DNA of 64,000 nucleotides, taken from assembly GCF_021026295.1 (NCBI RefSeq), contig NZ_JAJNDA010000011.1:1-64000 (forward strand). Direction: 5' to 3'. Position numbers and translations under genes: made by a program. This DNA is from Actinomycetospora soli (GTDB taxonomy: Bacteria; Actinomycetota; Actinomycetes; Mycobacteriales; Pseudonocardiaceae). A model generated the notes under the pieces. That model was not told where the DNA came from, did not search any database, and saw nothing but the letters and a program-made list of their open reading frames with translations. Positions 1-64,000 of the stretch are shown piece after piece; within the stretch, counting starts at the first letter, position 1; each line of letters begins with the position of its first letter.

Positions 1-2
1 TG

Positions 3-158
3 GGCAACGGGCGCGGGAACTGCGTGCGCGGCAACCACCTCAAAGAACTGCCCGGGTGGGTCACCGAACTGCTCCACGACGGCTTCGGGCCGCATCCGCA
101 CACCGTCCGGACCACCACCCCGACCGGCCACACCTACACCAGCCGAGCCGGACCATGA
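3..158 (+). CDS. C-terminal fragment of a DUF222/HNH endonuclease-like protein
   Basis: The frame is open from the left edge of the window and ends in TGA at 156-158, so only the last 51 residues are present. They contain the Cys-x4-Asn-His stretch followed by Leu-Lys-Glu-Leu-Pro-Gly-Trp, and a tail rich in His-Thr-Thr-Thr-Pro-Thr-Gly-His-Thr-Tyr. That is how actinobacterial DUF222 (REP13E12-type) proteins with a C-terminal HNH nuclease domain end. These proteins are abundant in Pseudonocardiaceae and often counted as repeats, but their biological role is not established. The catalytic part of the HNH lies outside the window. Confidence 0.6.
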   Translation, partial: GNGRGNCVRGNHLKELPGWVTELLHDGFGPHPHTVRTTTPTGHTYTSRAGP

Positions 159-184
159 GGCGTCCCCGGCCTACCGTGGTCGGT

Positions 185-1117
185 GTGGACCTCAGGATCT
201 TCACCGAGCCCCAGCAGGGCGCGACCTACGGCGACCTGCTGCGGGTCGCCCGTGCCGCCGAGGACGCGGGGTACGACGCGTTCTTCCGGTCCGACCACTA
301 CCGCGCGATGGGCGGCGTGTCCGGCGAGCCGGGCCCGACCGACGCGTGGACGACGCTGTCGGCGCTCGCCGTGCAGACCGAGCGCATCCGCCTGGGCACG
401 CTCGTCACGTCGGCGACGTTCCGGCTGCCGGGGCCGCTGGCGATTCAGGTCGCGCAGGCCGACCAGATGTCCGGCGGCCGCGTCGAGCTCGGGCTCGGCG
501 CCGGCTGGTTCGAGGCGGAGCACACCGGCTACGGCATCCCGTTCCCGCCGACCCGCGAGCGGTTCGCCCGGCTGGCCGAGCAGCTCGCCGTCATCACCGG
601 CCTGTGGTCGACCCCGGCGGGCGAGTCGTTCGCCTTCTCCGGCGAGCACTACACGCTCGTCGACTCGCCCGCGCTGCCGAAGCCGGTGCAGCAGCCGCTG
701 CCCGTGATCGTCGGCGGGACCGGGCCGCGACGGACCCCGGCGCTCGCCGCGCGGTTCGCCACCGAGTTCAACCTGCCCTTCGTCCCGCTGGAGCAGGCCG
801 TCCAGCAGGTCGACCGGGTCGCGGCGGCGTGCACCGAGGCGGGCCGGGACCCGGGGTCGATCACCCGCTCGGTCGCGCACACGCTCGTCGTCGGGAAGGA
901 CGGGACCGCCGTGGCCCGGCGCGCGCAGGAGCTCGGGGTCGACGCCGAGCAGCTCGCGGACAACCCGCTCGCCGGCACGCCCGCGCAGATCGTCGACGCG
1001 CTCGGCACGTGGCGCGAACGTACCGGGATCCGCCGGGTCTACCTCCAGGTGCTCGACCTCGCCGACCTCGACACCGTCGAGCTGGTGGCCTCGGAGGTGG
1101 CGCCCCAGCTCGGGTAG
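185..1117 (+). CDS. F420-dependent LLM-class oxidoreductase
   Basis: A luciferase-like (LLM) flavin/deazaflavin oxidoreductase of about 310 residues, a TIM-barrel enzyme expected to use coenzyme F420 in the cytoplasm; the substrate is unknown. The N-terminus reads DLRIFTEPQQGATYGDLLRV, and RSDHY, the GLGAGWFEAEH segment and PVIVGG follow in family order. An in-frame ATG at 155 overlaps the TGA of the upstream gene, but the family normally begins at DLRIF. A TACCGT hexamer at 172-177 sits seven bases before GTG 185, which fits a leaderless transcript, so I chose 185. The F420 biosynthesis genes fbiA and fbiB lie 10 kb downstream. Its 3' end overlaps a small gene on the other strand. Confidence 0.85.
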   Translation: MDLRIFTEPQQGATYGDLLRVARAAEDAGYDAFFRSDHYRAMGGVSGEPGPTDAWTTLSALAVQTERIRLGTLVTSATFRLPGPLAIQVAQADQMSGGRVELGLGAGWFEAEHTGYGIPFPPTRERFARLAEQLAVITGLWSTPAGESFAFSGEHYTLVDSPALPKPVQQPLPVIVGGTGPRRTPALAARFATEFNLPFVPLEQAVQQVDRVAAACTEAGRDPGSITRSVAHTLVVGKDGTAVARRAQELGVDAEQLADNPLAGTPAQIVDALGTWRERTGIRRVYLQVLDLADLDTVELVASEVAPQLG

Positions 1118-1215
1118 AGCACGCGGTGCGCCCCGCACGCGCAGCGCTGGTAGCGCACGGGGCCGTCGCTGGTGAGGTGGCGGGAGGTGGTGGTCCACCG
1201 GTGGCTCGCGGTCAT
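1039..1215 (-). CDS. small CxC protein, conserved-looking, function unknown
   Basis: A 58-residue frame on the minus strand, convergent with and overlapping the 3' end of the LLM oxidoreductase by 79 bases. The first half reads RWTTTSRHLTSDG, then VRYQRCACGAHRVL, which resembles short actinobacterial proteins with a single Cys-x-Cys motif after a Thr/Ser/Arg-rich start; this family resemblance is from memory. A CACGCT hexamer (plus-strand 1223-1228) lies seven bases before the ATG, matching the leaderless pattern of other genes here. The C-terminal part, which overlaps the neighbour, has low information. The two cysteines alone cannot define a zinc site, so function stays open. Confidence 0.5.
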   Translation of the reverse strand: MTASHRWTTTSRHLTSDGPVRYQRCACGAHRVLYPSWGATSEATSSTVSRSARSSTWR

Positions 1216-1241
1216 GGCCCCGAGCGTGCTGTCATGGCCTC

Positions 1242-1784
1242 GTGCACCTCAACCCTTACGGGCGTGACGCGGTCCTCCTCGCGGCGGATCTCGCCAACGA
1301 CCCGCCCGCGGGGCGCCGGGAGCTGGTCGACCGCTGCCGGGACGCGGGCCTCGTCGTCGACGCCACCGCCGAGGACGACCTCGAGCGCACCCGCGAGGTG
1401 CTCGACCGGTGGGTGCGGATCGTCGACGCCCCCGTGGCGGCGGAGCGGGCGGAGCGCACCAACGAGCTGCTGGCGGAGTTCTGCGGACACCCCCGCATGA
1501 CCGACCACGATTCGACGGAGCACGCCGATGGGGGGTACCACCTGCACTTCCGGGACGCGGACCTGCCGGTCGGGCGCGTGCTGTGCTCGCTGATCGCGAT
1601 GGGGACGGCGCTGCACCTGGCGGGCCGCGGGATGCACCGGCTCGGCCGCTGCGCGGTCGAGGGCTGCGACCGCGTGTACGCCGACGTCTCGCGGACCGGG
1701 CGGCAGCGCTACTGCTCCACGGCCTGCGCGAACCGCGACGCCGTACGTCGGCACCGGTCGCGAGAGCAAGCCCACGAACGGTAG
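1242..1784 (+). CDS. CGNR zinc-finger transcription regulator
   Basis: A 180-residue protein with the two-part layout of the CGNR/ABATE family: a helical N-terminal ligand-like region (about 1-130) and a C-terminal zinc finger. The finger has Cys pairs in RCAVEGCDRVYAD and RYCSTACANRDAVRRHRSR; CANR replaces the canonical CGNR. Such proteins are thought to be stress-responsive DNA-binding regulators. The GTG start at 1242 gives the usual start at a short His-Leu-Asn segment. It sits head-to-head with the small gene at 1039-1215 and 63 bases upstream of the acyl-CoA dehydrogenase, which it might regulate; that is inference from position only. Confidence 0.8.
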   Translation: MHLNPYGRDAVLLAADLANDPPAGRRELVDRCRDAGLVVDATAEDDLERTREVLDRWVRIVDAPVAAERAERTNELLAEFCGHPRMTDHDSTEHADGGYHLHFRDADLPVGRVLCSLIAMGTALHLAGRGMHRLGRCAVEGCDRVYADVSRTGRQRYCSTACANRDAVRRHRSREQAHER

Positions 1785-1847
1785 GACGTCCAACCATCCG
1801 GTTGTACCGTGAGTCACGAGTACGTTTCGGTTGGGGAGGAGTTCGCG

Positions 1848-3005
1848 GTGAACCCGGAGTTCGACGTCTACGACCTGGGCGAGGAGCGGGCCGCGCTGCG
1901 CGAGGCCATCCGCGCGCTGAGCGAGAAGGAGATCGCGCCGTTCGCGGCGGAGGTCGACCAGCAGGCCCGGTTCCCGCAGGAGGCCCGCGAAGCGCTGACC
2001 GCCTCGGGCTTCCACGCCATCCACATCCCGGAGCAGTACTCCGGTGAGGGCGCGGACTCGATCGTGGCGTGCATGGTCATCGAGGAGGTCGCGCGCGTCG
2101 ACGCGTCGGCCTCGCTGATCCCCGCGGTGAACAAGCTCGGCTCGATGCCGATCATCCTGTCCGGCTCCGAGGAGCTGAAGCAGGAGGTGCTGCCGACCAT
2201 CGCGAGCGGCCAGTCGATGATCAGCTACGCGCTCTCCGAGCGGGAGGCGGGCTCCGACACGGTCTCGATGCGCACGCGTGCCCAGCAGGACGGCGACGAC
2301 TGGATCCTCAACGGCACCAAGTGCTGGATCACCAACGGCGGCGTCTCCGACTGGTACACCGTCATGGCCAAGACCGACCCCGACAAGGGCGCGAACGGCA
2401 TCTCCGCCTTCGTGGTGCACAAGGACGACCCGGGCTTCTCGGTCGGCCCGAAGGAGCACAAGCTCGGCATCAAGGGCTCGCCCACCACCGAGATCTACTT
2501 CGAGAACTGCCGCGTCCCCGGCCGCCGGATCATCGGCGAGCCCGGCACGGGCCTCAAGACCGCCTTCGCGACGCTCGACCACACCCGCCCGACGATCGGC
2601 GCGCAGGCCGTCGGGATCGCGCAGGGCGCCCTCGACGCGGCGGTCGACTACGTCAAGGACCGCAAGCAGTTCGGCAAGGCCGTCTCGGACTTCCAGGGCG
2701 TCCAGTTCATGATCGCCGACATGGCGATGAAGATCGAGGCGGCCCGCCACCTCGTCTACGTCGCCGCGGCCAAGGCCGAGCGGGGCGAGAAGAACATCGG
2801 CCTCGTCGCCTCGGCGTCGAAGTGCTTCGCCTCGGACGTCGCGATGGAGGTGACCACCGACGCCGTCCAGCTGTTCGGCGGCGCCGGCTACACCACCGAC
2901 TTCCCGGTCGAGCGCATGATGCGCGACGCGAAGATCACGCAGATCTATGAGGGCACCAACCAGATCCAGCGCATGGTCATGGGCCGCCAGGTCCTGCGCG
3001 GCTAG
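1848..3005 (+). CDS. acyl-CoA dehydrogenase
   Basis: An FAD-dependent acyl-CoA dehydrogenase of 385 residues, catalysing alpha,beta-desaturation of acyl-CoA with electrons passed to ETF. Family segments are present in order: YALSEREAGSDTVSM, the central WITNGGVSDWY, the RKQFGKAVSDFQGVQ helix, and the C-terminal QIYEGTNQIQRMVMGRQVL, whose Glu is the usual catalytic base in short-chain type enzymes. I chose GTG 1848 because GGGGAGGAG lies just upstream; an in-frame GTG at 1809 would add 13 residues. The stop codon overlaps the stop of the opposite gene in a shared CTAG at 3002-3005. The M. tuberculosis counterpart is probably FadE25 (Rv3274c), from memory. Confidence 0.93.
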   Translation: MNPEFDVYDLGEERAALREAIRALSEKEIAPFAAEVDQQARFPQEAREALTASGFHAIHIPEQYSGEGADSIVACMVIEEVARVDASASLIPAVNKLGSMPIILSGSEELKQEVLPTIASGQSMISYALSEREAGSDTVSMRTRAQQDGDDWILNGTKCWITNGGVSDWYTVMAKTDPDKGANGISAFVVHKDDPGFSVGPKEHKLGIKGSPTTEIYFENCRVPGRRIIGEPGTGLKTAFATLDHTRPTIGAQAVGIAQGALDAAVDYVKDRKQFGKAVSDFQGVQFMIADMAMKIEAARHLVYVAAAKAERGEKNIGLVASASKCFASDVAMEVTTDAVQLFGGAGYTTDFPVERMMRDAKITQIYEGTNQIQRMVMGRQVLRG

Positions 3006-3700
3006 AGCCGGTCCGTGCACCTCTCGGCCTCGGCCCGCCGGTCGAGCGCCGAGAGGTCCGCGTGCCGGACCTGGACGAGCGACCCGCCGCCCGCGAGGAC
3101 GGCGAGCAGCCCGTCCACCAGGCCGCCCTCGGCCACCACGGGCCAGTCGGCCGTGGAGAGCAGCCGCGTGTCGGCGCCGTGGCCGAGCTCCGCGGCCCGT
3201 CGTCGGGACAGGTCCACCACCGCGTCCACGGTCGCGTCGCCGAGTGCCGGAGCGCTCCCGGCGACCGGCTCCGGCGTGAAGTGGTCCCCGTGCATCCGGA
3301 CCTCGCTCGCGTAGTCGACGGCGTCGGCCGGCAGGTCCGCGAGCGGGCGCCCGAAGGCGTCCAGCGAGAACCCGACGAGCAGCGGGGCGTCGACGTCGAG
3401 GTGCTCGGCGTCGACCAGCGCGACCGCCGCGTCGGAGTCGACGACGTGCGCCCCGCACCACCAAGCCCCGAGCAGTGCGACGGCCTTCTGCCAGTGCGCC
3501 GGCAGCGCCACCGACACGCGCGTCCCGGGCTCGACGTCGCACTCGTCGCGGAGCAGGTTGGCGGTCTTGGCCACCCAGTTCGCCAGGGTCTCGCCGGAGA
3601 ACTCGAGCCGCTCGCCGCTCGCGTCGTCGTAGAACGTGATCAGCGGGCGGCGGGCGTCGGCGGCGAGGACGGGGGCCAGCAGCGCGTCGGTGACGGTCAT
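3002..3700 (-). CDS. TIGR03089 family protein
   Basis: A 232-residue actinobacterial protein that resembles only the N-terminal part of AMP-binding (acyl-CoA synthetase-like) enzymes: LITFYDDASGERLEFSGETL, then the hydrophobic helix of the ANL fold around residues 60-90 (LPAHWQKAVALLGAWWCGAHV). The nucleotide-binding and C-terminal lid motifs of a working synthetase are absent, so catalysis is doubtful. The gene lies 23 bases downstream of the LCP gene on the same strand, an arrangement also known from Rv3267-Rv3268 of M. tuberculosis. A link to cell-wall assembly is inferred from that conserved pairing. Function unknown. Confidence 0.85.
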   Translation of the reverse strand: MTVTDALLAPVLAADARRPLITFYDDASGERLEFSGETLANWVAKTANLLRDECDVEPGTRVSVALPAHWQKAVALLGAWWCGAHVVDSDAAVALVDAEHLDVDAPLLVGFSLDAFGRPLADLPADAVDYASEVRMHGDHFTPEPVAGSAPALGDATVDAVVDLSRRRAAELGHGADTRLLSTADWPVVAEGGLVDGLLAVLAGGGSLVQVRHADLSALDRRAEAERCTDRL

Positions 3701-3723
3701 CGGGCGGCGAGCCTAGTCGCCGC

Positions 3724-5493
3724 TCAGTTGACGCAGGGGATGCCGTCCGCGGTGATCGGCGGCTGCGGCGGCGGGGGTGGCGCACTGTCCGCGCTGTCCG
3801 AGGGCGCCACCACGGCGCCCGGGCCGCGGTAGTCCGACGCCAGCAGCACCTGCACCACGTTCGGCGGGACCGAGGCGTCGGCCCGGGTCGGCAGCCCGCC
3901 CAGCGCCCGGGCGACCACGCCCGCCCCGGCGTCCCCGCCGGGCCCGAAGACGATCGCCGAGGTCGTCGCGGGCTGGTCGGCGTTGCCGGAGCGCAGCTGC
4001 GTGTAGCCCTGGGCGCCGAGGATCTGGACGACGCGGGCGGCGGCCCCGCCGGTGCCGGAGGCGTTGCGGACGTCCACCGGGATCTGGGCCGGCGCCGGCC
4101 CGGTGGGCACCACCGGGGTGTCCTCGGGGCCGATCGCGTCGGAGACGAACCGCTTGACCTCGCTCTCGTTCACCTTGAGCGCGTCCCCGGCGCTGGTGCT
4201 GACCCCGCCCTCGGTGGGGATCGTCATGAAGGTGACCGCGCCGCCGCTGACGCCCTGCATCTGCTGGGCGAACCCCAGCAGGTCCCAGTTGCCGTCGAGG
4301 ACGACCGACTGCTTCACCGCGTCGAGCAGCCGGCCCAGCGTGATCGGGTCGGCGAGGGTGCCGGCGGAGAGGACCTTGTGCGAGAGCCCGGCGAGGAAGG
4401 CCTGCTGACGGCGCACGCGGTCGAGGTCGCCGAGCGGCAGGCCGTGGCGCTGGCGCACGAACGCGAGGGCGTCGTGGCCCGACACCGACCGCGGTCCGGC
4501 CGCGAAGTGGGCGCCGGAGAAGTCGTCGTCCACCCGGTTCTTGAGACAGACGTCGACGCCGCCGATGGCGTTGGTGAGGTTGAAGAACCCGAGCAGGTTG
4601 ATCTCGGCGTAGTGGTCGACCCCGATGCCGGTGAGCTCCTGGACCGTCTCGACGAGCGCGGCGCGGCCGGCCTCCGAGGACCGGACGTCGACGTCGCGCG
4701 GGTCGGCGTCGCCCTCGGACACCAGCTTCTGGGCCATCGCGGCCTTCGCGCCCGGGTAGACCGAGTTGAGCTTCCCCTTGCCCGACGACCAGGGCAGCCC
4801 GACGTAGCTGTCGCGGGGCAGCGAGAAGGCGACCGCGCGGCTGCCGTCGTTCGGCACCCGCACCAGGATCATCGAGTCGGTGTTCAGCTCGCCGTCGGCC
4901 GAGCCGGCGTCGAGCTGGGCGAGCACGTCGCGCGGCAGCGGGTTGCCCTGCGCGTCGTTCCGGCTGTCGGTCCCCACGAGCAGGATGTCGGTGGCCCCGT
5001 CGGCCGCCGTGCCCTTCCTCGACAGTGCGCCCGACGTCGCGAAGCTGCCGGAGAGCGCCGCCCAGGCGGTGCCGCTGACGGCGAGGATCAGCACGGACAT
5101 CACGGTCACGACGACGCGCAGCATCCGCCACGGCCGCCGGCGGGGACCGTCGGCCGGGGGCTCGGGCCTGGGCGGCGCCGGCCGCGGCGGCGCGGGCCGC
5201 GACGGCGGGCCGGGCGGGCGGTCGCCGGGCGAGCGGGGCGGGCCCTCGCGCAGGGCGACCGACGACGGCGGCCGGCCCATCCCGGCCGGGGCGTCGCGGC
5301 CCGCGGGCCCGGCGGGGCGCAGCTCGCGGAGGTCGCTGCGCCGCAGCCGTGCCGAGGCACCTCCGGCCTGCGGGGGCGGACCACCGCGCGGCGGCTCGCG
5401 GCGGCGCTCGGCCTCCGGCGGCGCCGGCCGTCCCGCGGAGGGGCCGAACCGCCGTGCGGGATCGCGACGGGAACGCCCACGGTCGTCGTCCAC
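3724..5493 (-). CDS. LCP (LytR-CpsA-Psr) family cell-wall polymer ligase
   Basis: A 589-residue membrane protein. Residues 1-120 are a charged Pro/Arg-rich cytoplasmic tail. One membrane segment follows at about 126-148 (VVVTVMSVLILAVSGTAWAA). The LCP catalytic domain comes next, with ILLVGTDSR, NTDSMILVRV and FSLPRDSYVGLP, whose Asp and Arg residues bind the lipid pyrophosphate. A LytR_C domain at about 455-545 begins VDVRNASGTGGAAARV. LCP enzymes transfer lipid-linked glycans, such as arabinogalactan in this order, onto peptidoglycan outside the membrane. The gene is divergent from rmlD and adjacent to wbbL, which help make the linker and galactan precursors. The ATG at 5493 has no clear competitor. 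Confidence 0.92.
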   Translation of the reverse strand: MDDDRGRSRRDPARRFGPSAGRPAPPEAERRREPPRGGPPPQAGGASARLRRSDLRELRPAGPAGRDAPAGMGRPPSSVALREGPPRSPGDRPPGPPSRPAPPRPAPPRPEPPADGPRRRPWRMLRVVVTVMSVLILAVSGTAWAALSGSFATSGALSRKGTAADGATDILLVGTDSRNDAQGNPLPRDVLAQLDAGSADGELNTDSMILVRVPNDGSRAVAFSLPRDSYVGLPWSSGKGKLNSVYPGAKAAMAQKLVSEGDADPRDVDVRSSEAGRAALVETVQELTGIGVDHYAEINLLGFFNLTNAIGGVDVCLKNRVDDDFSGAHFAAGPRSVSGHDALAFVRQRHGLPLGDLDRVRRQQAFLAGLSHKVLSAGTLADPITLGRLLDAVKQSVVLDGNWDLLGFAQQMQGVSGGAVTFMTIPTEGGVSTSAGDALKVNESEVKRFVSDAIGPEDTPVVPTGPAPAQIPVDVRNASGTGGAAARVVQILGAQGYTQLRSGNADQPATTSAIVFGPGGDAGAGVVARALGGLPTRADASVPPNVVQVLLASDYRGPGAVVAPSDSADSAPPPPPQPPITADGIPCVN

Positions 5494-5728
5494 GGTGCGC
5501 CTCCCCTCACGGTCTGAAGTCAGCGGCGGTTCTCAGTGTCGTGCATCGATGGTCGTCGGTGGGTCGCCCCCGGAGACATCGTCGTCCCGGTCGACCGGCT
5601 CAAGGGCAGGCTAGACGGCCTCACCCGGGTTTCTCGGGCACCACCCGTTCGGACCCGCCGCGGCGCGTCGGAGGATGACACAGCATCACCCGCCCGTGCG
5701 GGTCGGGATCGATCTTCGGAGGCTGCGC

Positions 5729-6631
5729 GTGCGGTGGATGGTGACGGGAGCGGGCGGGGCGCTCGGGACGGACCTCGTCCGGGTGCTGACCACGAGCGGT
5801 GAGCGGTTCCGCGCGTTCGTGCGCGCCGACCTCGACATCACCGACGCCGAGGCGGTCGACGCGGCCGTGGCCGACTGGGCGGGCGGCGTCGACGAGCCGG
5901 CCGTCCTGCTCAACGCCGCCGCCTTCACCGCGGTGGACCTCGCCGAGACCGACCCCGACGCGGCCCGCGCCGCGCACGCGGTGAACGCCGACGCCCCCGG
6001 CTACCTCGCCGCTGCGTGCGCCCGGCACGGCGCCCGGCTCGTGCACGTCTCCACTGACTACGTGTTCGACGGGCGCGGGCCCGCGGGACGACCCGGCGCG
6101 GGTTACGAGCCCGACGACCCCACCGGCGCCCGCAGTGTCTACGGCCGCACGAAGGAGCTGGGCGAGCAGCGCGTGCGGGACGCGCTCGACGCCCACCACG
6201 TCGTGCGCACCGCCTGGGTCTACGGCGACACCGGCAGCAACTTCGTCGCGACGATGGCGCGGCTGGCCGGCCGGCGGGACACCCTCGACGTCGTCGACGA
6301 CCAGCACGGGTCCCCGACGTGGTCGGCCGACCTCGCGGCGGCGCTCGTGGCGCTGGGCCGCTCGGACGCGCCCGCCGGGACCCTGCACGCGACGGGTGGC
6401 GGCGCCACGACCTGGTGCGGGTTCGCGCGCGCCGTGTTCGAGGAGCTCGGCGCGGACCCGCAGCGCGTCCGCGGCTGCACCACCGACCAGTTCCCCCGGC
6501 CTGCGCCGCGTCCGGCCTGGTCGGTGCTCTCCCCGGACTCGTGGACCGCCGCCGGACTCGCGCCGCTGCCCGACTGGCGCGACGCGCTGCACGCGGCCGT
6601 CGACCGCCACCCGGAGCTGCTGGGCCGCTGA
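5729..6631 (+). CDS. rmlD: dTDP-4-dehydrorhamnose reductase
   Basis: The last step of dTDP-L-rhamnose synthesis, an NAD(P)H-dependent short-chain reductase of 300 residues. It shows the N-terminal nucleotide-binding VTGAGGALG, the catalytic STDYVFDG and YGRTKELGEQ (Tyr and Lys of the active site), and AWVYGDTGSNFV. GTG 5729 gives the standard start VRWMVTGAGG and has CGGAGG at 5717-5722; an upstream ATG at 5675 would add an unlikely 18-residue leader. Rhamnose is the linker sugar between peptidoglycan and arabinogalactan. The next envelope gene, wbbL, is the rhamnosyltransferase that would use the product. Confidence 0.92.
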   Translation: MRWMVTGAGGALGTDLVRVLTTSGERFRAFVRADLDITDAEAVDAAVADWAGGVDEPAVLLNAAAFTAVDLAETDPDAARAAHAVNADAPGYLAAACARHGARLVHVSTDYVFDGRGPAGRPGAGYEPDDPTGARSVYGRTKELGEQRVRDALDAHHVVRTAWVYGDTGSNFVATMARLAGRRDTLDVVDDQHGSPTWSADLAAALVALGRSDAPAGTLHATGGGATTWCGFARAVFEELGADPQRVRGCTTDQFPRPAPRPAWSVLSPDSWTAAGLAPLPDWRDALHAAVDRHPELLGR

Positions 6632-6757
6632 CGGGACCGGAGAGCCCGTCCGGCGCACACCCGACGTCGGGAAGATCATCCGGGAGCGGGCCGAAGATTT
6701 TCCGGGGCATGTCGGCGACGAACCGTCACCTCCCGGCGCCGCGCGCGTTCACGTCGT

Positions 6758-7012
6758 ATGGCGTTGGAGACGGTGCTGCTCGCCCTGCTGGGCGTGGTCG
6801 CGGTCTGGCTCGTGATCGACGCGGGCCGCGAGCGTCACCGGCTGCGGGCCCGCATGGACCGCGCCACGCGCCGGACGGCGACGCCGCCCCCGCCGCGGGT
6901 CGCGCCCCCGGCCCGCCCCGCCCGGTCCGCGCCGAACACCGGCGGCCTCGGGCCCGGGTCCTGGCAGTACTGGCCGGTCGCGCTCCCGGCCACCGACGAG
7001 ACGCGCCGCTAG
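6758..7012 (+). CDS. small membrane-anchored protein
   Basis: An 84-residue protein between rmlD and wbbL. Residues 3-20 (LETVLLALLGVVAVWLVI) form one membrane helix, followed by a basic stretch and a Pro/Ala/Arg-rich tail ending near GSWQYWPVALPATDE. The composition fits an actinobacterial small membrane protein with a disordered cytoplasmic tail. I recognise no family. Its position inside the rhamnose cluster suggests, but does not show, an envelope role. Confidence 0.6.
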   Translation: MALETVLLALLGVVAVWLVIDAGRERHRLRARMDRATRRTATPPPPRVAPPARPARSAPNTGGLGPGSWQYWPVALPATDETRR

Positions 7013-7057
7013 ACCCTCCTGTCCGACGCCGGACCGTCCCCGGCCAGGATGGTCGAC

Positions 7058-7915
7058 ATGTCCTACGGAGACGAGCTCGCCGTCGTCGTCGTGACCTACT
7101 CGCCGGGTGACTCGCTCCCCGCGTTCCTGGACTCGCTGAGCGGGGCCACCACCCGCCGACCCGTCGTGGTGCTCGCCGACAACGGTTCGACCGACGGCGT
7201 CCCCGAGGCGGCCGCCGCCGCGGGCCGGGCGCAGCTGCTGCCGATGGGGGAGAACCTCGGCTACGGCGCGGCGGCCAACCGCGCGGTCGCGGGCCTGCCC
7301 CGCGAGGTCGGCTGGGTGCTGGTGTCCAACCCGGACATCGTCCTCGGCCCGGGGTCGCTCGACCGGCTCCTCGAGGCGGCCGCCCGCCGGCCCCGCGCCG
7401 GCGCGCTCGGCCCGCTCATCCGCACCGACGGGGAGGTCTACCCGTCGGCGCGGCTCGTCCCGTCGCTCGGTCGCGGGGTGGGGCACGCCGTGTTCGGCGC
7501 GGTGTGGCCCGCGAACCCCTGGACCCGCTCCTACCGGCAGGAGGGGGCGGTCGCCGAGCGGACCGCCGGCTGGCTCTCGGGCTCGTGCGTGCTGCTCCGG
7601 AGGGCGGCGTGGGACTCGGTCGACGGCTTCGACCCACGCTTCTTCATGTACTTCGAGGACGTCGACCTCGGCGACCGGCTCGGCCGGGCCGGGTGGCTCA
7701 ACGTCTACGTGCCGGAGGCCGAGGTCGTGCACACCGGCGGGCACGCGACCGAGGCCGACGTCCCGACGTCCGCGCGGATGCTCCGGGAGCACCACCGCAG
7801 CGCCTACCGGTTCCTGGCCGACCGCTACCGCGGCCGGCGCTGGGCCCCGCTGCGGGCCGGCCTGCGCGCGGCGCTCGGGGTGCGGGCGCGCTGGAGCACG
7901 CGGCACGCGGCCTGA
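7058..7915 (+). CDS. wbbL: GT2 rhamnosyltransferase, WbbL-like
   Basis: A family 2 glycosyltransferase of about 285 residues, probably the dTDP-Rha:GlcNAc-PP-decaprenol rhamnosyltransferase that completes the arabinogalactan linker on the cytoplasmic membrane face. Visible motifs are VVVTYSPGDSL, LADNGSTDG, a nucleotide-sugar binding SNPDIVLGPGSL, GSCVLLRRAAWDSVDGFDPRFF and the acceptor-side FEDVDLGDRLGRAGW. Two ATGs compete, 7049 and 7058. A CAGGAT hexamer at 7045-7050 ends seven bases before 7058, so 7058 is the leaderless start. The order rmlD-wbbL-mannose-1-P guanylyltransferase is the same as Rv3266c-Rv3265c-Rv3264c. Confidence 0.9.
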   Translation: MSYGDELAVVVVTYSPGDSLPAFLDSLSGATTRRPVVVLADNGSTDGVPEAAAAAGRAQLLPMGENLGYGAAANRAVAGLPREVGWVLVSNPDIVLGPGSLDRLLEAAARRPRAGALGPLIRTDGEVYPSARLVPSLGRGVGHAVFGAVWPANPWTRSYRQEGAVAERTAGWLSGSCVLLRRAAWDSVDGFDPRFFMYFEDVDLGDRLGRAGWLNVYVPEAEVVHTGGHATEADVPTSARMLREHHRSAYRFLADRYRGRRWAPLRAGLRAALGVRARWSTRHAA

Positions 7916-7930
7916 GGGCTGCCGCTCCCG

Positions 7931-7985
7931 TGGCAGGAATGCGTCATTGCTGTCACCTCATGGCAGCAACGACGCGTTCCTGTCA
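7931..7985. repeat. dispersed palindromic repeat, copy A
   Basis: Two 25-base arms (7931-7955 and 7961-7985) begin TGGCAGGAATGC and TGGCAGCAACGA and end TTGCTGTCA and TTCCTGTCA. The second arm is the reverse complement of the first at 21 of 25 positions, so the whole forms a hairpin with a 5-base loop. The same module occurs at 53044-53095 and 58646-58697. Copy A lies between the convergent ends of wbbL and the next gene, so it could also act as a two-way terminator. Confidence 0.75.
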
Positions 7986-8000
7986 CGAGCGGGACGGGCG

Positions 8001-8468
8001 TCAGCGGCGGAACAGACGCTTCCAGAACGGCACCTTGACGCCGACCGGTGGCGTCGTGGGGGAGTCGTCCGGGCGCGGCTGGTCCTCCCGGCCGCGGTCC
8101 TGCGCCGGGAACGGCGCCGTCGGCGGCCGGGTCGCGGCGGTGCGCACGGTCGGCGCCTCGGCCGGCACGGGCCGCATCAGGGTCGGATCCGAGACCTCGA
8201 CGGGGGTCGTCTCCGGCTCGCGCGGAGCCCATCCGGGAGGCTGGCGGTGCCGCCCGTCCCGGTGGCCCAGCTCGCCCGGTGACGGCCGATAGTGACGCTG
8301 GGTGGTCACTTCGTCGCTCGGGCGAAGGGCTGACTGGGGAATCATCTGCGTGGCCGACGCGTCGAAGGGTGACTCAGCGCTGTCGGGGGTCACCACGGTG
8401 GCGTTGCGTTGCTGCGCCCGGACGATAGCCTCCTGGGCGCGGTCCCACGCGTTCGACGGCTCCACCAC
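8001..8468 (-). CDS. hypothetical protein, disordered
   Basis: A 155-residue protein with an N-terminal helix (VEPSNAWDRAQEAIVRAQQR), then a long Pro/Thr/Glu/Arg-rich region without predicted fold, and a basic C-terminus KVPFWKRLFRR. The tail could bind membrane phospholipid or nucleic acid; this is inference from charge. CAGGAG lies about five bases before the GTG at 8468. It is convergent with wbbL, with dispersed repeat A between them, and divergent from the pyrophosphorylase gene. I recognise no family. Confidence 0.6.
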   Translation of the reverse strand: MVEPSNAWDRAQEAIVRAQQRNATVVTPDSAESPFDASATQMIPQSALRPSDEVTTQRHYRPSPGELGHRDGRHRQPPGWAPREPETTPVEVSDPTLMRPVPAEAPTVRTAATRPPTAPFPAQDRGREDQPRPDDSPTTPPVGVKVPFWKRLFRR

Positions 8469-8619
8469 GCTTCTCCTGCCCGGCTCCCGGCGACGGATAA
8501 GGCGTCCGGTGGGCCCCGGAGGACCCGGACCGGTGACTGCCGAGTGGCGTTCACACTAGCGCCCGGACGCGACGCCGTCGTCACGCCGGGGCACCGGATC
8601 GACCCAGGAGGGCACGAAC

Positions 8620-9717
8620 GTGACGGACACGGGGGGAACGGCGCAGGGCACGGCCGCGGTGGTGCTGGTCGGTGGTCAGGGCAGCCGCCTGCGGCCGCTG
8701 ACGTCCTCGACGCCGAAGCCGATGCTGCCGACCGCGGGAGTGCCGTTCATCGGGCACCTCCTCTCGCGCATCGCCGCCGCGGGCATCCGCCGGGTGGTGC
8801 TCGGCACGAGCTACCGCGCCGAGGTGTTCGCCGACTACCTGGGCGACGGGTCCGCGTTCGGCCTCGAGCTGGAGTGCGTGCCCGAGCCCGAGCCGCTGGG
8901 CACCGGCGGCGGCATCCGCCACGCCGCGGCCGCGCTCGACCCCTCCTTCGAGGAGGTCATGGTCTTCAACGGCGACATCCTCTCCGGGGTCGACCTCGGC
9001 GCCGTGCTCGCCGAGCACCGGACCGCCGGCGCCGACGCGACGCTGCACCTGGTCCGCGTGCCCGACCCGACCGCCTTCGGCTGCGTGCCCACCGACGCGA
9101 CGGGCCGGGTCCAGGCGTTCCTGGAGAAGACGCTCAACCCGCCGACCGACCAGGTCAACGCCGGGTGCTACGTCTTCCGCCGCGCCGTGATCGACGCGAT
9201 CCCCGAGGGTCGGCCGGTCAGCGTCGAGCGCGAGACGTTCCCCGGCCTCCTGCGCGAGGGCCGTCGGCTGCAGGGGCACGTGGAGTCGTCCTACTGGCTC
9301 GACCTCGGAACCCCCGCCGCGTTCGTCCGCGGCTGCGCCGACCTCGTGCAGGGGATCGCCCCGACGTCGGCCCTGCCCGGACCGGTCGGCACCTCCCTGC
9401 TGCTCCCGGGCGCCAAGACGGCCGCGACGGCGTCGGTGTCCGACGGCAGCACGCTCGGCCGCGACGTCGTCGTCGGCGACGGCTCGCGCGTCATCGGCTC
9501 CGTGGTGATGGACGGCGCCCGGATCGGCGACAACGTCGTCGTGACCCGCTCGGTCATCGGTCCCCGGGCCGTGATCGGGGACGAGACGGTGGTCAGCGAC
9601 GCGGTGGTCGGCGACGACGTCTCCGTCGGCGCGGGCTGCGAGCTGCGCGACGGCGTGCGCCTGTGGCCCGGCCTCGCGATCCCGGACGGCGGTCTGCGAT
9701 TCTCGGGGAGTGGCTGA
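8620..9717 (+). CDS. manC: mannose-1-phosphate guanylyltransferase (NDP-sugar pyrophosphorylase)
   Basis: Makes GDP-mannose from mannose-1-phosphate and GTP for glycolipids, lipomannan and protein mannosylation. The protein has 365 residues. It begins with the pyrophosphorylase signature VVLVGGQGSRLRPLT and TPKPMLP, then LGTGGGIRHA, FNGDILSGVDL (metal-binding Asp) and FLEKTLNPPTDQVNAG. The C-terminal 100 residues carry left-handed beta-helix hexapeptides (GRDVVVGDGSRVIGSVVMDG). GTG 8620 has AGGAGG at 8605-8610. Its M. tuberculosis counterpart Rv3264c is named manB, so the symbol is not uniform. The stop overlaps the next gene by 8 bases. Sugar specificity rests on synteny rather than residues. 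Confidence 0.85.
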   Translation: MTDTGGTAQGTAAVVLVGGQGSRLRPLTSSTPKPMLPTAGVPFIGHLLSRIAAAGIRRVVLGTSYRAEVFADYLGDGSAFGLELECVPEPEPLGTGGGIRHAAAALDPSFEEVMVFNGDILSGVDLGAVLAEHRTAGADATLHLVRVPDPTAFGCVPTDATGRVQAFLEKTLNPPTDQVNAGCYVFRRAVIDAIPEGRPVSVERETFPGLLREGRRLQGHVESSYWLDLGTPAAFVRGCADLVQGIAPTSALPGPVGTSLLLPGAKTAATASVSDGSTLGRDVVVGDGSRVIGSVVMDGARIGDNVVVTRSVIGPRAVIGDETVVSDAVVGDDVSVGAGCELRDGVRLWPGLAIPDGGLRFSGSG

Positions 9718-10642
9718 GGCGCTCCTGACCGAGAGCGGGGCTCGTACCCGCCGCTGGCTCCCGGGCTACGTCCTCGACATCGCGGCCCTGATCGGGCCGC
9801 TCCGGCACGGCAGGGGCGACCCGACCTGCCGCGTCGACGAGTCCGGCGTCGTGTGGCGCGTCTGTTCCACCCCGCTCGGCCCGGCGACCACCCGGATCCG
9901 GCGCCTCGGCACCGAGGTGGTCGCCGACGCGTGGGGCGACGGCGCCGAGTGGGTGCTCGACGGCCTGCCCGCGCTGCTCGGCGCGGACGACGACGACGCC
10001 GGGTTCGTCGGCCACCACCCGCTGGTCGCCGACGCCCGGCACCGCCTGCCCGGCCTACGGCTCGGGGCGTGCGGGGCGGTGTGGGACCAGCTGTTCGCCG
10101 CGATCCTGGAGCAGAAGGTCACCGGGATCGAGGCGCATCGCTCGTGGCGGGAACTCTGCCGGCGCTTCGGCGGCACCGCCCCCGGTCCGGCGCCGCAGGG
10201 CATGCGGGTGCCGCCGACGCCGCGCGAGACCAAGGCCATCCCGGACTGGGAGTGGCACAAGGCCGGCGTCGACCAGTCGCGGCGCCGCGCGATCCTCGCG
10301 TCGGCGACCGTCGCGCACCGGCTCGAGAAGGCCGTGGAGCTGCGCGGCGTCGAGGGCCGGTCGCTGCTGCGCAAGGTGCCGGGCATCGGGGTCTGGACCG
10401 CCGCGGAGGTCGCCCAGCGGGCCTGGGGCGACCCGGACGCCGTCTCGATCGGCGACTTCCACATCCCCACGACGGTCGGCTACGCGCTGGTCGGCCGGAA
10501 GCTCGACGACGCCGGGATGATGGAGGTCCTCGCCTGCTACGCCCCGCAGCGGCAGCGCGCGGTGCGCTACATCGAGGCGTCCGGCTTCAAGCGCCCCCGT
10601 TTCGGGCCGCGGTACTCCCCGCGCGACTTCCGGGAGTGGTGA
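9710..10642 (+). CDS. DNA-3-methyladenine glycosylase 2 family (AlkA-like)
   Basis: A 310-residue base-excision glycosylase of the helix-hairpin-helix superfamily, removing alkylated bases. The HhH element reads LLRKVPGIGVWTAAEV at about 222-238, and the catalytic Asp lies in VSIGDFHIP, 17 residues on. Other alkA-type segments are WDQLFAAILEQKVTG and the helix containing RRRAIL. The C-terminus is FGPRYSPRDFREW. The start GTG at 9710 overlaps the end of the pyrophosphorylase gene by 8 bases and the stop overlaps the ATG of the next gene (TGATG), so the three genes are probably co-transcribed. Confidence 0.88.
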   Translation: MAEALLTESGARTRRWLPGYVLDIAALIGPLRHGRGDPTCRVDESGVVWRVCSTPLGPATTRIRRLGTEVVADAWGDGAEWVLDGLPALLGADDDDAGFVGHHPLVADARHRLPGLRLGACGAVWDQLFAAILEQKVTGIEAHRSWRELCRRFGGTAPGPAPQGMRVPPTPRETKAIPDWEWHKAGVDQSRRRAILASATVAHRLEKAVELRGVEGRSLLRKVPGIGVWTAAEVAQRAWGDPDAVSIGDFHIPTTVGYALVGRKLDDAGMMEVLACYAPQRQRAVRYIEASGFKRPRFGPRYSPRDFREW

Positions 10643-11139
10643 TGACGGCGTCCAGCGCTGCCGAGGTCGCCCGCGCGAGCGGGCTGCCGGTCGCGGCGCT
10701 GCGCCCCGGGCTGTGGTCCCGCGAGGACGTCGTCGAGCTGCAGCGGACGCTGCTCTGCCGCGAGCTCGGTCTTCCCGACGACGGGTCGAGCACGTCCGAG
10801 GAGCTCCTCGCGGTCCTCGAGGCGGTGCGCGACCGGGTCGAGCGCCGGATCGCCGCCGTCCGCGGCACCCTGGAGGGGCAGCGGCACACGCCCGCGGAGA
10901 TCCTCGACGGGTTCGGGGAGCCGGTCGTGCCCGACGAGACCCTCGACGAACTCGGCCTCTCCTGGGCCCGCACCTGGACGGCCGGGGAACCGGTCGACTC
11001 CGCGGCGGCCCGCTCCGTGGCGGAGCGCCATCGCGCTGTCGCGGGGCCCGACGTGTCCGAGGCGCTGGCGTTCGTGCTCGACCGGCACGGCCTCGGCGTC
11101 GCCGCCTACGCCCGGGACGCCCTCGCACTCGTGCGCTGA
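10642..11139 (+). CDS. hypothetical protein, helix-rich
   Basis: A 165-residue protein whose ATG overlaps the stop of the glycosylase gene, so it is translationally coupled. The N-terminus (VARASGLPVAALRPGLWSREDVVELQR) looks like a weak helix-turn-helix of MerR type, followed by a long helix (VRDRVERRIAAVRGTLEGQ) and an alpha-helical C-terminal half with AERHRAVAG and HGLGVAAYARDAL. No cysteines or catalytic motif stand out. It could be a degenerate regulator or a partner of the glycosylase; I cannot decide. Confidence 0.6.
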   Translation: MTASSAAEVARASGLPVAALRPGLWSREDVVELQRTLLCRELGLPDDGSSTSEELLAVLEAVRDRVERRIAAVRGTLEGQRHTPAEILDGFGEPVVPDETLDELGLSWARTWTAGEPVDSAAARSVAERHRAVAGPDVSEALAFVLDRHGLGVAAYARDALALVR

Positions 11140-11150
11140 CCGGCTCCTCA

Positions 11151-11181
11151 GAGCGTCAGCGGTGGCACACGGCTGACGCTC
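11151..11181. terminator. hairpin between convergent genes
   Basis: GAGCGTCAGC (11151-11160) and GCTGACGCTC (11172-11181) are perfect 10-base arms with an 11-base loop. It stands 12 bases after the stop at 11139 and before the stop of the minus-strand NUDIX gene, as expected for a bidirectional terminator. No T-run follows, which is usual in this group. Confidence 0.6.
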
Positions 11182-11216
11182 GCTGTCAGGGTGGCGCCAC
11201 GTCCCGGGCCCGGGCG

Positions 11217-11738
11217 TCAGCCGCCCAGCGACCGGCCGAAGGCCACGTCGTCGGGCAGCTCCGCGAGCGGCCACCACCGCAGGTCGACCGACTCGTCGCT
11301 GCGGACGGCGGTCGCGCCCTGCGGGGCACGGACCAGGTAGCGGACGTCCAGGTGCCGGGTGGGCACGCCCAGCGAGCAGGTCACGGGGTGGACGTCGAGG
11401 TGGACCGGCGCGTCGGAGATCGTCAGGCCGTCGATGCCGGACTCCTCGGTCGCCTCGCGCAGCGCCGCGGCGCGCAGCGTGGGGTCGTCGGCCTCGATGT
11501 GGCCGCCGAGCTGCAGCCAGCGTCCGACGCGCGGGTGCAGCGTCAGCAGCGCGTGCTCCCCGGCGGCGTCGACCACCAGCGCCGATGCCGTGAGGTGCCC
11601 GGGTACGCACGCCCGCGCACACGCGTCGGGCCGCGCCGCGAGGAAGGCGAGCAGGGCGTACCGGATCGCGGACTGGTCGGCGGACGGGGCGTCCCACGCG
11701 GTCAGCACCGCCGCCGCGTCGTCGTGCACCGGGGTCAC
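11217..11738 (-). CDS. NUDIX hydrolase
   Basis: A 173-residue NUDIX enzyme. The box is [25 protein letters not shown], read here as GG-x4-D...REATEESG, with the conserved REx2EE metal-binding core intact. Substrate is probably a nucleoside diphosphate derivative but cannot be assigned. The start GTG at 11738 overlaps the fbiB stop in a GTGA tetranucleotide, so it is the last gene of the site-2 protease-fbiA-fbiB-NUDIX run. The conserved pairing with F420 genes may mean it hydrolyses a nucleotide by-product of cofactor synthesis; that is inference. Confidence 0.88.
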
Positions 11739-13105
11739 AGCTCCACCAGCCGGTCGTCGGTCGTCGGCTCGCCGCGCGAGGCGGTGGGCTCCGCCGGGTG
11801 CCCGACGGCGACCGCGCCGAGCGGCTCCCACGTCGCCGGCAGGTCCAGGACGGACCGCACGAGGTCGGCGGCGAAGATGGTCGAGCCGACCCAGCACGAC
11901 CCCAGGCCCTCCGCGGCGAGTGCCACCAGCAGGCCCTGCACCGCGGCGCCCCCGGCGACGGTGAACATCGTGTCCTCGCACGCGGCCCGGCGGGCGTCGG
12001 GATAGTCGTGCGACCCGCCGTCGGAACCCCGCACGAGGAACGGCAGGACCAGCTCCGGCGCCCGGTACAGGAGGTCGCCGCGGGCGAGCCGCTTCTCGAC
12101 CTGGCCCGCCGTGAACCCGTCGGCCTCGAGGTCCGCGCGCCACGCGGCGCCCATCGCGTCGAGCAGCGCCCGACGGCGGGTCGCGTCGCGCAGCCAGACG
12201 AAGCGCACCGGCCGCGAGTGGTGCGGGGCGGGTGCGGTGAGGCCGGCGGCGACCGCGCGGCGGACCCGGTCCGGCTCGACCGGGTCGTCCGCGAACGCGC
12301 GGACCGACCGCCGCGCCGGGACGGCCTCCCGCCGACCCCGCGCGATGGCCTCGTCCGCGCCGAGCCAGAACAGGTCCTCCTCGACGGGGCGGACCAGCGC
12401 CCCCGCCGTCGGGCCGTCGCCGGTCAGCCCGCCGAGGCCGCGCACGACCGCGACCGGCACCCCGCCGAGCTTGCCCTTCACCAGATCGGCCGCCGCCGCG
12501 ATCTCGTCGGCCACCGCGACCTCGGTGACCAGCAGTTCGTTGCCCTGGCGGTCGACCGCGCCGCCGTAGCCGTGCAGCGCGACGAGCCCGGCGGAGCCGA
12601 TCGCGGCGTCGGTCTGCCCCAGCCGCCAGCAGCGTCCCATCGTGTCGGTGACGACCACGGCGACGTCCACCCCGAGCCCGTCCGCGAGGGCGGCACGCAG
12701 GCGGGCGGCGGACCCGTCGGGGTCCTCCGGCAGCAGCGCCACCTCGTCGCTCTCGACGTTCGACCCGTCGACCCCGGCGGCCGCCTGCACGATGCCGAGG
12801 CGATTGGTGACGATCTTGGTGCGGCCCTTCGTCGCCAGCAGCCGGACCGACTCCCCGTCGATCAGCCGGCGGCGGGCCGCGTCGCGCTCGTCGGGGTCGC
12901 TCGGGACCCTGACCAGGCGACCCTCGACCTTCGAGAACACCTTCGAGGTGACCACCACGACGTCGCCGTCGGCCACCTGCCCGCGCAGCGCGTCGACCAG
13001 CGCGGCGGCCAGGTCGTCGCCCGGGCGGAACTCGGGCAGGCCCGGGACGCCCCAGACGGTGAGGCCACCGGCCGCGGCGTGGTCGGCCCCGGGGAACTCA
13101 GACAT
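11735..13105 (-). CDS. fbiB: coenzyme F420:L-glutamate ligase / dehydro-F420 reductase
   Basis: A bifunctional 456-residue protein. Residues 1-245 are the CofE-type gamma-glutamyl ligase, with [25 protein letters not shown] and [21 protein letters not shown]. Residues 255-456 form a nitroreductase-like FMN domain starting [14 protein letters not shown] and ending with [22 protein letters not shown]. In mycobacteria the ligase adds the glutamate tail and the C-terminal domain reduces dehydro-F420-0. It overlaps fbiA by 8 bases and NUDIX by 4. Together with fbiA it supplies cofactor to F420 enzymes such as the LLM oxidoreductase at 185-1117. Confidence 0.95.
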
Positions 13106-14087
13106 CGGCGCCGCCCGTCGCCGCGCCCGCCCCGCCGACGCCCGCCAGGTCGATCGCCGCCCGGACCATCGCGGCCGTGGCCTCCGGGTCGGTCATGAGC
13201 AGCGGCACGGAGCGGACGGCCACGCCCGGGATCTCGGCGGAGTCGGTCTCGTGGACGAGCCAGCCGTCGAGCAGGCCGCCGGTCGAGCGCGCGCCGTAGT
13301 GCCGTCCGACGCCCTCCGCCGACACCTCGACGCCCACGGCGTCCAGGCACGCCTCGGCCATGCCGCGGACCGCGCGCCCGTCGATGATCGGGCTGATCCC
13401 GACGACGGGTGCAGGCGCGGCCGCGAGGGCGGCCCGCAGGCCGGGGACGTCGACGATCGTGCCGACGCTGACGACCGGGTTGGACGGGGCGAGCAGGACG
13501 AGGTCCGCCTCGGCGATGGCGGTGAGCGCGGCCGGGCAGGCCGTCGCCTGGTCCCGTCCGACGGAGGCGAACCCGTGCGCCGGCGGGACGGCACGGTGGC
13601 GGACCCACCACTCCTGGAAGTGCACCGCCTTCCGCTCGCCGGAGTCCGGGTCGTCGATCACGACGTGCGTCTCGATCCGGTCGTCGCTCGCCGGGATCAG
13701 CGCGACGCCGGGCCGCCAGCGGTTGCACAGGGCCTCGGTGACCTGCGAGAGCGGGTAGCCCGCGCGCAGCATCCGGGTGCGCACGAGGTGGGTGGCGACG
13801 TCCCGGTCGCCCAGTCCGAACCACGTCGGGTCGGCGCCGTAGGCCTCCAGTTCCGCCTTCACCGACCACGTCTCGTCGGCCCGGCCCCAGCCCTTCCCGG
13901 TGTCGATGCCGCCGCCGAGCGTGTACATGCAGGTGTCGAGATCCGGGCAGACGCGCAGCCCGTGCAGCCAGAGGTCGTCGCCCACGTTGACCACCGCGGA
14001 GACGTCGCCCTGCTCGCCGAGCGCCGCCAGCACCCCCTGCAGGAACCGCGCACCGCCGACGCCCCCGACCAGAACCGTGACCTTCAC
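13098..14087 (-). CDS. fbiA: 2-phospho-L-lactate/PEP transferase of F420 synthesis
   Basis: CofD/FbiA transfers the phospholactyl or phosphoenolpyruvyl moiety from its guanylyl-activated form to Fo, giving (dehydro-)F420-0. The 329-residue sequence opens [18 protein letters not shown] with the Gly-rich nucleotide loop, then [25 protein letters not shown]-like [19 protein letters not shown] and [12 protein letters not shown]. All conserved metal and Fo-site regions appear present. It is upstream of and overlaps fbiB. The M50 protease gene lies 73 bases upstream on the same strand. Confidence 0.95.
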
Positions 14088-14160
14088 ACCGGTGATCGTG
14101 CCCCCGACCCCCGACGGCGCGCCGGGCCGGGGTACGACCCGGCGTCGGGAAGGCCCTGCC

Positions 14161-14922
14161 CTAGCGCTGCCAGAAGAAGAAGATCGACCGGCCGGCCTCG
14201 GCGAGCGCGAGGTCGCCGCCGGTGGAGGAGTAGACGAACGAGGCGAAGCCGAACAGCGCCTGCGCGGCGGGGGAGAAGAGCAGCAGCACCACGAACAGCA
14301 GCAGCGGGGCGTACGGGGTGAACGGGGCGACCCGTTGGCGCGTGTGCTCCGAGAGGTACGGGTCGAGGACGCCCCAGCCGTCGAGTCCCGGGATCGGCAG
14401 GATGTTCAGCACGAAGGCGAGGACCTGGATCAGCGCGAGGAAGGACAGGCCCGCGCCGAGGTAGACCGGGACGAGCGGGACCAGCAGCGCCAGGAGCACC
14501 GCGAGCACGAGGTTGACCAGCGGGCCCGCGAGCGAGACCAGGCTCATCGCCCAGCGGGCGCGGAGCGTGCCGCGGGCGATGTAGACCGCGCCGCCGGGCA
14601 GCGGGATGCCGCCGATCAGCAGGAACAGCACCGGCAGCACGAACGTCAGCCCGGGGTTGGCGTACTTCGTGATGTCGAGGGTGAGGTAGCCGCGGGCCTT
14701 GACCCAGGGGTCGCCGCAGCGGTGCGCGGTCAGCGCGTGGGCGAACTCGTGCAGGCACAGGGAGACGCACCATCCGGCCAGGATGATGATCACCACGCCG
14801 GCCGTGATCGCGATCTCGGAGTCGATGAGCGTGAGGACGCACCCGGCCACGGTCGCGGCGAGGAGCCCCAGGAAGATGGGGCTGGTCCGGGTCAGGCTCC
14901 CACCGGAGCGCAGGCTGGCCAC
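14161..14922 (-). CDS. site-2 protease family (M50) membrane metalloprotease
   Basis: A 253-residue intramembrane zinc protease with about five to six hydrophobic segments. The zinc motif HEFAH is at residues 58-62 inside the second segment, and the second metal region is NILPIPGLDGWGVLDPYL (Asp ligand). There is no PDZ or CBS domain, so it belongs to the short Rip3/YwhC-like group with unknown substrate. I start at GTG 14922 because a GACACT hexamer (plus strand 14929-14934) lies six bases upstream and the longer frame to 15054 adds a non-conserved leader. A substrate such as an anti-sigma factor is typical of the class but not shown here. Confidence 0.87.
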   Translation of the reverse strand: MASLRSGGSLTRTSPIFLGLLAATVAGCVLTLIDSEIAITAGVVIIILAGWCVSLCLHEFAHALTAHRCGDPWVKARGYLTLDITKYANPGLTFVLPVLFLLIGGIPLPGGAVYIARGTLRARWAMSLVSLAGPLVNLVLAVLLALLVPLVPVYLGAGLSFLALIQVLAFVLNILPIPGLDGWGVLDPYLSEHTRQRVAPFTPYAPLLLFVVLLLFSPAAQALFGFASFVYSSTGGDLALAEAGRSIFFFWQR

Positions 14923-15146
14923 CGCGTCAGTGTCCCAGGTCGGGCCCCGGACGGGGGCCACGCAGCGTCGATGGGCGTCGGAAACGCGTTCACCGCACGT
15001 GACGACCGTCCGTCGCGACATGCGGCCATGCAGGGGACTCAACTTGACCCACATGGAACGACACCGATGTAATTCCTGCCGACGTACACGCCGGCGCGGG
15101 GCCGGCGCTCCGCCAGCTGGGGAGTGCTAGCGGTGAGGGAGGCCGT

Positions 15147-15512
15147 GTGAACGGTGCGGAGAGCGGGTCGGTGGTGCTGGGCAGCGTGAGGTTCGACGGG
15201 ACGTCCGGGACGTCGCTGGCGGCGGGGGGACCCCACGGGGGAGGGCGGCCGCGGGACGTCCTGGGAGAGTTGTTCGCCGTGGCGGGCGAGGACGAGCAGG
15301 AGTGGCAGGAACGCGCCCTGTGCGCGCAGACCGATCCCGAGGCGTTCTTCCCGGAGAAGGGCGGATCGACCCGGGAGGCCAAGCAGATCTGCAACAGCTG
15401 CGAGGTGCGCTCCGAGTGCCTGGAGTACGCCCTCGGCCACGACGAGCGCTTCGGTATCTGGGGCGGTCTCTCCGAGCGGGAGCGTCGTCGGCTCAAGCGT
15501 CGGGTCGTCTGA
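15147..15512 (+). CDS. whiB2: WhiB-family iron-sulfur regulator, WhiB2/WhmD-like
   Basis: A 121-residue WhiB protein with four cluster cysteines at C59, C82, C85 and C91 (C-x22-C-x2-C-x5-C), the GIWGG turn at 103-107 and the basic C-terminal ERRRLKRRV. WhiB2/WhmD is essential for septation in mycobacteria and corresponds to WhiB of Streptomyces. Residues 1-45 are a Gly-rich extension typical of this subgroup. Start GTG 15147 follows GAGG at 15138-15141. A 22-base perfect palindrome lies 16 bases after the stop. In M. tuberculosis whiB2 is next to fbiA, as here. Confidence 0.92.
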   Translation: MNGAESGSVVLGSVRFDGTSGTSLAAGGPHGGGRPRDVLGELFAVAGEDEQEWQERALCAQTDPEAFFPEKGGSTREAKQICNSCEVRSECLEYALGHDERFGIWGGLSERERRRLKRRVV

Positions 15513-15527
15513 CCCGTCCGCTGCCAC

Positions 15528-15549
15528 CACACTCCCCGCGGGGAGTGTG
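15528..15549. terminator. perfect 22-base palindrome after whiB2
   Basis: CACACTCCCCG and its complement CGGGGAGTGTG meet without a loop at 15528-15549. Just downstream of whiB2, it would form a stable 3' hairpin in RNA. A dimeric repressor site for the next gene is possible, but the position favours termination. Confidence 0.5.
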
Positions 15550-15642
15550 AGCACCCTGTCTGTCCACGCCGTCGGACCCCCCTTCTAGTCTCGGGCACCG
15601 CCCGGTGGCCACCGGGCGACACCGACGGCGGGGAGGACTGCG

Positions 15643-18600
15643 GTGGCCCCCACGGCGCCCGTGCTGGCGGTCCTGGTCTGTCACGACGGCGAGGCGTGGC
15701 TGCCCGAGACCCTCGGCGCTCTCGGTCGGCTCTCGGTCGCCCCGCGGCGGGTCGTCGCGGTCGACACGGGCTCGCGGGACTCCACCCCCGACCTGCTGCG
15801 GTCCTCCAACCGCGTCGACGTCGTGCTCGACCTCCCGCGCGACACCCCGTTCGGCACGGCGGTCGCGGCGGCCGTGGCCGACGCGGACCGGCGCTGGGGT
15901 CGCGACGGCGAGCGCAGCTCGGGCGACTGGCTCTGGGTGCTGCACGACGACGCGGCCCCCGAGCCGTCCTGCCTCGACGTCCTGCTCTCGGTCGCCGAGT
16001 CCTCGCCCGCGGCCGCGATGCTCGGCCCGCTCCAGCTCGACTGGGACGACCCGCGGCTCGTCGTCGAGGCCGGGCTGTCCACCGACGCCTCCGGGCACCG
16101 GCAGACCGGGATCGGCTCCGACGAGCTCGACCTCGGTCAGTTCGCCACCAACTCCGAGGTGCTCGCCGTCGGCTCGGCGGGCGCCCTGGTCCGGCGCCGC
16201 GAGTGGGACGCCCTCGGCGGGTACGACTCGGCGTTCGGCCTCCTGCGCGAGGACGTCGACCTCGGCTGGCGCATCAACCGCGCCGGGGGCCTCGTGCTCT
16301 GCGTCCCCTCCGCGCGCCTGCACCACGCCCGCGCGGTGACGGTCGGCGCGCGCAGGCTCGACGCCCGCGGCACTGACGGCGGGCTGCGCACGACCGACCG
16401 GCGCAACGGCATGACGACCGTCCTCGTCAACGGGTCCGCGGCCGCGTACGCCGTCGGGCTCGTCCGGCTCCCGCTGCTCGCCGTCCTGCGGGCGCTGGGC
16501 TTCCTGCTGCTGCGCCGCCCGCGGGCGGCCAACGCCGAGCTGGGGGCGATGGGTCGGCTGGTGGCCGACCTCGGCGAGGTCCGGGAGGCACGGCGCCGGA
16601 GGTCCGTTCCCGACGCCGGGTCGGGCGACGTCCGCGGTCTGCTCACCAGCCGCACCACGCGCCTGCGCAACGCCGTCTCCGGCGGTCTCACGAGCATCGT
16701 CCGCAACCGGGTCCGCGACGACCTCGACCTGGGGCGCCTGCCGGACTGGGCGGCCCGGCCCGCGCGGGCGCCCGTCTCGGCCGCGGCGGCCTCGGCGGAG
16801 GGCCCCGAGGACGGGCAGCTGCTCGTCGGGCAGGGCGCCCTCCCGGCCGGGGCGACCGCGCCGAAGCGGTCGGGCCGGCGCAAGGCGGGCCTGCGCCGAC
16901 CGGGCGGCGAGTCCGTCGCGGTCTCCCTCGCGGGGCCGTCCGCGGGCGGCGAGGCCGGCCCCACCGAGCTCATCGCCCGCAGCGGACGCCACCGCTCGGT
17001 GGCCGACCCGGAGGCCGCCACCGCACTCGTCGGGATCCCCGACCCCCGCGAGGCCCCGGCCGCCGAGGCCGACCCGCACCTCGTCGTCGTGCCCGTCACC
17101 CCGGGCCGCGTCCTGCGGGAGCTGCTGCTCGCCCCGCCGCTGCTGATGGTGCTGGCGCTGACCGCGGTGTCGTTGCTGGCGCAGCGGTCCCGCCTCGGCC
17201 TCGACCTCGCCGGCGGACGCATCCGCGCGCTGCCCGAGCTCGGCCCCCTCTGGAGCAGCTACCTGGCCGAATGGCACCCGGTGGCCGGCGGCACGGCTGC
17301 GCCGGCCTCGGCCGCGCTCGCGGTGCTCGGCGTGCTCGGCGGGCTGCTGTGGCCCGTCGCCGGCTCGAGCGGACCGGCCGTGGCCGTGTCGCTGCTGCTG
17401 CTCGGCGCCCTGCCGCTGGCCGGGCTGTCCGCCTACGTCTCCGCCCGGCCGATCCGCGTGGGCCGCGTGCTGCGCGCCCTCGCCGCCTCCGTCTACGCCC
17501 TGCTCGGCATCACGGCGGCGGCCGTCGCGCAGGGTCGGCTCGACGGCGTGGTCGTCGTCGTGCTGCTGCCGCTCGTGCTCGCCGGGGTCGCCGCGGTGCT
17601 GCGCGGCAGCCGCACCCCCGAGGGGACCCGCGGCCGCCGGACGTCGTGGTGGAGCGCCGCCGCGGGCACCTCGCTCCTGCTCGCCGTCGTGTCCGCCTTC
17701 GCGCCGCTGGTCCACCTGATGGTGCTCGTGGTGGTCGTCGTCGGCTTCGTCGCGGTGCCCGCGCCCGCCGGGGCGGCGAAGCGCCGGGCGGTGGCGCTCG
17801 CCGCCGTCGTCGTCCTCCCGGTGCTGCTGCTCCTGCCCTGGCCCTCGACGCTGCTGCGGGCCCCGCAGGTGCTGCTGCACGGCACCGGCTCGCCGGTCAC
17901 CGAGCGGTTCGCGAGCACGCTCGACGTGCTCTCCCTCGACCCCGGGGGCGCCGGGTCGCTGCCCGTGGTCGGGCTGATCGTGCTGGTCGTGGCGGTGGGC
18001 GGCGCGCTGCTCGCCCCGCGCCGGACGATGGTCCCCGGTCTCGCGGTGATGCTGCTCGGCATCGTCGCCGCCGGCATCGTCGGCACCGTGCCGCTGGCGC
18101 CGCTGTCGGGCGGCGACCCGCGCCCGGGCTGGACCGGCCCCGCGCTCGCCTTCGCCGCGTGCGGCGCGCTGTGGAGCCTGCTGGCGCTCGTCGCCGAGGC
18201 GCGCGCCGTCCCGCTCGGCACGCTCGTCACCGGCCGCTCGGGCCCGCGTCACCGGCCCGCGCCGCGGCAGCTGGGCGACCCCGCGATCGACCTCGGCCCG
18301 GACGGCGTCCTGTCGCGGGTCGGCGGCGGGGCGCGCTCCGCCGCGTCGCGCGTCGGCACGGCGCTGTCCTCCCGCCTACGGGTCCGCGCGAGTGCGGCGT
18401 CCACCGGCCGCGCGCGGGGCGTCGCCGTGCCGCTCGTCGCCGCCACGGCCGTCGCGCTCGCCGTGTGCGCCGTCCTGATCGGGCCGCGCGGTGCGCTGGC
18501 CGCCCGCCCCGCCCCCGTGCTGGACGCCGCGCTCGCCGGGCGGGTGGCCGCGTCCGGCGCCACGGTCGTGGAGGTCGGGCTGGCGCCGCGCGCGGACGGG

Positions 18601-19287
18601 CCGGGCTTCGCGCTCGACACCGACGCCACCCGCCGCGCGGGGGCCGACCTGCCGCGCTACGGCGACGACGACCTGGTGCCGGTGGGCGCCGCGCCGGCCC
18701 GCCTGACCCGCGACGTCACCGCGCTGCTCTCCGGGGACCCGGCGACCGTGCAGGCCGGGGCGGCCGAACTCGCCGCCTCGGGCACGTCCACGGTAATCCT
18801 GCCCGACGCGGCGGTCGCCGACCGCGCGGCGAGCGCGGGTTCGCCGCTGCTCACCCCGGCCGCGCCGACCTCCGACGGCCGGTCGGTGCTGACGATCGGC
18901 CTGCCGGTGGCCGGCGCCGTGATCCTCGAGCCGCCGGTCTCCGACGACGCGACCGACGCGAAGGCGGCGCCCCGGCGCCCGTCGGGCATCGCGGCGCTGC
19001 CCGCGACGCCGCCGTCGGTCGGCGTGCTCATCTCGCCCGGCGCCGACCGGCGTCTCGTGGTGCTCGCGGCGGAGCGCGAGTCGGGCTGGACCGCGACCGT
19101 GGGCGGGGCACCGGCCGACATCGTCCCGGCGTGGGGTCACCTCGTCGGGGTGCCGGTCCCGGCGCAGGGCGGGCCGGTGGTGATCGGTCGCGACACCACG
19201 CTGCGGGGCCTGCTGTTGCTCCTGCAGCTGGCGCTGGTGCTGTTCACGGTGCTCTCGGCGCTGCCGTCGCGGACCCGGCTGGACTGA
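15643..19287 (+). CDS. large membrane glycosyltransferase, GT2 domain plus multi-span domain
   Basis: A 1214-residue protein. Residues 1-240 form a GT2 catalytic domain: LVCHDGEAWLPETL, VDTGSRDSTPDLL, the DxD-like LHDDAAPEPSC near 100, and LLREDVDLGWRINRAGG near 205. Residues 330-480 are a Pro/Arg/Ala-rich linker. About ten hydrophobic segments lie between 490 and 825, one near 930, then a periplasmic-looking domain (about 945-1180) and a final helix (LLLLQLALVLFTVLSAL). It probably glycosylates a lipid or polymer at the membrane; donor and acceptor are unknown. GGGAGG stands before GTG 15643. The gene follows whiB2 and lies near GDP-mannose and rhamnose supply genes. Confidence 0.85.
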   Translation: MAPTAPVLAVLVCHDGEAWLPETLGALGRLSVAPRRVVAVDTGSRDSTPDLLRSSNRVDVVLDLPRDTPFGTAVAAAVADADRRWGRDGERSSGDWLWVLHDDAAPEPSCLDVLLSVAESSPAAAMLGPLQLDWDDPRLVVEAGLSTDASGHRQTGIGSDELDLGQFATNSEVLAVGSAGALVRRREWDALGGYDSAFGLLREDVDLGWRINRAGGLVLCVPSARLHHARAVTVGARRLDARGTDGGLRTTDRRNGMTTVLVNGSAAAYAVGLVRLPLLAVLRALGFLLLRRPRAANAELGAMGRLVADLGEVREARRRRSVPDAGSGDVRGLLTSRTTRLRNAVSGGLTSIVRNRVRDDLDLGRLPDWAARPARAPVSAAAASAEGPEDGQLLVGQGALPAGATAPKRSGRRKAGLRRPGGESVAVSLAGPSAGGEAGPTELIARSGRHRSVADPEAATALVGIPDPREAPAAEADPHLVVVPVTPGRVLRELLLAPPLLMVLALTAVSLLAQRSRLGLDLAGGRIRALPELGPLWSSYLAEWHPVAGGTAAPASAALAVLGVLGGLLWPVAGSSGPAVAVSLLLLGALPLAGLSAYVSARPIRVGRVLRALAASVYALLGITAAAVAQGRLDGVVVVVLLPLVLAGVAAVLRGSRTPEGTRGRRTSWWSAAAGTSLLLAVVSAFAPLVHLMVLVVVVVGFVAVPAPAGAAKRRAVALAAVVVLPVLLLLPWPSTLLRAPQVLLHGTGSPVTERFASTLDVLSLDPGGAGSLPVVGLIVLVVAVGGALLAPRRTMVPGLAVMLLGIVAAGIVGTVPLAPLSGGDPRPGWTGPALAFAACGALWSLLALVAEARAVPLGTLVTGRSGPRHRPAPRQLGDPAIDLGPDGVLSRVGGGARSAASRVGTALSSRLRVRASAASTGRARGVAVPLVAATAVALAVCAVLIGPRGALAARPAPVLDAALAGRVAASGATVVEVGLAPRADGPGFALDTDATRRAGADLPRYGDDDLVPVGAAPARLTRDVTALLSGDPATVQAGAAELAASGTSTVILPDAAVADRAASAGSPLLTPAAPTSDGRSVLTIGLPVAGAVILEPPVSDDATDAKAAPRRPSGIAALPATPPSVGVLISPGADRRLVVLAAERESGWTATVGGAPADIVPAWGHLVGVPVPAQGGPVVIGRDTTLRGLLLLLQLALVLFTVLSALPSRTRLD

Positions 19288-19328
19288 CACCGGCGAGGTT
19301 GTCGGGGGTCGCCGCTACGGTCCGCGGC

Positions 19329-19706
19329 ATGCTCGATCACTTCGGGGTCCCGGTCGCCGACGTCGACGCCGCCGTGGCCCGCTACCTGCAGATCTTCGCG
19401 CCGCTCGGCTTCCGGGAGGCGATGCGCATCCCGCACGAGGGGAGCGCCGTCGTCGGGCTCGCCGGGGCCGCCGGCGTGCCGCAGTTCTGGCTCACGCCGG
19501 GCGGCCCGGTGGACCGGGAGCTGCACTTCGCGTTCTCGGCGCCCGACCGGGCGGCCGTCGACGCCGTGCACGAGGCCGCCGTGGCCGCCGGGGTGGAGGT
19601 GCTGCACGCTCCGCGCGAGTGGCCCGAGTACCACCCGGGCTACTACGGCGTGTTCCTGCGCGACCCCGACGGGCACAACGTCGAGGCCGTGCACCACGGC
19701 TTCTGA
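19329..19706 (+). CDS. VOC (glyoxalase/bleomycin resistance) family protein
   Basis: A 125-residue single-domain VOC protein. It starts LDHFGVPVADVDAAVARYLQ, with the metal-ligand His after Leu-Asp, has LHFAFSAPDRAAVD in the middle and ends FLRDPDGHNVEAVHHGF with the second Glu ligand region. The specific substrate cannot be read. The TACGGT hexamer at 19316-19321 is seven bases before ATG 19329, supporting a leaderless start. The stop TGA lies in the first unit of an 11-bp tandem repeat. Confidence 0.88.
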   Translation: MLDHFGVPVADVDAAVARYLQIFAPLGFREAMRIPHEGSAVVGLAGAAGVPQFWLTPGGPVDRELHFAFSAPDRAAVDAVHEAAVAAGVEVLHAPREWPEYHPGYYGVFLRDPDGHNVEAVHHGF

Positions 19707-19747
19707 CCGGCTCCTGACCGGCTCCTGACCGGCTCGTGACCGGCTCC
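19704..19747 (+). repeat. four tandem 11-bp repeats
   Basis: TGACCGGCTCC is repeated four times (19704, 19715, 19726, 19737), with one change (final C to G) in the third unit. The first TGA is the stop codon of the VOC gene, so every unit carries an in-frame-independent stop. It separates convergent genes and looks like slippage-generated DNA. Confidence 0.85.
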
Positions 19748-19755
19748 GAGGGGCG

Positions 19756-20271
19756 CTACGCCTGGTCGCTCTCGTCGTCGATCGTGTCCGGCTCCACGCC
19801 GAGGTACTCCGCGACCTGTTCCACGAGCACGTCGTGGAGCAGGTCGGCGAGGTCCTCGCCGTCGAGCGCGCGCGCCTCGAGCGGGCGCCGGTAGAGCACG
19901 ATGCGGGCCCGGGTCGGCGCGCCGCGGCGGTCCACGCCGGCCGGGACGAGCCGGGCGAGCGGGATGTCGCCGTCGCCGACCACGCCGTCGTCGTCGGGCA
20001 CGGGGGTCGACACGTCGGGCACGTCGTCGACGGCCACGTCGAGCTCCTCCAGCTCGGCGCCCCACCGCTCCTCGATGGGCTCGAGGGCCTCGAGCACCAC
20101 GGCGTCGAACCTCTCCGCGCGCGTGCGCGCCGCGGGGGCGCCCGCAGGATAGAGCGGCGCCCGCATGCCGCGGCCCCGCCGGTCGCGTCGCCGCGGCGTC
20201 CGCCCCGGCTGGGCGCCGCCCGCCCGCGAACCGCCCGAGCGTCCACCGATGCGGGTACCACCCCTCGCCAT
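19756..20271 (-). CDS. metallopeptidase family protein (zincin-like), degenerate motif
   Basis: A 171-residue protein corresponding by position to Rv3259 of M. tuberculosis, from the zincin-like family. Residues 1-45 are basic and Arg/Gly-rich. The conserved body runs from TRAERFDAVVLEALEPIEERWG to the C-terminus. Where relatives carry HExxH, this protein has LLHDVLVEQVAEYLGVEPD, with one His and a displaced Glu, so a normal zinc site is not formed. I start at ATG 20271, since upstream frame to 20550 overlaps the DUF3499 promoter. It is divergent from DUF3499. Function unknown. Confidence 0.78.
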   Translation of the reverse strand: MARGGTRIGGRSGGSRAGGAQPGRTPRRRDRRGRGMRAPLYPAGAPAARTRAERFDAVVLEALEPIEERWGAELEELDVAVDDVPDVSTPVPDDDGVVGDGDIPLARLVPAGVDRRGAPTRARIVLYRRPLEARALDGEDLADLLHDVLVEQVAEYLGVEPDTIDDESDQA

Positions 20272-20525
20272 GAGCGGCGAGCCTACGCCCCGACGCCGTC
20301 GTCCGAGGTCACTCCCGCCGTCCGTGGTCGGGCGGGCGTCCCTGTACGCGGCGGCGCGCGCCGCGAGGTGTCCGTCCGGCAGGTCGTGGGGCGGCCGGAG
20401 ATGCCTGGCGTCACTCTCGCGAGCGGCCCTGCAGCCACCCGGGCGCACCCGTCCCGGACCGTCACCCGACGCGCCGAGCGAGCCTGCGCGACGGGAGGCG
20501 CACCCGGCGTCTATCGTCTCCGTCC

Positions 20526-20888
20526 GTGCGAGGAGTACGGAAGTGCTCACGGACCGGGTGCGGCCGTGCGGCCGTGGCCACGTTGACGTACGTCTACTCC
20601 GATTCGACGGCCGTCGTGGGTCCGTTGGCGACCAGTGCGGAGCCGCACTCGTACGACCTCTGCGAGTTCCACGCCCTGCGCCTCACCGCCCCGCGTGGGT
20701 GGGAGGTCGTGCGCTACGAGGGCGAGTTCCCCTCGGAGCCGAGCGCCGACGACCTGACCGCGCTCGCCGAGGCCGTGCGCGAGGCCGGCCGGGCCGAGCC
20801 GCCGACGGAGGCCGTCGGCCTGGGCGCGGTCGCGGGGACCGGGCGGCGCGGGCACCTGCGGGTGCTGCCGGACCCGTCCAACCCCTGA
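20526..20888 (+). CDS. DUF3499 family small Cys-containing protein
   Basis: A 120-residue actinobacterial protein (Rv3258c-like). The N-terminus RKCSRTGCGRAAVATLTYVY and the later SYDLCEFHALRLTAPRGW place C7, C12, a third Cys near 46 and His 49 as a probable zinc site. The rest is acidic and ends in a Pro-rich tail. TATCGT at 20512-20517 precedes GTG 20526 by eight bases, suggesting leaderless translation. It stands directly upstream of the phosphomannomutase gene in many actinobacteria, but its function is unknown. Confidence 0.88.
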   Translation: MRGVRKCSRTGCGRAAVATLTYVYSDSTAVVGPLATSAEPHSYDLCEFHALRLTAPRGWEVVRYEGEFPSEPSADDLTALAEAVREAGRAEPPTEAVGLGAVAGTGRRGHLRVLPDPSNP

Positions 20889-21036
20889 CCGGACGAGCCC
20901 GACCGGAATCCGTCCGACCCCGGACCACACCCGTCCCGCCCCGGACCGGACCCGTCCAGCCCTGCGCGGGTCGGGCCACCCCATCGGGTGGCCGCCGAGC
21001 CGCGCGGTGTCGGACCCGGCCGATACGCTGCCGGGT

Positions 21037-22461
21037 GTGAGCAGTTCAGCAGCCACCGAGTCCGCGCAGGCCGCCCGCTCCCGCGTCATCGGCCAGGTGA
21101 TCAAGGCCTACGACGTCCGGGGTCTGGTCGGCGAGCAGCTCGACGCCGCCTTCGTCCGCGACGTGGGTGCCGCGTTCGCCGAGCTGCTCACCTCCGAGGC
21201 CGGCGGGCCCCCCGCGAACGGCATCGTCGTGGGCCACGACATGCGCGACTCGTCGCCCGAGCTCGCCGCGGCGTTCGCCGAGGGCGTCACGAGCCGCGGG
21301 GTCGACGTCGTCGAGATCGGGCTGGCCAGCACCGACATGCTCTACTACGCCTCGGGCGTGCTCGACGCGCCCGGCGCGATGTTCACCGCGAGCCACAACC
21401 CGGCGACCTACAACGGCATCAAGCTCTGCCGGGCGGGCGCGAGCCCCGTCGGGCAGGACACCGGCCTGGACGACATCGCCGCAATGCTCGACCGCGGGCC
21501 CGGCGAGGTCCCGGGCTCCGCCGCGACCCCGGGCACCGTGCGGCAGCGGGAGATGCGCGAGGGCTACGCGGAGTACCTGCGCGGCCTCGTCGACCTGTCG
21601 GGCATCCGTCCGCTGTCGGTCGTGGTCGACGCGGGCAACGGCATGGCCGGGTACACCGTCCCCGCGGTGCTCGACCCGCTGCCGATCGACGTGCACCCGC
21701 TCTACTTCGAGCTCGACGGCACGTTCCCCAACCACGAGGCCAACCCGCTCGACCCGGACAACCTGGTCGACCTGCAGCGCGAGGTGTCCAACCTCGGCCA
21801 CGTCGACGCCGGGCTGGCCTTCGACGGCGACGCCGACCGCGTCTTCCTCGTCGACGAGCGCGGCGAGGCCGTGAGCCCGAGCGCGATCACCGCGCTGGTT
21901 GCCACGCGCGAGCTGGCCAAGGAGCCGGGCTCCACGATCATCCACAACCTGATCACCTCGCGGGCCGTGCCGGAGATCGTCACCGAGGCCGGCGGCAGGC
22001 CCGTCCGCACCCGTGTGGGCCACTCGTTCATCAAGGCGACGATGGCGCAGACCGGCGCGATCTTCGGCGGCGAGCACTCGGCGCACTACTACTTCCGCGA
22101 CTTCTTCCGCGCCGACTCCGGGATGCTCGCGGCGCTGCACGTCCTCGCCGCCCTGGGGGAGCAGGACAAGCCGCTCTCGGAGCTCATGGCGCAGTACTCG
22201 CGCTACGCCGCCTCCGGCGAGGTCAACTCGACGGTGGACGACCCGCAGGCCAGGATGGCGGAGGTGGAGCAGACCTACGCCGACCGGGACGACGTCACCA
22301 CCGACACCCTCGACGGGCTGACGGTGATGTTCGACAGCGGCGACTGGTTCAACCTGCGTCCGTCCAACACCGAGCCGCTGCTGCGCCTCAACGTGGAGGC
22401 GTCCGACGCCGACGCGGTGGCCGCCCTGCGCGACGAGGTGCTCGCGGTGGTCCGGCGATGA
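21037..22461 (+). CDS. manB: phosphomannomutase/phosphoglucomutase
   Basis: Interconverts mannose-6-phosphate and mannose-1-phosphate, between ManA and the guanylyltransferase. The 474-residue alpha-D-phosphohexomutase has the phosphoserine loop TASHNPATYNGIKL, the metal loop DGDADRVFLVD, the sugar-binding GGEHSAHYYF, and the phosphate-binding RPSNTEPLLRLNVEA near the C-terminus. TACGCT at 21024-21029 is seven bases before GTG 21037, so that start is preferred over 21007. Its stop overlaps the Trm112-like ATG (ATGA). M. tuberculosis Rv3257c (manB/pmmA) is the counterpart. Confidence 0.95.
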   Translation: MSSSAATESAQAARSRVIGQVIKAYDVRGLVGEQLDAAFVRDVGAAFAELLTSEAGGPPANGIVVGHDMRDSSPELAAAFAEGVTSRGVDVVEIGLASTDMLYYASGVLDAPGAMFTASHNPATYNGIKLCRAGASPVGQDTGLDDIAAMLDRGPGEVPGSAATPGTVRQREMREGYAEYLRGLVDLSGIRPLSVVVDAGNGMAGYTVPAVLDPLPIDVHPLYFELDGTFPNHEANPLDPDNLVDLQREVSNLGHVDAGLAFDGDADRVFLVDERGEAVSPSAITALVATRELAKEPGSTIIHNLITSRAVPEIVTEAGGRPVRTRVGHSFIKATMAQTGAIFGGEHSAHYYFRDFFRADSGMLAALHVLAALGEQDKPLSELMAQYSRYAASGEVNSTVDDPQARMAEVEQTYADRDDVTTDTLDGLTVMFDSGDWFNLRPSNTEPLLRLNVEASDADAVAALRDEVLAVVRR

Positions 22462-22691
22462 GCACCGCCGGCCCGCTCGGGCTCGACCCGGCCCTGCTCG
22501 AGATCCTCGCCTGCCCGGCCCCCGACCACGGCGAGCTGCGCCCCGACGTGGAGACGTCCACCCTCACCTGCGCGGCGTGCGGGCGGACCTACCCCGTCAC
22601 CGACGGCATCCCGGTGCTGCTGCTCTCCGAGGCCGCGAACGGCCCCGACGCCGGTCCCGACGGCGGGTCGAGCGACACCGCGGGCGGGTGA
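22458..22691 (+). CDS. Trm112-family zinc-ribbon protein
   Basis: A 77-residue Trm112-like protein: LLEILACPAPDHGELRPD, then TLTCAACGRTYPVTDGIPVLL. One Cys before the Pro plus the CxxC pair form the usual zinc-ribbon core, followed by an acidic Gly-rich tail. Trm112 proteins stabilise methyltransferases, but no methyltransferase is next to it. ATG 22458 overlaps the mutase stop by 4 bases and its own stop overlaps the next start in GTGA, so it is coupled to the mannose operon. Confidence 0.88.
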   Translation: MSTAGPLGLDPALLEILACPAPDHGELRPDVETSTLTCAACGRTYPVTDGIPVLLLSEAANGPDAGPDGGSSDTAGG

Positions 22692-23833
22692 GCGCGGTGC
22701 TCGACGAGGCACTGCTCGACGACACCGGCCGTCTGCTCGACGCCGACCGCGGTGGCGTGCTGCGCGCGGCCGCGACCGCCGGCGCCCAGGTCCGGGCGAC
22801 CTGGGCGGCCGCGCAGGAGGCCGGGCTCGCCACGCTCGAGGGGCTGCGGCCGCGGGCGCTCGTCCTGCTCACCCGGCCCGGCCCGGAGCGGGCGAGCGCG
22901 GCCGTCACCGCCGCGCTGCTCGAGCCGACCTGCCCGTGCCCGGTCGTGGTCACCGGCACCGCGCCGCCGTGGCTCGGGCCGCTCGACGTCGTGGTGGTGT
23001 CCCACCGCGGATCGGAGCAGGACCCGGCCGACGCGGCCGTCGCCGAGGCCGTGGACCGCGCCGTCCGCCGCAACGCCCACGTCGTGCTGACCGGGCCGCC
23101 GGACGGTCCGGCCGCCGCGGCCGCCGCGGGGCGCGCGATCCAGGTGAGCCCGCGCGTGCCCGTGCTGGACGGCCTCGCCGCCGCGACCGACCTGGCCGCG
23201 GCCTTCGCCACGGCTCGCGCCCTGGACCTCCTCGACGTCGACGGCGAGGCGCTCGCCGACCGCCTCGACGACGAGGCCGAGCGCAGCGGACCGCGGCACG
23301 AGGCGTTCGTCGCGCCGGCCAAGGCGCTCGCGCTCCGGCTCGCCGAGCACACCCCGCTGCTGTGGGGCACCGACGCGACCGCGGTCGCCGTCGCCGGGTA
23401 CGGCGCCGCGGCCCTGGCCGCCCACGCCGGCGTCGTCGCGCACGCGGGTTCGCTGACCGGCGCGGTCGGCGTGCCGGCCCTTGCGGCCCGTCTCGACGGC
23501 GGCACCGGCGTCGACCCGATCTTCGCCGACCCGTTCGACGACCCCGGCCCCGACGGTCCGCCGCCGCGGCTCGTCGTCGTGAACGTGGCCGAGGACGTCC
23601 CGACGCGACGGCTGGCCCAGGACGCCGAACGGCGCTGGCCGGCCGCGGACACCCTCGAGCTCGACGACCTCGAGCTCGCCGGGCCCGGTGTCGGCCGGGA
23701 CGCGGTCCGGGCCGGTGTGCTCGCGCTGCGGCTCGACCTCGCGGCGCTCTACCTCGGCCTCGCGACCGGCTCGATCGGCGCCGACCCGGAGCCCGGGCGC
23801 AGTCCCGGCGCGGTCCCAGGCATCGGGGCCTGA
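22688..23833 (+). CDS. SIS-domain protein, mannose-6-phosphate isomerase-like
   Basis: A 381-residue protein with two SIS-like halves, related to bifunctional phosphoglucose/phosphomannose isomerases and to Rv3256c. It shows a first sugar-binding region (LVLLTRPGPERASAAV), a hydrophobic VVVTGTAPPWLGPLDVVVVSHRG, and a C-terminal segment rich in Glu/Leu (DTLELDDLELAGPGVGRD). The classical archaeal Glu/His catalytic pair is hard to identify, so activity is uncertain. It is translationally coupled to the Trm112-like gene and precedes manA, so the context is fructose-6-P/mannose-6-P interconversion. Confidence 0.8.
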   Translation: MSAVLDEALLDDTGRLLDADRGGVLRAAATAGAQVRATWAAAQEAGLATLEGLRPRALVLLTRPGPERASAAVTAALLEPTCPCPVVVTGTAPPWLGPLDVVVVSHRGSEQDPADAAVAEAVDRAVRRNAHVVLTGPPDGPAAAAAAGRAIQVSPRVPVLDGLAAATDLAAAFATARALDLLDVDGEALADRLDDEAERSGPRHEAFVAPAKALALRLAEHTPLLWGTDATAVAVAGYGAAALAAHAGVVAHAGSLTGAVGVPALAARLDGGTGVDPIFADPFDDPGPDGPPPRLVVVNVAEDVPTRRLAQDAERRWPAADTLELDDLELAGPGVGRDAVRAGVLALRLDLAALYLGLATGSIGADPEPGRSPGAVPGIGA

Positions 23834-23936
23834 CCCACCGGAGCGCTCGAGACCGGGGCGCCCGGCGGAGGCGGGACCGCCGTGGCCCGCCACCCGCCCA
23901 TCCGTGCACGGCGAACGACTCAGGGGGACCGAAGCG

Positions 23937-25136
23937 GTGGAACTGCTCGAGGGGACGGTGCGGCCGTACGCCTGGGGGTCGCGCACCCACATCCCGGCCC
24001 TGCTCGGCGAGCCCGTCCCGTCGCCGCACCCGCAGGCCGAGCTCTGGTTCGGCGCGCACGTGGACGACCCGTCCCGCCTCCCGGGCGGCCGCACGCTGCT
24101 GCACGCGATCACCGCCGACCCGGAGGGCGCGTTCGGCGCCGAGCGCGCCGAGCACTGGGGCGGCCGGTTGCCGTTCCTGCTCAAGGTGCTCGCCGCCGAG
24201 GAACCGCTGTCGCTGCAGACGCACCCCTCGGCCGAGCAGGCCGTGGCCGGGTTCGCCCGCGAGGAGGCGGCAGGCGTCCCGCGGACGGCTCCGGACCGGA
24301 ACTACCGCGACGCGCTGCCCAAGCCGGAGATCCTCTGCGCGCTGGAGGAGTTCCACGCCCTCGCCGGGTTCCGGGACGCCCGGGTGACGCTGCGGCTGAT
24401 GCGCGCCCTCGACGTGCCGGGCCTGCGCCACCACACCGAGCTGCTCGCCGCGCAGCCCGACCCGGACGGCCTGCGGGCCGTCTTCACCACCTGGATCACC
24501 CTCCCGCAGCGCGCGGTCGACCAGCTCGTGCCCGAGCTCCTCGACGCCTGCGTCACGCTGCTCAAGAGTGGCGCCGACGAGTTCGACCGCGAGGTCCGGA
24601 CACTGCTCGACCTCGGGGAGCGCTACCCCGGCGACGCCGGCGTCCTCGCCGCCCTGCTGCTCAACCGCGTGGTCCTCGCCGAGGGTGAGTGCCTGTTCCA
24701 GCCCGCCGGCTCCCCGCACGCCTACCTGTCGGGCTGCGGCGTCGAGCTCATGGCGAACTCCGACAACGTGCTGCGCGCGGGCCTGACGCCCAAGCACGTC
24801 GACGTGCCCGAACTGCTGCGCATCCTCGACTTCCGCTGCGGCCCGCCGACGCTGCTGCGGCCCGAGACCGACGGTCCGCGCTCGGTGTTCCACGCCCCGA
24901 GCGAGTACTTCCGGCTGGTCCGGCTGGACCTTCCCGACGGCGGGTCGGCGGGGGTCGGCCTCGACGGGCCGCGGATCGCGGTCGTCGTCCGCGGGCAGGT
25001 GGCGATGGAGGGCGCGGGCGGCACGCTCACCGTGCCGCAGGGCCGCGCGGTGTGGCTCCCGTCGGCGGAGACGTCGGTGGACGTCGCCGCGCTCGACGGC
25101 CCGGCCCTCGTGTTCGTCGCCGGGGACGGCCGCTAG
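23937..25136 (+). CDS. manA: mannose-6-phosphate isomerase, class I
   Basis: Zinc enzyme converting fructose-6-phosphate to mannose-6-phosphate, the entry to GDP-mannose. The 399-residue cupin protein begins VELLEGTVRPYAWGSRTHIPALLG. Zinc ligands are in LSLQTHPSAEQA (Gln and His), PKPEILCALEEF (Glu) and PAGSPHAYLSGCGVELMANSDN (His). GTG 23937 gives the standard start and follows CAGGGGG; a longer frame to 23688 would encode a non-conserved leader. It is the last gene of the mannose group. One copy of the over-represented 14-mer lies at 24932-24945, inside the coding region. Confidence 0.94.
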   Translation: MELLEGTVRPYAWGSRTHIPALLGEPVPSPHPQAELWFGAHVDDPSRLPGGRTLLHAITADPEGAFGAERAEHWGGRLPFLLKVLAAEEPLSLQTHPSAEQAVAGFAREEAAGVPRTAPDRNYRDALPKPEILCALEEFHALAGFRDARVTLRLMRALDVPGLRHHTELLAAQPDPDGLRAVFTTWITLPQRAVDQLVPELLDACVTLLKSGADEFDREVRTLLDLGERYPGDAGVLAALLLNRVVLAEGECLFQPAGSPHAYLSGCGVELMANSDNVLRAGLTPKHVDVPELLRILDFRCGPPTLLRPETDGPRSVFHAPSEYFRLVRLDLPDGGSAGVGLDGPRIAVVVRGQVAMEGAGGTLTVPQGRAVWLPSAETSVDVAALDGPALVFVAGDGR

Positions 25137-25261
25137 GCCGGCTGTCGCACCCGGCGGCACCTGGTCGCCACCGGTCGCCGCATCGACACGACGGGTGTCG
25201 GTGTCCCCGGATAGGGTCCGCGCCACCGCACACGAAATTGACAGCGAGAGGGGGCCGGGCC

Positions 25262-26797
25262 ATGGCGACGACCACGCCTTCGCCGCGCACGAACAGCCTG
25301 TTCCGCACCAAGTCGGTCGAGCAGTCGATCCGCGACACCGATGAACCGGACAGCAAGCTGCGCCGGGAGCTCGGTGCGCTCGACCTGACCGTCTTCGGCG
25401 TCGCGGTGCTGATCGGCGCCGGCATCTTCACGATCACCGCGCGCGTGGCCGGGGACATCACCGGACCCGCCGTCGCGATCTCCTTCGTCATCGCCGCGAT
25501 CGCGTGCGGCTTCGCCGGGCTCTGCTACGCCGAGTTCGCCTCGACGGTGCCGGTGGCGGGCAGCGCCTACACGTTCTCCTACGCGACCTTCGGCGAGTTC
25601 ATCGCCTGGATCATCGGCTGGGACCTCGTCCTGGAGTACGCGCTCGGCGCGGCGGTGGTCTCCACGAGCTGGGCGAAGTACCTCGGCCAGCTGTTCACCG
25701 GCGACGGCACCGCCGCCACGGTCTCGATCGGCGGGCTCGCCGTCGACTGGGGCGCGATGCTGATCATCGCGGTCCTCACCGTGGTCCTCGTGCTCGGCAT
25801 CAAGCTCTCCAGCACCGTGTCCAGCGTGATGACGGCGGTCAAGGTCGGCGTGGTCCTGCTCGTCATCGTCGTCGGCGCCTTCTACATCCGGTCGGCCAAC
25901 TACTCGCCGTTCATCCCGCCGCCCGGTGGCGAACAGGAGAGCGGCGGTGGCGTCAAGTCCTCCCTGCTCTCGCTCATCGCGGGCAGCGACGGCTCGACCT
26001 ACGGCATCTACGGCCTGCTCGCCGGTGCCTCGCTGGTGTTCTTCGCGTTCATCGGGTTCGACGCCGTGTCCACCACGGCGGAGGAGACGAAGAACCCGCA
26101 GAAGGACCTCCCGCGCGGCATCCTCGGCTCGCTCGGCGTCGTGACCGTCCTCTACGTCGCGACGTCGCTCGTGCTGGTCGGCATGGTCAGCTACACCCAG
26201 CTGCAGACCGGCCCGAACGGCGACTCGGCCACCCTGTCCACGGCGTTCTCGCTCGTCGGGGCGAACTGGGCGTCCACGATCATCGAGGTCGGGGCCCTCG
26301 CCGGCCTCACGACCGTCGTCATGGTGCTGATGCTCGGCCAGAGCCGCGTGTTCTACGCGATGGCGCGCGACGGGCTGCTCCCGCGGAACCTGGCGAGGAC
26401 CGGGTCGCGCGGCACCCCGGTCACGATCACGATCATCATCGGCGTGCTGTGCGCGGTGCTCGCCGGCTTCTTCCCGGCCGACGAGCTGGAGTCGATGGTC
26501 AACATCGGCACGCTGTTCGCCTTCGTGCTCGTCGCCATCGGCACCTGGGTGCTCCGCAAGCAGCAGCCCGACCTGCCCCGCAGCTTCGTCGTGAAGGGCC
26601 TGCCGATCGTGGCGACCCTCGCGGTGATCTCCTGCCTCTGGCTGATGATCAACCTGACCGTCGAGACCTGGATCCGGTTCATCGGCTGGATGGTGCTCGG
26701 CGTGATCATCTACTTCGCCTACTCGCGCCGGAACTCGGTGCTCGGCAAGCGCGAGCGCGGGGAGCTGCCGGAGCAGACCGGCACCCCGCAGTCCTAG
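25262..26797 (+). CDS. amino-acid permease (APC superfamily)
   Basis: A 511-residue transporter of the cationic amino acid type, related to Rv3253c. The N-terminal 45 residues are cytoplasmic (SVEQSIRDTDEPDSKLRREL), then about twelve to thirteen membrane segments start with LTVFGVAVLIGAGIFTITAR, the substrate-binding GAGIF motif of APC carriers. FFAFIGFDAVSTTAEETKNP marks the conserved TM6-loop region. GAGAGGGGG lies before ATG 25262. The stop TAG at 26795-26797 is inside the CTAG target duplication of the IS481-type element, so the gene is intact, but its natural terminator is now a kilobase away. Confidence 0.93.
   Translation: MATTTPSPRTNSLFRTKSVEQSIRDTDEPDSKLRRELGALDLTVFGVAVLIGAGIFTITARVAGDITGPAVAISFVIAAIACGFAGLCYAEFASTVPVAGSAYTFSYATFGEFIAWIIGWDLVLEYALGAAVVSTSWAKYLGQLFTGDGTAATVSIGGLAVDWGAMLIIAVLTVVLVLGIKLSSTVSSVMTAVKVGVVLLVIVVGAFYIRSANYSPFIPPPGGEQESGGGVKSSLLSLIAGSDGSTYGIYGLLAGASLVFFAFIGFDAVSTTAEETKNPQKDLPRGILGSLGVVTVLYVATSLVLVGMVSYTQLQTGPNGDSATLSTAFSLVGANWASTIIEVGALAGLTTVVMVLMLGQSRVFYAMARDGLLPRNLARTGSRGTPVTITIIIGVLCAVLAGFFPADELESMVNIGTLFAFVLVAIGTWVLRKQQPDLPRSFVVKGLPIVATLAVISCLWLMINLTVETWIRFIGWMVLGVIIYFAYSRRNSVLGKRERGELPEQTGTPQS
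26794..26797. repeat. left target-site duplication CTAG
   Basis: CTAG at 26794-26797 is repeated at 27881-27884 on the other side of the insertion element. IS481 of Bordetella is known to insert at NCTAGN with duplication of CTAG, which matches. Confidence 0.8.
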
Positions 26798-27880
26798 GTG
26801 TCGTGACCCGTCACGTTGTTAGCAGGCGAGGCGGGTGATCGGTGGTTGGCCGCCGAGGGCGGAGTGGGCGCGGCGAGTGTTGTAGTCGTGGACCCAGCTG
26901 TCCAGGGCGGCCAGCCGCGCGGAGTTGCTGGTCCAGGGCCGGGCGTAGGCGAACTCGGTGAGCAGGGTCCGGTTGAGCCGCTCGACCTTGCCATTGGTCC
27001 AGGGACAGCCGGGCTTGATGAACCGGCGGCGGATGCCGAGGGCGACGCAGACCGCGGCCCAGTTCCGGCCGCGGCGGTAGGCCAGGGCGTTGTCGGTCAG
27101 GACCCGTTCGACGGTGACCCCGCGGGTCCGGAACCAGGTCGCGGCGCGGTGCAGGAACCCAGCACAGGTCAACTCCCGCTCGTCGGGCTGCGCTTCGATG
27201 TAGGCCAGCCGCGAGTGGTCGTCGATCGCGACGTGCAGGTAGTCATAGCCGTTGCCGCGACCGCGGACCGCTTCGCTGCGCCCGTGCAGCCGCCACCCGC
27301 CGCCGTCAGGGACCCGGCCGAGCTTCTTGACGTCGACGTGGAGCAGCTCGCCAGGGCGGGAGCGTTCGTAGCGCTCGCCGCTGTGGCGACGCCGGACCGG
27401 CTCGCCGGTGATCGGGTCGATCGCCGAGAGCGCCGGCACCTGGTGGCGGCGGAGGATCCGTCCGACGGTGGAGGCGACCAGCCCGAGCTCGCCGGCCAGG
27501 AACACCGGACCGCGGTGACGATCGCGGCGCAGCTCCAGGACCTGGGCCTCGACCTCGTCGGCGGTGCGCCGCGGCATGGTGTGCGGGCGCGAGGGTCGGT
27601 CCTCGAGACCGGCTTCGCCGTCGGTGTCGTAGCGGTGGATCCACTTCGCGACGGTGCCGCGGGAGACCCCGAGCTGCTCGGCGATCCGGGCTTGCGGCCA
27701 CCCGGCTTGGTAGCGGTGCACGATCAGCAGGCGCGCGTGAACGGTCAGACGGGCATTACGGTGCGGCACCGAGGGCCTCCGGTGGTCGAGATGGATGCGT
27801 CAGACACACCCACCTCGCCTCGGAGGCCCTCCTCGATCAACCCGACACGCCGCCGCACACAACGTCTCGGGTCACGACAC
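26798..27880. mobile_element. IS481-family insertion sequence, 1083 bp
   Basis: The left end GTGTCGTGACCCGTCACGTT and the reverse complement of the right end agree at 18 of 20 positions, so these are the terminal inverted repeats. One transposase fills the element on the minus strand. The ends are intact and flanked by CTAG, and the transposase frame is complete, so the element may be recent and active. It lies between the permease stop codon and a 32-base palindromic terminator. Confidence 0.92.
26819..27769 (-). CDS. IS481-family transposase
   Basis: A 316-residue DDE transposase. Residues 1-55 hold the helix-turn-helix (ARIAEQLGVSRGTVAKWIHRY), 60-120 a second winged region, and 135-310 the rve core. 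The catalytic residues are probable: Asp in GELLHVDVKKLG, Asp in VERVLTDNALAY and Glu in WTNGKVERLNRTLLTE. The sequence starts at GTG 27769 and ends with RRAHSALGGQPPITRLAC in the family manner. No frameshift is visible. Confidence 0.93.
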   Translation of the reverse strand: MPHRNARLTVHARLLIVHRYQAGWPQARIAEQLGVSRGTVAKWIHRYDTDGEAGLEDRPSRPHTMPRRTADEVEAQVLELRRDRHRGPVFLAGELGLVASTVGRILRRHQVPALSAIDPITGEPVRRRHSGERYERSRPGELLHVDVKKLGRVPDGGGWRLHGRSEAVRGRGNGYDYLHVAIDDHSRLAYIEAQPDERELTCAGFLHRAATWFRTRGVTVERVLTDNALAYRRGRNWAAVCVALGIRRRFIKPGCPWTNGKVERLNRTLLTEFAYARPWTSNSARLAALDSWVHDYNTRRAHSALGGQPPITRLAC

Positions 27881-27884
27881 CTAG
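27881..27884. repeat. right target-site duplication CTAG
   Basis: Right-hand copy of CTAG flanking the IS481-type element. Removing the element and one CTAG rejoins the permease stop to the terminator palindrome 10 bases later. Confidence 0.8.
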
Positions 27885-27894
27885 GCCGGGCGTT

Positions 27895-27926
27895 CCCGAC
27901 GGCGGGTCGCGCGACCCGCCGTCGGG
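27895..27926. terminator. perfect 32-base palindrome, bidirectional terminator
   Basis: CCCGACGGCGGGTCGC at 27895-27910 is followed at once by its exact reverse complement to 27926. It stands 10 bases before the stop of the acyl-CoA ligase gene on the minus strand and, before the IS arrived, just after the permease stop. Both arms contain the over-represented word CCCGACGGCGGG. Confidence 0.7.
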
Positions 27927-27936
27927 ACCTCGGGTC

Positions 27937-29559
27937 TCAGCCCTTCTCGGCCGCGAACTTCTCCCGCAGCGTCTTCTTCGAGAACTTGCCCGTCGAGGTC
28001 TTGGGCACTTCGTCGATGAAGACGACGTCGTCGGGGATCTGCCACTTCGCGACCTTCGTGGCCAGGTACTCCTTGACCTGCTCCGCGGTCAGCTCGGCGC
28101 CGTCGCGGATCACCACGCACGCCAGCGGACGCTCCGACCACTTCTCGTCGGGCACCGCGATGACGGCGGCCTCGGCGACCTCAGGCATCCCCATGATCTG
28201 GTTCTCCATGTCCACCGAGGAGATCCACTCCCCGCCCGACTTGACCAGGTCCTTCGTGCGGTCGACGAGCCGGACGTAGCCGGTGGGGTCGATGATCGCG
28301 ACGTCGCCGGTGCGCAGCCAGCCGTCGGCCGTGAACTGCTTCCCGCCGTCCTCGTTTCGGTAGTACGACGCCGCGATCCACGGGCCGGCGGCCTGCAGCT
28401 CGCCCGACGAGGAGCCGTCCCACGGGACGATGTCGCCGGTGTCCGGGTCGGCGAGGCGGAGGTCGACGAGCGGGGTCACCTGGCCCTGCGTGGCGCGGAC
28501 GTCGGCGAGCTCGTCGTCGGACAGGTCGTCGTGGATCGAGCGCAGCATGCCCGTCGTCGCGATCGGGCTAGTCTCCGTCATGCCCCAGGCCTGCGTGATC
28601 GGCAGCCCGATCTTCTCCCGCCAGCCCTCGGAGAGCGACCGTGGCACGGCCGACCCGCCGCAGAGCACGAGGCGCAGGTGCGGGACGTCGGCCCGCTCGA
28701 GCTCGGGCAGCACGCCCATCCAGATGGTGGGGACACCCGCGGTGAGCGTGACGTCGTGGTCGCGCAGCATCCCGGCGATCGCCTTCGGCACCATGTTCGG
28801 GCCGGGCATCACCAGTGACGCGCCGCAGAACACCGCCGCGTACGGGGTGCCCCAGGCGTTGGCGTGGAACATCGGCACGATCGGCAGCAGGACGTCCCGC
28901 TCCACCAGCCCGGCCACGTCGGCCATGAGCAGCGCGATCGAGTGCAGGACCGTCGAGCGGTGCGAGTAGACGACGCCCTTGGGGTTGCCGGTGGTGCCGG
29001 ACGTGTAGCACATCGCGGCCGCGCGGTTCTCGTCCGCGACCTCGAAGGGCCCGGTGAACGGCTCGACCGAGGCGAGCAGCTCCGCGTGGTCGACGATGCG
29101 CTCGTCGGCGGGGACCTCGGTGTCGGCGCCGTCGTCGATCACGACGAACTTCTTCACGTTCGGCATCTGGTCGGCGAGCGGCCAGAGCATCCCGAACAGC
29201 GCCCGCTCGACGAAGATCACCTCGTCGTCGGCGTGGTTGACGATGTAGACGAGCTGCTCGGGGAAGAGCCGGATGTTGAGCGTGTGCAGCACGCGGCCGG
29301 TGCAGGGCACCGCGAAGTACAGCTCGAGGTGGGTCGGGGTGTTCCAGCAGAAGGTGCCCACCCGGGCGTCCTCGGCGACGCCGAGCGCGTCGAGGGCGGC
29401 GGCGGTGCGCCGGACGCGCTGCGCCCAGTCCGCGTAGGTGGTCGTGGTGGCGGCGCCCCCGACCCCGAGTCCGGTGATCTGCTTGTGGCCGAACATCTGC
29501 TCGGCCCGGTGGAACACGTGTGGCAGGGCGAGGGGACGGTTCTGCATCTGTCCGAGCAC
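27937..29559 (-). CDS. long-chain fatty-acid-CoA ligase (AMP-binding)
   Basis: An ANL-family acyl-CoA synthetase of 540 residues, activating a fatty acid through an acyl-adenylate. Motifs are AAMCYTSGTTGNPKGVVYSHRS (P-loop; core TSGTTGNPKG), the LTAGVPTIW region, QAWGMTETSPIA (A5 motif), GWLRTGDVAIIDPTGY and DLVKSGGEWISSVDMEN, and the C-terminal catalytic Lys in TSTGKFSKKTLRE. Start is uncertain: GTG 29559 gives VLGQMQNRPLALPHVFHRAE, the form I expect for this family; ATG 29583 and ATG 29547 are alternatives. It is divergent from ahcY and convergent with the IS-interrupted permease region. Confidence 0.9.
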   Translation of the reverse strand: MLGQMQNRPLALPHVFHRAEQMFGHKQITGLGVGGAATTTTYADWAQRVRRTAAALDALGVAEDARVGTFCWNTPTHLELYFAVPCTGRVLHTLNIRLFPEQLVYIVNHADDEVIFVERALFGMLWPLADQMPNVKKFVVIDDGADTEVPADERIVDHAELLASVEPFTGPFEVADENRAAAMCYTSGTTGNPKGVVYSHRSTVLHSIALLMADVAGLVERDVLLPIVPMFHANAWGTPYAAVFCGASLVMPGPNMVPKAIAGMLRDHDVTLTAGVPTIWMGVLPELERADVPHLRLVLCGGSAVPRSLSEGWREKIGLPITQAWGMTETSPIATTGMLRSIHDDLSDDELADVRATQGQVTPLVDLRLADPDTGDIVPWDGSSSGELQAAGPWIAASYYRNEDGGKQFTADGWLRTGDVAIIDPTGYVRLVDRTKDLVKSGGEWISSVDMENQIMGMPEVAEAAVIAVPDEKWSERPLACVVIRDGAELTAEQVKEYLATKVAKWQIPDDVVFIDEVPKTSTGKFSKKTLREKFAAEKG

Positions 29560-29984
29560 GGGCGCGGCCTTCCTGGGCTGCATCGACGATGACGGGACGG
29601 TCAGCCTACGGTGGTTGTGGCGGCGGTCATACCGTTCGCGTCCGCAGGTGGTCCTGTGACCGGATCGACTGTGACCCGGGTGACGAACCAGGACTACCGG
29701 GCGCCCACCTGCGGGGACATTCCGCGGTCGGGCGGAGTGGCTCCCGTTCGCCTTGACCGACCCCGGGACCTGTGTGAATCTCGGAGCACGGAAATCGACG
29801 CACGTGACGTGCGACGGAGCCGCCGAGTGGCGCTGCAACGGGCCTCGCGCCCGCCACGCTCGGTGGATTCCGCACCATCGCAAGGGCGCCTCAGGACGGT
29901 GGAGGACCGTGCCCGAGGCCCGGCGGTGAACCGGGCCGATGACGCGGTCGTACCACTCAACCCACGACGAGCGGACGAGGAGTC
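29560..29984. other. 425-base intergenic region with divergent promoters and riboswitch
   Basis: It separates the acyl-CoA ligase start from ahcY. Besides the SAH aptamer at 29820-29890 it holds a Gly/Cys-rich stretch after the aptamer (CCCGAGGCCCGGCGG then ACCGGGCC near 29908-29938) that can form the expression-platform hairpin GGCCCGG/CCGGGCC. GAGGAG at 29974-29980 is the ahcY ribosome-binding site. No coding frame is convincing. Confidence 0.6.
29820..29890 (+). promoter_or_regulatory. probable S-adenosylhomocysteine (SAH) riboswitch
   Basis: About 95 bases before ahcY. P1 pairs 29820-29827 with 29859-29866 (8 pairs including one G-U). The conserved strand GGCGCTGCAA (29829-29838) follows, then P2 CGGGC/GCCCG (29839-29843 with 29849-29853) and the CCACGCTCGG strand. 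A pseudoknot pairs GGCGC (29829-29833) with GCGCC (29886-29890). The published SAH aptamer of Ralstonia has the same order with GAGCGC pairing GCGCUC, so the pseudoknot covaries. SAH binding turns on ahcY in known cases. Two bases of the consensus differ (GA to TG, and CAGG to CACG). Confidence 0.75.
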
Positions 29985-31469
29985 ATGGCAGCAGTAGGCA
30001 CCACGCACGAGAAGTACGCCGAGAAGAACGGGATCGACTTCGCGGTCGCCGACCTCTCGCAGGCCGACTTCGGCCGTCGCGAGATCCGGCTCGCCGAGCA
30101 CGAGATGCCCGGGCTGATGGCCCTGCGGCGCGAGTACGCCGAGGCCAAGCCGCTGCACGGCGCCCGCGTCTCCGGCTCGCTGCACATGACGATCCAGACC
30201 GCGGTGCTCATCGAGACGCTGGTCGAGCTCGGCGCCGAGGTCCGCTGGGCCTCCTGCAACATCTTCTCCACCCAGGACCACGCGGCCGCCGCGGTCGTCG
30301 TCGGCCCGCACGGGACCCCGGAGGAGCCGAAGGGCATCGCCTGCTTCGCCTGGAAGGGCGAGACGCTGGAGGAGTACTGGTGGTGCGCCGAGCAGATGCT
30401 CGCCTGGCGTGACGCCGACACCCGCGGCCCGAACATGATCCTGGACGACGGCGGCGACGCCACCATGCTCGTCCACAAGGGTGTCGAGTTCGAGCAGGCC
30501 GGCGTCGTGCCGACCACCTCGGACGAGGACCCGGCCGAGTACGGCGTCGTCCTCGAGACGCTGCGCCGCTCGCTCGCCGAGGACCCGCAGCACTGGACCA
30601 AGGTCGCGTCCGGCATCAAGGGCGTCACCGAGGAGACCACGACCGGCGTCCACCGCCTGTACGAGTTCTTCGAGCAGGACAAGCTCCTGTTCCCGGCGAT
30701 CAACGTCAACGACTCGGTCACCAAGTCGAAGTTCGACAACAAGTACGGCTGCCGCCACTCGCTCGTCGACGGCATCAACCGCGCCGTCGACGTGCTGATC
30801 TCCGGCAAGAAGGCCGTCATCTGCGGTTACGGCGACGTCGGCAAGGGCTCGGCCGAGTCGCTCGCCGGCCAGGGCGCCCGCGTGACGATCACCGAGTCGG
30901 ACCCGATCTGCGCGCTCCAGGCGCTCATGGAGGGCTACGACGTCCAGACCCTCGACAACGTGATCGAGACCGCCGACATCGTCATCACGACGACCGGCAA
31001 CAAGGACATCGTCACCCTCGACCACATGAAGCGGATGAAGCACCAGGCGATCCTGGGCAACATCGGCCACTTCGACAACGAGATCCAGATGGAGAAGCTG
31101 GAGCGCTCGGGCGACGCCCAGCGGCTGAACATCAAGCCGCAGGTCGACGAGTGGCGCTTCCAGGACGGCCACTCGATCATCATCCTGTCCGAGGGCCGGC
31201 TGCTGAACCTCGGCAACGCCACGGGCCACCCGAGCTTCGTCATGTCGAACTCGTTCGCGAACCAGACGATCGCGCAGATCGAGATCTTCACCAAGCCCGG
31301 TGAGTACCCGGTCGGCGTCTACCGTCTGCCGAAGCACCTCGACGAGAAGGTCGCGAAGGTGCACGTCGAGGCGCTGGGCGGCGAGCTGACCAAGCTCACC
31401 AAGGACCAGGCCGAGTACATCGGCGTCGACGTCGAGGGCCCGTACAAGCCGGAGCACTACCGCTACTAG
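29985..31469 (+). CDS. ahcY: adenosylhomocysteinase
   Basis: Hydrolyses S-adenosylhomocysteine to adenosine and homocysteine, relieving product inhibition of methyltransferases. The 494-residue sequence has the substrate region [39 protein letters not shown] with the catalytic Lys, the NAD loop [15 protein letters not shown], and [20 protein letters not shown], ending PEHYRY. The mycobacterial-type insertion (QEADAT-like region around [19 protein letters not shown]) is present. ATG 29985 is preceded by GAGGAG. The upstream SAH aptamer predicts induction by SAH. A 15-pair terminator hairpin follows at 31554-31588. Confidence 0.97.
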
Positions 31470-31553
31470 TCAGCCGCGGCAGGCGGAACCGGTGGTCAGC
31501 GCTCGTACCTCGCACTGCTCACCGGTCCGCGCCGCGTAGGCGGTCCTGACCTC

Positions 31554-31588
31554 GGAGGGCCCCGTCGCCACGTGCGGCGGGGCCCTCC
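31554..31588 (+). terminator. strong hairpin after ahcY
   Basis: GGAGGGCCCCGTCGC (31554-31568) pairs with GCGGCGGGGCCCTCC (31574-31588) with one G-T pair and a 5-base loop. It follows the ahcY stop by 85 bases and precedes tmk. Confidence 0.75.
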
Positions 31589-31714
31589 GTCGTGTCCGGG
31601 CCCGCCGGGCGAGGGTGACGTGGGGCAGGTCCCGGGCCCGCCGGACCTGCCTGGTGCGCACCTCGCGGGTCCCGCACCCCGGTCACACTGTGTTCCTGGC
31701 TAGCGTGGCCGTCC

Positions 31715-32419
31715 GTGGGTGTTCTGGTGGCCGTCGAAGGGCTGGACGGGGCGGGCAAGGCGACCCTGGTGGCCGCCCTGCGGCGCTGCGCCGAGGCCCG
31801 CGGAGCCACCGTCGACACGATCGCGTTCCCCCGCTATGACGACGACGTCCACGCCGCGCTCGCGGGTGAGGCGCTGCGCGGCGCCCACGGCGACACCGGC
31901 GCGTCGGTGCACGCCATGGCGCTGCTGTTCGCCCTCGACCGACGGGGCGCCCGGGCCGAGCTCGCCACCCGCCGTCGGGGCTGCGACCTGCTGCTGGTCG
32001 ACCGCTACGTGGCCTCGAACGCGGCGTACGGCTCGGCGCGCGTGCACGAGACCCTCGGGCCCTTCGCGCAGTGGGTGCACGCCACCGAGATCGAGCGCTT
32101 CGGGCTCCCCGTGCCCGACGCCCAGGTGCTGGTCCGCGTCCCGCCGGACCTCGCGGCGCAGCGGGTCCGCGACCGTGCGGCGCAGCAGCCCGAGCGGGCG
32201 GCGGACGGGTTCGAGGCCGACGCCGCCCTGCAGGGCCGGTGCGCCGCGGTGTACGACGCCCTGGTCACGGAGCAGTGGCTGGCACCCTGGTGGGTGTCGG
32301 ACAATCGGCAGTCGGGGGATGAAGCGCTCACCCGTACGGCTGACGCGGTCCTGGATGCCGTGCTGGGCGACGCATTCGCTCCCGGATCGTCGGTGAGAAG
32401 TGACACCATTGAGACATGA
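31715..32419 (+). CDS. tmk: dTMP kinase
   Basis: Phosphorylates dTMP to dTDP. The 234-residue protein opens VLVAVEGLDGAGKATLVAALR with a P-loop (GLDGAGKAT; Ala where Ser/Thr is common), and the DRY motif is in LLLVDRYVASNAAYGSAR. The lid region DRAAQQPERAADGFEADAAL is present. TAGCGT at 31701-31706 lies eight bases before GTG 31715, so the transcript is probably leaderless. The stop overlaps the mtrA ATG. Order sahH-tmk-mtrA-mtrB-lpqB is the mycobacterial order. Confidence 0.94.
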   Translation: MGVLVAVEGLDGAGKATLVAALRRCAEARGATVDTIAFPRYDDDVHAALAGEALRGAHGDTGASVHAMALLFALDRRGARAELATRRRGCDLLLVDRYVASNAAYGSARVHETLGPFAQWVHATEIERFGLPVPDAQVLVRVPPDLAAQRVRDRAAQQPERAADGFEADAALQGRCAAVYDALVTEQWLAPWWVSDNRQSGDEALTRTADAVLDAVLGDAFAPGSSVRSDTIET

Positions 32420-33093
32420 GTTCCCGAATCCTCGTCGTGGACGACGACTCCTCGCTCGCCGAGATGCTGACGATCGTCCTGCAGGGCGAGGGGTTCGAGA
32501 CGACCGTCGTCTCCGACGGGGCCGAGGCGCTGCCGACCGTCCGGGAGGCGGCCCCGGATCTGGTGCTGCTCGACCTGATGCTCCCGGGCATGAACGGGAT
32601 CGACGTGTGCCGCGCGATCCGGGCGGAGTCCGGGGTGCCCGTCGTCATGCTGACCGCGAAGACCGACACGGTGGACATCGTGCTCGGCCTGGAGTCGGGT
32701 GCGGACGACTACATCGTCAAGCCGTTCAAGCCGAAGGAACTGGTCGCCCGGATCCGGGCCCGGCTGCGGCAGTTCCCGGCCGAGCCGAGCGAGCAGATGC
32801 AGATCGGGGACGTGACGATCGACGTGCCGGCGCACCAGGTGCGCCGGGGCGGCACCCCGATCCCGCTCACGCCGCTGGAGTTCGACCTGCTCGTCGCCCT
32901 GGCGCGCAAGCCGCGGCAGGTGTTCACCCGCGAGGTGCTGCTCGAGCAGGTGTGGGGCTACCGGCACGCCGCCGACACGCGGCTGGTGAACGTCCACGTG
33001 CAGCGGCTGCGCTCCAAGGTGGAGAAGGACCCGGAGCACCCCGAGGTGGTGCTCACGGTGCGCGGTGTCGGCTACAAGGCCGGACCGCCCTGA
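32416..33093 (+). CDS. mtrA: response regulator MtrA
   Basis: OmpR/PhoB-type response regulator of 225 residues, the partner of MtrB, controlling cell division and envelope genes in actinobacteria. Receiver residues 1-115 start SSRILVVDDDSSLAEML; the phosphoacceptor is D53 in LLDLMLPGMNG, with Lys in IVKPFKPKEL. The winged-helix effector (about 130-225) contains LTPLEFDLLVALARKPRQVF and TRLVNVHVQRLRSKVE. The ATG overlaps the tmk stop region by 4 bases, so the two are coupled. Sequence is close to the mycobacterial protein. Confidence 0.97.
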   Translation: MSSRILVVDDDSSLAEMLTIVLQGEGFETTVVSDGAEALPTVREAAPDLVLLDLMLPGMNGIDVCRAIRAESGVPVVMLTAKTDTVDIVLGLESGADDYIVKPFKPKELVARIRARLRQFPAEPSEQMQIGDVTIDVPAHQVRRGGTPIPLTPLEFDLLVALARKPRQVFTREVLLEQVWGYRHAADTRLVNVHVQRLRSKVEKDPEHPEVVLTVRGVGYKAGPP

Positions 33094-33123
33094 TCGGCAT
33101 GACCCCCCGCCCCGGCGCGCGCC

Positions 33124-34953
33124 GTGGCTGACCGTCTCGCCGGGCTCCGCCGCCGCGCCGAACTGGCCCTCGCGGAGCGGGTCGGCGCCGTCCGCGTGCT
33201 GTGGCGGCGCTCGATGCAGCTGCGGGTGGTGCTGTCGACGGTCGCGATGTCGACCGTCGTCGTCCTCGTGCTCGGCCTGGTGCTGCAGACCCAGATCGCC
33301 GACCGGCTGCTCGAGGGCAAGGAACAGGCCGCCCTGGTGCAGGCCGACATCAGCCGCGGCAACCTGGAGCGCGACCTCGCCCGCGTCGACCCCGATCGCG
33401 ACGGCACCCAGGCCACCCTCGACGAGGCCCTCGACGGGCTGACGTCGTCCGGCTCGGGCTCCGACCGGGACGCCGGGGCGTTCGAGGCGGTCCTCGTCGC
33501 CGGCACCGAGGCGATCGGGACGCCGGGGGCCTCCGGGGGCGGCGGCTCCGGCACCGACCCGTCGTCGGGACCCTCCGGCGTGGTGCCCCCGCAGCTGCGC
33601 GCCCCGGTGCTCAAGGGGTTCCTCGCCACCAAGTACGTGACGGTCAGCCAGGGCGGACGGCCGGACGTGCCGGCCTACGTCGTCGGGCAGCCGGTGCGCA
33701 CCGCGGGTCGGAACCTCCAGCTGTACCTGATCTTCCCGCTCTCGGCCGAGCAGCGGACGCTGGCGCTGATCCAGTCGACGCTCGCCCTCGCCGGGCTGGC
33801 GCTGCTGGGCCTGCTCGCGGGCATCTCGAGCATCGTCACGCGGCAGGTCGTGCGGCCGGTCCGCCAGGCGGCCGACGTCGCCGAGCGGTTCGCCGACGGG
33901 CACCTCGACGAGCGCATGCCGGTCTACGGCGACGACGAGGTGGCCCGGCTCGCCGAGTCCTACAACGAGATGGCCGCCAGCATCCAGCAGCAGATCCACC
34001 AGCTCGAGGAGTTCGGGGCGCTGCAGCGGCGGTTCACCTCCGACGTCAGCCACGAGCTGCGGACGCCGCTGACGACGGTGCGCATGGCGGCGGAGGTGCT
34101 GCACGCGCAGGCGGAGGACATGGATCGCATCGCCCAGCGGTCGGCCCAGCTGCTCGTCGACGAGCTGGACCGCTTCGAGTCGCTGCTCGGCGACCTGCTC
34201 GAGATCAGCCGGCTCGACGCCGGGGTGGCCGAGCTCGCCGTCGAGCAGGTCGACGTGCGCGACGTGGTGCGCCGCGCCGCCGAGACCGTGCGGCACCTGG
34301 TCGACGACACCGCGACGCCGCTGCTGCTCGACCTCACCGATCTCGCCGTCGCCGAGGTCGACCCGCGCCGGGTCGAGCGCATCCTGCGCAACCTGCTGGC
34401 CAACGCGATCGACCACGGCGAGAGCCGCCCGGTGGAGGTGCGGGTGGCCGCCGACGACCACGCCGTGGCCGTCGTGGTCCGCGACCACGGGGTGGGGCTC
34501 AAGCCCGGCGAGGCCGGGCTTGTCTTCAACCGGTTCTGGCGCGCCGACCCCTCCCGCCAGCGCCGCAGCGGCGGCACCGGCCTCGGCCTCGCCATCAGCC
34601 TCGAGGACGCGCGGCTGCAGGGCGGCTGGCTGCAGGCGTGGGGCGAGTCCGACCACGGGGCGGTGTTCCGGCTGACGCTGCCGCGCACCGCCGGGGACCT
34701 GCTGCGCACGAGCCCGCTCCCGCTGATCCCCGTCTCCGCCGCCCCCGCCGAGGCCGAGCCCGGCATCCACGAGGCGGCCGGCACCACGGGCACGGCGCTG
34801 CCCCCGCCGGAGACCGGCGAGTTCGCGGTGGTCGTGCCCGAGGAGCTCGGGGACCCGTCGTCGGGATCGGGATCGGGATCGGGATCGGGATCGGGGTCGG
34901 AGACCGAGCGCAGCGGAGCCCGACCACCGGGACTGCCCGAGGACGCGCGGTGA
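33124..34953 (+). CDS. mtrB: sensor histidine kinase MtrB
   Basis: Membrane sensor kinase of 609 residues. Topology: basic N-terminus, TM1 at about 35-60 (VVLSTVAMSTVVVLVLGLVL), an extracytoplasmic region of some 150 residues, TM2 at about 215-240, HAMP, then HisKA with SHELRTPLTTVR (His310) and HATPase with NLLANAIDHGES, DHGVGLKPGE and GTGLGLAIS. A Pro/Gly-rich cytoplasmic tail contains six Gly-Ser repeats encoded by a hexanucleotide microsatellite. It follows mtrA by 30 bases and overlaps lpqB in GTGA. It phosphorylates MtrA in response to envelope or division-linked signals. Confidence 0.96.
   Translation: MADRLAGLRRRAELALAERVGAVRVLWRRSMQLRVVLSTVAMSTVVVLVLGLVLQTQIADRLLEGKEQAALVQADISRGNLERDLARVDPDRDGTQATLDEALDGLTSSGSGSDRDAGAFEAVLVAGTEAIGTPGASGGGGSGTDPSSGPSGVVPPQLRAPVLKGFLATKYVTVSQGGRPDVPAYVVGQPVRTAGRNLQLYLIFPLSAEQRTLALIQSTLALAGLALLGLLAGISSIVTRQVVRPVRQAADVAERFADGHLDERMPVYGDDEVARLAESYNEMAASIQQQIHQLEEFGALQRRFTSDVSHELRTPLTTVRMAAEVLHAQAEDMDRIAQRSAQLLVDELDRFESLLGDLLEISRLDAGVAELAVEQVDVRDVVRRAAETVRHLVDDTATPLLLDLTDLAVAEVDPRRVERILRNLLANAIDHGESRPVEVRVAADDHAVAVVVRDHGVGLKPGEAGLVFNRFWRADPSRQRRSGGTGLGLAISLEDARLQGGWLQAWGESDHGAVFRLTLPRTAGDLLRTSPLPLIPVSAAPAEAEPGIHEAAGTTGTALPPPETGEFAVVVPEELGDPSSGSGSGSGSGSGSETERSGARPPGLPEDAR
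34863..34898 (+). repeat. GGGATC hexanucleotide microsatellite in mtrB
   Basis: Five perfect GGGATC units (34863-34892) and one GGGGTC unit encode alternating Gly-Ser in the MtrB tail. Length change by whole units would add or remove Gly-Ser pairs without a frameshift. Confidence 0.9.
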
Positions 34954-36740
34954 GGCCGTCCCGACGACGGGTCCTCGCGCTGGTACTCGGGCTCGTGGCG
35001 CTGCTGCTCGCCGGGTGCGCCACGGTCCCCGGCTCGTCCGACGTGACCGTGCTGCGCCGGGTCGGCGACCCCGCCGAGCCCTCCGCCCCGCCCGGACCGG
35101 CCCGGGGCGCCGGACCGCTGGAGATCGTCCGCGGCTGGATCCTCGCCTCGGGGGCGACGGCCGAGCGCCACAGCGCGGCGCGGGCGTTCCTCAGCCCGGC
35201 CACGGCGGGCAGCTGGGACGACGGCGCCTCCCCGACGGTCGTGTCCGACCGCGTGGACACGACGTTCGTCTCCGGCAGCGGCCAGTCGCCGGACGCCGCC
35301 GTGCGGGTCCGGGCGGACAAGCTCGGCACCCTGCGGCCCGACGGGGCGTTCGTGGCCGACCCGGGCACGGTCGACGTCACCGTGCGCCTGTCCCAGGACA
35401 ACGGGGTCTGGCGCATCGCCGACCTGCCGCCCGGGACGATCGTGCGCCGCACCGACCTGCGGGCGAACACCCGCCCGGTGCGCATCTGGTTCCTCGCGGC
35501 CGTCGGCGGGGCGCCGGTGGGGGAGACCCGCTACCTCGCGACCAGCCCCGCGCGCTCGGTCGCCTCCCGGGTGCTCGACGAGCTGCTCTCCGGGCCCTCC
35601 GAGGACCTGCGGGGTGCGGCGTTGTCGGCCCTGCCGCCGGGCGCGATGCTGCGGTCCGCGGTGGGGACCAGCCCGGACGGCGTGACCACCGTCGACCTCA
35701 CCCGCATCGGCCCGGTCGACGCACTCGACGAGGGCCGCCGGACCGAGATCGCCCAGCAGATCGTGCTGACGCTCGCGGGGGTCGGCATCGACCGGGTCGC
35801 GCCGAGCGTCGACGGCGAGCCGCTGGTCGCGGGCCGCACCGAGCTCGGCGTCGCCGACGTCCTCGCCGCCCTGCCGCCGCTCGTGCGCGAACGCCGGGAC
35901 CTGCCCAGCGACAGCGCGTCGTCGCCCGCGGCGACCCCGCCCGCCGTCGTGGTGACCGGCGGGCGGGTGCTGACCGTCCCCGAGAACCCGACCGCGGCGA
36001 GCTCGGGCGGGCCCGACCTGGTCACGGGCGTGGACGACGCCCGCAGCGCGAGCCTCTCGCCCGACGGGCGGGACGTGGCCGTGGTGGGCAACGGGCCCGA
36101 CGGGATGCGGCTGTGGGTCGGGCGCTCCGGCGCCGCGGCGACCCCGAGCCCGGTCGCCGGCCGGTTCGTCGGCCGGCCGTCGTGGACCCCGGACGGCAAC
36201 GAGGTGTGGACGGTCGTGGACGGCCGACCGGTCCGCGCGGCGCGCGCCGGCTCCGTCCTGACCCCCGTCGCGCTCGACACCGCCACGCTCGCCGGCTACG
36301 GGCCGCCGACCACGCTGCGGCTCTCGCCCGACGGCACGAAGGTCGCGCTGGTGGCCGACGGCCGGGTCCTCGTCGCGACCGTCGTCCGCGACACCGGGGG
36401 CGGCGCCCGCCTCGGGCCGGTCCGCGTGCTGCGGCCGGGCCCCGTCGGCGAGGCCCTCGCGGGCGTCCTCGACGTCACCTGGTCCCAGACCGACCGGCTC
36501 GTGGCGGTCGGCACCGCGCTGGGCCGCCCGGTGCAGATCGCCTCGGTCGACGGCCTGGAGCTCGACAGCCCGACCACCACCAACCTCACGCCGCCCGTCA
36601 CGGCGGTCGCCGCCGCCCCGGAACGCCCGACCCTCGTGGTGGACCAGGGCGGGCTGTGGTCGCTGCCCGCGAGCGGCGGCGACGTGTGGAGCTCGGTGCC
36701 GGGCGGGTCCAACTCGTCGGTCCCGGCCTACCCGGGCTGA
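34950..36740 (+). CDS. lpqB: lipoprotein LpqB, MtrAB accessory
   Basis: A 596-residue secreted lipoprotein that modulates MtrB in mycobacteria. The signal peptide VLALVLGLVALLLAGCATV holds the lipobox (LAGC). A GerMN-like domain covers about 100-300 (YLATSPARSVASRVLDELLSGPSEDL), followed by a beta-propeller-like half with repeated SPDG blocks (LSPDGRDVAVVG, TPDGNEVWTVV, LSPDGTKVALVADG). GTG 34950 overlaps the mtrB stop (GTGA). A perfect 11-pair hairpin lies just after the stop. Confidence 0.95.
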   Translation: MRPSRRRVLALVLGLVALLLAGCATVPGSSDVTVLRRVGDPAEPSAPPGPARGAGPLEIVRGWILASGATAERHSAARAFLSPATAGSWDDGASPTVVSDRVDTTFVSGSGQSPDAAVRVRADKLGTLRPDGAFVADPGTVDVTVRLSQDNGVWRIADLPPGTIVRRTDLRANTRPVRIWFLAAVGGAPVGETRYLATSPARSVASRVLDELLSGPSEDLRGAALSALPPGAMLRSAVGTSPDGVTTVDLTRIGPVDALDEGRRTEIAQQIVLTLAGVGIDRVAPSVDGEPLVAGRTELGVADVLAALPPLVRERRDLPSDSASSPAATPPAVVVTGGRVLTVPENPTAASSGGPDLVTGVDDARSASLSPDGRDVAVVGNGPDGMRLWVGRSGAAATPSPVAGRFVGRPSWTPDGNEVWTVVDGRPVRAARAGSVLTPVALDTATLAGYGPPTTLRLSPDGTKVALVADGRVLVATVVRDTGGGARLGPVRVLRPGPVGEALAGVLDVTWSQTDRLVAVGTALGRPVQIASVDGLELDSPTTTNLTPPVTAVAAAPERPTLVVDQGGLWSLPASGGDVWSSVPGGSNSSVPAYPG

Positions 36741-36747
36741 TCGGCAC

Positions 36748-36779
36748 CGCCGTCCGCCGCAGTCGCGTGGCGGACGGCG
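36748..36779 (+). terminator. hairpin after lpqB
   Basis: CGCCGTCCGCC (36748-36758) and GGCGGACGGCG (36769-36779) are perfect 11-base arms with a 10-base loop, seven bases after the lpqB stop. It closes the tmk-mtrA-mtrB-lpqB unit. Confidence 0.7.
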
Positions 36780-36866
36780 CAGCGCGCTGTCCCCAGGGGG
36801 CCCTGCGTCCCCAGGCCTCCGTGCGCCGCTGGCGGTCGGCGGGCGGGGCGGCCGAGCATCGGTGGG

Positions 36867-37595
36867 GTGATCGGAGCCCTGTGGCGCGCCCTGCTCGACC
36901 TCCTGCTGCCCACGCCCTGCGGGGGCTGCGACGCGGTCGTGGAGCCCGGGCAGGGGCTGTGCGCGACCTGTCGGGCGGAGCTGGCGCGCCCCGTCCCCGC
37001 GCCCGAGCTGCCGGGCCTGCCGCCCGCGATGGCGCTCGCGCCCTACCGCGGCGCGCCGCGGCGGGTGGTGATCGCCTACAAGGAACGGGGTCGGCGGGAC
37101 CTCGCCGCGCCGCTGGCCGCCGCCCTGGCCGCCGCGCTCGCACAGGCCCTGCCGCGCGGACCGTGCGTGCTCGTCCCGGCGCCCTCCCGGCCGGGGGCCG
37201 CGCGGGCCCGGGGCGGCGACCACATGCTGGGCCTGGCCCGCGCGGTCGCGGCCGGCACCGACCACGTGGTGCTGCCCGCACTGCGGCTCTCGTGGCGGGC
37301 GCGCGACTCGGTCGGCCTCGACGCCCGGGAGCGCGCGGCGAACCTGACCGCCCACCTGCGGCTCCGGCGGAGGGTGCGGCCCGGCGACGGGCGGCCGGTC
37401 GTGCTCCTCGACGACGTGCTCACCACCGGGGCGACCGCCCGCACCTGTGCCCGGGCCCTCGCGGCCGCCGGGCTGCCCGTCGACCTGGTCCTCGTGGTCA
37501 CGGCGGTCGGCGCCCGACGGCCGGTCGTGCCCGGAGGTCGCCCGACCCGGGGGACGCCTGCGCGACACCTTCCGGCCACCCGCCGGAGTCGCTAG
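36867..37595 (+). CDS. ComF family phosphoribosyltransferase-like protein
   Basis: A 242-residue ComF protein: N-terminal zinc-finger pairs (PTPCGGCDAV and LCATCRAELAR) and a PRTase fold with the PRPP loop [13 protein letters not shown] near 190. ComF is needed for DNA uptake in naturally competent bacteria; in actinobacteria the role is unclear. GAGCAT at 36854-36859 precedes GTG 36867 by seven bases, consistent with a leaderless transcript. The C-terminal 25 residues are basic and unconserved. It sits between lpqB and hpf as in M. tuberculosis. Confidence 0.9.
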   Translation: MIGALWRALLDLLLPTPCGGCDAVVEPGQGLCATCRAELARPVPAPELPGLPPAMALAPYRGAPRRVVIAYKERGRRDLAAPLAAALAAALAQALPRGPCVLVPAPSRPGAARARGGDHMLGLARAVAAGTDHVVLPALRLSWRARDSVGLDARERAANLTAHLRLRRRVRPGDGRPVVLLDDVLTTGATARTCARALAAAGLPVDLVLVVTAVGARRPVVPGGRPTRGTPARHLPATRRSR

Positions 37596-37708
37596 CGTGT
37601 CCCCTCTCACCGGTCGATCGACCGAGAGGAGGCACGAGGAGTCCTACCGCGACGCCACGGGCCTGCTCGGCCGAGTGGCGGCGCTCCTTACTTCCCCCGG
37701 GAGTTGAT

Positions 37709-38416
37709 GTGGAGATCGTCATCTGTGGCCGCAACGTCGAGGTCCCGGAGCACTTCCGTGACCACACGACCGAGAAGCTGGGCCGACTCGGACGCTATGA
37801 CCACAAGGTCATCCGGATGTCCGTCGAGCTCTCGCACGAGAACAACCCACGTCAGACCAAGACCTGCCAGAGCGTCGAGATCACGGGCCGCGGGCGTGGC
37901 CCCGTCGTCCGCGCCGTCGCCAGCGCCGGTGACTTCTACTCCGCGCTCGACCTGGCCATCGGCCGGCTCGAGGAACGGATGCGCCGCGCCCACGACCGCC
38001 GCGTGCACAAGTCCGCGCGCCGCAAGGTCGCCGTGGGCGCCGGTGGCCCGAACGAGGAGCTGCCGACCTCCGGCGCCGAACTCGACGAATCGCTGCCCGA
38101 TCCGCTGCGTGACACCACCGACAGCACCGCCGGCGCCGACTCCGCCGACCACACCGACACCACGTCCGCCGGGACCGTCCCGGCCGCGCGCGAGGCCCTC
38201 GACGACCGCTTCGACCGGGAGGTCGACGGCGACGGCCCCGGCCACATCGCCCGCGTCAAGGAGCACGAGGCCGTGCCCATGACCGTCGACGACGCCCTCT
38301 CCCGGATGGAGCTGGTGGGGCACGACTTCTTCCTCTTCTCGGACAAGTCGAGCGGACGGCCGAGCGTGGTCTACCGGCGTCGCGGCTACGACTACGGCGT
38401 CATCCACCTCGTCTGA
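37709..38416 (+). CDS. hpf: ribosome hibernation promoting factor, long form
   Basis: A 235-residue long HPF. The N-terminal domain (1-105) has VEIVICGRNVEVPEHFRDHTTEKLGRL and the basic RRAHDRRVHKS that binds the decoding site; a variable acidic linker (115-170) follows, and the C-terminal dimerisation domain reads HEAVPMTVDDALSRMELVGHDFFLFSD to the end. It would dimerise 70S ribosomes into 100S in stationary phase. The start is GTG 37709 with GGGAG at 37699-37703; an ATG two bases upstream is out of frame. It lies between comF and secA, the mycobacterial order. Confidence 0.93.
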   Translation: MEIVICGRNVEVPEHFRDHTTEKLGRLGRYDHKVIRMSVELSHENNPRQTKTCQSVEITGRGRGPVVRAVASAGDFYSALDLAIGRLEERMRRAHDRRVHKSARRKVAVGAGGPNEELPTSGAELDESLPDPLRDTTDSTAGADSADHTDTTSAGTVPAAREALDDRFDREVDGDGPGHIARVKEHEAVPMTVDDALSRMELVGHDFFLFSDKSSGRPSVVYRRRGYDYGVIHLV

Positions 38417-38593
38417 CGCCGCCTCCCTCCGGGGTCGGGGCGTCCCGCGTCGGTTCCGGGACCCGGTCGGGCGACGACCGGGCCCCGGACCGCTCCGGTG
38501 GTGCGCGCTTACCATGGGGTGTGCGCCCACGCACTCCGCGCGAGTGCGCCGGACGCGGGCCGACGACGACGAGGACGAGCGAGGTCACCCATC

Positions 38594-41767
<3,174 letters not shown>

Positions 41768-41798
41768 CGCCGTCGCATCCGCGTGGCCACCCCGGCCG

Positions 41799-42258
41799 CC
41801 TTGTCGTGGGAAGGGCACGCCTGCCGGCTGCCTTGTCGTGGTGAGTCACCGCGACAAGGTGGGCCTGCGGGGTCGGATGGCCGCGACAAGGTGGTGGCGG
41901 GGCGGCGCGGGGTCCTCGGTGTGCGCGTCGGGCGGTGTCGGCCCTGTTCGGACTGCCTTGTCGTGGGAAGGGCACGCGAGCCGGCCGCCTTGTCGTGCTG
42001 AATTGCCGCGACAGGGTTGGCCTCCGGTGTCGAATGGCCGCGACAAGGTGGGCCTCCGGGTTCGAATGGCCGCGACAAGGTGGCGCGGGCGACCGGGCGA
42101 CCGGGCGACCGGGCGACCGGGCGGCGGCGGGGCGCGCGGTGGGCCGTATCGCCCTGTTCGGACTGCCTTGTCGTAGGAAGGGCACCCGGGCCGGCCACCT
42201 TGTCGTGCTGAAACTCCGCGACAAGGTGGGCCTTCGGGGTCGAATAGCCGCGACAAGG
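41799..42258. repeat. array of CCTTGTCG / CGACAAGG motifs on a 32-bp period
   Basis: Six CCTTGTCG motifs start at 41799, 41831, 41956, 41988, 42166 and 42198. Seven CGACAAGG motifs (one with a G substitution) start at 41852, 41884, 42009, 42041, 42073, 42219 and 42251. Same-strand neighbours are exactly 32 bases apart, and the facing motifs are always 21 apart, giving three composite mirror units. The inner pair of unit one (41831-41859) is nearly a 29-base palindrome with GGTGA and TCACC inside. The spacers within arms are similar (GGCCTNCGGGGTCG, GGGAAGGGCAC). Looks like a REP/REPIN-type element. Confidence 0.85.
42089..42120. repeat. GCGACCGG octamer repeated four times
   Basis: Four head-to-tail copies of GCGACCGG at 42089-42120, lying between composite units two and three of the 32-bp array. 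Confidence 0.9.
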
Positions 42259-42294
42259 CGGCGGGGGCGACCGGGGCGCCCGGCCCTCACGCCC

Positions 42295-42945
42295 TCAGCC
42301 CACGACCAGCTCGGTCAGCCGCCACTCGTCGTCGCGGCGCTCGAACCGCGCCGCGACGGCCCGGGCGCGGCCGGCGCGATCGGTGCCCATGGTTCCCACC
42401 GTCCCCACCGTCCGCCCCGGGCCCGGCGCACACAGCGCCGCGGCGACCTCGACGGCGACGACCGGAGCCGGGCCGGTCGTGACCAGCGGGCACATCCTCA
42501 GCCCCCGCACCCGCGTCCCCCGTGTCGCGGGTCGCCGCAGCGCCGGGACGAGCGCGCCGACCCGTTCGACGGCCTCGGCCGGGCACACACCCGCGAGGTG
42601 CCCGACCGGCCGCCGCCCGTCGATCACCTCCGCGACCGCCGACAGGACCCGCAGCGCCACGGGCCCGACCTGGTCGCGCGCCGCGTCGAGGGCGGCCTCC
42701 CACGCCGGGGTGGCGAGATCCCGCGCCGCCGGGGGCGGTGCCGGAGCGGGGCCGGGGACCGGGACGGCCGTGATCGAGGGCAGGACCCGCAGCCTCGGGG
42801 TCGGCCGACGGTCCATCCGCCGGGCGAGGCGCGGGGCCACGCACACCCGCCCGGCGCGGGGACGGACCCCGGCCAGCACGGACTCGACCGGGTCGGAGCC
42901 GCCTCCCGTCGACGCCGGTCCCGGTTCGTGTGCTGCGACGCTCAT
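42295..42945 (-). CDS. Rv3235-family protein
   Basis: A 216-residue protein of the actinobacterial Rv3235 group. It has a disordered Pro-rich N-terminal third and a conserved core VGPVALRVLSAVAEVIDGRRPVGHLAG, then a C-terminal strand region with ARAVAARFERRDDEWRLTELVV, which is the usual end. The overall look is like SAV-type small folds, but no catalytic residues are evident. ATG 42945 is clear. Its M. tuberculosis homologue lies near secA1, as here. Function unknown. Confidence 0.8.
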   Translation of the reverse strand: MSVAAHEPGPASTGGGSDPVESVLAGVRPRAGRVCVAPRLARRMDRRPTPRLRVLPSITAVPVPGPAPAPPPAARDLATPAWEAALDAARDQVGPVALRVLSAVAEVIDGRRPVGHLAGVCPAEAVERVGALVPALRRPATRGTRVRGLRMCPLVTTGPAPVVAVEVAAALCAPGPGRTVGTVGTMGTDRAGRARAVAARFERRDDEWRLTELVVG

Positions 42946-43075
42946 GCCGTGCCCTCCCGCTCGCGTCGGCCCCGGGCGCCGGTCGGCACCCGCGGACCGC
43001 GGATCGGGAGGTCTCCGCGGACGTCCCGACTCTAGGACGGCGAGTTCCCGTCCGGAGGCGGTTTGGACGATCTTC

Positions 43076-43879
43076 CTACGGGGTAGGGCGTCGGGTCAGC
43101 TCGAAGCACGCGAGCGTGGCCGCGCACGCCGCGTTGAGCGACTCGACGCCGCCGGCCATCGGGATCGCGACCGTGCCGTGCAGCTCGCCGCGGACCTCGT
43201 CGGTCAGGCCGTCGGTCTCCCCGCCGAGCACGAGCGCCGTCCGCGGCCCGAGCTCGGCGTCGAACAGCGAGGAGTCCCCGCCGCCGTCCAGCCCCAGGAG
43301 CACGAACCCCGCCTCGGCCAGGGCCGCGAGGCCCGCCGCGGCCGTCCCCGCGCGCAGCACCGGGGCGTGGAACGCGACGCCGGCCGAGGCCTTGACCACG
43401 AGCGGGTCGATCGACGGCAGGCCGCGGCGGGGGAGCAGGACGCCCTCCAGGCCGGCCGCCGTCGCGGAGCGCAGGATCATCCCGACGTTGGCCGGGTTGG
43501 TCAGCCCGTCGAGCACGAGCACCCGCGCGGGGGCCTCCGGGCCGAGCTCGGCGAGGAAGCGTTCGACGGTGCGCATCCCGGGCGCCACCACGTCGGCGAT
43601 CACGCCCTGGTCCTGCCGACCGTTGCCCGCGAGGACCTTCACCCGGTGCGCCGAGGCCCGGGTCACACGCACGCCGCGGGAGCGCGCCGCGTCGAGGATC
43701 GGGCGCACCGCGCGCTGGTCGGCCCCCTCGGCGAGCACGACCTTGTCGACCTCCAGAGCCGGGTCCTGCAGCGCCTCGAGCACCGGTTTCCGGCCGTAGA
43801 CCGTCACGAAACGGTCCTTCGGCGAGACCTCGTCGGCGGGCGGTGCGGGCGCCGTCGCGGGTCGGTGGGAGGGCGGCAT
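43076..43879 (-). CDS. TrmH-family (SpoU) RNA 2'-O-methyltransferase
   Basis: A 267-residue SPOUT methyltransferase. An N-terminal substrate-binding domain (VYGRKPVLEALQDPALEVDKVVLA) precedes the knotted domain: motif 1 NPANVGMILRSA with catalytic Arg, motif 2 ALVLGGETDGL, motif 3 IPMAGGVESLNAACAATLACFE. It methylates ribose in rRNA or tRNA; the exact nucleotide is not predictable. ATG 43879 is preceded on its strand by CACAGT eight bases away. It is divergent from the acyltransferase gene by 54 bases. Confidence 0.9.
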   Translation of the reverse strand: MPPSHRPATAPAPPADEVSPKDRFVTVYGRKPVLEALQDPALEVDKVVLAEGADQRAVRPILDAARSRGVRVTRASAHRVKVLAGNGRQDQGVIADVVAPGMRTVERFLAELGPEAPARVLVLDGLTNPANVGMILRSATAAGLEGVLLPRRGLPSIDPLVVKASAGVAFHAPVLRAGTAAAGLAALAEAGFVLLGLDGGGDSSLFDAELGPRTALVLGGETDGLTDEVRGELHGTVAIPMAGGVESLNAACAATLACFELTRRPTP

Positions 43880-43933
43880 CGGAGCCCACTGTGTCAGACG
43901 GGTCTCACCAGCCGTCGTGCGAGGATCGAGGCC

Positions 43934-45349
43934 ATGCCGGACCGCCTCACGGCCCTGGACGCCTCCTTCCTCTACATGGACCAACCGACGACGCCGATGC
44001 ACGTCGGCAGCGTCGCCGTCTTCCGCAAGCCCCGGTCCGGCTTCGACTACGAGCGGCTCGTCGAGCTCATCTCCGGGCGCATCGGGCTGGTCCCGCGCTA
44101 CCGGCAGAAGATCAAGCAGATCCCGTACGGCGTCGCCCGCCCGGTGTGGGTGGACGACACCGACTTCGACGTGACCTACCACGTCCGCCGCTCCGCCCTG
44201 CCCGGTCCGGGCACCGACCGGGCGCTCAACGAGCTCGTCGCGCGCCTCATGTCGCGCCCGCTCGACCACACGCGTCCGCTGTGGGAGATGTACCTCGTCG
44301 ACGGGCTCTCCGGGGGCCGCGTCGCGATCGTGTCGAAGACCCACCAGGCGATGGTCGACGGGATCGCGTCGATCGACATCAGCCAGGTCGTGCTCGACGA
44401 CTCGCCCGACGGGCGCGACGAGCCGGAGGACGACTGGGTGGCCCGGCCGGAGCCGCCGTCGTGGAAGCTCGTGCTCGACGCGTTCGGTGAGGCGGTCGCC
44501 CGCCCGGGCAACGCCGTCGAGGCCGCGCACGCCGCGGTGCGCGACGCCGCGGACACCGTCACGAAGGTCGCGGGCGTCGCGGGCGGTCTGCTCTCCGCGG
44601 TCCGCACCGCCGTGCGCCCCGCACCGACGACCCCGCTGAACGTGCCGATCTCCACGCAGCGGCGCTTCGCCCACGCACGCACCGAGCTCGAGGACTACCG
44701 CGCGATCCGCCGCGCGCACGGCGGCACGATCAACGACGTCGTGCTCACCGTCATCTCCGGCGCGATGCGCAACTGGCTGCTCTCGCGCGGCGCCTCGGTG
44801 ACCCCGACGACGACGCTGCGCGCGATGGTGCCGCTCTCGGTGCGCGGTGAGGCGGCGGCGACCGGCGCGATCAGCGGCGGCGGCCTGCTCGGCAACCGGA
44901 TCGCCTCCTACCTCGTGGACCTGCCGGTGGGGGAGCCGAACCCGGTGCTGCGGATGCACCACGTGGCGCACGCGATGCGCGAGCACAAGCAGTCGGGCCA
45001 GTCCGTCGGCGCGAACGCGTTGGTCCGGGTGGGCGGCTTCGCCCCGCCGACGCTGCACGCCCTCGGCGCCCGCGCGGCGAGCGGGCTGTCGCGGCGGCTG
45101 TTCAACGTCGTCGTCTCGAACGTGCCCGGACCGCAGCACCCGCTGTACGCGGGCGGCGCGCGGATGCTCGAGATGTACCCGGTGGTGCCGCTCGCGAAGG
45201 GCCAGTCCCTCGCCGTCGGGCTCACCTCCTACGACGGCGGGGTGTTCTACGGCTTCAACGCCGACCGCGACTCGATGGCCGACGTGGACGAGTTCGGCGA
45301 CCTCGTGACGGAGGCGCTGGCCGAGCTGCTCGCCACGGTGCCGCGGTGA
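43934..45349 (+). CDS. wax ester synthase/diacylglycerol acyltransferase (WS/DGAT)
   Basis: A 471-residue member of the WS/DGAT family that makes triacylglycerol or wax esters. It has the N-terminal LDASFLYMDQPTTPMHVGSVAVF and PLWEMYLVDGL, and a C-terminal VSNVPGPQHPLYAGGARM signature. The catalytic motif HHxxxDG is HQAMVDG at 137-143: the first His is kept, but the second His, the presumed catalytic base, is Gln. It may be inactive or use another base. GAGGAT at 43921-43926 is seven bases before ATG 43934. The stop overlaps the patatin start (GTGA). The syntenic mycobacterial gene is tgs3 (Rv3234c). Confidence 0.88.
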   Translation: MPDRLTALDASFLYMDQPTTPMHVGSVAVFRKPRSGFDYERLVELISGRIGLVPRYRQKIKQIPYGVARPVWVDDTDFDVTYHVRRSALPGPGTDRALNELVARLMSRPLDHTRPLWEMYLVDGLSGGRVAIVSKTHQAMVDGIASIDISQVVLDDSPDGRDEPEDDWVARPEPPSWKLVLDAFGEAVARPGNAVEAAHAAVRDAADTVTKVAGVAGGLLSAVRTAVRPAPTTPLNVPISTQRRFAHARTELEDYRAIRRAHGGTINDVVLTVISGAMRNWLLSRGASVTPTTTLRAMVPLSVRGEAAATGAISGGGLLGNRIASYLVDLPVGEPNPVLRMHHVAHAMREHKQSGQSVGANALVRVGGFAPPTLHALGARAASGLSRRLFNVVVSNVPGPQHPLYAGGARMLEMYPVVPLAKGQSLAVGLTSYDGGVFYGFNADRDSMADVDEFGDLVTEALAELLATVPR

Positions 45350-46320
45350 GCGGGGGCGCGCGCACCTCGAGCCGGCGCGCGATCGTCGTCGGGACCGGCG
45401 GCTCGCTCGGGTACGCGTGGACGGTGGCGGCGCTGTCGACCTGGCAGCAGCACACCGGCCACGACGCCCGCGACGCCGACGTGCTCATCGGCACCTCGGC
45501 CGGCTCGATCGTCGCCTCGGCGCTGGCCAGCGGCGTGGCGGTCGACGACCTCGTGGCGCACCTGCTCGAGCCGCGCGACCCGCCGTCGGGAACGCCCCGG
45601 CGTCGCGGCGCGCGGGGCGGGCTGCCGCCGATGCCCCGCGTGGGTCCCGGCTCGGTGCGGCTGCTGCGCGAGGTCGTCCGGCACCCGCGCCGGTTCCCGC
45701 CGTTCGCGGTCGCGTCGGCGCTGCTGCCGGTCGGGCGGGCGGACACGCGCGGGGTGATCCGGCTGGTCTCCTCGTTCGCGCCGGAGGCGTGGCCCGCGCC
45801 GCCGACCGCGCCCGAGCTGCGGATCATCGCCACCGACTACGACAGCGGCGCCCGGGTGCCGTTCGGTCGCCAGGGGGCGCCACCCGCGTCGTGCGCGGAG
45901 GCGGCCAGCGCCTCGTGCGCGGTGCCGGGCTGGTTCGAGCCGGTGCGCATCGGCGGCCGCCGCTACGTCGACGGCGGGGTCTGCTCGGCGACGTCGGCCG
46001 ACCTGCTGCTGGGCCCGGACATGCCCGCGCTCGACGAGGCGCTGGTGCTGGTCCCGCTCGCCCGGCGCGGCCGGATCGGCCTGACGGGGGTGGCGGGTGC
46101 GGCCGACGGCGTGTTCCGTGGCATGGTCGGCGGCCGCAGCGCCCGCGAGATCGCCCGGCTGCGCGGGGCCGGCCTGTCGGTCACCTCGCACGCCCCGGGT
46201 CCCGAGGAGCGCGCGGTGATGGGTTGGAACGTCATGGACGCCCGCCGGCAGGCGGACGTGGTGCGGACCGCCCTGCGCACGACCGCGCAGTGGTGGTCCC
46301 GGAAGGACCGGGACACGTGA
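45346..46320 (+). CDS. patatin-like phospholipase, copy 1
   Basis: A 324-residue patatin lipid acyl hydrolase with a Ser-Asp dyad. The oxyanion loop is GTGGSLGYAW (10-20), the nucleophile S51 lies in IGTSAGSIVAS (GxSxG), and the Asp is in RRYVDGGVCS. The loop has Gly-Ser where Gly-Gly-Gly-x-Arg is common. GTG 45346 overlaps the DGAT stop by 4 bases, and the stop overlaps the next start (GTGA), so three genes are coupled. It may release fatty acids from membrane or storage lipids. Confidence 0.88.
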   Translation: MSGGARTSSRRAIVVGTGGSLGYAWTVAALSTWQQHTGHDARDADVLIGTSAGSIVASALASGVAVDDLVAHLLEPRDPPSGTPRRRGARGGLPPMPRVGPGSVRLLREVVRHPRRFPPFAVASALLPVGRADTRGVIRLVSSFAPEAWPAPPTAPELRIIATDYDSGARVPFGRQGAPPASCAEAASASCAVPGWFEPVRIGGRRYVDGGVCSATSADLLLGPDMPALDEALVLVPLARRGRIGLTGVAGAADGVFRGMVGGRSAREIARLRGAGLSVTSHAPGPEERAVMGWNVMDARRQADVVRTALRTTAQWWSRKDRDT

Positions 46321-46835
46321 GGATCTACATCCCGACGACCGTCGCGGGGCTGCGCCGGCTGCTGGCCGACGGCCACGTCCAGCCGCTCTCGGGGACGGCG
46401 TTCGCGCTGACCCCGGCGCTGCGCGAGTCCTACCTCGCGGGCGACGAGGAGGAGCTGGAGTACGCCGCGATGACCGAGGCGGCCCGCGCCTCGCTGCGGC
46501 TGCTCGCCACCGAGCTCGCCGAGGACCCGTCGACGCCGCCGCGCCGCGCCGTCGTCGCGGCGGACGTCGACGACGTGACGCTGCGCCCCGATCTCGACGC
46601 GGCCGTGGTCCGGGTGGCGGGGCCGGTCCCGTCCGGGAAGCTCGCGTCGATCCACCTCGACCTCGCCGACGCGGCCGACGCCGTCCGGGCGGCGGCCGCC
46701 GTGATCGACGCCGCCGACCTCGGTGACGAGGACGCCGAGCTCGCCCTCGGCGACGCCGAGGACCACGACCTCGCCTGGTACGGCGTCCAGGAGCTGCCGT
46801 TCGTGCTGGAGCTGGACGTTCCCGACGGCGGGTGA
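46317..46835 (+). CDS. DUF6912-family protein
   Basis: A 172-residue acidic protein. The start VRIYIPTTVAGLRRLLADG and the ordered pattern EEELEYAAMTEAARASLRLLA and RRAVVAADVDDVTLRPD are recognisable for this actinobacterial family; a short strand HLDLADAADAVRAA follows and the C-terminus is DLAWYGVQELPFVLELD. No enzymatic motif is visible. GTG 46317 overlaps the patatin stop. One copy of the 14-mer lies at 46820-46833 just before its stop. Confidence 0.75.
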   Translation: MRIYIPTTVAGLRRLLADGHVQPLSGTAFALTPALRESYLAGDEEELEYAAMTEAARASLRLLATELAEDPSTPPRRAVVAADVDDVTLRPDLDAAVVRVAGPVPSGKLASIHLDLADAADAVRAAAAVIDAADLGDEDAELALGDAEDHDLAWYGVQELPFVLELDVPDGG

Positions 46836-46837
46836 GG

Positions 46838-47836
46838 TCAGGTCCGGGTCGCGCGGACGGCCGCGGGGACGGAGCGCGCCAGGAACGCCTCCCCGGCCTG
46901 CACCCCGTCGGCGATCAGCCCCTGCAGGAAGGCGGGCGACCGGTCGGCGGCCGAGGCGGAGTCGAGGCGCCGGTCGAGCTGGATGCGCTCGATGCCGACC
47001 TCGCGGTACCCGGCCCCGTCGAGGTACCCCGCGCGGACGAACTCGTTGATCTTCTGGATGGCGTCGATCTCCTGCTCCAGCGACAGGTTCGCCGTCAGCT
47101 CCGCGCGGCGGTCGGCGATCGCGCCGGGCGTGCGGGGTTCCGCGTCGATGCGCTGCGGGAAGAGCTGGACGATCCAGAGCGCGTCCGGGGCGAGGGCGGG
47201 GAGGTCGCGCACGGGCGGGTTCTCGGAGAAGACGCCGTCCCAGTACACCCCGTCGCCGGTGTCGACCGCCCGGAACAGGGTGGGGATCGCGGCGCTGGCC
47301 AGCACGGTGTCGACCGTGATCTCCCCGCGGCGCGAGTCGAACCGCCGGAACGCGCCGCTGCGCACCTCGACCGCGCCGATCTGCAGCACCGGACCCTCGT
47401 CGCGGGGCAGGGCGGCGAGCAGCCCGAAGTCCACCCACCGCTCGAGCAGGTCCTGCAGCTGGGTCCGGGCGATCTCCGGGAACCGGTACGGGTCGAAGGC
47501 CGGGAGCGGCAGGAGACCCAGGTCGCGGAGCCGGAGCAGGCCGACGCCGACCACGTTCGTCACCGCGTCGAGCGGTGTCCGGGCCTCGTTGTCCCGCCAG
47601 AACCCCTCGAGCAGTTCCACCGCGCGGCGGCGGCCGCCGGTGCGCCAGCCGTACCAGGCCAGCAGCGCACAGATCGCGCCCCCGGAGGTCCCGGTGAAGG
47701 CGACGGGCTCGACCTCGGGGGCACGCAGCAGCGGACGCAGCACGCCGGCGGTGAACGCCGTCTGGCTGCCGCCGCCCTGGCAGGCGATCGCGACACGGGG
47801 CACGTCGCGATGATGCCCCGGGTGGGCGGGGCTCAT
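46838..47836 (-). CDS. patatin-like phospholipase, copy 2
   Basis: A 332-residue patatin, convergent with the DUF6912 gene by 2 bases. The oxyanion loop is IACQGGGSQTAFTAGVL, the nucleophile S51 is in FTGTSGGAICALLAWYG, and the Asp is in YWDGVFSENPPVRDLP. It differs from copy 1 in having the usual Gly-Gly-Gly loop and a longer C-terminal alpha domain (LEQEIDAIQKINEFVRAG). Start ATG 47836. The two patatins share little beyond motifs, so they are not a recent duplication. Confidence 0.88.
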   Translation of the reverse strand: MSPAHPGHHRDVPRVAIACQGGGSQTAFTAGVLRPLLRAPEVEPVAFTGTSGGAICALLAWYGWRTGGRRRAVELLEGFWRDNEARTPLDAVTNVVGVGLLRLRDLGLLPLPAFDPYRFPEIARTQLQDLLERWVDFGLLAALPRDEGPVLQIGAVEVRSGAFRRFDSRRGEITVDTVLASAAIPTLFRAVDTGDGVYWDGVFSENPPVRDLPALAPDALWIVQLFPQRIDAEPRTPGAIADRRAELTANLSLEQEIDAIQKINEFVRAGYLDGAGYREVGIERIQLDRRLDSASAADRSPAFLQGLIADGVQAGEAFLARSVPAAVRATRT

Positions 47837-47843
47837 ACCCGGA

Positions 47844-49076
47844 TCAGACCCCGTCCGGCCGCTGCGGCATCCCCTTCCGCCAGGCGGTGTAGCTCTGCAG
47901 GCGGCCCCCGCGCGGGCGGAACAGCCACGGCCACGGGTGCACGACGGCGGGCTCGACCGCGTCCGCGCGACGACGGAAGCCCGGTACCGGGGCGAACGTG
48001 ATTGCGACCTGCCGTCCGGAGAGTTCCTCGCGTACCCGTCCCCGGTACAGCTCGACCGGACGCCGCGTGGCCAGGTCGGCCAGCGTCTCCGTCAGGAAGA
48101 CCAGCCGCTTGCCCGAGAGCCGCAGCCGGGCGAGCAGCGGCTCGTCGAAGACGAACACCGCCGGGGCGTCCGGGTGGGCGGCCAGGGCCGGGTCGTCGTC
48201 GCCCAGCGACTCCGCGGTCAGCCACACCGCCTCGACGTCCGTCTCAGGAGGCGCCGACGACGGGCCACCGGTCGACTCCGGGTCCGGGTCGGAGCGCAGA
48301 CCCGACGGCGGCTCGATCCGCGTGGTCCGCTGCTCCGGAGGCCAGTCCTGGACGGGGCAGTCGGCGTTCAGCACGCACTCGGCGCAGAGCTTCGGGGCGC
48401 GCTTCTCCACCTGGTTCCGGGAGAACCCGTACGCCTTGCCCGTCCCGGTGCCGACCGTCCACTGCCAGCCGAGGCGGTTGGCCGCCCGGGACCCGTCGAG
48501 CAGGTGGGTGAAGAACGCGTCCTCGCCGTCGCGCCATTGCGCCCCGGCCCGCACCGTCCACTGGCTGGAGAGCCACATCCGGCACTGGTTGACCAGCCAG
48601 CCGTCGTCGTGCAGCTCGGTGAGGTTGACGTCCATGCAGTTCATGTCCCGCGGCCACGGGTCGTCCCACGTCTCCGGCGGGCGGGGCGGGTGGGCGCGCA
48701 GGTCGTCGCCGAGCGCGGGGCCGATCCGGGCGTAGACGTGCCGGGCGTACTCCTGCCAGGCGAGCTCGTCACGGTACTTCGTGCGGTCGCGCTGCGGGGC
48801 GTCCGCGACGTGCTCCCACAGCGCCGGCAGCGACAGCAGCCCGTACCGGATGTAGGGCGACATGCGGGAGGCGCCGCGGCGCTCGGGCGGCCAGACGTCG
48901 TTGCGCCGCCGCGCGTAGTTCGTGACGTCGAGCGAGCCGAGCGCGATGTCGGCGGCCGTCTGCCCACCCCGGAACGCGCCGGAGGCGGCCGGGGTGTCGC
49001 AGGTCAGGTCGCCCAGGTGCTCGCCGACGAAGGCGACGGCGGCATCGGGTCCGGGGTCCGGGACGGGCAGCTGCAC
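47844..49076 (-). CDS. photolyase/cryptochrome-like FAD protein with domains in reversed order
   Basis: A 410-residue protein. Residues 30-245 match the helical FAD-binding domain of photolyases: SPYIRYGLLSLPALWEHV, ELAWQEYARHVY, GWLVNQCRMWLSSQWTVRAG, and NRLGWQWTVGTGTGKAY. Residues 280-395 look like the alpha/beta antenna domain that normally comes first: VWLTAESLGDDDPALAAHPD, AVFVFDEPLLARLRLSGKRL. So the order is FAD domain then alpha/beta domain. Cysteines C165, C231, C234 and C240 suggest an iron-sulfur or zinc site, reminiscent of FeS photolyases but with other spacing. Likely blue-light DNA repair or sensing; the photolyase residues for DNA are not all verified. Confidence 0.75.
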   Translation of the reverse strand: MQLPVPDPGPDAAVAFVGEHLGDLTCDTPAASGAFRGGQTAADIALGSLDVTNYARRRNDVWPPERRGASRMSPYIRYGLLSLPALWEHVADAPQRDRTKYRDELAWQEYARHVYARIGPALGDDLRAHPPRPPETWDDPWPRDMNCMDVNLTELHDDGWLVNQCRMWLSSQWTVRAGAQWRDGEDAFFTHLLDGSRAANRLGWQWTVGTGTGKAYGFSRNQVEKRAPKLCAECVLNADCPVQDWPPEQRTTRIEPPSGLRSDPDPESTGGPSSAPPETDVEAVWLTAESLGDDDPALAAHPDAPAVFVFDEPLLARLRLSGKRLVFLTETLADLATRRPVELYRGRVREELSGRQVAITFAPVPGFRRRADAVEPAVVHPWPWLFRPRGGRLQSYTAWRKGMPQRPDGV

Positions 49077-49092
49077 ACGCCTGCGTACCCGC

Positions 49093-50043
49093 TCAGCCGG
49101 TGATCTCCCATCCGGCCTTCTCCAGCAGCGCCAGCGAGACGTCCCAGAGCTGCCGGGCGGCGTCGGGGTCGAGCGCGTAGGCCCGCACGCCGTGGATGCC
49201 GTGCTGGATCTCGTCCACCACCTCGGCCTCGTGGCAGTCCTCGAAGTAGCGCCCGCCGACGCCCTCGAGCTGCGGCGACGTCGCGAGCAGGACCGACGTC
49301 GCCGCCCCCTGCTCCGGGGTCTTCATGATGTCGGCCGCCGCGACGGAGAGCTCCTCGATCACCGTCGGGTCCCAGTGCTTCTGCAGGCCCGTCCAGATGC
49401 CGCCCGGCATGAGCGCGTTGGCGGTGATCCCGTCGGCGGCCCAGCGGCGGGTCAGCTCGACCGCGAACAGCACGTTCGCGGTCTTGGATTGCCCGTAGGC
49501 CAGACCCGGGTCGTAGGCGCGGCGGTCGAAGAACAGGTCGTCGAACACCACCGGCGAGCTGCCGTGCCCGCTGGAGGACACCACGACGACCCGCGCGTTC
49601 CCGGCCGCGGCGAGCGCGTCGTGCAGGCCGAGGGTGAGCGCCATGTGCCCGAGGTGGTTCGTCGCGAACTGCAGCTCCCAGCCGTACGCGGTGTAGGTCT
49701 CCGGGGTGTCCATCACCCCCGCGTTGTTCACCAGCACGTGCAGCGGCCCGGTCCACGCGTCGACGAAGGCGCGGACCGAGTCGAGGTCGGTGAGGTCGAG
49801 CAGGGCGGCGTGCACCTGCTCGTTGCCCGTCGACGCGCGGATGTCGGCCACCGCCCGCTCCGCGGCCTCGCTCGACCGCGCGGCCACCGTCACCGCCGCT
49901 CCCGCCGCCGCGAGCGCACGGGCGGTCTCGACGCCGATGCCGGAGGCGGCGCCGGTGACGACCGCCGTGCGCCCGGTCAGGTCGACGCCCTCGACCACCT
50001 CCAGGGCGGTACTGCGGGCGTCGAACGCCGTCGTGATGCCCAT
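49093..50043 (-). CDS. SDR-family NAD(P)-dependent oxidoreductase
   Basis: A 316-residue classical/WW-type short-chain dehydrogenase: VVTGAASGIGVETARAL nucleotide loop, LVNNAGVMDTPETYT, catalytic Ser in VVVSSSGHGSS, and the Tyr-x3-Lys of YGQSKTANVLFAVELTRR. Substrate unknown. ATG 50043 has GAGGAGG upstream. A 16-base imperfect palindrome AACCATCCAGTTGGTT (50066-50081) overlaps its promoter and resembles a TetR operator. It is divergent from the phenolic acid decarboxylase gene, with which it could share an aromatic pathway. Confidence 0.88.
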   Translation of the reverse strand: MGITTAFDARSTALEVVEGVDLTGRTAVVTGAASGIGVETARALAAAGAAVTVAARSSEAAERAVADIRASTGNEQVHAALLDLTDLDSVRAFVDAWTGPLHVLVNNAGVMDTPETYTAYGWELQFATNHLGHMALTLGLHDALAAAGNARVVVVSSSGHGSSPVVFDDLFFDRRAYDPGLAYGQSKTANVLFAVELTRRWAADGITANALMPGGIWTGLQKHWDPTVIEELSVAAADIMKTPEQGAATSVLLATSPQLEGVGGRYFEDCHEAEVVDEIQHGIHGVRAYALDPDAARQLWDVSLALLEKAGWEITG

Positions 50044-50065
50044 CCGGGGCCTCCTCGTCGTTAGT

Positions 50066-50081
50066 AACCATCCAGTTGGTT
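50066..50081. promoter_or_regulatory. possible TetR-type operator upstream of SDR gene
   Basis: AACCATCCAGTTGGTT has arms AACCA and TGGTT around six bases. It differs at two positions from ACCAACCGGTTGGT, the symmetric version of the operator at 58113-58126. On the minus strand it overlaps the likely -35 to -10 region (TACTAA). Confidence 0.45.
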
Positions 50082-50137
50082 TCGAACCTACCACGCGTGT
50101 CACCGCTCGACCGCGGGGCAGCGGGTACCCGACGCCC

Positions 50138-50611
50138 GTGACGGACACGATCGTGGGCAAGCGGCTGATCTACACCTACGCCAACGGCTGGGAGTACGAG
50201 CTGTACGTCAAGAACGACACGACGGTCGACTACCGGATCCACTCCGGCCTCGTCGGCGGCCGGTGGGTGCGTGACCAGCGGGCGTACGTCGCCCGGCTGC
50301 GGGAGAACGTCCACACGGTGCACTGGACCGAGCCGACCGGCACCAGCGTCTCGATCGTCGCGGACCTGGAGCACCGCGTCACGCACGGCACGATCTTCTT
50401 CCCGCGCTGGGTGGTCGACGACCCGCAGGCCACGGTCTGCTTCCAGAACGACCACCTCGACGAGATGGCCCGCCGCCGCGAGGCCGGCCCCACCTACCCG
50501 ATCGAGGTGATCGACGAGCCGAGCGAGATCACGCTGCTCTCCGACCCCGGTCCCGACGACGAGTCGGTCGTCTCCGAGCCCCCGGCCGGCGGCGAGTGGC
50601 CGCGCTCGTGA
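50138..50611 (+). CDS. padC: phenolic acid decarboxylase
   Basis: Cofactor-independent decarboxylase turning p-coumaric, ferulic or caffeic acid into vinylphenols and CO2. The 157-residue protein has the whole signature: VGKRLIYTYANGWEYELYVKN with the paired catalytic tyrosines (Y12, Y14), TVDYRIHSGLVGGRWV (Arg), and VHWTEPTGTSVSI with the Glu. Barrel-like beta fold, lipocalin-like. A Ser/Pro/Glu-rich tail is added after residue 130. The GTG start at 50138 follows TACCCG by six bases. The stop overlaps the DUF3237 start (GTGA), so these two work in one unit. PadR-type regulators usually control padC but none is visible. Confidence 0.93.
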   Translation: MTDTIVGKRLIYTYANGWEYELYVKNDTTVDYRIHSGLVGGRWVRDQRAYVARLRENVHTVHWTEPTGTSVSIVADLEHRVTHGTIFFPRWVVDDPQATVCFQNDHLDEMARRREAGPTYPIEVIDEPSEITLLSDPGPDDESVVSEPPAGGEWPRS

Positions 50612-51072
50612 CCCTGCCGACGCCCGGCCTGGAGTACCTCGCCCACGTCGAGGTCGAGCTCGAGGCCCCGATCGACCTGGGCGTCACCGACGCCGGCCAC
50701 CGCCGCATCGTGCCGATCGTCGGCGGTCGGGTCACGGGGGAGCGGTTCACCGGGATCGTCGTGCCCGGTGGCGCGGACTGGCAGGTGATCCAGGCCGACG
50801 GCGCCACCACGATCGACACCCGCTACCTGCTGCGCTCGCACGACGGGGCCGACGTGTACATCCGGACCGCGGGGGTGCGCGCCGGTCCGCCGGAGGTCCT
50901 GGCCGCGCTCGCACGGGGCGAGGAGCCGGACCCGTCGTCGTACTACTTCCGCGTGCACGCGACGTTCGAGACCTCGGCGCCGGCCTACGCCTGGATGACG
51001 CGTCTGCTCACGGTGGCCGTGGCGCAGCGGCGGGCGTCGCAGGTGGTCTACGACCTCTACGCGGTGACCTGA
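50608..51072 (+). CDS. DUF3237 family protein
   Basis: A 154-residue DUF3237 protein. The family pattern IVPIVGGRVTGERFTGIVVPGGADWQ is clear at about 30-56, then ATTIDTRYLLRSHDGADVYI and an aromatic C-terminal sheet. The fold is a small beta barrel and the biochemical role is unproven. GTG 50608 overlaps the padC stop; an upstream GTG at 50596 is less likely. Coupling to phenolic acid decarboxylase points to phenolic or vinylphenol metabolism; this is inference. Confidence 0.88.
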   Translation: MTLPTPGLEYLAHVEVELEAPIDLGVTDAGHRRIVPIVGGRVTGERFTGIVVPGGADWQVIQADGATTIDTRYLLRSHDGADVYIRTAGVRAGPPEVLAALARGEEPDPSSYYFRVHATFETSAPAYAWMTRLLTVAVAQRRASQVVYDLYAVT

Positions 51073-51109
51073 GCCGTACCCTCACCCGATCGGCGGCGTT
51101 GTCGCTGTC

Positions 51110-52021
51110 GTGACGAGCCGCCTGCGCGCGATCCTGCTGACCGCCGTGACGGCCCTCGTGGCCGGCCTCGTCCTCGCCGCCCCGGCTCAGGCCGCACCCG
51201 GGAGCGACCTGCTCGCGCCCTCGCCGCCCGGGTCGAACGACTTCTCCTGCCGGCCGTCGGCGCAGCACCCGAACCCCGTGGTTCTGGTCCACGGTCTGCT
51301 CGCCACCCAGTTCGACAACTGGCAGTACGTGTCCCCGCAGCTGAAGGCCCGGGGCTACTGCGTGTTCTCGCTGACCTACGGGCAGAACGCGTTGCTCCCG
51401 CCGCCCGTCGGCCTCGTCGGGGGCCTCGCGCCGATGGAGCGCAGCGCGCAGGAGCTCGCGACGTTCGTGCAGCGCGTGCGCTCGGTGACCGGCGCGGCGA
51501 AGGTCGACATCGTCGGGCACTCCGAGGGCTCGCTGATGCCCGACTACTACGTCAAGTTCCTCGGCGGGTCGCGGTCCGTCGACCGGTACGTCGGGCTGAC
51601 GCCGCTGTGGAAGGGCACGAACACGCTCGCCCTGGACTTCCTGAACCGCACGGGCGAGGAACTGGGCCTGGACCCGGTGCTCGTCGCGTCGCTCGACCAG
51701 ACGTGCGCGTCGTGCCGGCAGTTCCTCGCCGGGTCGGACTTCATCCGGCGCATGAACTCCGACGGCGGGCCGAAGGTCGACGGCGTGACCTACACGATGA
51801 TCCTCACCCGCTACGACGAGCTCGTCGTGCCCTACACCTCGGGTCTGCTCGAGGGCGCGACGAACATCGTGCTGCAGGAGGGCTGCCCGACCGACCTCGC
51901 CGAGCACGCCGCCGTCGCCTACGACCCGGTGACGATGCAGCACATCGCGAACGCCCTCGACCCCGCGCACGCGCGGCCGGTGCAGTGCCTGCCGGTGCCG
52001 CCGCGGGGCCTGCGCGGCTAG
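51110..52021 (+). CDS. secreted lipase/esterase (class 2)
   Basis: A 303-residue extracellular lipase of the LipA/EstA type. The signal peptide (LLTAVTALVAGLVLAAPAQAA, cleavage near residue 29) precedes VVLVHGLLATQFDNW, the nucleophile elbow VGHSEGSL (GxSxG), the Asp region TRYDELVVPYTSG and the His region AEHAAVAYDPV. Two cysteine pairs (CASC; CRPS and the C-terminal Cys) could form disulfides. GTG 51110 is the start. Its stop shares CTAG (52018-52021) with the stop of rsgA. Confidence 0.92.
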   Translation: MTSRLRAILLTAVTALVAGLVLAAPAQAAPGSDLLAPSPPGSNDFSCRPSAQHPNPVVLVHGLLATQFDNWQYVSPQLKARGYCVFSLTYGQNALLPPPVGLVGGLAPMERSAQELATFVQRVRSVTGAAKVDIVGHSEGSLMPDYYVKFLGGSRSVDRYVGLTPLWKGTNTLALDFLNRTGEELGLDPVLVASLDQTCASCRQFLAGSDFIRRMNSDGGPKVDGVTYTMILTRYDELVVPYTSGLLEGATNIVLQEGCPTDLAEHAAVAYDPVTMQHIANALDPAHARPVQCLPVPPRGLRG

Positions 52022-53031
52022 CTCTCCCAGGCGGGGGTGCGCAGTGCCGTGAGCACGCGGCGCAGCGCGTCCAGTCGGCCGGAAGAGAGGGCGCCGGACG
52101 CGACCAGCGGGTCCAGCGCGCACTCCGGGTCGGCCGGCGGGCCGAGGTGCGAGCAGCCGCGCGGGCAGTCCTCGACGGCCGTGGCGAGGTCGCCGAAGGC
52201 CGCCACGACGTCGTCGGGGGAGATGTGCGCGAGCCCGAACGACCGCACGCCCGGGGTGTCCACGACCCAGCCGCCGTCGGGGAGGCCGAGGGCCACCGCG
52301 GACGTCGACGTGTGCCGGCCCTTCCCGACCCCGCTGACCACGCCCACCGCCCGCTCGGCGTCCGGCACCAGCGCGTTGACCAGCGTCGACTTCCCGACCC
52401 CGGAGTGCCCGATCAGCGCCGACACCTCGTCGTGCAGCAGCTCGCGCAGCTCGTCGGGATCCCGGTCGGAGCGGGTGACGACGACGGGCAGGTCCAGTTC
52501 CGCGTACTCCGCGGCGAAGGGCCCCGGGTCGGCGAGGTCGGCCTTGGTCAGGCAGAGCACGGGGGCGAGGCCGCCCGCGTAGGCGGCGACGAGGCAGCGG
52601 TCGACGAAGCCGGTGCGGGGCACGGGGTCGGCGAGGGCCGTGACGATGACGAGCCGGTCGGCGTTCGCGACGACCACCCGCTCGTAGGGGTCGGTGTCGT
52701 CCGCGGTGCGGCGCAGCACGCTCGTCCGCTCGGCGACCCGCACGATGCGGGCGAGCGTGTCCTCGGCGCCGGACGTGTCGCCGACGAGGTCGACGTGGTC
52801 GCCCACCACCACCGGCGTGCGGCCCAGCTCGCGGGCCCGCATCGCGACGACGCGCGCGGTCGGCTCGTCGTCGGGCGCGCAGGTCCACCGCCCGCGGTCG
52901 ACCCCGACGACCATCGCGGCCCGCGCGTCCGCGTGCTCCGGGCGGCGCTTGGACCGGGGGCGGCTGCCCTTGCCGGGCCGGACCCGGACGTCGCTCTCGT
53001 CGTACCGCCCGGCGGCGCTGCGGGGGCTCAC
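52018..53031 (-). CDS. rsgA: ribosome small subunit GTPase RsgA
   Basis: Circularly permuted GTPase that tests 30S maturation and hydrolyses GTP on the small subunit. 337 residues: OB-fold N-terminus (VRVRPGKGSRPRS), G4 LTKADL, G1 IGHSGVGKSTLVNAL, G3 VDTPGVRSFG, and C-terminal zinc ligands EDCPRGCSHLGPPADPECAL (Cys, Cys, His, Cys). I start at GTG 53031, which has GGGGGGCGAG upstream; the longer frame to 53052 begins inside dispersed repeat B. It follows aroA on the same strand, separated only by the repeat. Confidence 0.93.
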   Translation of the reverse strand: MSPRSAAGRYDESDVRVRPGKGSRPRSKRRPEHADARAAMVVGVDRGRWTCAPDDEPTARVVAMRARELGRTPVVVGDHVDLVGDTSGAEDTLARIVRVAERTSVLRRTADDTDPYERVVVANADRLVIVTALADPVPRTGFVDRCLVAAYAGGLAPVLCLTKADLADPGPFAAEYAELDLPVVVTRSDRDPDELRELLHDEVSALIGHSGVGKSTLVNALVPDAERAVGVVSGVGKGRHTSTSAVALGLPDGGWVVDTPGVRSFGLAHISPDDVVAAFGDLATAVEDCPRGCSHLGPPADPECALDPLVASGALSSGRLDALRRVLTALRTPAWES

Positions 53032-53043
53032 CTCGCCCCCCGG

Positions 53044-53095
53044 TGGCAGCAAAGCGTCGTTGCTGTCATCCAGTGCCAGGAGAGCCGCATCGTCA
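53044..53095. repeat. dispersed repeat, copy B
   Basis: A 52-base element between aroA and rsgA, beginning TGGCAGCAAAGCGTCGTTGC and ending in the aroA stop codon. It agrees with copy C (58646-58697, inverted) at 46 of 52 positions, and its first 25 bases with the arms of copy A. Two TGNCAGNA modules are in direct orientation, unlike copy A. Confidence 0.85.
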
Positions 53096-54457
53096 CGCCG
53101 GGATCCCCGCCCCGCGCACCAGGGCCGACCAGTCGTCGGCGAAGTCCGGGAGGGTCTTCGTCGTCGCGGCCACGTCGTCGATCTCCAGACCGGGCACCAC
53201 CAGGCCGAGCAGCGCGCCCGCCGTCGCCATCCGGTGGTCGGCGTACGCGCCCCACGGGCGGATCGGCCGGAGCGGTCCCGACGGCGGGTGCACCTCCAGA
53301 CCGTCGTCGGTCTCGTCGACCCGCGCGCCGATCGCCGTGGCCTCGGCGGCCAGCGCGGCGAGCCGGTCGGTCTCGTGCCCCCGGATGTGGGCGACCCCGC
53401 GCAGCCGCGAGGAGTGCCCGCCGAGCGACGCGACGATCGCCAGTGCGGTGACGGTCGGGGTCAGCTCGCCGATCTCGCCGAGGTCGACGTCGACGCCCGG
53501 CAGCCGGTCCGGCCCCTGCACGGTCAGCCCGTCCGGCCCCTCGGTGACCTCGGCCCCGAACGCCTCCAGCGCGCGGCGCACGGCGGTGATCGGCTGCAGG
53601 TCCGGCAGGTCGTGGCGCGACTGCGTGTGCCGCTCCGGGTTCGCCGCGGGCCGGCGCTCCGGCCACCCCGCGACCGTCACCCGCCCGCCGGTGATCATCG
53701 CCGCGGCGAGGTAGACCGCGGCGCCGGAGAGGTCGGGTTCCACGACGAACCGGGTGTCGGGCACCAAGGGTCCGGGCGAGACCGCCCAGCGGGACGGCTC
53801 GGTCGTCACGGTGGCGCCCGCGAGCCGCAGCATCGTGACGGTCATGTCGACGTGCGGCAGCGACGGGACCGTGGTCGACGAGGTGACGACGAGCCCGTCG
53901 TCGTACCGGGCGCCGGAGAGCAGCAGCCCGGAGACGAACTGGGAGGACGCCGACGCGTCGACGGTGACCGCGCCGCCGCGCACCCCGCCACGCCCGAGCA
54001 CCGTGAACGGCAGGCGGTCGGCGTCGGCGGGCTCCAGGCCGACGCCGAGCCCGCGCAGCCCCTCGAGTACGCCGCCCATCGGCCGGGTCCGCGCGTGCGG
54101 GTCGCCGTCGAACTCGACCGGCCCGTCCGCCAGCGCCGCGGCCGGCGGGAGGAACCGCATCACGGTCCCGGCGAGGCCGCAGTCGACCCGGGCACCGCGC
54201 AGGTGGCCGGGCGCGGTGATCGTGACGTCGAGCGTGCCGTCCCGACCCGGCGCGGTGGCGGTGCCGACCCCCATCGCCGCGAGCCCCTCGACCATGAGCG
54301 TGGTGTCGCGGGAGCGGGCGGCGCCGACGACGGTCCGGGTGCCGTCCGCGGCCAGGGCGGCGAGGAGCAGGGCGCGGTTGGTGATCGACTTCGACCCGGG
54401 GACGGCGACCGTGCCCTCCACCGGGCCGTCGGCGGTCGGGGCGCTCCACGCGGTCAT
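53093..54457 (-). CDS. aroA: 3-phosphoshikimate 1-carboxyvinyltransferase (EPSP synthase)
   Basis: Shikimate pathway enzyme joining PEP and shikimate-3-phosphate. The 454-residue sequence has VPGSKSITNRALLLAALA at the N-terminus, ASASSQFVSGLLLSGARYD mid-protein, KGHETDRLAALA-like RGHETDRLAALAAEATAIGA, and DHRMATAGALLGLV near the C-terminus. Class assignment (glyphosate response) is not attempted. ATG 54457 is chosen because a CAGGAT element lies seven bases upstream; another ATG at 54466 overlaps this element. It is divergent from the SRAP gene through a symmetric 13-base promoter. Confidence 0.95.
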   Translation of the reverse strand: MTAWSAPTADGPVEGTVAVPGSKSITNRALLLAALAADGTRTVVGAARSRDTTLMVEGLAAMGVGTATAPGRDGTLDVTITAPGHLRGARVDCGLAGTVMRFLPPAAALADGPVEFDGDPHARTRPMGGVLEGLRGLGVGLEPADADRLPFTVLGRGGVRGGAVTVDASASSQFVSGLLLSGARYDDGLVVTSSTTVPSLPHVDMTVTMLRLAGATVTTEPSRWAVSPGPLVPDTRFVVEPDLSGAAVYLAAAMITGGRVTVAGWPERRPAANPERHTQSRHDLPDLQPITAVRRALEAFGAEVTEGPDGLTVQGPDRLPGVDVDLGEIGELTPTVTALAIVASLGGHSSRLRGVAHIRGHETDRLAALAAEATAIGARVDETDDGLEVHPPSGPLRPIRPWGAYADHRMATAGALLGLVVPGLEIDDVAATTKTLPDFADDWSALVRGAGIPA

Positions 54458-54464
54458 GGCCCTC

Positions 54465-54477
54465 ATCCTGGCAGGAT
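54465..54477. promoter_or_regulatory. palindromic divergent promoter of aroA and SRAP genes
   Basis: ATCCTGGCAGGAT carries CAGGAT on both strands (54465-54470 reverse, 54472-54477 forward). The forward element is eight bases before the SRAP ATG at 54486; the reverse one is seven before the aroA ATG at 54457. Both fit leaderless -10 spacing, so a single symmetric site may fire in both directions. Confidence 0.6.
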
Positions 54478-54485
54478 CGGGAACC

Positions 54486-55244
54486 ATGTGCGGTCGCTAC
54501 GCCCTGGCCAAGGACCCGGCCGACCTGGCCGAGGAGTTCGACGCGCGCGACGAGACCGGCGGCGAGGCGATCGGCCCGGAGTACAACGTCGCCCCCACCC
54601 TGACGATCCCGGCCGTGGTCGACCGCCACCCGCGCGACGGGTCCGGCACGCCCGACCCGTCCACCGTGGAGCGCTCCCTGCGGGCGATGCGGTGGGGTCT
54701 GGTGCCGTCGTGGGCCAAGGACCTCTCGGTCGGCAACAAGATGATCAACGCGCGGGCCGAGTCGCTCACCGAGAAGCCCGCGTTCCGCCGGGCGGCCGCC
54801 TCCCGGCGCTGCCTGATCCCCGCCGACGGCTGGTTCGAGTGGCTGCGCGACGGGAAGCAGAAGACGCCGTACTTCATGAGCTACGACGACGGCCGCCCGC
54901 TCGCCCTGGCCGGGCTCTGGGAGACGTGGCGGCCCGCGAAGGGCGAGGCACCGCTGATCTCGACGACGGTCGTGACGACGGCCTCGGCCGGTCCGCTCAC
55001 CGAGATCCACCACCGGATGCCGCTCGTCCTGCCGCGTGACCGGTGGCAGGCGTGGCTGGACCCCGACTCCGAGGCGATCGACGAGCTGCTCGTCCCCTCC
55101 GACGAGGTCCTCGCCGCGATCGGGATGCGCCAGGTGTCGTCGAAGGTCAACAACGTGCGGAACCACGGCGCCGAGCTGATCGAGGAGGCGCACGAGGAGC
55201 CCGAGCAGCAGGGGCTGGATCTGGAAGCCGTCAACCCGTCGTGA
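54486..55244 (+). CDS. SOS response-associated peptidase (SRAP, YedK/HMCES-type)
   Basis: Protects abasic sites in single-stranded DNA by a DNA-protein crosslink through Cys2. The 252-residue protein starts MCGRYAL with the catalytic Cys exposed after Met removal, then PEYNVAPTLTIP (Asn), SRRCLIPADGWFEWL (Glu), LTEIHHRMPLVL (His), and QVSSKVNNVRN near the end. All catalytic residues are present. The stop overlaps the next start (GTGA). Mycobacterial counterpart Rv3226c sits next to aroA in the same way. Confidence 0.93.
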   Translation: MCGRYALAKDPADLAEEFDARDETGGEAIGPEYNVAPTLTIPAVVDRHPRDGSGTPDPSTVERSLRAMRWGLVPSWAKDLSVGNKMINARAESLTEKPAFRRAAASRRCLIPADGWFEWLRDGKQKTPYFMSYDDGRPLALAGLWETWRPAKGEAPLISTTVVTTASAGPLTEIHHRMPLVLPRDRWQAWLDPDSEAIDELLVPSDEVLAAIGMRQVSSKVNNVRNHGAELIEEAHEEPEQQGLDLEAVNPS

Positions 55245-55870
55245 TCGTCGAGACCCCGCACGGCCCGGCCGAGGTGGTCCTCGATCGTCCCGACGACGAG
55301 CCGCGCGGCCTGCTGGTGCTCGGGCACGGCGCGGGCGGCGGGATCGAGGCGCCGGACCTGCTCGCGGCGGTCGCGGCCGCACCGGGCCTCGTCGCCGCCC
55401 GGGTGCTGCAGCCCTACCGCGTGGCCGGCCGGAAGGCCCCGCCGCGGGCGCCGCAGCTCGACGAGGCGTGGGCATGCGTGCTGGCCGAGCTCACCGCGTT
55501 GTTCCCCGGGGTGCCGCAGGTCCACGGTGGGCGGTCGTCGGGGGCCCGGGTCGCCTGCCGCGGGGCGGTCGTCGCCGAGCCCCGCCCGGTCGGCGTGCTC
55601 GCGCTGGCGTTCCCGCTGCTCGCGCCGGCCCGCAAGGACGGGACCCGGCCCGACCGCTCCCCGGAGATCGACGCCGTCGACGACGCCGGCATCCCGGTGC
55701 TCGCCGTCTCCGGGGGCCGCGACCGCTTCGGTGTGCCGCCGACGGCCGCGCACCGCGAGGTGGTCACGGTCTCCGGGGACCACTCGCTGCGCGCGCAGGG
55801 CCCGGTCCGCGCAGCGGTCGAGAGGTGGCTGCGCCTCGTGAGTACTAATCCGTGCCAGAGCACGGATTAG
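55241..55870 (+). CDS. alpha/beta hydrolase, KANL3/Tex30-like
   Basis: A 209-residue small hydrolase: VIVETPHGPAEVVLD, LLVLGHGAGGGIEAPDL, the nucleophile region HGGRSSGARVACRGAV (GRSSGG-like), and the Asp/His regions SGGRDRFGVP and VSGDHSLR. It resembles dienelactone-hydrolase type folds whose substrate is unknown. GTG 55241 overlaps the SRAP stop. The C-terminal ten residues (about ST NPCQSTD) are encoded by one arm of the 72-base nested palindrome and look added; related proteins stop earlier, near EVAAPREY-like ends. Confidence 0.85.
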   Translation: MIVETPHGPAEVVLDRPDDEPRGLLVLGHGAGGGIEAPDLLAAVAAAPGLVAARVLQPYRVAGRKAPPRAPQLDEAWACVLAELTALFPGVPQVHGGRSSGARVACRGAVVAEPRPVGVLALAFPLLAPARKDGTRPDRSPEIDAVDDAGIPVLAVSGGRDRFGVPPTAAHREVVTVSGDHSLRAQGPVRAAVERWLRLVSTNPCQSTD

Positions 55871-55893
55871 TACTCACAGGGCGGAGCCACCTC
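55822..55893. repeat. 72-base nested inverted repeat across the hydrolase 3' end
   Basis: The outer arms GAGGTGGCT (55822-55830) and AGCCACCTC (55885-55893) enclose perfect 17-base arms (55838-55854 and 55861-55877) that begin GTGAGTACTAATCCGTG, with a 6-base loop. The hydrolase stop TAG (55868-55870) is inside the right arm and the opposite gene stops at 55892. The AGTACTAATC stretch is AT-rich against a GC-rich genome. Confidence 0.8.
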
Positions 55894-56365
55894 AGTCCTC
55901 CTCGGCGGGTCGGCGTCGCCTGCCCCACCACCGGGCGGCAACGGTCACGACCAGCACCAGCCCGGCCCCGACGACGAGGCCCGCGAGGGTCGCGCCGCCG
56001 AGGTCCGTCGTGCGCAGCATCCCGGTGGCCAGGGCGAGGAGCAGGACGGCGGCGGCCACGAGGCGGCCCCGTCCCGCGCGCACCTGGGCCGTCCGCACGT
56101 CGAGCCCGTGTCGTGCCGCGTAGGTGAGGACGACGAGGCCGGCGAGCCCCATCGGCAGCGTCATGCCGAGCACGTAGGGGAACGCGTCCCGGCCTCCTGC
56201 CCAGGCCGCGACGACCGCGGCGAGGCCGAGTGTCCACAGCAGCAGCTGCAGGCCCACGGCGGAGGCCTCGTTCCACACGTCGCGCTGCCGTTCCTCGGCG
56301 TAGAGCGGGTGATCGAGGTCCCCGATCCGTGTCGTGAACCGGTCGAAGGCGTCCGGTGTGCTCAT
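55892..56365 (-). CDS. four-span membrane protein, partner of Xre regulator
   Basis: A 157-residue protein with four hydrophobic segments (LLLWTLGLAAVVAAWAGG, YVLGMTLPMGLAGLVVLTYA, LVAAAVLLLALATGML, LAGLVVGAGLVLVVTVAARW), a short cytoplasmic start (DRFTTRIGDLDHPLYAEERQRDVW) and a basic tail. ATG 56365 overlaps the Xre stop (ATGA), so it is coupled. Small Xre genes followed by such membrane proteins are common; the membrane partner may sense or export something. No family name is secure. Confidence 0.75.
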   Translation of the reverse strand: MSTPDAFDRFTTRIGDLDHPLYAEERQRDVWNEASAVGLQLLLWTLGLAAVVAAWAGGRDAFPYVLGMTLPMGLAGLVVLTYAARHGLDVRTAQVRAGRGRLVAAAVLLLALATGMLRTTDLGGATLAGLVVGAGLVLVVTVAARWWGRRRRPAEED

Positions 56366-56583
56366 CCTCGGTCCTCCTCGGAGAAGAGTTCTTCGACGCT
56401 GCGCCCGAGGACCCGACCGAGGGCGAGGGCCAGGTACACGGAGGGCGCGTACCCCCCGTTCTCGATGGCCACGACCGTCTGGCGGCTCACCCCGATCAGC
56501 TCGGCCAGCCGTTGTTGCGTCAGGTCCGCGTCCCGGCGGGCGGCGCGGACCCGGTTCGCGGCGGTCGTCGTCGTCCGAGCCAC
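56362..56583 (-). CDS. small Xre-family transcriptional regulator
   Basis: A 73-residue helix-turn-helix protein: RVRAARRDADLTQQRLAELIGVSRQTVVAIENGGYAPS, then a dimer-side helix LALALGRVLGRSVEELFSEED. GTG 56583 is chosen because a promoter (TTGACA at 56613-56618 reversed, TAGACA at 56592-56597 reversed) ends seven or more bases before it, so the longer frame to 56631 would be untranscribed. The imperfect palindrome TGTCtACTTC ... GAAGTgGACA (56592-56631) around the promoter is likely its own operator. Confidence 0.85.
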   Translation of the reverse strand: MARTTTTAANRVRAARRDADLTQQRLAELIGVSRQTVVAIENGGYAPSVYLALALGRVLGRSVEELFSEEDRG

Positions 56584-56591
56584 TCCACCAA

Positions 56592-56631
56592 TGTCTACTT
56601 CACTCGACATGTTGTCAAGAGAAGTGGACAT
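56592..56631 (-). promoter_or_regulatory. promoter and likely operator of the Xre gene
   Basis: On the minus strand TTGACA (56613-56618) and TAGACA (56592-56597) are separated by 15 bases, close to a sigma70-type promoter. TGTCTACTTC at the left and GAAGTGGACA at the right are arms of an imperfect palindrome around it, with one mismatch each. AT-rich for this genome. Self-repression is the simplest reading. Confidence 0.5.
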
Positions 56632-56635
56632 CTCG

Positions 56636-57472
56636 TCAGCCTCGTTGCGCCCGGAGCTCTCTGAACAGGTCGCGCACCATCTCCGTCGGCGGGGCCACGA
56701 CGGTGGCCTGGGGGAGGAGGTCGGTCAGCGTCGTCGTGGTGGCGGCCTCGCCGGGCACGAGGGTCTCGGTCACCTGCCGGACCCGCCCCTCGGTGTCCAG
56801 CCACACGTCCACCGGCACGGCCGCCAGGCTCAGCTCCGTGCGCAGCCGGTCCAGCACCGGACCGAGGTCGGGCGCGGCCGTCCGCAGGGCGTCGAGGTCG
56901 ACGGTGCCGCGCAGGTGCACGGTCGGGGTCTGGTCGATCGTCTCCGGCCCGACGACCACCACGTCGTCGCGGATCGCGCCGAGGATCGTCATGAGGTCGG
57001 CGGGGTTGCCGGTGATGCCGAAGCCGAGCTGGATCACGGTGTCGGCGAAGAGCCCGGTGTCGACGTCGTCGAGGGCCACCGCCACCCACTGCCGCCCGCG
57101 GGAGATGTCGTTGATGGCCCGCGGCGGGAGGGCGCCGAACGCGGTCCGGCCGACGGCGAGCGCGTCGACCCGCCCGAGGTCGCCGACGCGCAGCGCCGTC
57201 GAGGCGGTCCGGCCGCGGAAGTCGACGACGCCCGAGCCCGTCGTCGTGACGGAACGGTCGCGGGCCGGGCCGCTGGAGTCGACGCGCACCGTCGCGCCGT
57301 CCGCGGCGGCCGTCGCCCGGGCCGCGGTGCGGATCGACTCGGCGGCGCCCACGTCGGGCTGCCCCCCGGGACGGGCCGCCCGACCGGCCGCGGTGTCGTC
57401 CCGCCCGAGTCCCAGCGACGAGCAGCCCGAGAGCACGCCGAGCAGCACGAGGACGACGACGAACACCCGCAT
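56636..57472 (-). CDS. LppX/LprAFG-type lipoprotein
   Basis: A 278-residue lipoprotein. The signal VFVVVLVLLGVLSGCSSLG has lipobox LSGC at about residues 14-17. The mature domain, with TGSGVVDFRGRTASTALRVG and a repeated beta pattern (AVPVDVWLDTEGRVRQVTETL), is that of the LppX/LprG family, which binds acylated glycolipids in a half-barrel and carries them across the periplasm. I start at ATG 57472 since the longer frame (to 57514) gives an Arg/Pro-rich leader before the signal. It is separate from the Xre pair. Confidence 0.82.
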   Translation of the reverse strand: MRVFVVVLVLLGVLSGCSSLGLGRDDTAAGRAARPGGQPDVGAAESIRTAARATAAADGATVRVDSSGPARDRSVTTTGSGVVDFRGRTASTALRVGDLGRVDALAVGRTAFGALPPRAINDISRGRQWVAVALDDVDTGLFADTVIQLGFGITGNPADLMTILGAIRDDVVVVGPETIDQTPTVHLRGTVDLDALRTAAPDLGPVLDRLRTELSLAAVPVDVWLDTEGRVRQVTETLVPGEAATTTTLTDLLPQATVVAPPTEMVRDLFRELRAQRG

Positions 57473-57527
57473 GCGGCCAGTAGACCGGCCGGGCGCCGCG
57501 TTCCCCGGCCGCATGCCCCGAAAGTGG

Positions 57528-58100
57528 TCAGACCAGGAGGGCGCCCCGCACCGCCCGTGCCAGGGCCTCCCGACGGCGGGCGTGGTCGGCCTCGGGATCC
57601 CCGGGCGCGGCGGCGATCACCGTGGCGGCCGGCGACCACGTCATCGACAGGGCGATGACCAGCGAGTACACGTCCGCGGGCGCGATCGACGGGTCGACGA
57701 TCCCCTCGTCCTGGGCCTCCCGGACCGCGGCGTGCTTGCGGGCGACCTCGTCGACGACGTCGGTGAGCAGGTCGCCCGTGGGGACCCGTTCGAGGCGCGC
57801 CCACACGGCGAGCAGGATGACCGCGGGCCGCTCCAGGTACGCGTCGTAGAGCCGCACCGCGTAGCCGGGGAGGTCGCGCGCGTCGAACGGCACGAGGTCG
57901 ACGATCAGGGCGAGGTGCTCGCGGAAGACGGCGTCGAACAGGCCGTCCTTCGAGTCGAACCACGCGTAGATCTGGGCCTTGTTCGCCTCGGCGGCCGCGG
58001 CGATCCGGTCCACCCGGGCCCCGGCGATCCCGCGGGCGGAGAACTCCGCCGCGGCCGCGTCGAGCAGGCGCCGTCGCGTCGCGCTCCCGTCCTTCGGCAT
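57528..58100 (-). CDS. TetR-family transcriptional regulator
   Basis: A 190-residue TetR protein. The helix-turn-helix is in TRRRLLDAAAAEFSARGIAGARVDRIAAAAEANKAQIYAWF (residues 8-50), ending with the typical YAWFDSKDGLFDAV. The C-terminal ligand region is unconserved. ATG 58100 is leaderless-like: a TACGAT hexamer (58106-58111 reversed) is six bases upstream. The palindrome ACCAACCGGTCGGT at 58113-58126 lies just upstream of that -10, pointing to autorepression. It lies 40 bases from ybaK on the same strand. Confidence 0.9.
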   Translation of the reverse strand: MPKDGSATRRRLLDAAAAEFSARGIAGARVDRIAAAAEANKAQIYAWFDSKDGLFDAVFREHLALIVDLVPFDARDLPGYAVRLYDAYLERPAVILLAVWARLERVPTGDLLTDVVDEVARKHAAVREAQDEGIVDPSIAPADVYSLVIALSMTWSPAATVIAAAPGDPEADHARRREALARAVRGALLV

Positions 58101-58112
58101 CCTACGATCGTA

Positions 58113-58126
58113 ACCAACCGGTCGGT
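58113..58126. promoter_or_regulatory. TetR operator in its own promoter
   Basis: ACCAACCGGTCGGT, symmetric except for one pair (ACCAACC against ACCGACC). It directly precedes the -10 hexamer of the tetR gene, so bound repressor would block RNA polymerase. Confidence 0.7.
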
Positions 58127-58140
58127 CACGTGGGCGGAGG

Positions 58141-58626
58141 TCAGGGGGTGGCGATCGGAGCGGTCTCCGCACCCGCCGTCGTGACGAGGTCCGATGGTGC
58201 GAGCTCCATCTGCAGGCCGCGCTTCCCGGCGCTGCAGTAGATCGTGTTGAGGCCCAGCGCCGACTCGTCGACGACCAGCGGGAGGCGGGTCCGCGCGCCG
58301 AGCGGCGAGATGCCGCCCGCGACGGAGCCGGTGAGCCGCTCGGCGACCGCCACGTCGGCCATCACCGCCTTCTTGCCGCCCCGGGCCGCGGCGAGGGCCT
58401 TGAGGTCGAGCGACCCGGACACCGGCACCATCGCGAGGACCGGGGCGCCGTCGACCTCGGCGACGAGGGTCTTGAACACGCGAGCGTGGTCGAGGCCGAG
58501 CGCGTCGGCCGCCTCGGTGCCGTACGCGGCGACGCCCGGGGCCTCGTAGGCGTGCGTGCGCACGGTGACGCCGGCCTTCGCGAGGAGGGCGAGCGCGGGG
58601 GTGCCGGCGGCGGTTCGCTTGGCCAC
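58141..58626 (-). CDS. ybaK: Cys-tRNA(Pro) deacylase, YbaK/EbsC
   Basis: A 161-residue editing domain that clears Cys-tRNAPro and related mischarged tRNAs. Segments [42 protein letters not shown] with the conserved Lys, [27 protein letters not shown], and [16 protein letters not shown] at the C-terminus are all typical; the ligand-pocket GGISP and the Lys are intact. ATG 58626. Upstream lie dispersed repeat C and the sigR promoter; it is divergent from sigR. Confidence 0.9.
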
Positions 58627-58645
58627 GGCGGCAGCCTAGGGCCCA

Positions 58646-58697
58646 CGACGACGCGGTTCTCCTGTCACTGGACGACAGCAACGACGCTTTCCTGCCA
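58646..58697. repeat. dispersed repeat, copy C
   Basis: Inverted copy of the 52-base element at 53044-53095 (46 of 52 positions). Its right half reads AGCAACGACGCTTTCCTGCC. It lies between ybaK and the sigR promoter, so here it is in a divergent, not convergent, gap. Confidence 0.85.
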
Positions 58698-58708
58698 CGG
58701 CGGGTGGG

Positions 58709-58734
58709 GGAACACGGGACGGGCCCTCCGTGTT
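58709..58734 (+). promoter_or_regulatory. SigR-type autoregulatory promoter of sigR
   Basis: GGAAC (58709-58713), an 18-base spacer and GTT (58732-58734) match the SigR/SigH consensus GGAAT-N18-GTT. Expected transcription start is near 58741-58744, just at an in-frame ATG (58744). This would give a leaderless long form of SigR. Confidence 0.7.
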
Positions 58735-58875
58735 GGGACGGACATGCCAGCCATGACGATGGAGCGGACCCCGATCCGGCTCCACGCCCCCGACGAAGGG
58801 GGTGTCCGCACGCCCACCGGGGTAACCTCCCCGCGATCCGACGTCATCGTCGAGCGGTGGCGCGAAGGGAGTGCG

Positions 58876-59544
58876 GTGTCCGAGGCGGTCGAGCAGGCGG
58901 AGGTCGACGACCCGTCGACCGACGTGCAACAGGGCGGGTCCACTCCCGCCGACCTGGAGACCGAGACCGTCGCCGCGCGCGCCGAACGCTTCGAGCGCGA
59001 CGTGATGCCGATGGTCGACCAGCTCTACGCGGCGGCGATGCGGATGACCCGCAACCCGCCGGACGCGGAGGACCTGGTCCAGGAGACGGTGCTCAAGGCG
59101 TACTCGTCGTTCACGTCGTTCAAGCCCGGGACGAACCTGAAGGCCTGGCTCTACCGCATCCTGACGAACTCCTACATCAACACGTATCGCAAGAAGCAGC
59201 GGCAGCCGCAGCAGAACTCCACGGACGAGATCACCGACTACCAGCTCTCGCAGTCCGCGGAGCACTCGTCGGCGGGTCTCCCCAGCGCCGAGGCCGAGGC
59301 GTTGGACCGGCTGCCCGACACCGACATCCGCGAGGCGCTGCAGGCCCTGCCCGACGACTTCCGCATGGCGGTCTACCTCGCCGACGTCGAGGGGTTCGCC
59401 TACAAGGAGATCGCGGAGATCATGGGCACCCCGATCGGCACCGTGATGTCGCGGCTGCACCGCGGCCGGCGGCAGCTGCGGGAGGCGCTGACCGACACCG
59501 CGCGCGATCGCGGATTCATCCGGGACGGGGTGAGCGAGGCATGA
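58876..59544 (+). CDS. sigR: ECF sigma factor SigR/SigH, thiol-oxidative stress
   Basis: A 222-residue ECF sigma factor of group SigR (Streptomyces) / SigH (mycobacteria). Region 2 has [20 protein letters not shown] and [21 protein letters not shown]; region 4 has [30 protein letters not shown] 58876 has GAAGGGAG just upstream and gives the short stable form. An in-frame ATG 58744, served by the SigR-type promoter, would add 44 residues, as with the unstable long form of S. coelicolor. The stop overlaps the rsrA ATG (ATGA). It controls thioredoxin and mycothiol genes in relatives. Confidence 0.93.
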
Positions 59545-59882
59545 GCTGCGGCAACCACCACGAGACCGACTGCGACGAGGTCCTCGCCGAGGTCTGGCTG
59601 CTGCTCGACCACGAGTGCGACGCCGAGCGGGACGCGCAGCTGCGGCGGCACCTCGAGGAGTGCGGGCCCTGCCTGGCGCGCTACGGCCTCGAGGAGAAGG
59701 TCAAGACGTTGCTCGCCCGCACCTGCGGTGGGGAGCGCGCGCCGGACACGCTGCACCAGAAGCTGCGCGAGCGGATCCGCGCGACGGTGCTGGAGCAGGC
59801 GCAGATCAGCGTCGAGCGGACGCCGACCGGCACGGTCGTCGAGGTGAACTCGACCCGCGTCGAGACCCGTCGGCGCGGCTGA
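59541..59882 (+). CDS. rsrA: zinc anti-sigma factor RsrA/RshA
   Basis: A 113-residue ZAS-family anti-sigma factor. Cysteines C3, C11, C41 and C44 and H37 match the Streptomyces RsrA numbering (C11, H37, C41, C44), with the H-x3-C-x2-C motif in [14 protein letters not shown]. It binds SigR and releases it when its zinc site is oxidised by disulfide stress. The C-terminal part ([14 protein letters not shown]) is basic. It is coupled to sigR by an ATGA overlap and followed by a strong terminator. Confidence 0.95.
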
Positions 59883-59890
59883 GGCACCGC

Positions 59891-59941
59891 CGGACACACG
59901 AAGGGCCCCCGGAAGAATCCGGGGGCCCTTCGTCGTGTCCG
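59891..59941. terminator. strong bidirectional hairpin after rsrA
   Basis: Inner arms CGAAGGGCCCCCGG (59899-59912) and CCGGGGGCCCTTCG (59919-59932) are perfect, loop six. Outer arms CGGACAC and GTGTCCG (59891-59897, 59935-59941) extend it after a bulge. It separates rsrA from the convergent bL37 gene. Confidence 0.85.
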
Positions 59942-59950
59942 GCCACGGCC

Positions 59951-60025
59951 TCAGCTGTTCGGACGCTTGCCGTGGTTCGAGCCCTTCTTCTTGCGGTCCC
60001 GCTTCTGACGTGCACGCTTCGACAT
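59951..60025 (-). CDS. 50S ribosomal protein bL37, 24 residues
   Basis: A very short basic frame, 24 residues, beginning SKRARQKRDRKKKGSNHGKR and ending PNS. It agrees with the mycobacterial ribosomal protein bL37, a 24-residue protein found in M. smegmatis 50S particles (AKRGRKKRDRKHSKANHGKR by memory). GACAAT lies six bases before the ATG, the leaderless pattern here, and a terminator lies 9 bases after the stop. bL37 sits in a pocket between 23S rRNA helices in actinobacterial ribosomes. Too short for most gene finders. Confidence 0.9.
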   Translation of the reverse strand: MSKRARQKRDRKKKGSNHGKRPNS

Positions 60026-60079
60026 GAGGCGATTGTCCCACGCGCCGGTCCGGCGCCTCGCCGATGGTTGGATGAGCCC

Positions 60080-61561
60080 GTGAGCACGCTGAGCTTCCTG
60101 CTCGCCACGCACACGTCGCTGTCCGGTGACGAGGTGGCGCACCTGCAGCGGCTCGCCTCGGAGTGGCAGCTGCTCTCCGACCTGTCGTTCGCCGACTTCC
60201 TGCTCTGGGTGCCGGTCAGCGAGGCCGAGACGCCGTCGTTCGTGTGCGTCGCGCACAGCCGCCCGACGACCGCGCCGACCGCCCATCCCGACGACATGGT
60301 CGGCGGCACCGCGACCGTCGCGCAGCACCCGCAGCTGCTCCGGGCCCTGGCCGACACCACGATGCGCCGCGAGGAGCAGCCCCGGTGGCACCGCGGGCGC
60401 TCGATCCGCCGCGAGGTGGTGCCCGTGGGGTATGCGGGCCGGGTGATCGCGGTCCTGGGCCGGGACACGAACCTGGCGGCGCCCCGCGTCCCGTCGACCC
60501 TCGAGATCTCCTACCTCGCGGTGGCCGGTGACCTCTGCCAGATGATCGCCGACGGGACCTTCCCGACGGCGGAGGGCGTCGACGAGGGCCGCTCCTCGCC
60601 CCGCGTGGGCGACGGCCTGGTGCGGGTCAGCGCGGCCGGCACCGTCCTCTACGCCAGCCCGAACGCGCTCTCCGCCTTCCACCGGCTCGGGTGGGCCGAC
60701 GAGCTGGTGGGTGCCGACCTGCCGCTCGTCGCCCGGAAGGTCTCGGCCGACCCGTTCGAGGGCGCCGAGGCCGTCTCGGTCCTGCGCGACGCGCTCGCCG
60801 GGACCCCGTCGCCGCGCACCGAGCTGGAGAGCCGCGGGGCGACCGCCGTGCTGCGCGCCCTGCCGCTGCGCCCGCGCGGGGTGCCGGGCGGCGCGCTGGT
60901 GCTGGTCCGCGACGTCACCGAGGTGCGGCGGCGCGACCGGGCGCTGATGAGCAAGGACGCGACGATCCGCGAGATCCACCACCGCGTGAAGAACAACCTG
61001 CAGACCGTCGCCGCGCTGCTGCGCCTGCAGGCCCGCCGGACCCGGCACGAGGAGGCGCGGTCGGCGCTGAACGAGTCGATGCGCCGGGTGGCCTCGATCG
61101 CGCTCGTGCACGAGTCGCTCGCGGCGTCGGTGGACGAGCGGGTCGACATCGACGAGGTGCTCGCCGGGGTGCTCCCGATGATGAACGACCTCGTCCGGCC
61201 CGGCGCCGGGGTGTCGATGACGCGGGAGGGCCGCGCCGGGGTACTGCCGGCGGTGATGGCGACCCCGCTCGTCCTGGTGGTCACCGAGCTCGTGTCCAAC
61301 GCGTTGGAGCACGGCTTCCCCGAGGGCACGCCCGGCGCCGTGCGGATCGTCGCGACCCGCACCGCGAGCCGGCTGCAGATCGACGTCGTCGACGACGGGC
61401 GGGGCCTGCCCGACACCTTCTCCCTGGAGCGCGCGCCGGGCCTCGGCCTGCAGATCGTGCGCACGCTCGTCGACTCCGAGCTCGGCGGCACCCTCTCGCT
61501 GCGCCCCGAACCGGCGGGCGGCACCCGCGCGGAGCTGCAGATCCCACTCACGGGCCGGTAG
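60080..61561 (+). CDS. pdtaS: sensor histidine kinase PdtaS-like
   Basis: A soluble two-component kinase of 493 residues, counterpart of Rv3220c. N-terminal GAF-like domain (about 1-150) without membrane segments, PAS-like domain (about 180-290: RVSAAGTVLYASPNALSAFHRLG), then HisKA_2: IREIHHRVKNNLQTVAALLRLQ, with H300/H301. The HATPase has LVSNALEHGFPEG, DVVDDGRGLPDTF and APGLGLQIVRTLVDSELGG. PdtaS phosphorylates the antitermination regulator PdtaR, not in this window. Start GTG 60080. The palindromic region and terminator at 61591-61718 follow. Confidence 0.93.
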   Translation: MSTLSFLLATHTSLSGDEVAHLQRLASEWQLLSDLSFADFLLWVPVSEAETPSFVCVAHSRPTTAPTAHPDDMVGGTATVAQHPQLLRALADTTMRREEQPRWHRGRSIRREVVPVGYAGRVIAVLGRDTNLAAPRVPSTLEISYLAVAGDLCQMIADGTFPTAEGVDEGRSSPRVGDGLVRVSAAGTVLYASPNALSAFHRLGWADELVGADLPLVARKVSADPFEGAEAVSVLRDALAGTPSPRTELESRGATAVLRALPLRPRGVPGGALVLVRDVTEVRRRDRALMSKDATIREIHHRVKNNLQTVAALLRLQARRTRHEEARSALNESMRRVASIALVHESLAASVDERVDIDEVLAGVLPMMNDLVRPGAGVSMTREGRAGVLPAVMATPLVLVVTELVSNALEHGFPEGTPGAVRIVATRTASRLQIDVVDDGRGLPDTFSLERAPGLGLQIVRTLVDSELGGTLSLRPEPAGGTRAELQIPLTGR

Positions 61562-61590
61562 GCGTCGTCGGGAAGGGGCTCCCGTGTCCC

Positions 61591-61667
61591 GTGAGGGGAG
61601 GATCGCCCCGCTCCAACCTCGTGAGGGGACCCCTCACGCGGTCGGGGCGGGCGGATCCTCCCCTCAC
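61591..61667. repeat. mirror-symmetric GTGAGGGG array, cruciform-forming
   Basis: GTGAGGGG starts at 61591 and 61621; CCCCTCAC starts at 61630 and 61660. Spacing is 30 in both arms. GTGAGGGGACCCCTCAC (61621-61637) is a 17-base palindrome and the 14-base outer arms (61591-61604, 61654-61667) match perfectly. The plan R-R-R'-R' is that of the 32-bp array after secA. Confidence 0.85.
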
Positions 61668-61687
61668 GCGGAGGCCCCGGAACGAAC

Positions 61688-61718
61688 GAAGGGCCCCTCC
61701 CGACGGGAGGGGCCCTTC
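61688..61718. terminator. hairpin between pdtaS and whiB1
   Basis: GAAGGGCCCCTCCC (61688-61701) pairs with GGGAGGGGCCCTTC (61705-61718), three-base loop. Bidirectional terminator between convergent genes; the GAAGGGCCCC core is shared with the rsrA terminator. Confidence 0.85.
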
Positions 61719-61780
61719 AGCTCGGTACGTGCAGGGGGCGGACGCGTGGGGAGCGAGCGTCCGTCCCCGGAGCGGCCGGA

Positions 61781-62029
61781 TCAGGCCTGGACGTCCATGC
61801 GCACGCCGTAGCGCTTCATGGCGCGGCGCTCGTCCTCGCTGGCACCGCCCCAGACGCCGGCGTCCTGGCCGGACTCGAGGGCCCAGGTCAGGCACTCGGA
61901 CATCGCGGGGCAGCGGCGGCACACGGCCTTCGCCTGAGAGATCTGCGTCAGCGCCGGGCCGCTCGTCCCGATCGGGAAGAACAGTTCCGGGTCCTCGTCG
62001 CGGCAAGCAGCGTCGTTCCGCCAGTCCAT
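61781..62029 (-). CDS. whiB1: WhiB1 iron-sulfur regulator
   Basis: An 82-residue WhiB protein, counterpart of Rv3219, which is essential in mycobacteria and senses nitric oxide through a 4Fe-4S cluster. Cluster cysteines C9, C37, C40 and C46 and the GVWGG turn (58-62) are in place; N-terminus DWRNDAACRDEDPELFFP. It binds sigma factor region 4 and DNA with the basic tail (ERRAMKRYGVR). The ATG at 62029 is preceded by 600 bases of non-coding DNA, so regulation upstream is likely complex. Confidence 0.97.
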   Translation of the reverse strand: MDWRNDAACRDEDPELFFPIGTSGPALTQISQAKAVCRRCPAMSECLTWALESGQDAGVWGGASEDERRAMKRYGVRMDVQA

Positions 62030-62637
62030 CGTGCTGGTCTCCTCAGCTGGGTGCGACTCGGGGTTCGCACCGTGTTTGCGTCGTCGTGGGCGATTCCGTT
62101 CGGGGCGGAATGCCACGGAACCGGATCGCTCCGGCTCCTCCGTACCGTTCTCGTGTGCGGGGAGGTCCGACTCCTCCGGTCTCCGACCTGCGGCGTCCTT
62201 GCCGCCGGCCGGCCACCTGGTGGTGCCACCTCCCGTGCCCACCGGATCGCGGTGATCGCTCACCGTCTCCGGGGACCGGCCGTGCAGTTCTGCTCTCGCA
62301 TTCCTGCCCGGCACTCGCGGGGGATGACCAAGAATCTGCAGGAGGAACGCGTCTGGATCGAGTCCCAAGCGGCTCGACGGGCTTGCGCGGGCGGTGAGTG
62401 GATATCGGCGGACCGTGACCGCGCCGTCACTGCGACGAGCGGGAAACGCGACACGACGAGGCGTCGACCCGGGCGTCGGGCGACGACGAGCGGTCGGTAT
62501 GCTCCGCACCAGCATCCCTGCAGCCTCGTCCAGGGGCCGTGAGGTCCCCCGAAGGCCGGATCAAGCCACCGTTCGTCGGCTTATGGTCCACGCCCGCCGG
62601 AGCTCGCGTGACGCGGCTCACGACTGCTGGACGCCGC
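62030..62637. other. 608-base intergenic region upstream of whiB1
   Basis: No convincing frame on either strand; codon patterns are poor and GC content drops. It contains CGGTGA-tcgc-TCACCG (62250-62265), a possible regulator site, and AGGAGGAAC near 62340 without a gene after it. It likely holds the long whiB1 5' region or an unannotated RNA. The DAG kinase stop is at 62638. Confidence 0.6.
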
Positions 62638-63558
62638 TCAGACGATGACGCGCAGGGCGTCCGGCACCGCCGCGAACTCGACGTCGCTGCGCCGGCCCAG
62701 GTGGTCGCCGTCGACCTGGAGGTTCACCGGCTCCTCCGAGGTGATCCGCAGCGCGGACACGTCGTCGCGCCGGACCACCGAGGAGAGGCCCCGGAAACCC
62801 TCGGGCCGCAGGATCTGCCGGACGGTGCGCGCGATGGTCGGCAACCCGAGGTTGCACATCGCGAAGAACCCCAGCCCGCCGTCGAACGAGCAGCCCGGGT
62901 TGGTGCGCACCGCGTTGCCGCCGAGGTAGGTCCACGGGTCGGTGTTCGAGACGACGGCCATCTTCGCGCCCTCGACCGGGTCCTCGCCGGGGATCTCGAT
63001 CGTCAGCGACGGCGGGTTCGCGCGGGCCCGGGCCCAGCGGCGGATGGCGGTGTTCACGTAGCGGGTCGGGGTGACCTCCCGGCCGTCGCCGCGCGCCCGC
63101 TCCATGGCGGCGATGACGTCGGCGTCCCAGCCGAGGCCCGCGTTGAAGCTGAACCAGCGCTCGTCGGCCTTCCCGAGCCCCACCGTGCGGCTGCGACCCG
63201 CCGCGAGCGCGCCGAGGAGCTGGTGCGTGGCCTCCAGCGGGTCGCGGGGGGCGCCGAGGGCGCGGGCGAACACGTTGGCCGACCCGCCGGGCACCACACC
63301 GAGTGCCGGGACCCGGGGGTGCGGCCCGTCGACGAGCAGCCCGTTGAGGGCCTCGTTCACCGTGCCGTCGCCACCGAGCACCACGACCAGGTCGACGCCC
63401 TCGTCCTTCGCGCGGGAGGCCAGCTCCGCCGCGTGCCCGCGGTACCGGGTGGCCACCACCTCGAGCTTGAGCTCGCTCGCGAGGGCGTGGGCGATGACGT
63501 CGCGACCCGCTGCCGTGGTGGTGGTGGCCGAGGGATTGGCCACGAGCAGGGCGCGCAC
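62638..63558 (-). CDS. diacylglycerol kinase-family lipid kinase
   Basis: A 306-residue DAGK-catalytic/NAD-kinase-like lipid kinase: VRALLVANPSATTTTAAG, VVVLGGDGTVNEALNGLL (GGDGT signature), VVPGGSANVFARALGAP, FSFNAGLGWDADV, and a C-terminal SEEPVNLQVDGDHLG. It phosphorylates diacylglycerol, sphingosine-like or polyprenol lipids. TACGGT (63566-63571 reversed) is seven bases before GTG 63558; I prefer it to GTG 63567, which overlaps that element. Mycobacterial counterpart is near Rv3218. Divergent from the final gene. Confidence 0.92.
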   Translation of the reverse strand: MRALLVANPSATTTTAAGRDVIAHALASELKLEVVATRYRGHAAELASRAKDEGVDLVVVLGGDGTVNEALNGLLVDGPHPRVPALGVVPGGSANVFARALGAPRDPLEATHQLLGALAAGRSRTVGLGKADERWFSFNAGLGWDADVIAAMERARGDGREVTPTRYVNTAIRRWARARANPPSLTIEIPGEDPVEGAKMAVVSNTDPWTYLGGNAVRTNPGCSFDGGLGFFAMCNLGLPTIARTVRQILRPEGFRGLSSVVRRDDVSALRITSEEPVNLQVDGDHLGRRSDVEFAAVPDALRVIV

Positions 63559-63645
63559 GGCACTCACCGTAGCCCCGCACGGTGCGTGGTTGGGCCGGGC
63601 GTGGGGCACGGAACGCGCACGCCCGCGACGCCTACGCTGGAGTAC

Positions 63646-64000
63646 GTGCTGTCGACCTCGCCGCCCCGCTCCGTCGTGGTGGCCGCACTGGTCTGTGCGG
63701 CGCAGGGGGCAGCGCTGTTCGTCACCGGAGCCCTGCTCCTCGTGGTGCAGGGCACGCCGCAGGTGTGGGCGTTCGTGCTCCTGCTCGGCCTCGGGATCGG
63801 CGCGGCGGGCGTGGCGCTCGCCCGCGGCCACCGCGGCGCGCGTGGTCCCGTGGTCGTCGCGCAGCTGATCGGGCTCGGCGTGGCCTTCTACGCGGGCGTG
63901 ACCTCCGACCGCCCGGACCTCGGCGTCCCCCTCGCGATCGTGTGCGTCGGCGTGCTGGCGGGCGTGCTCACCCGGGCCGGACGGGACTGGGCGGAGCAGT
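63646..64000 (+). CDS. integral membrane protein, 3' end outside the window
   Basis: The frame runs off the right edge after 118 codons. It starts at GTG 63646, eight bases after a TACGCT hexamer (63633-63638), which fits a leaderless transcript. Four hydrophobic segments are visible (VVVAALVCAAQGAALFVTG, VWAFVLLLGLGIGAAGVAL, VVVAQLIGLGVAFYAGV, LAIVCVGVLAGVLTRAG) with short loops. It matches the position of the integral membrane gene Rv3217c. No function assigned. Confidence 0.75.
   Translation, partial: MLSTSPPRSVVVAALVCAAQGAALFVTGALLLVVQGTPQVWAFVLLLGLGIGAAGVALARGHRGARGPVVVAQLIGLGVAFYAGVTSDRPDLGVPLAIVCVGVLAGVLTRAGRDWAEQ

Follow-up and report, generated by a model that had tools for sequence, protein, structure and literature searches.

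SAH riboswitches of the Ralstonia type (Rfam entry RF01057) lie ahead of ahcY in beta- and gamma-Proteobacteria and are built in the order P1, core GCGCUGCAA, P2, CCA and pseudoknot strand. The available part of one report gives ahcY and metF as the core SAH regulon of Proteobacteria, with metH in Comamonadaceae (PMC4239095). In the Ralstonia SAH complex, according to the available part of its description, G15, C16 and A29 surround the adenine and C46 is located at or near the homocysteine tail of SAH (PMC7057144). The SAM/SAH riboswitch RF01727 also senses SAH (PMC7367207, available part) and is reported to precede metK in Rhodobacterales (PMC2864571, available part).

The locus compared here with these systems is contained in a stretch of 64 000 nucleotides from Actinomycetospora soli, a member of the Pseudonocardiaceae (contig NZ_JAJNDA010000011.1, positions 1–64 000, forward strand), referred to below as the window. 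Positions 29820–29890 carry P1, the core GGCGCUGCAA, P2 and a GGCGC/GCGCC pseudoknot in SAH riboswitch order, followed on the same strand by ahcY, the start of which lies 94 nt beyond the 3′ end of the pseudoknot. A preliminary description of this DNA had placed an 8-pair P1, the core, P2 and this pseudoknot here in the order of the Ralstonia aptamer, and every one of these elements was recovered in its place. Ralstonia position numbers (G15, C16, A29, 30 and 46) are used for the equivalent window bases. In the list below R3 is a covariance model built from 58 actinobacterial sequences, none of them from Actinomycetospora, and A2 is an alignment of 58 rows selected from 79 loci outside the genus, the remainder having been dropped by eye as similar.

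29819–29898, + strand: whole SAH aptamer as matched by Rfam (RF01057, 33.2 bits, E = 1.7 × 10−4; R3, 68.6 bits)
29820–29827, + strand: 5′ strand of P1, pairing with 29859–29866; both sides change in five of the nine P1 pairs of A2
29829–29838, + strand: core GGCGCUGCAA, from the sequence
29829–29833, + strand: 5′ pseudoknot strand GGCGC, partner 29886–29890; both sides change in three of the six pairs of A2
29834–29838, + strand: core UGCAA, aligned to RF01057, with the G15 and C16 equivalents at 29835–29836
29839–29853, + strand: P2 hairpin of five pairs (29839–29843 with 29849–29853); both sides change in three of the five (A2)
29856–29857, + strand: equivalent of the conserved A29, then position 30 (C; Rfam consensus G), from the RF01057 and actinobacterial alignments
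29859–29866, + strand: 3′ strand of P1, from the sequence and the RF01057 alignment
29884, + strand: position 46 (G; Rfam consensus C), from the RF01057 alignment and A2
29886–29890, + strand: 3′ pseudoknot strand GCGCC, from the sequence, the RF01057 alignment and A2
29985–31469, + strand: ahcY, adenosylhomocysteinase, the presumed regulated gene (TIGR00936, 623 bits against a cut-off of 497.6; PF05221, 490.5 bits)

One of the eight P1 pairs is G–U. The equivalents of G15, C16 and A29 are kept at 29835, 29836 and 29856 in the RF01057 alignment. The outermost (sixth) pseudoknot pair is U·U in the window (29828/29891) and A–U, G–U or G–C in other actinobacterial copies; this position is unpaired in 17 of the 41 distinct rows of A1, an alignment of 42 rows taken out of 48 loci from the genus and the top of the family. 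The window copy thus has its target gene, the order of its elements and all 78 of the 78 model positions in common with the Ralstonia type, whereas it differs in having C30/G46 for G/C, other outer pseudoknot pairs and a score below the Rfam gathering score.

The covariance-model check that had been proposed for the locus was run on positions 29580–30050 (471 nt) as a permissive scan. RF01057 aligned over its full length (model positions 1–78 of 78) to 29819–29898 at 33.2 bits (E = 1.7 × 10−4), though below the gathering score of 37; with gathering scores applied to the entire window, Rfam returned no match. The gathering score is a search threshold, passed by four of the 18 copies from the genus, all four ahead of ahcY, and by a match in 135 of 390 genomes of the family. 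RF01727 gave no match in 29580–30050 at E values up to 10. Genome-wide, the window copy was the best RF01057 match, the runner-up reaching 20.1 bits, i.e. 13 bits lower. With R3 the window scored 68.6 bits (E = 8 × 10−13) and the runner-up 24.7 bits (E = 0.034), the E values of the custom models R2 and R3 being rough; all 18 Actinomycetospora copies were found by R3 at 55.2–75.5 bits. R2 gave the window 78.9 bits, a score that proves little because the window sequence itself was used in building that model.

RF01057 matched at E ≤ 0.1 in 18/18 Actinomycetospora genomes, A. soli included, with best scores per genome of 29.7–38.6 bits, and in all 18 the best match immediately preceded ahcY, in sense orientation; one of these copies shares a contig with the A. 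lemnae copy L029. Across the family RF01057 matched at E ≤ 0.01 in 274 of 390 genomes. The preliminary description had made the assignment depend on matches in this and related genomes, and such matches were found; the novelty it saw in an actinobacterial copy is weaker for the same family counts and for the report of SAH riboswitches in Mycobacteriaceae (Sun et al., 2013; PMC3766115, available part). R3 at E ≤ 1 × 10−5 was found in 286/390 family genomes and 23/46 genera, a partly circular count as some of these genomes supplied R3 sequences. In the class, R2 at E ≤ 0.001 was found in 74 of 394 genomes, and members outside the family had contributed nothing to R2. These comparisons establish, at the level of sequence, the window RNA as a homologue of the SAH aptamer that is kept directly ahead of ahcY in 18/18 genomes of the genus.

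The wider surveys gave narrower results. Named ahcY loci were examined as the best 80 of at least 597 stretches, two of the 80 having fewer than 320 bases upstream. Among these best 80 the aptamer was present in A. lemnae alone, the next scores being 19.8 bits (R2) and 14.7 bits (R3); in this sample, an aptamer ahead of ahcY thus appears as a trait of part of the actinobacteria and not of the group at large. In the phylum R2 matched at E ≤ 0.01 in 10/296 genomes, five of which were the A. soli genome and four of the same order. The other five matches were weak (27.7–34.8 bits) and RF01057 at E ≤ 0.05 matched at none of these five loci; spread beyond the class is not claimed.

The pairing itself was assessed on A1 and A2. 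P1, P2 and the pseudoknot together with a 30/46 pair were 95.6% paired on both alignments, as compared with 24.6–44.3% for slid versions (A2), and for five covariation measures 0/500 shuffles were as high on any of them (A1 and A2). Changes on both sides were present in five P1, three P2 and three pseudoknot pairs of A2; U–A replaces C–G at the inner pseudoknot pair in 13 A2 sequences. The shuffles ignore relatedness and the counts are accordingly support and not probabilities. The minimum-energy fold of the leader, which cannot represent a pseudoknot, was as stable as those of shuffled sequences (z = 0.14).

The preliminary description had also pointed to two core substitutions. These are present, CCACG standing for CCAGG and CAAGGG for CAACGG of the Rfam consensus (C at position 30, G at position 46), but they are not peculiar to the window: C30/G46 was found in every row of A1 (42 rows, 41 distinct) and in 58/58 rows of A2, so that the exchange is the norm among the actinobacterial copies aligned. 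The departure from the consensus G30/C46 was not treated as excluding because copies that pass the Rfam threshold share the exchange, e.g. L109 at 51 bits. The exchange from G/C to C/G is reciprocal and therefore suggests that positions 30 and 46 form a pair, the exchanged state being invariant within the sample. The proteobacterial side of the comparison is provided by the Rfam consensus and a single Burkholderia glumae copy in which position 46 is aligned beside an inserted base. The exchanged bases amount to a double mutation of the binding pocket provided by nature, with which tail recognition would be simple to test. Four named ahcY loci on plasmids (one of them actinobacterial), taken from 81 matching records, were also tested with RF01057; at E ≤ 0.01 a match was absent from all but that of B. 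glumae, where ahcY on plasmid pBGF2 has its own RF01057 match ahead of it (L196:810–879, 55.2 bits).

Target genes were read at 79 loci outside the genus, comprising the 30 best matches in the family, the 29 best in the class and 20 picked from further class matches. The gene following the aptamer was metH at 64 loci, ahcY at 11, a MOSC-domain protein gene at two, and a methyltransferase gene and an adenosine deaminase gene at one each; most of these targets belong to the SAH cycle. metH was named from the N-terminal sequence, two cases being checked against Pfam and NCBIfam over the gene start alone, and L155, for which the listed reading frame is another one, was counted with its near relatives. 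In A. soli the best MetH-like match (36% identity) is on contig C55, on which R3 gave no match at E ≤ 10. The aptamer of the adenosine deaminase locus (L163:465–1575, − strand; TIGR01430) lies directly ahead of the gene and scored 66.6 bits with R2, a model built without this locus; RF01057 gave no match there at E ≤ 0.05, and GCCUCC/GGAGGC is found over the Shine–Dalgarno (SD) sequence. Adenosine is the second product of AhcY, and the deaminase removes it.

Eleven of the copies read belong to one family (f2) that is probably Mycobacteriaceae. They share the window's bases at 30 and 46, but ten of them, all from one genus (g47), precede metH and one a methyltransferase gene, in contrast to ahcY in the window, and the ten have a GGCGU/ACGCC pseudoknot in place of GGCGC/GCGCC. 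At the two MOSC-domain loci, L109 (51 bits) and L113 (45.5 bits), the aptamer is at 1501–1576 and a cobalamin riboswitch lies further downstream (682–863 and 2212–2393, respectively); the MOSC frame of L109 ends after 129 amino acids. At L162:658–1576 (− strand) the aptamer precedes a class I methyltransferase gene (PF08241).

Outside Actinomycetospora, CCUCC, CCUUCC or a similar stretch adjoins the 3′ end of the pseudoknot strand, and a short loop separates it from a complementary SD-like stretch. At 64/64 metH, 11/11 ahcY and 4/4 other loci, the last part of the pseudoknot strand and the sequence just downstream can form a helix of at least six pairs; the corresponding fractions in composition-shuffled sequences were 0.39, 0.24 and 0.31. 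Its 3′ arm, judged by eye, spans the SD-like stretch wholly or partly. Because the helix includes the last nucleotides of the pseudoknot strand, helix and pseudoknot compete. SD openness was modelled with the pseudoknot strands blocked for 27 of the 64 metH and ten of the 11 non-genus ahcY leaders. In the metH leaders the mean modelled openness went from 0.01 without the pseudoknot to 0.26 with it, rising by more than 0.2 in 19; in the ahcY leaders it went from 0.00 to 0.11, with a rise of this size in one. Blocking the strands costs 7.8–26.4 kcal mol−1 in all of the leaders modelled, the gain from pseudoknot and ligand being uncounted. The modelling supports translational ON switching of metH, and an SAH-dependent switch of this kind, in which the pseudoknot opposes an SD-burying hairpin, is likely in other actinobacteria. 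Among the 11 ahcY copies from outside the genus, an ahcY frame was at hand for eight (all except L116, L118 and L126), and in seven of these eight the likely ATG is at least 85 nt after AAGG, though the hairpin adjoins the aptamer; a long leader is therefore not peculiar to Actinomycetospora. At L124 and L136 a short frame that starts after the aptamer-side SD was seen by eye to overlap the ahcY start at its end, a possible case of translational coupling.

The window copy further differs from the Ralstonia type in having 94 nt between pseudoknot and ahcY, and it is without the SD hairpin of the other actinobacterial loci read. The following features of its leader lie outside the aptamer.

29753–29758, + strand: candidate −35 element TTGACC of a putative ahcY promoter; TTGAC at a fixed place in 18/18
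29776–29781, + strand: possible −10 element GAATCT, proposed together with the candidate −35
29799–29813, + strand: conserved dyad CGCAC-N5-GTGCG, downstream of the presumed transcription start and just ahead of the aptamer
29909–29914, + strand: candidate anti-pseudoknot strand GUGCCC, pairing with GGGCGC (29884–29889), most of the pseudoknot strand
29977–29982, + strand: ahcY SD sequence GAGGAG; GAGGAG or a near variant before ATG in the genus

A strict σ70 scan found nothing. The dyad arms are identical in 18/18 sequences of the genus, with a spacer of 3–5 nt, and the dyad is a candidate RNA hairpin or operator. The leader from AAGG to ATG measures 103–178 nt in the genus, and in the window the ahcY SD is 86 nt beyond the pseudoknot strand. 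An SD hairpin of at least six pairs was present in 9/18 genus copies, the level of shuffled sequences, and modelled openness of the ahcY SD was equal with and without the pseudoknot (0.45 versus 0.47). In seven copies from the genus a GGAGG is retained close to the aptamer, and the modelled openness of this GGAGG was likewise unchanged (0.28 versus 0.27).

The helix formed by GUGCCC with the pseudoknot strand had six pairs in 17/18 genus copies as compared with 0.20 of shuffles. In A3, an alignment of 17 of the 18 genus loci (L022 was left out), 99.0% of its cells were paired against 31–69% for slid versions; all of the variation was one-sided (G–C/G–U) and none two-sided, and the shuffle control did not discriminate (500/500), so that support for the helix is moderate. 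This conserved helix may replace the SD hairpin in Actinomycetospora. Three other leader features were considered and set aside. Many genus copies have an open frame from +17 after AAGG; the phase of this frame relative to ahcY varies among them, which speaks against an AhcY leader peptide or N-terminal extension, and its GC content by codon position (0.746/0.681/0.722, compared with 0.683/0.448/0.972 in ahcY) speaks against coding. A P3-like stem CACCAUC/GAUGGUG seen by eye around the genus pseudoknot strand has a central mismatch in two groups of sequences, and a second helix, GACCGUG with a downstream CACGGUC, has seven pairs in 13/18 copies but also in 0.44 of shuffles; neither is claimed.

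Taken with the RF01057 match (below cut-off), R3, the conservation ahead of ahcY in 18/18 genomes and the covariation, all of which uphold the reading of the element as an SAH aptamer, the leader is very probably a cis-acting SAH riboswitch that would raise ahcY expression when S-adenosylhomocysteine builds up. SAH would dock beside the pseudoknot and stabilise it, so that the 3′ strand GCGCC (29886–29890) is held; without SAH, GUGCCC (29909–29914) would capture GCGCC in an anti-pseudoknot hairpin and ahcY expression would be lower. In Actinomycetospora the ahcY SD is more distant (86 nt in the window copy), so that the last step there may be translation, Rho-dependent termination or RNA stability. 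The score below the gathering threshold, G46, a fold at shuffle level and, in the genus, the SD hairpin at shuffle level and the unchanged SD openness were counted against the riboswitch, as were the small modelled change in the ten non-genus ahcY leaders, the energy cost of blocking the strands, the purely one-sided variation of the anti-pseudoknot helix and the negative terminator search.

For Actinomycetospora, an action chiefly on transcription, by Rho-dependent termination or by RNA decay in the long leader, instead of on the ahcY ribosome-binding site has a little under an even chance. It shares the aptamer with the reading just given and differs in the last step only. The SD hairpin at shuffle level, the unchanged modelled openness of the ahcY SD and the leader of 103–178 nt from AAGG to ATG are what such a mode would lead one to expect, but a search for a terminator-like site or intrinsic terminator found none, and long leaders between aptamer and ahcY are also present in genera that keep the SD-like hairpin.

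It is improbable that the aptamer of the genus is a relic that still folds while its platform has been lost and ahcY is constitutive. The SD hairpin at shuffle level would fit a relic, as would a platform for which there is at present a candidate only; however, a relic would be expected to lose its core, and the invariance of the core in 18/18 copies, next to a downstream leader of widely differing length and sequence, therefore counts against it, as does the existence of a conserved anti-pseudoknot helix. Preferential binding of an SAH relative (SAM, adenosine or another compound) owing to the changed position 46 is likewise improbable. The Ralstonia complex has C46 close to the homocysteine tail (PMC7057144, available part), and all aligned actinobacterial copies have G at this position; against this, the change is reciprocal with that at position 30, as expected if pairing keeps the geometry, the G15, C16 and A29 equivalents are unchanged and the targets are mostly genes that remove SAH or use homocysteine. 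A chance resemblance or a transcription-factor site in DNA is strongly disfavoured, for although a DNA dyad lies just upstream (29799–29813) and the Rfam score is below cut-off, the rough R3 E value of 8 × 10−13 and the compensatory changes in P1, P2 and the pseudoknot speak for RNA.

With the SAH riboswitch as the preferred reading, a broader proposal can be put forward tentatively, as somewhat less than an even prospect: that actinomycetes possess a distinct SAH riboswitch lineage in which positions 30 and 46 are exchanged, which would mainly control metH, with ahcY, adenosine deaminase and other genes as lesser targets, and in which the aptamer would have been retained and the platform rebuilt, as an anti-SD hairpin overlapping the pseudoknot in most lineages and, in Actinomycetospora, as an anti-pseudoknot hairpin located about 100–180 nt from the start codon. 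SAH acts as an inhibitor of methyltransferases, and many of the natural products of actinomycetes are methylated. Should the proposal hold, both the removal of SAH and the remethylation of homocysteine would be under direct control by SAH in a large part of the family, and one aptamer with different platforms would illustrate the rewiring of riboswitches within a single family. The class of sensor is already known, its frequency in the family and its wiring to the gene less familiar. Among the matches listed, mostly from outside subscription papers, titles and abstract openings contained nothing on SAH riboswitches in Actinomycetospora, nor on actinobacterial ones preceding metH or adenosine deaminase; no claim to priority is made. 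What is fresh is how widely the aptamer occurs within a single family, the invariant exchange at 30/46, a target set centred on metH and the altered platform of Actinomycetospora.

The surroundings of ahcY in the window were also annotated. Upstream, an IS481-type integrase-core transposase gene (26819–27769, − strand) lies beside a divergent gene for an AMP-binding, acyl-CoA synthetase-like protein. Downstream, at 31715–34953, ahcY is followed by genes that Pfam assigns to thymidylate kinase, response regulator and histidine kinase, an order known from mycobacteria as tmk–mtrA–mtrB.
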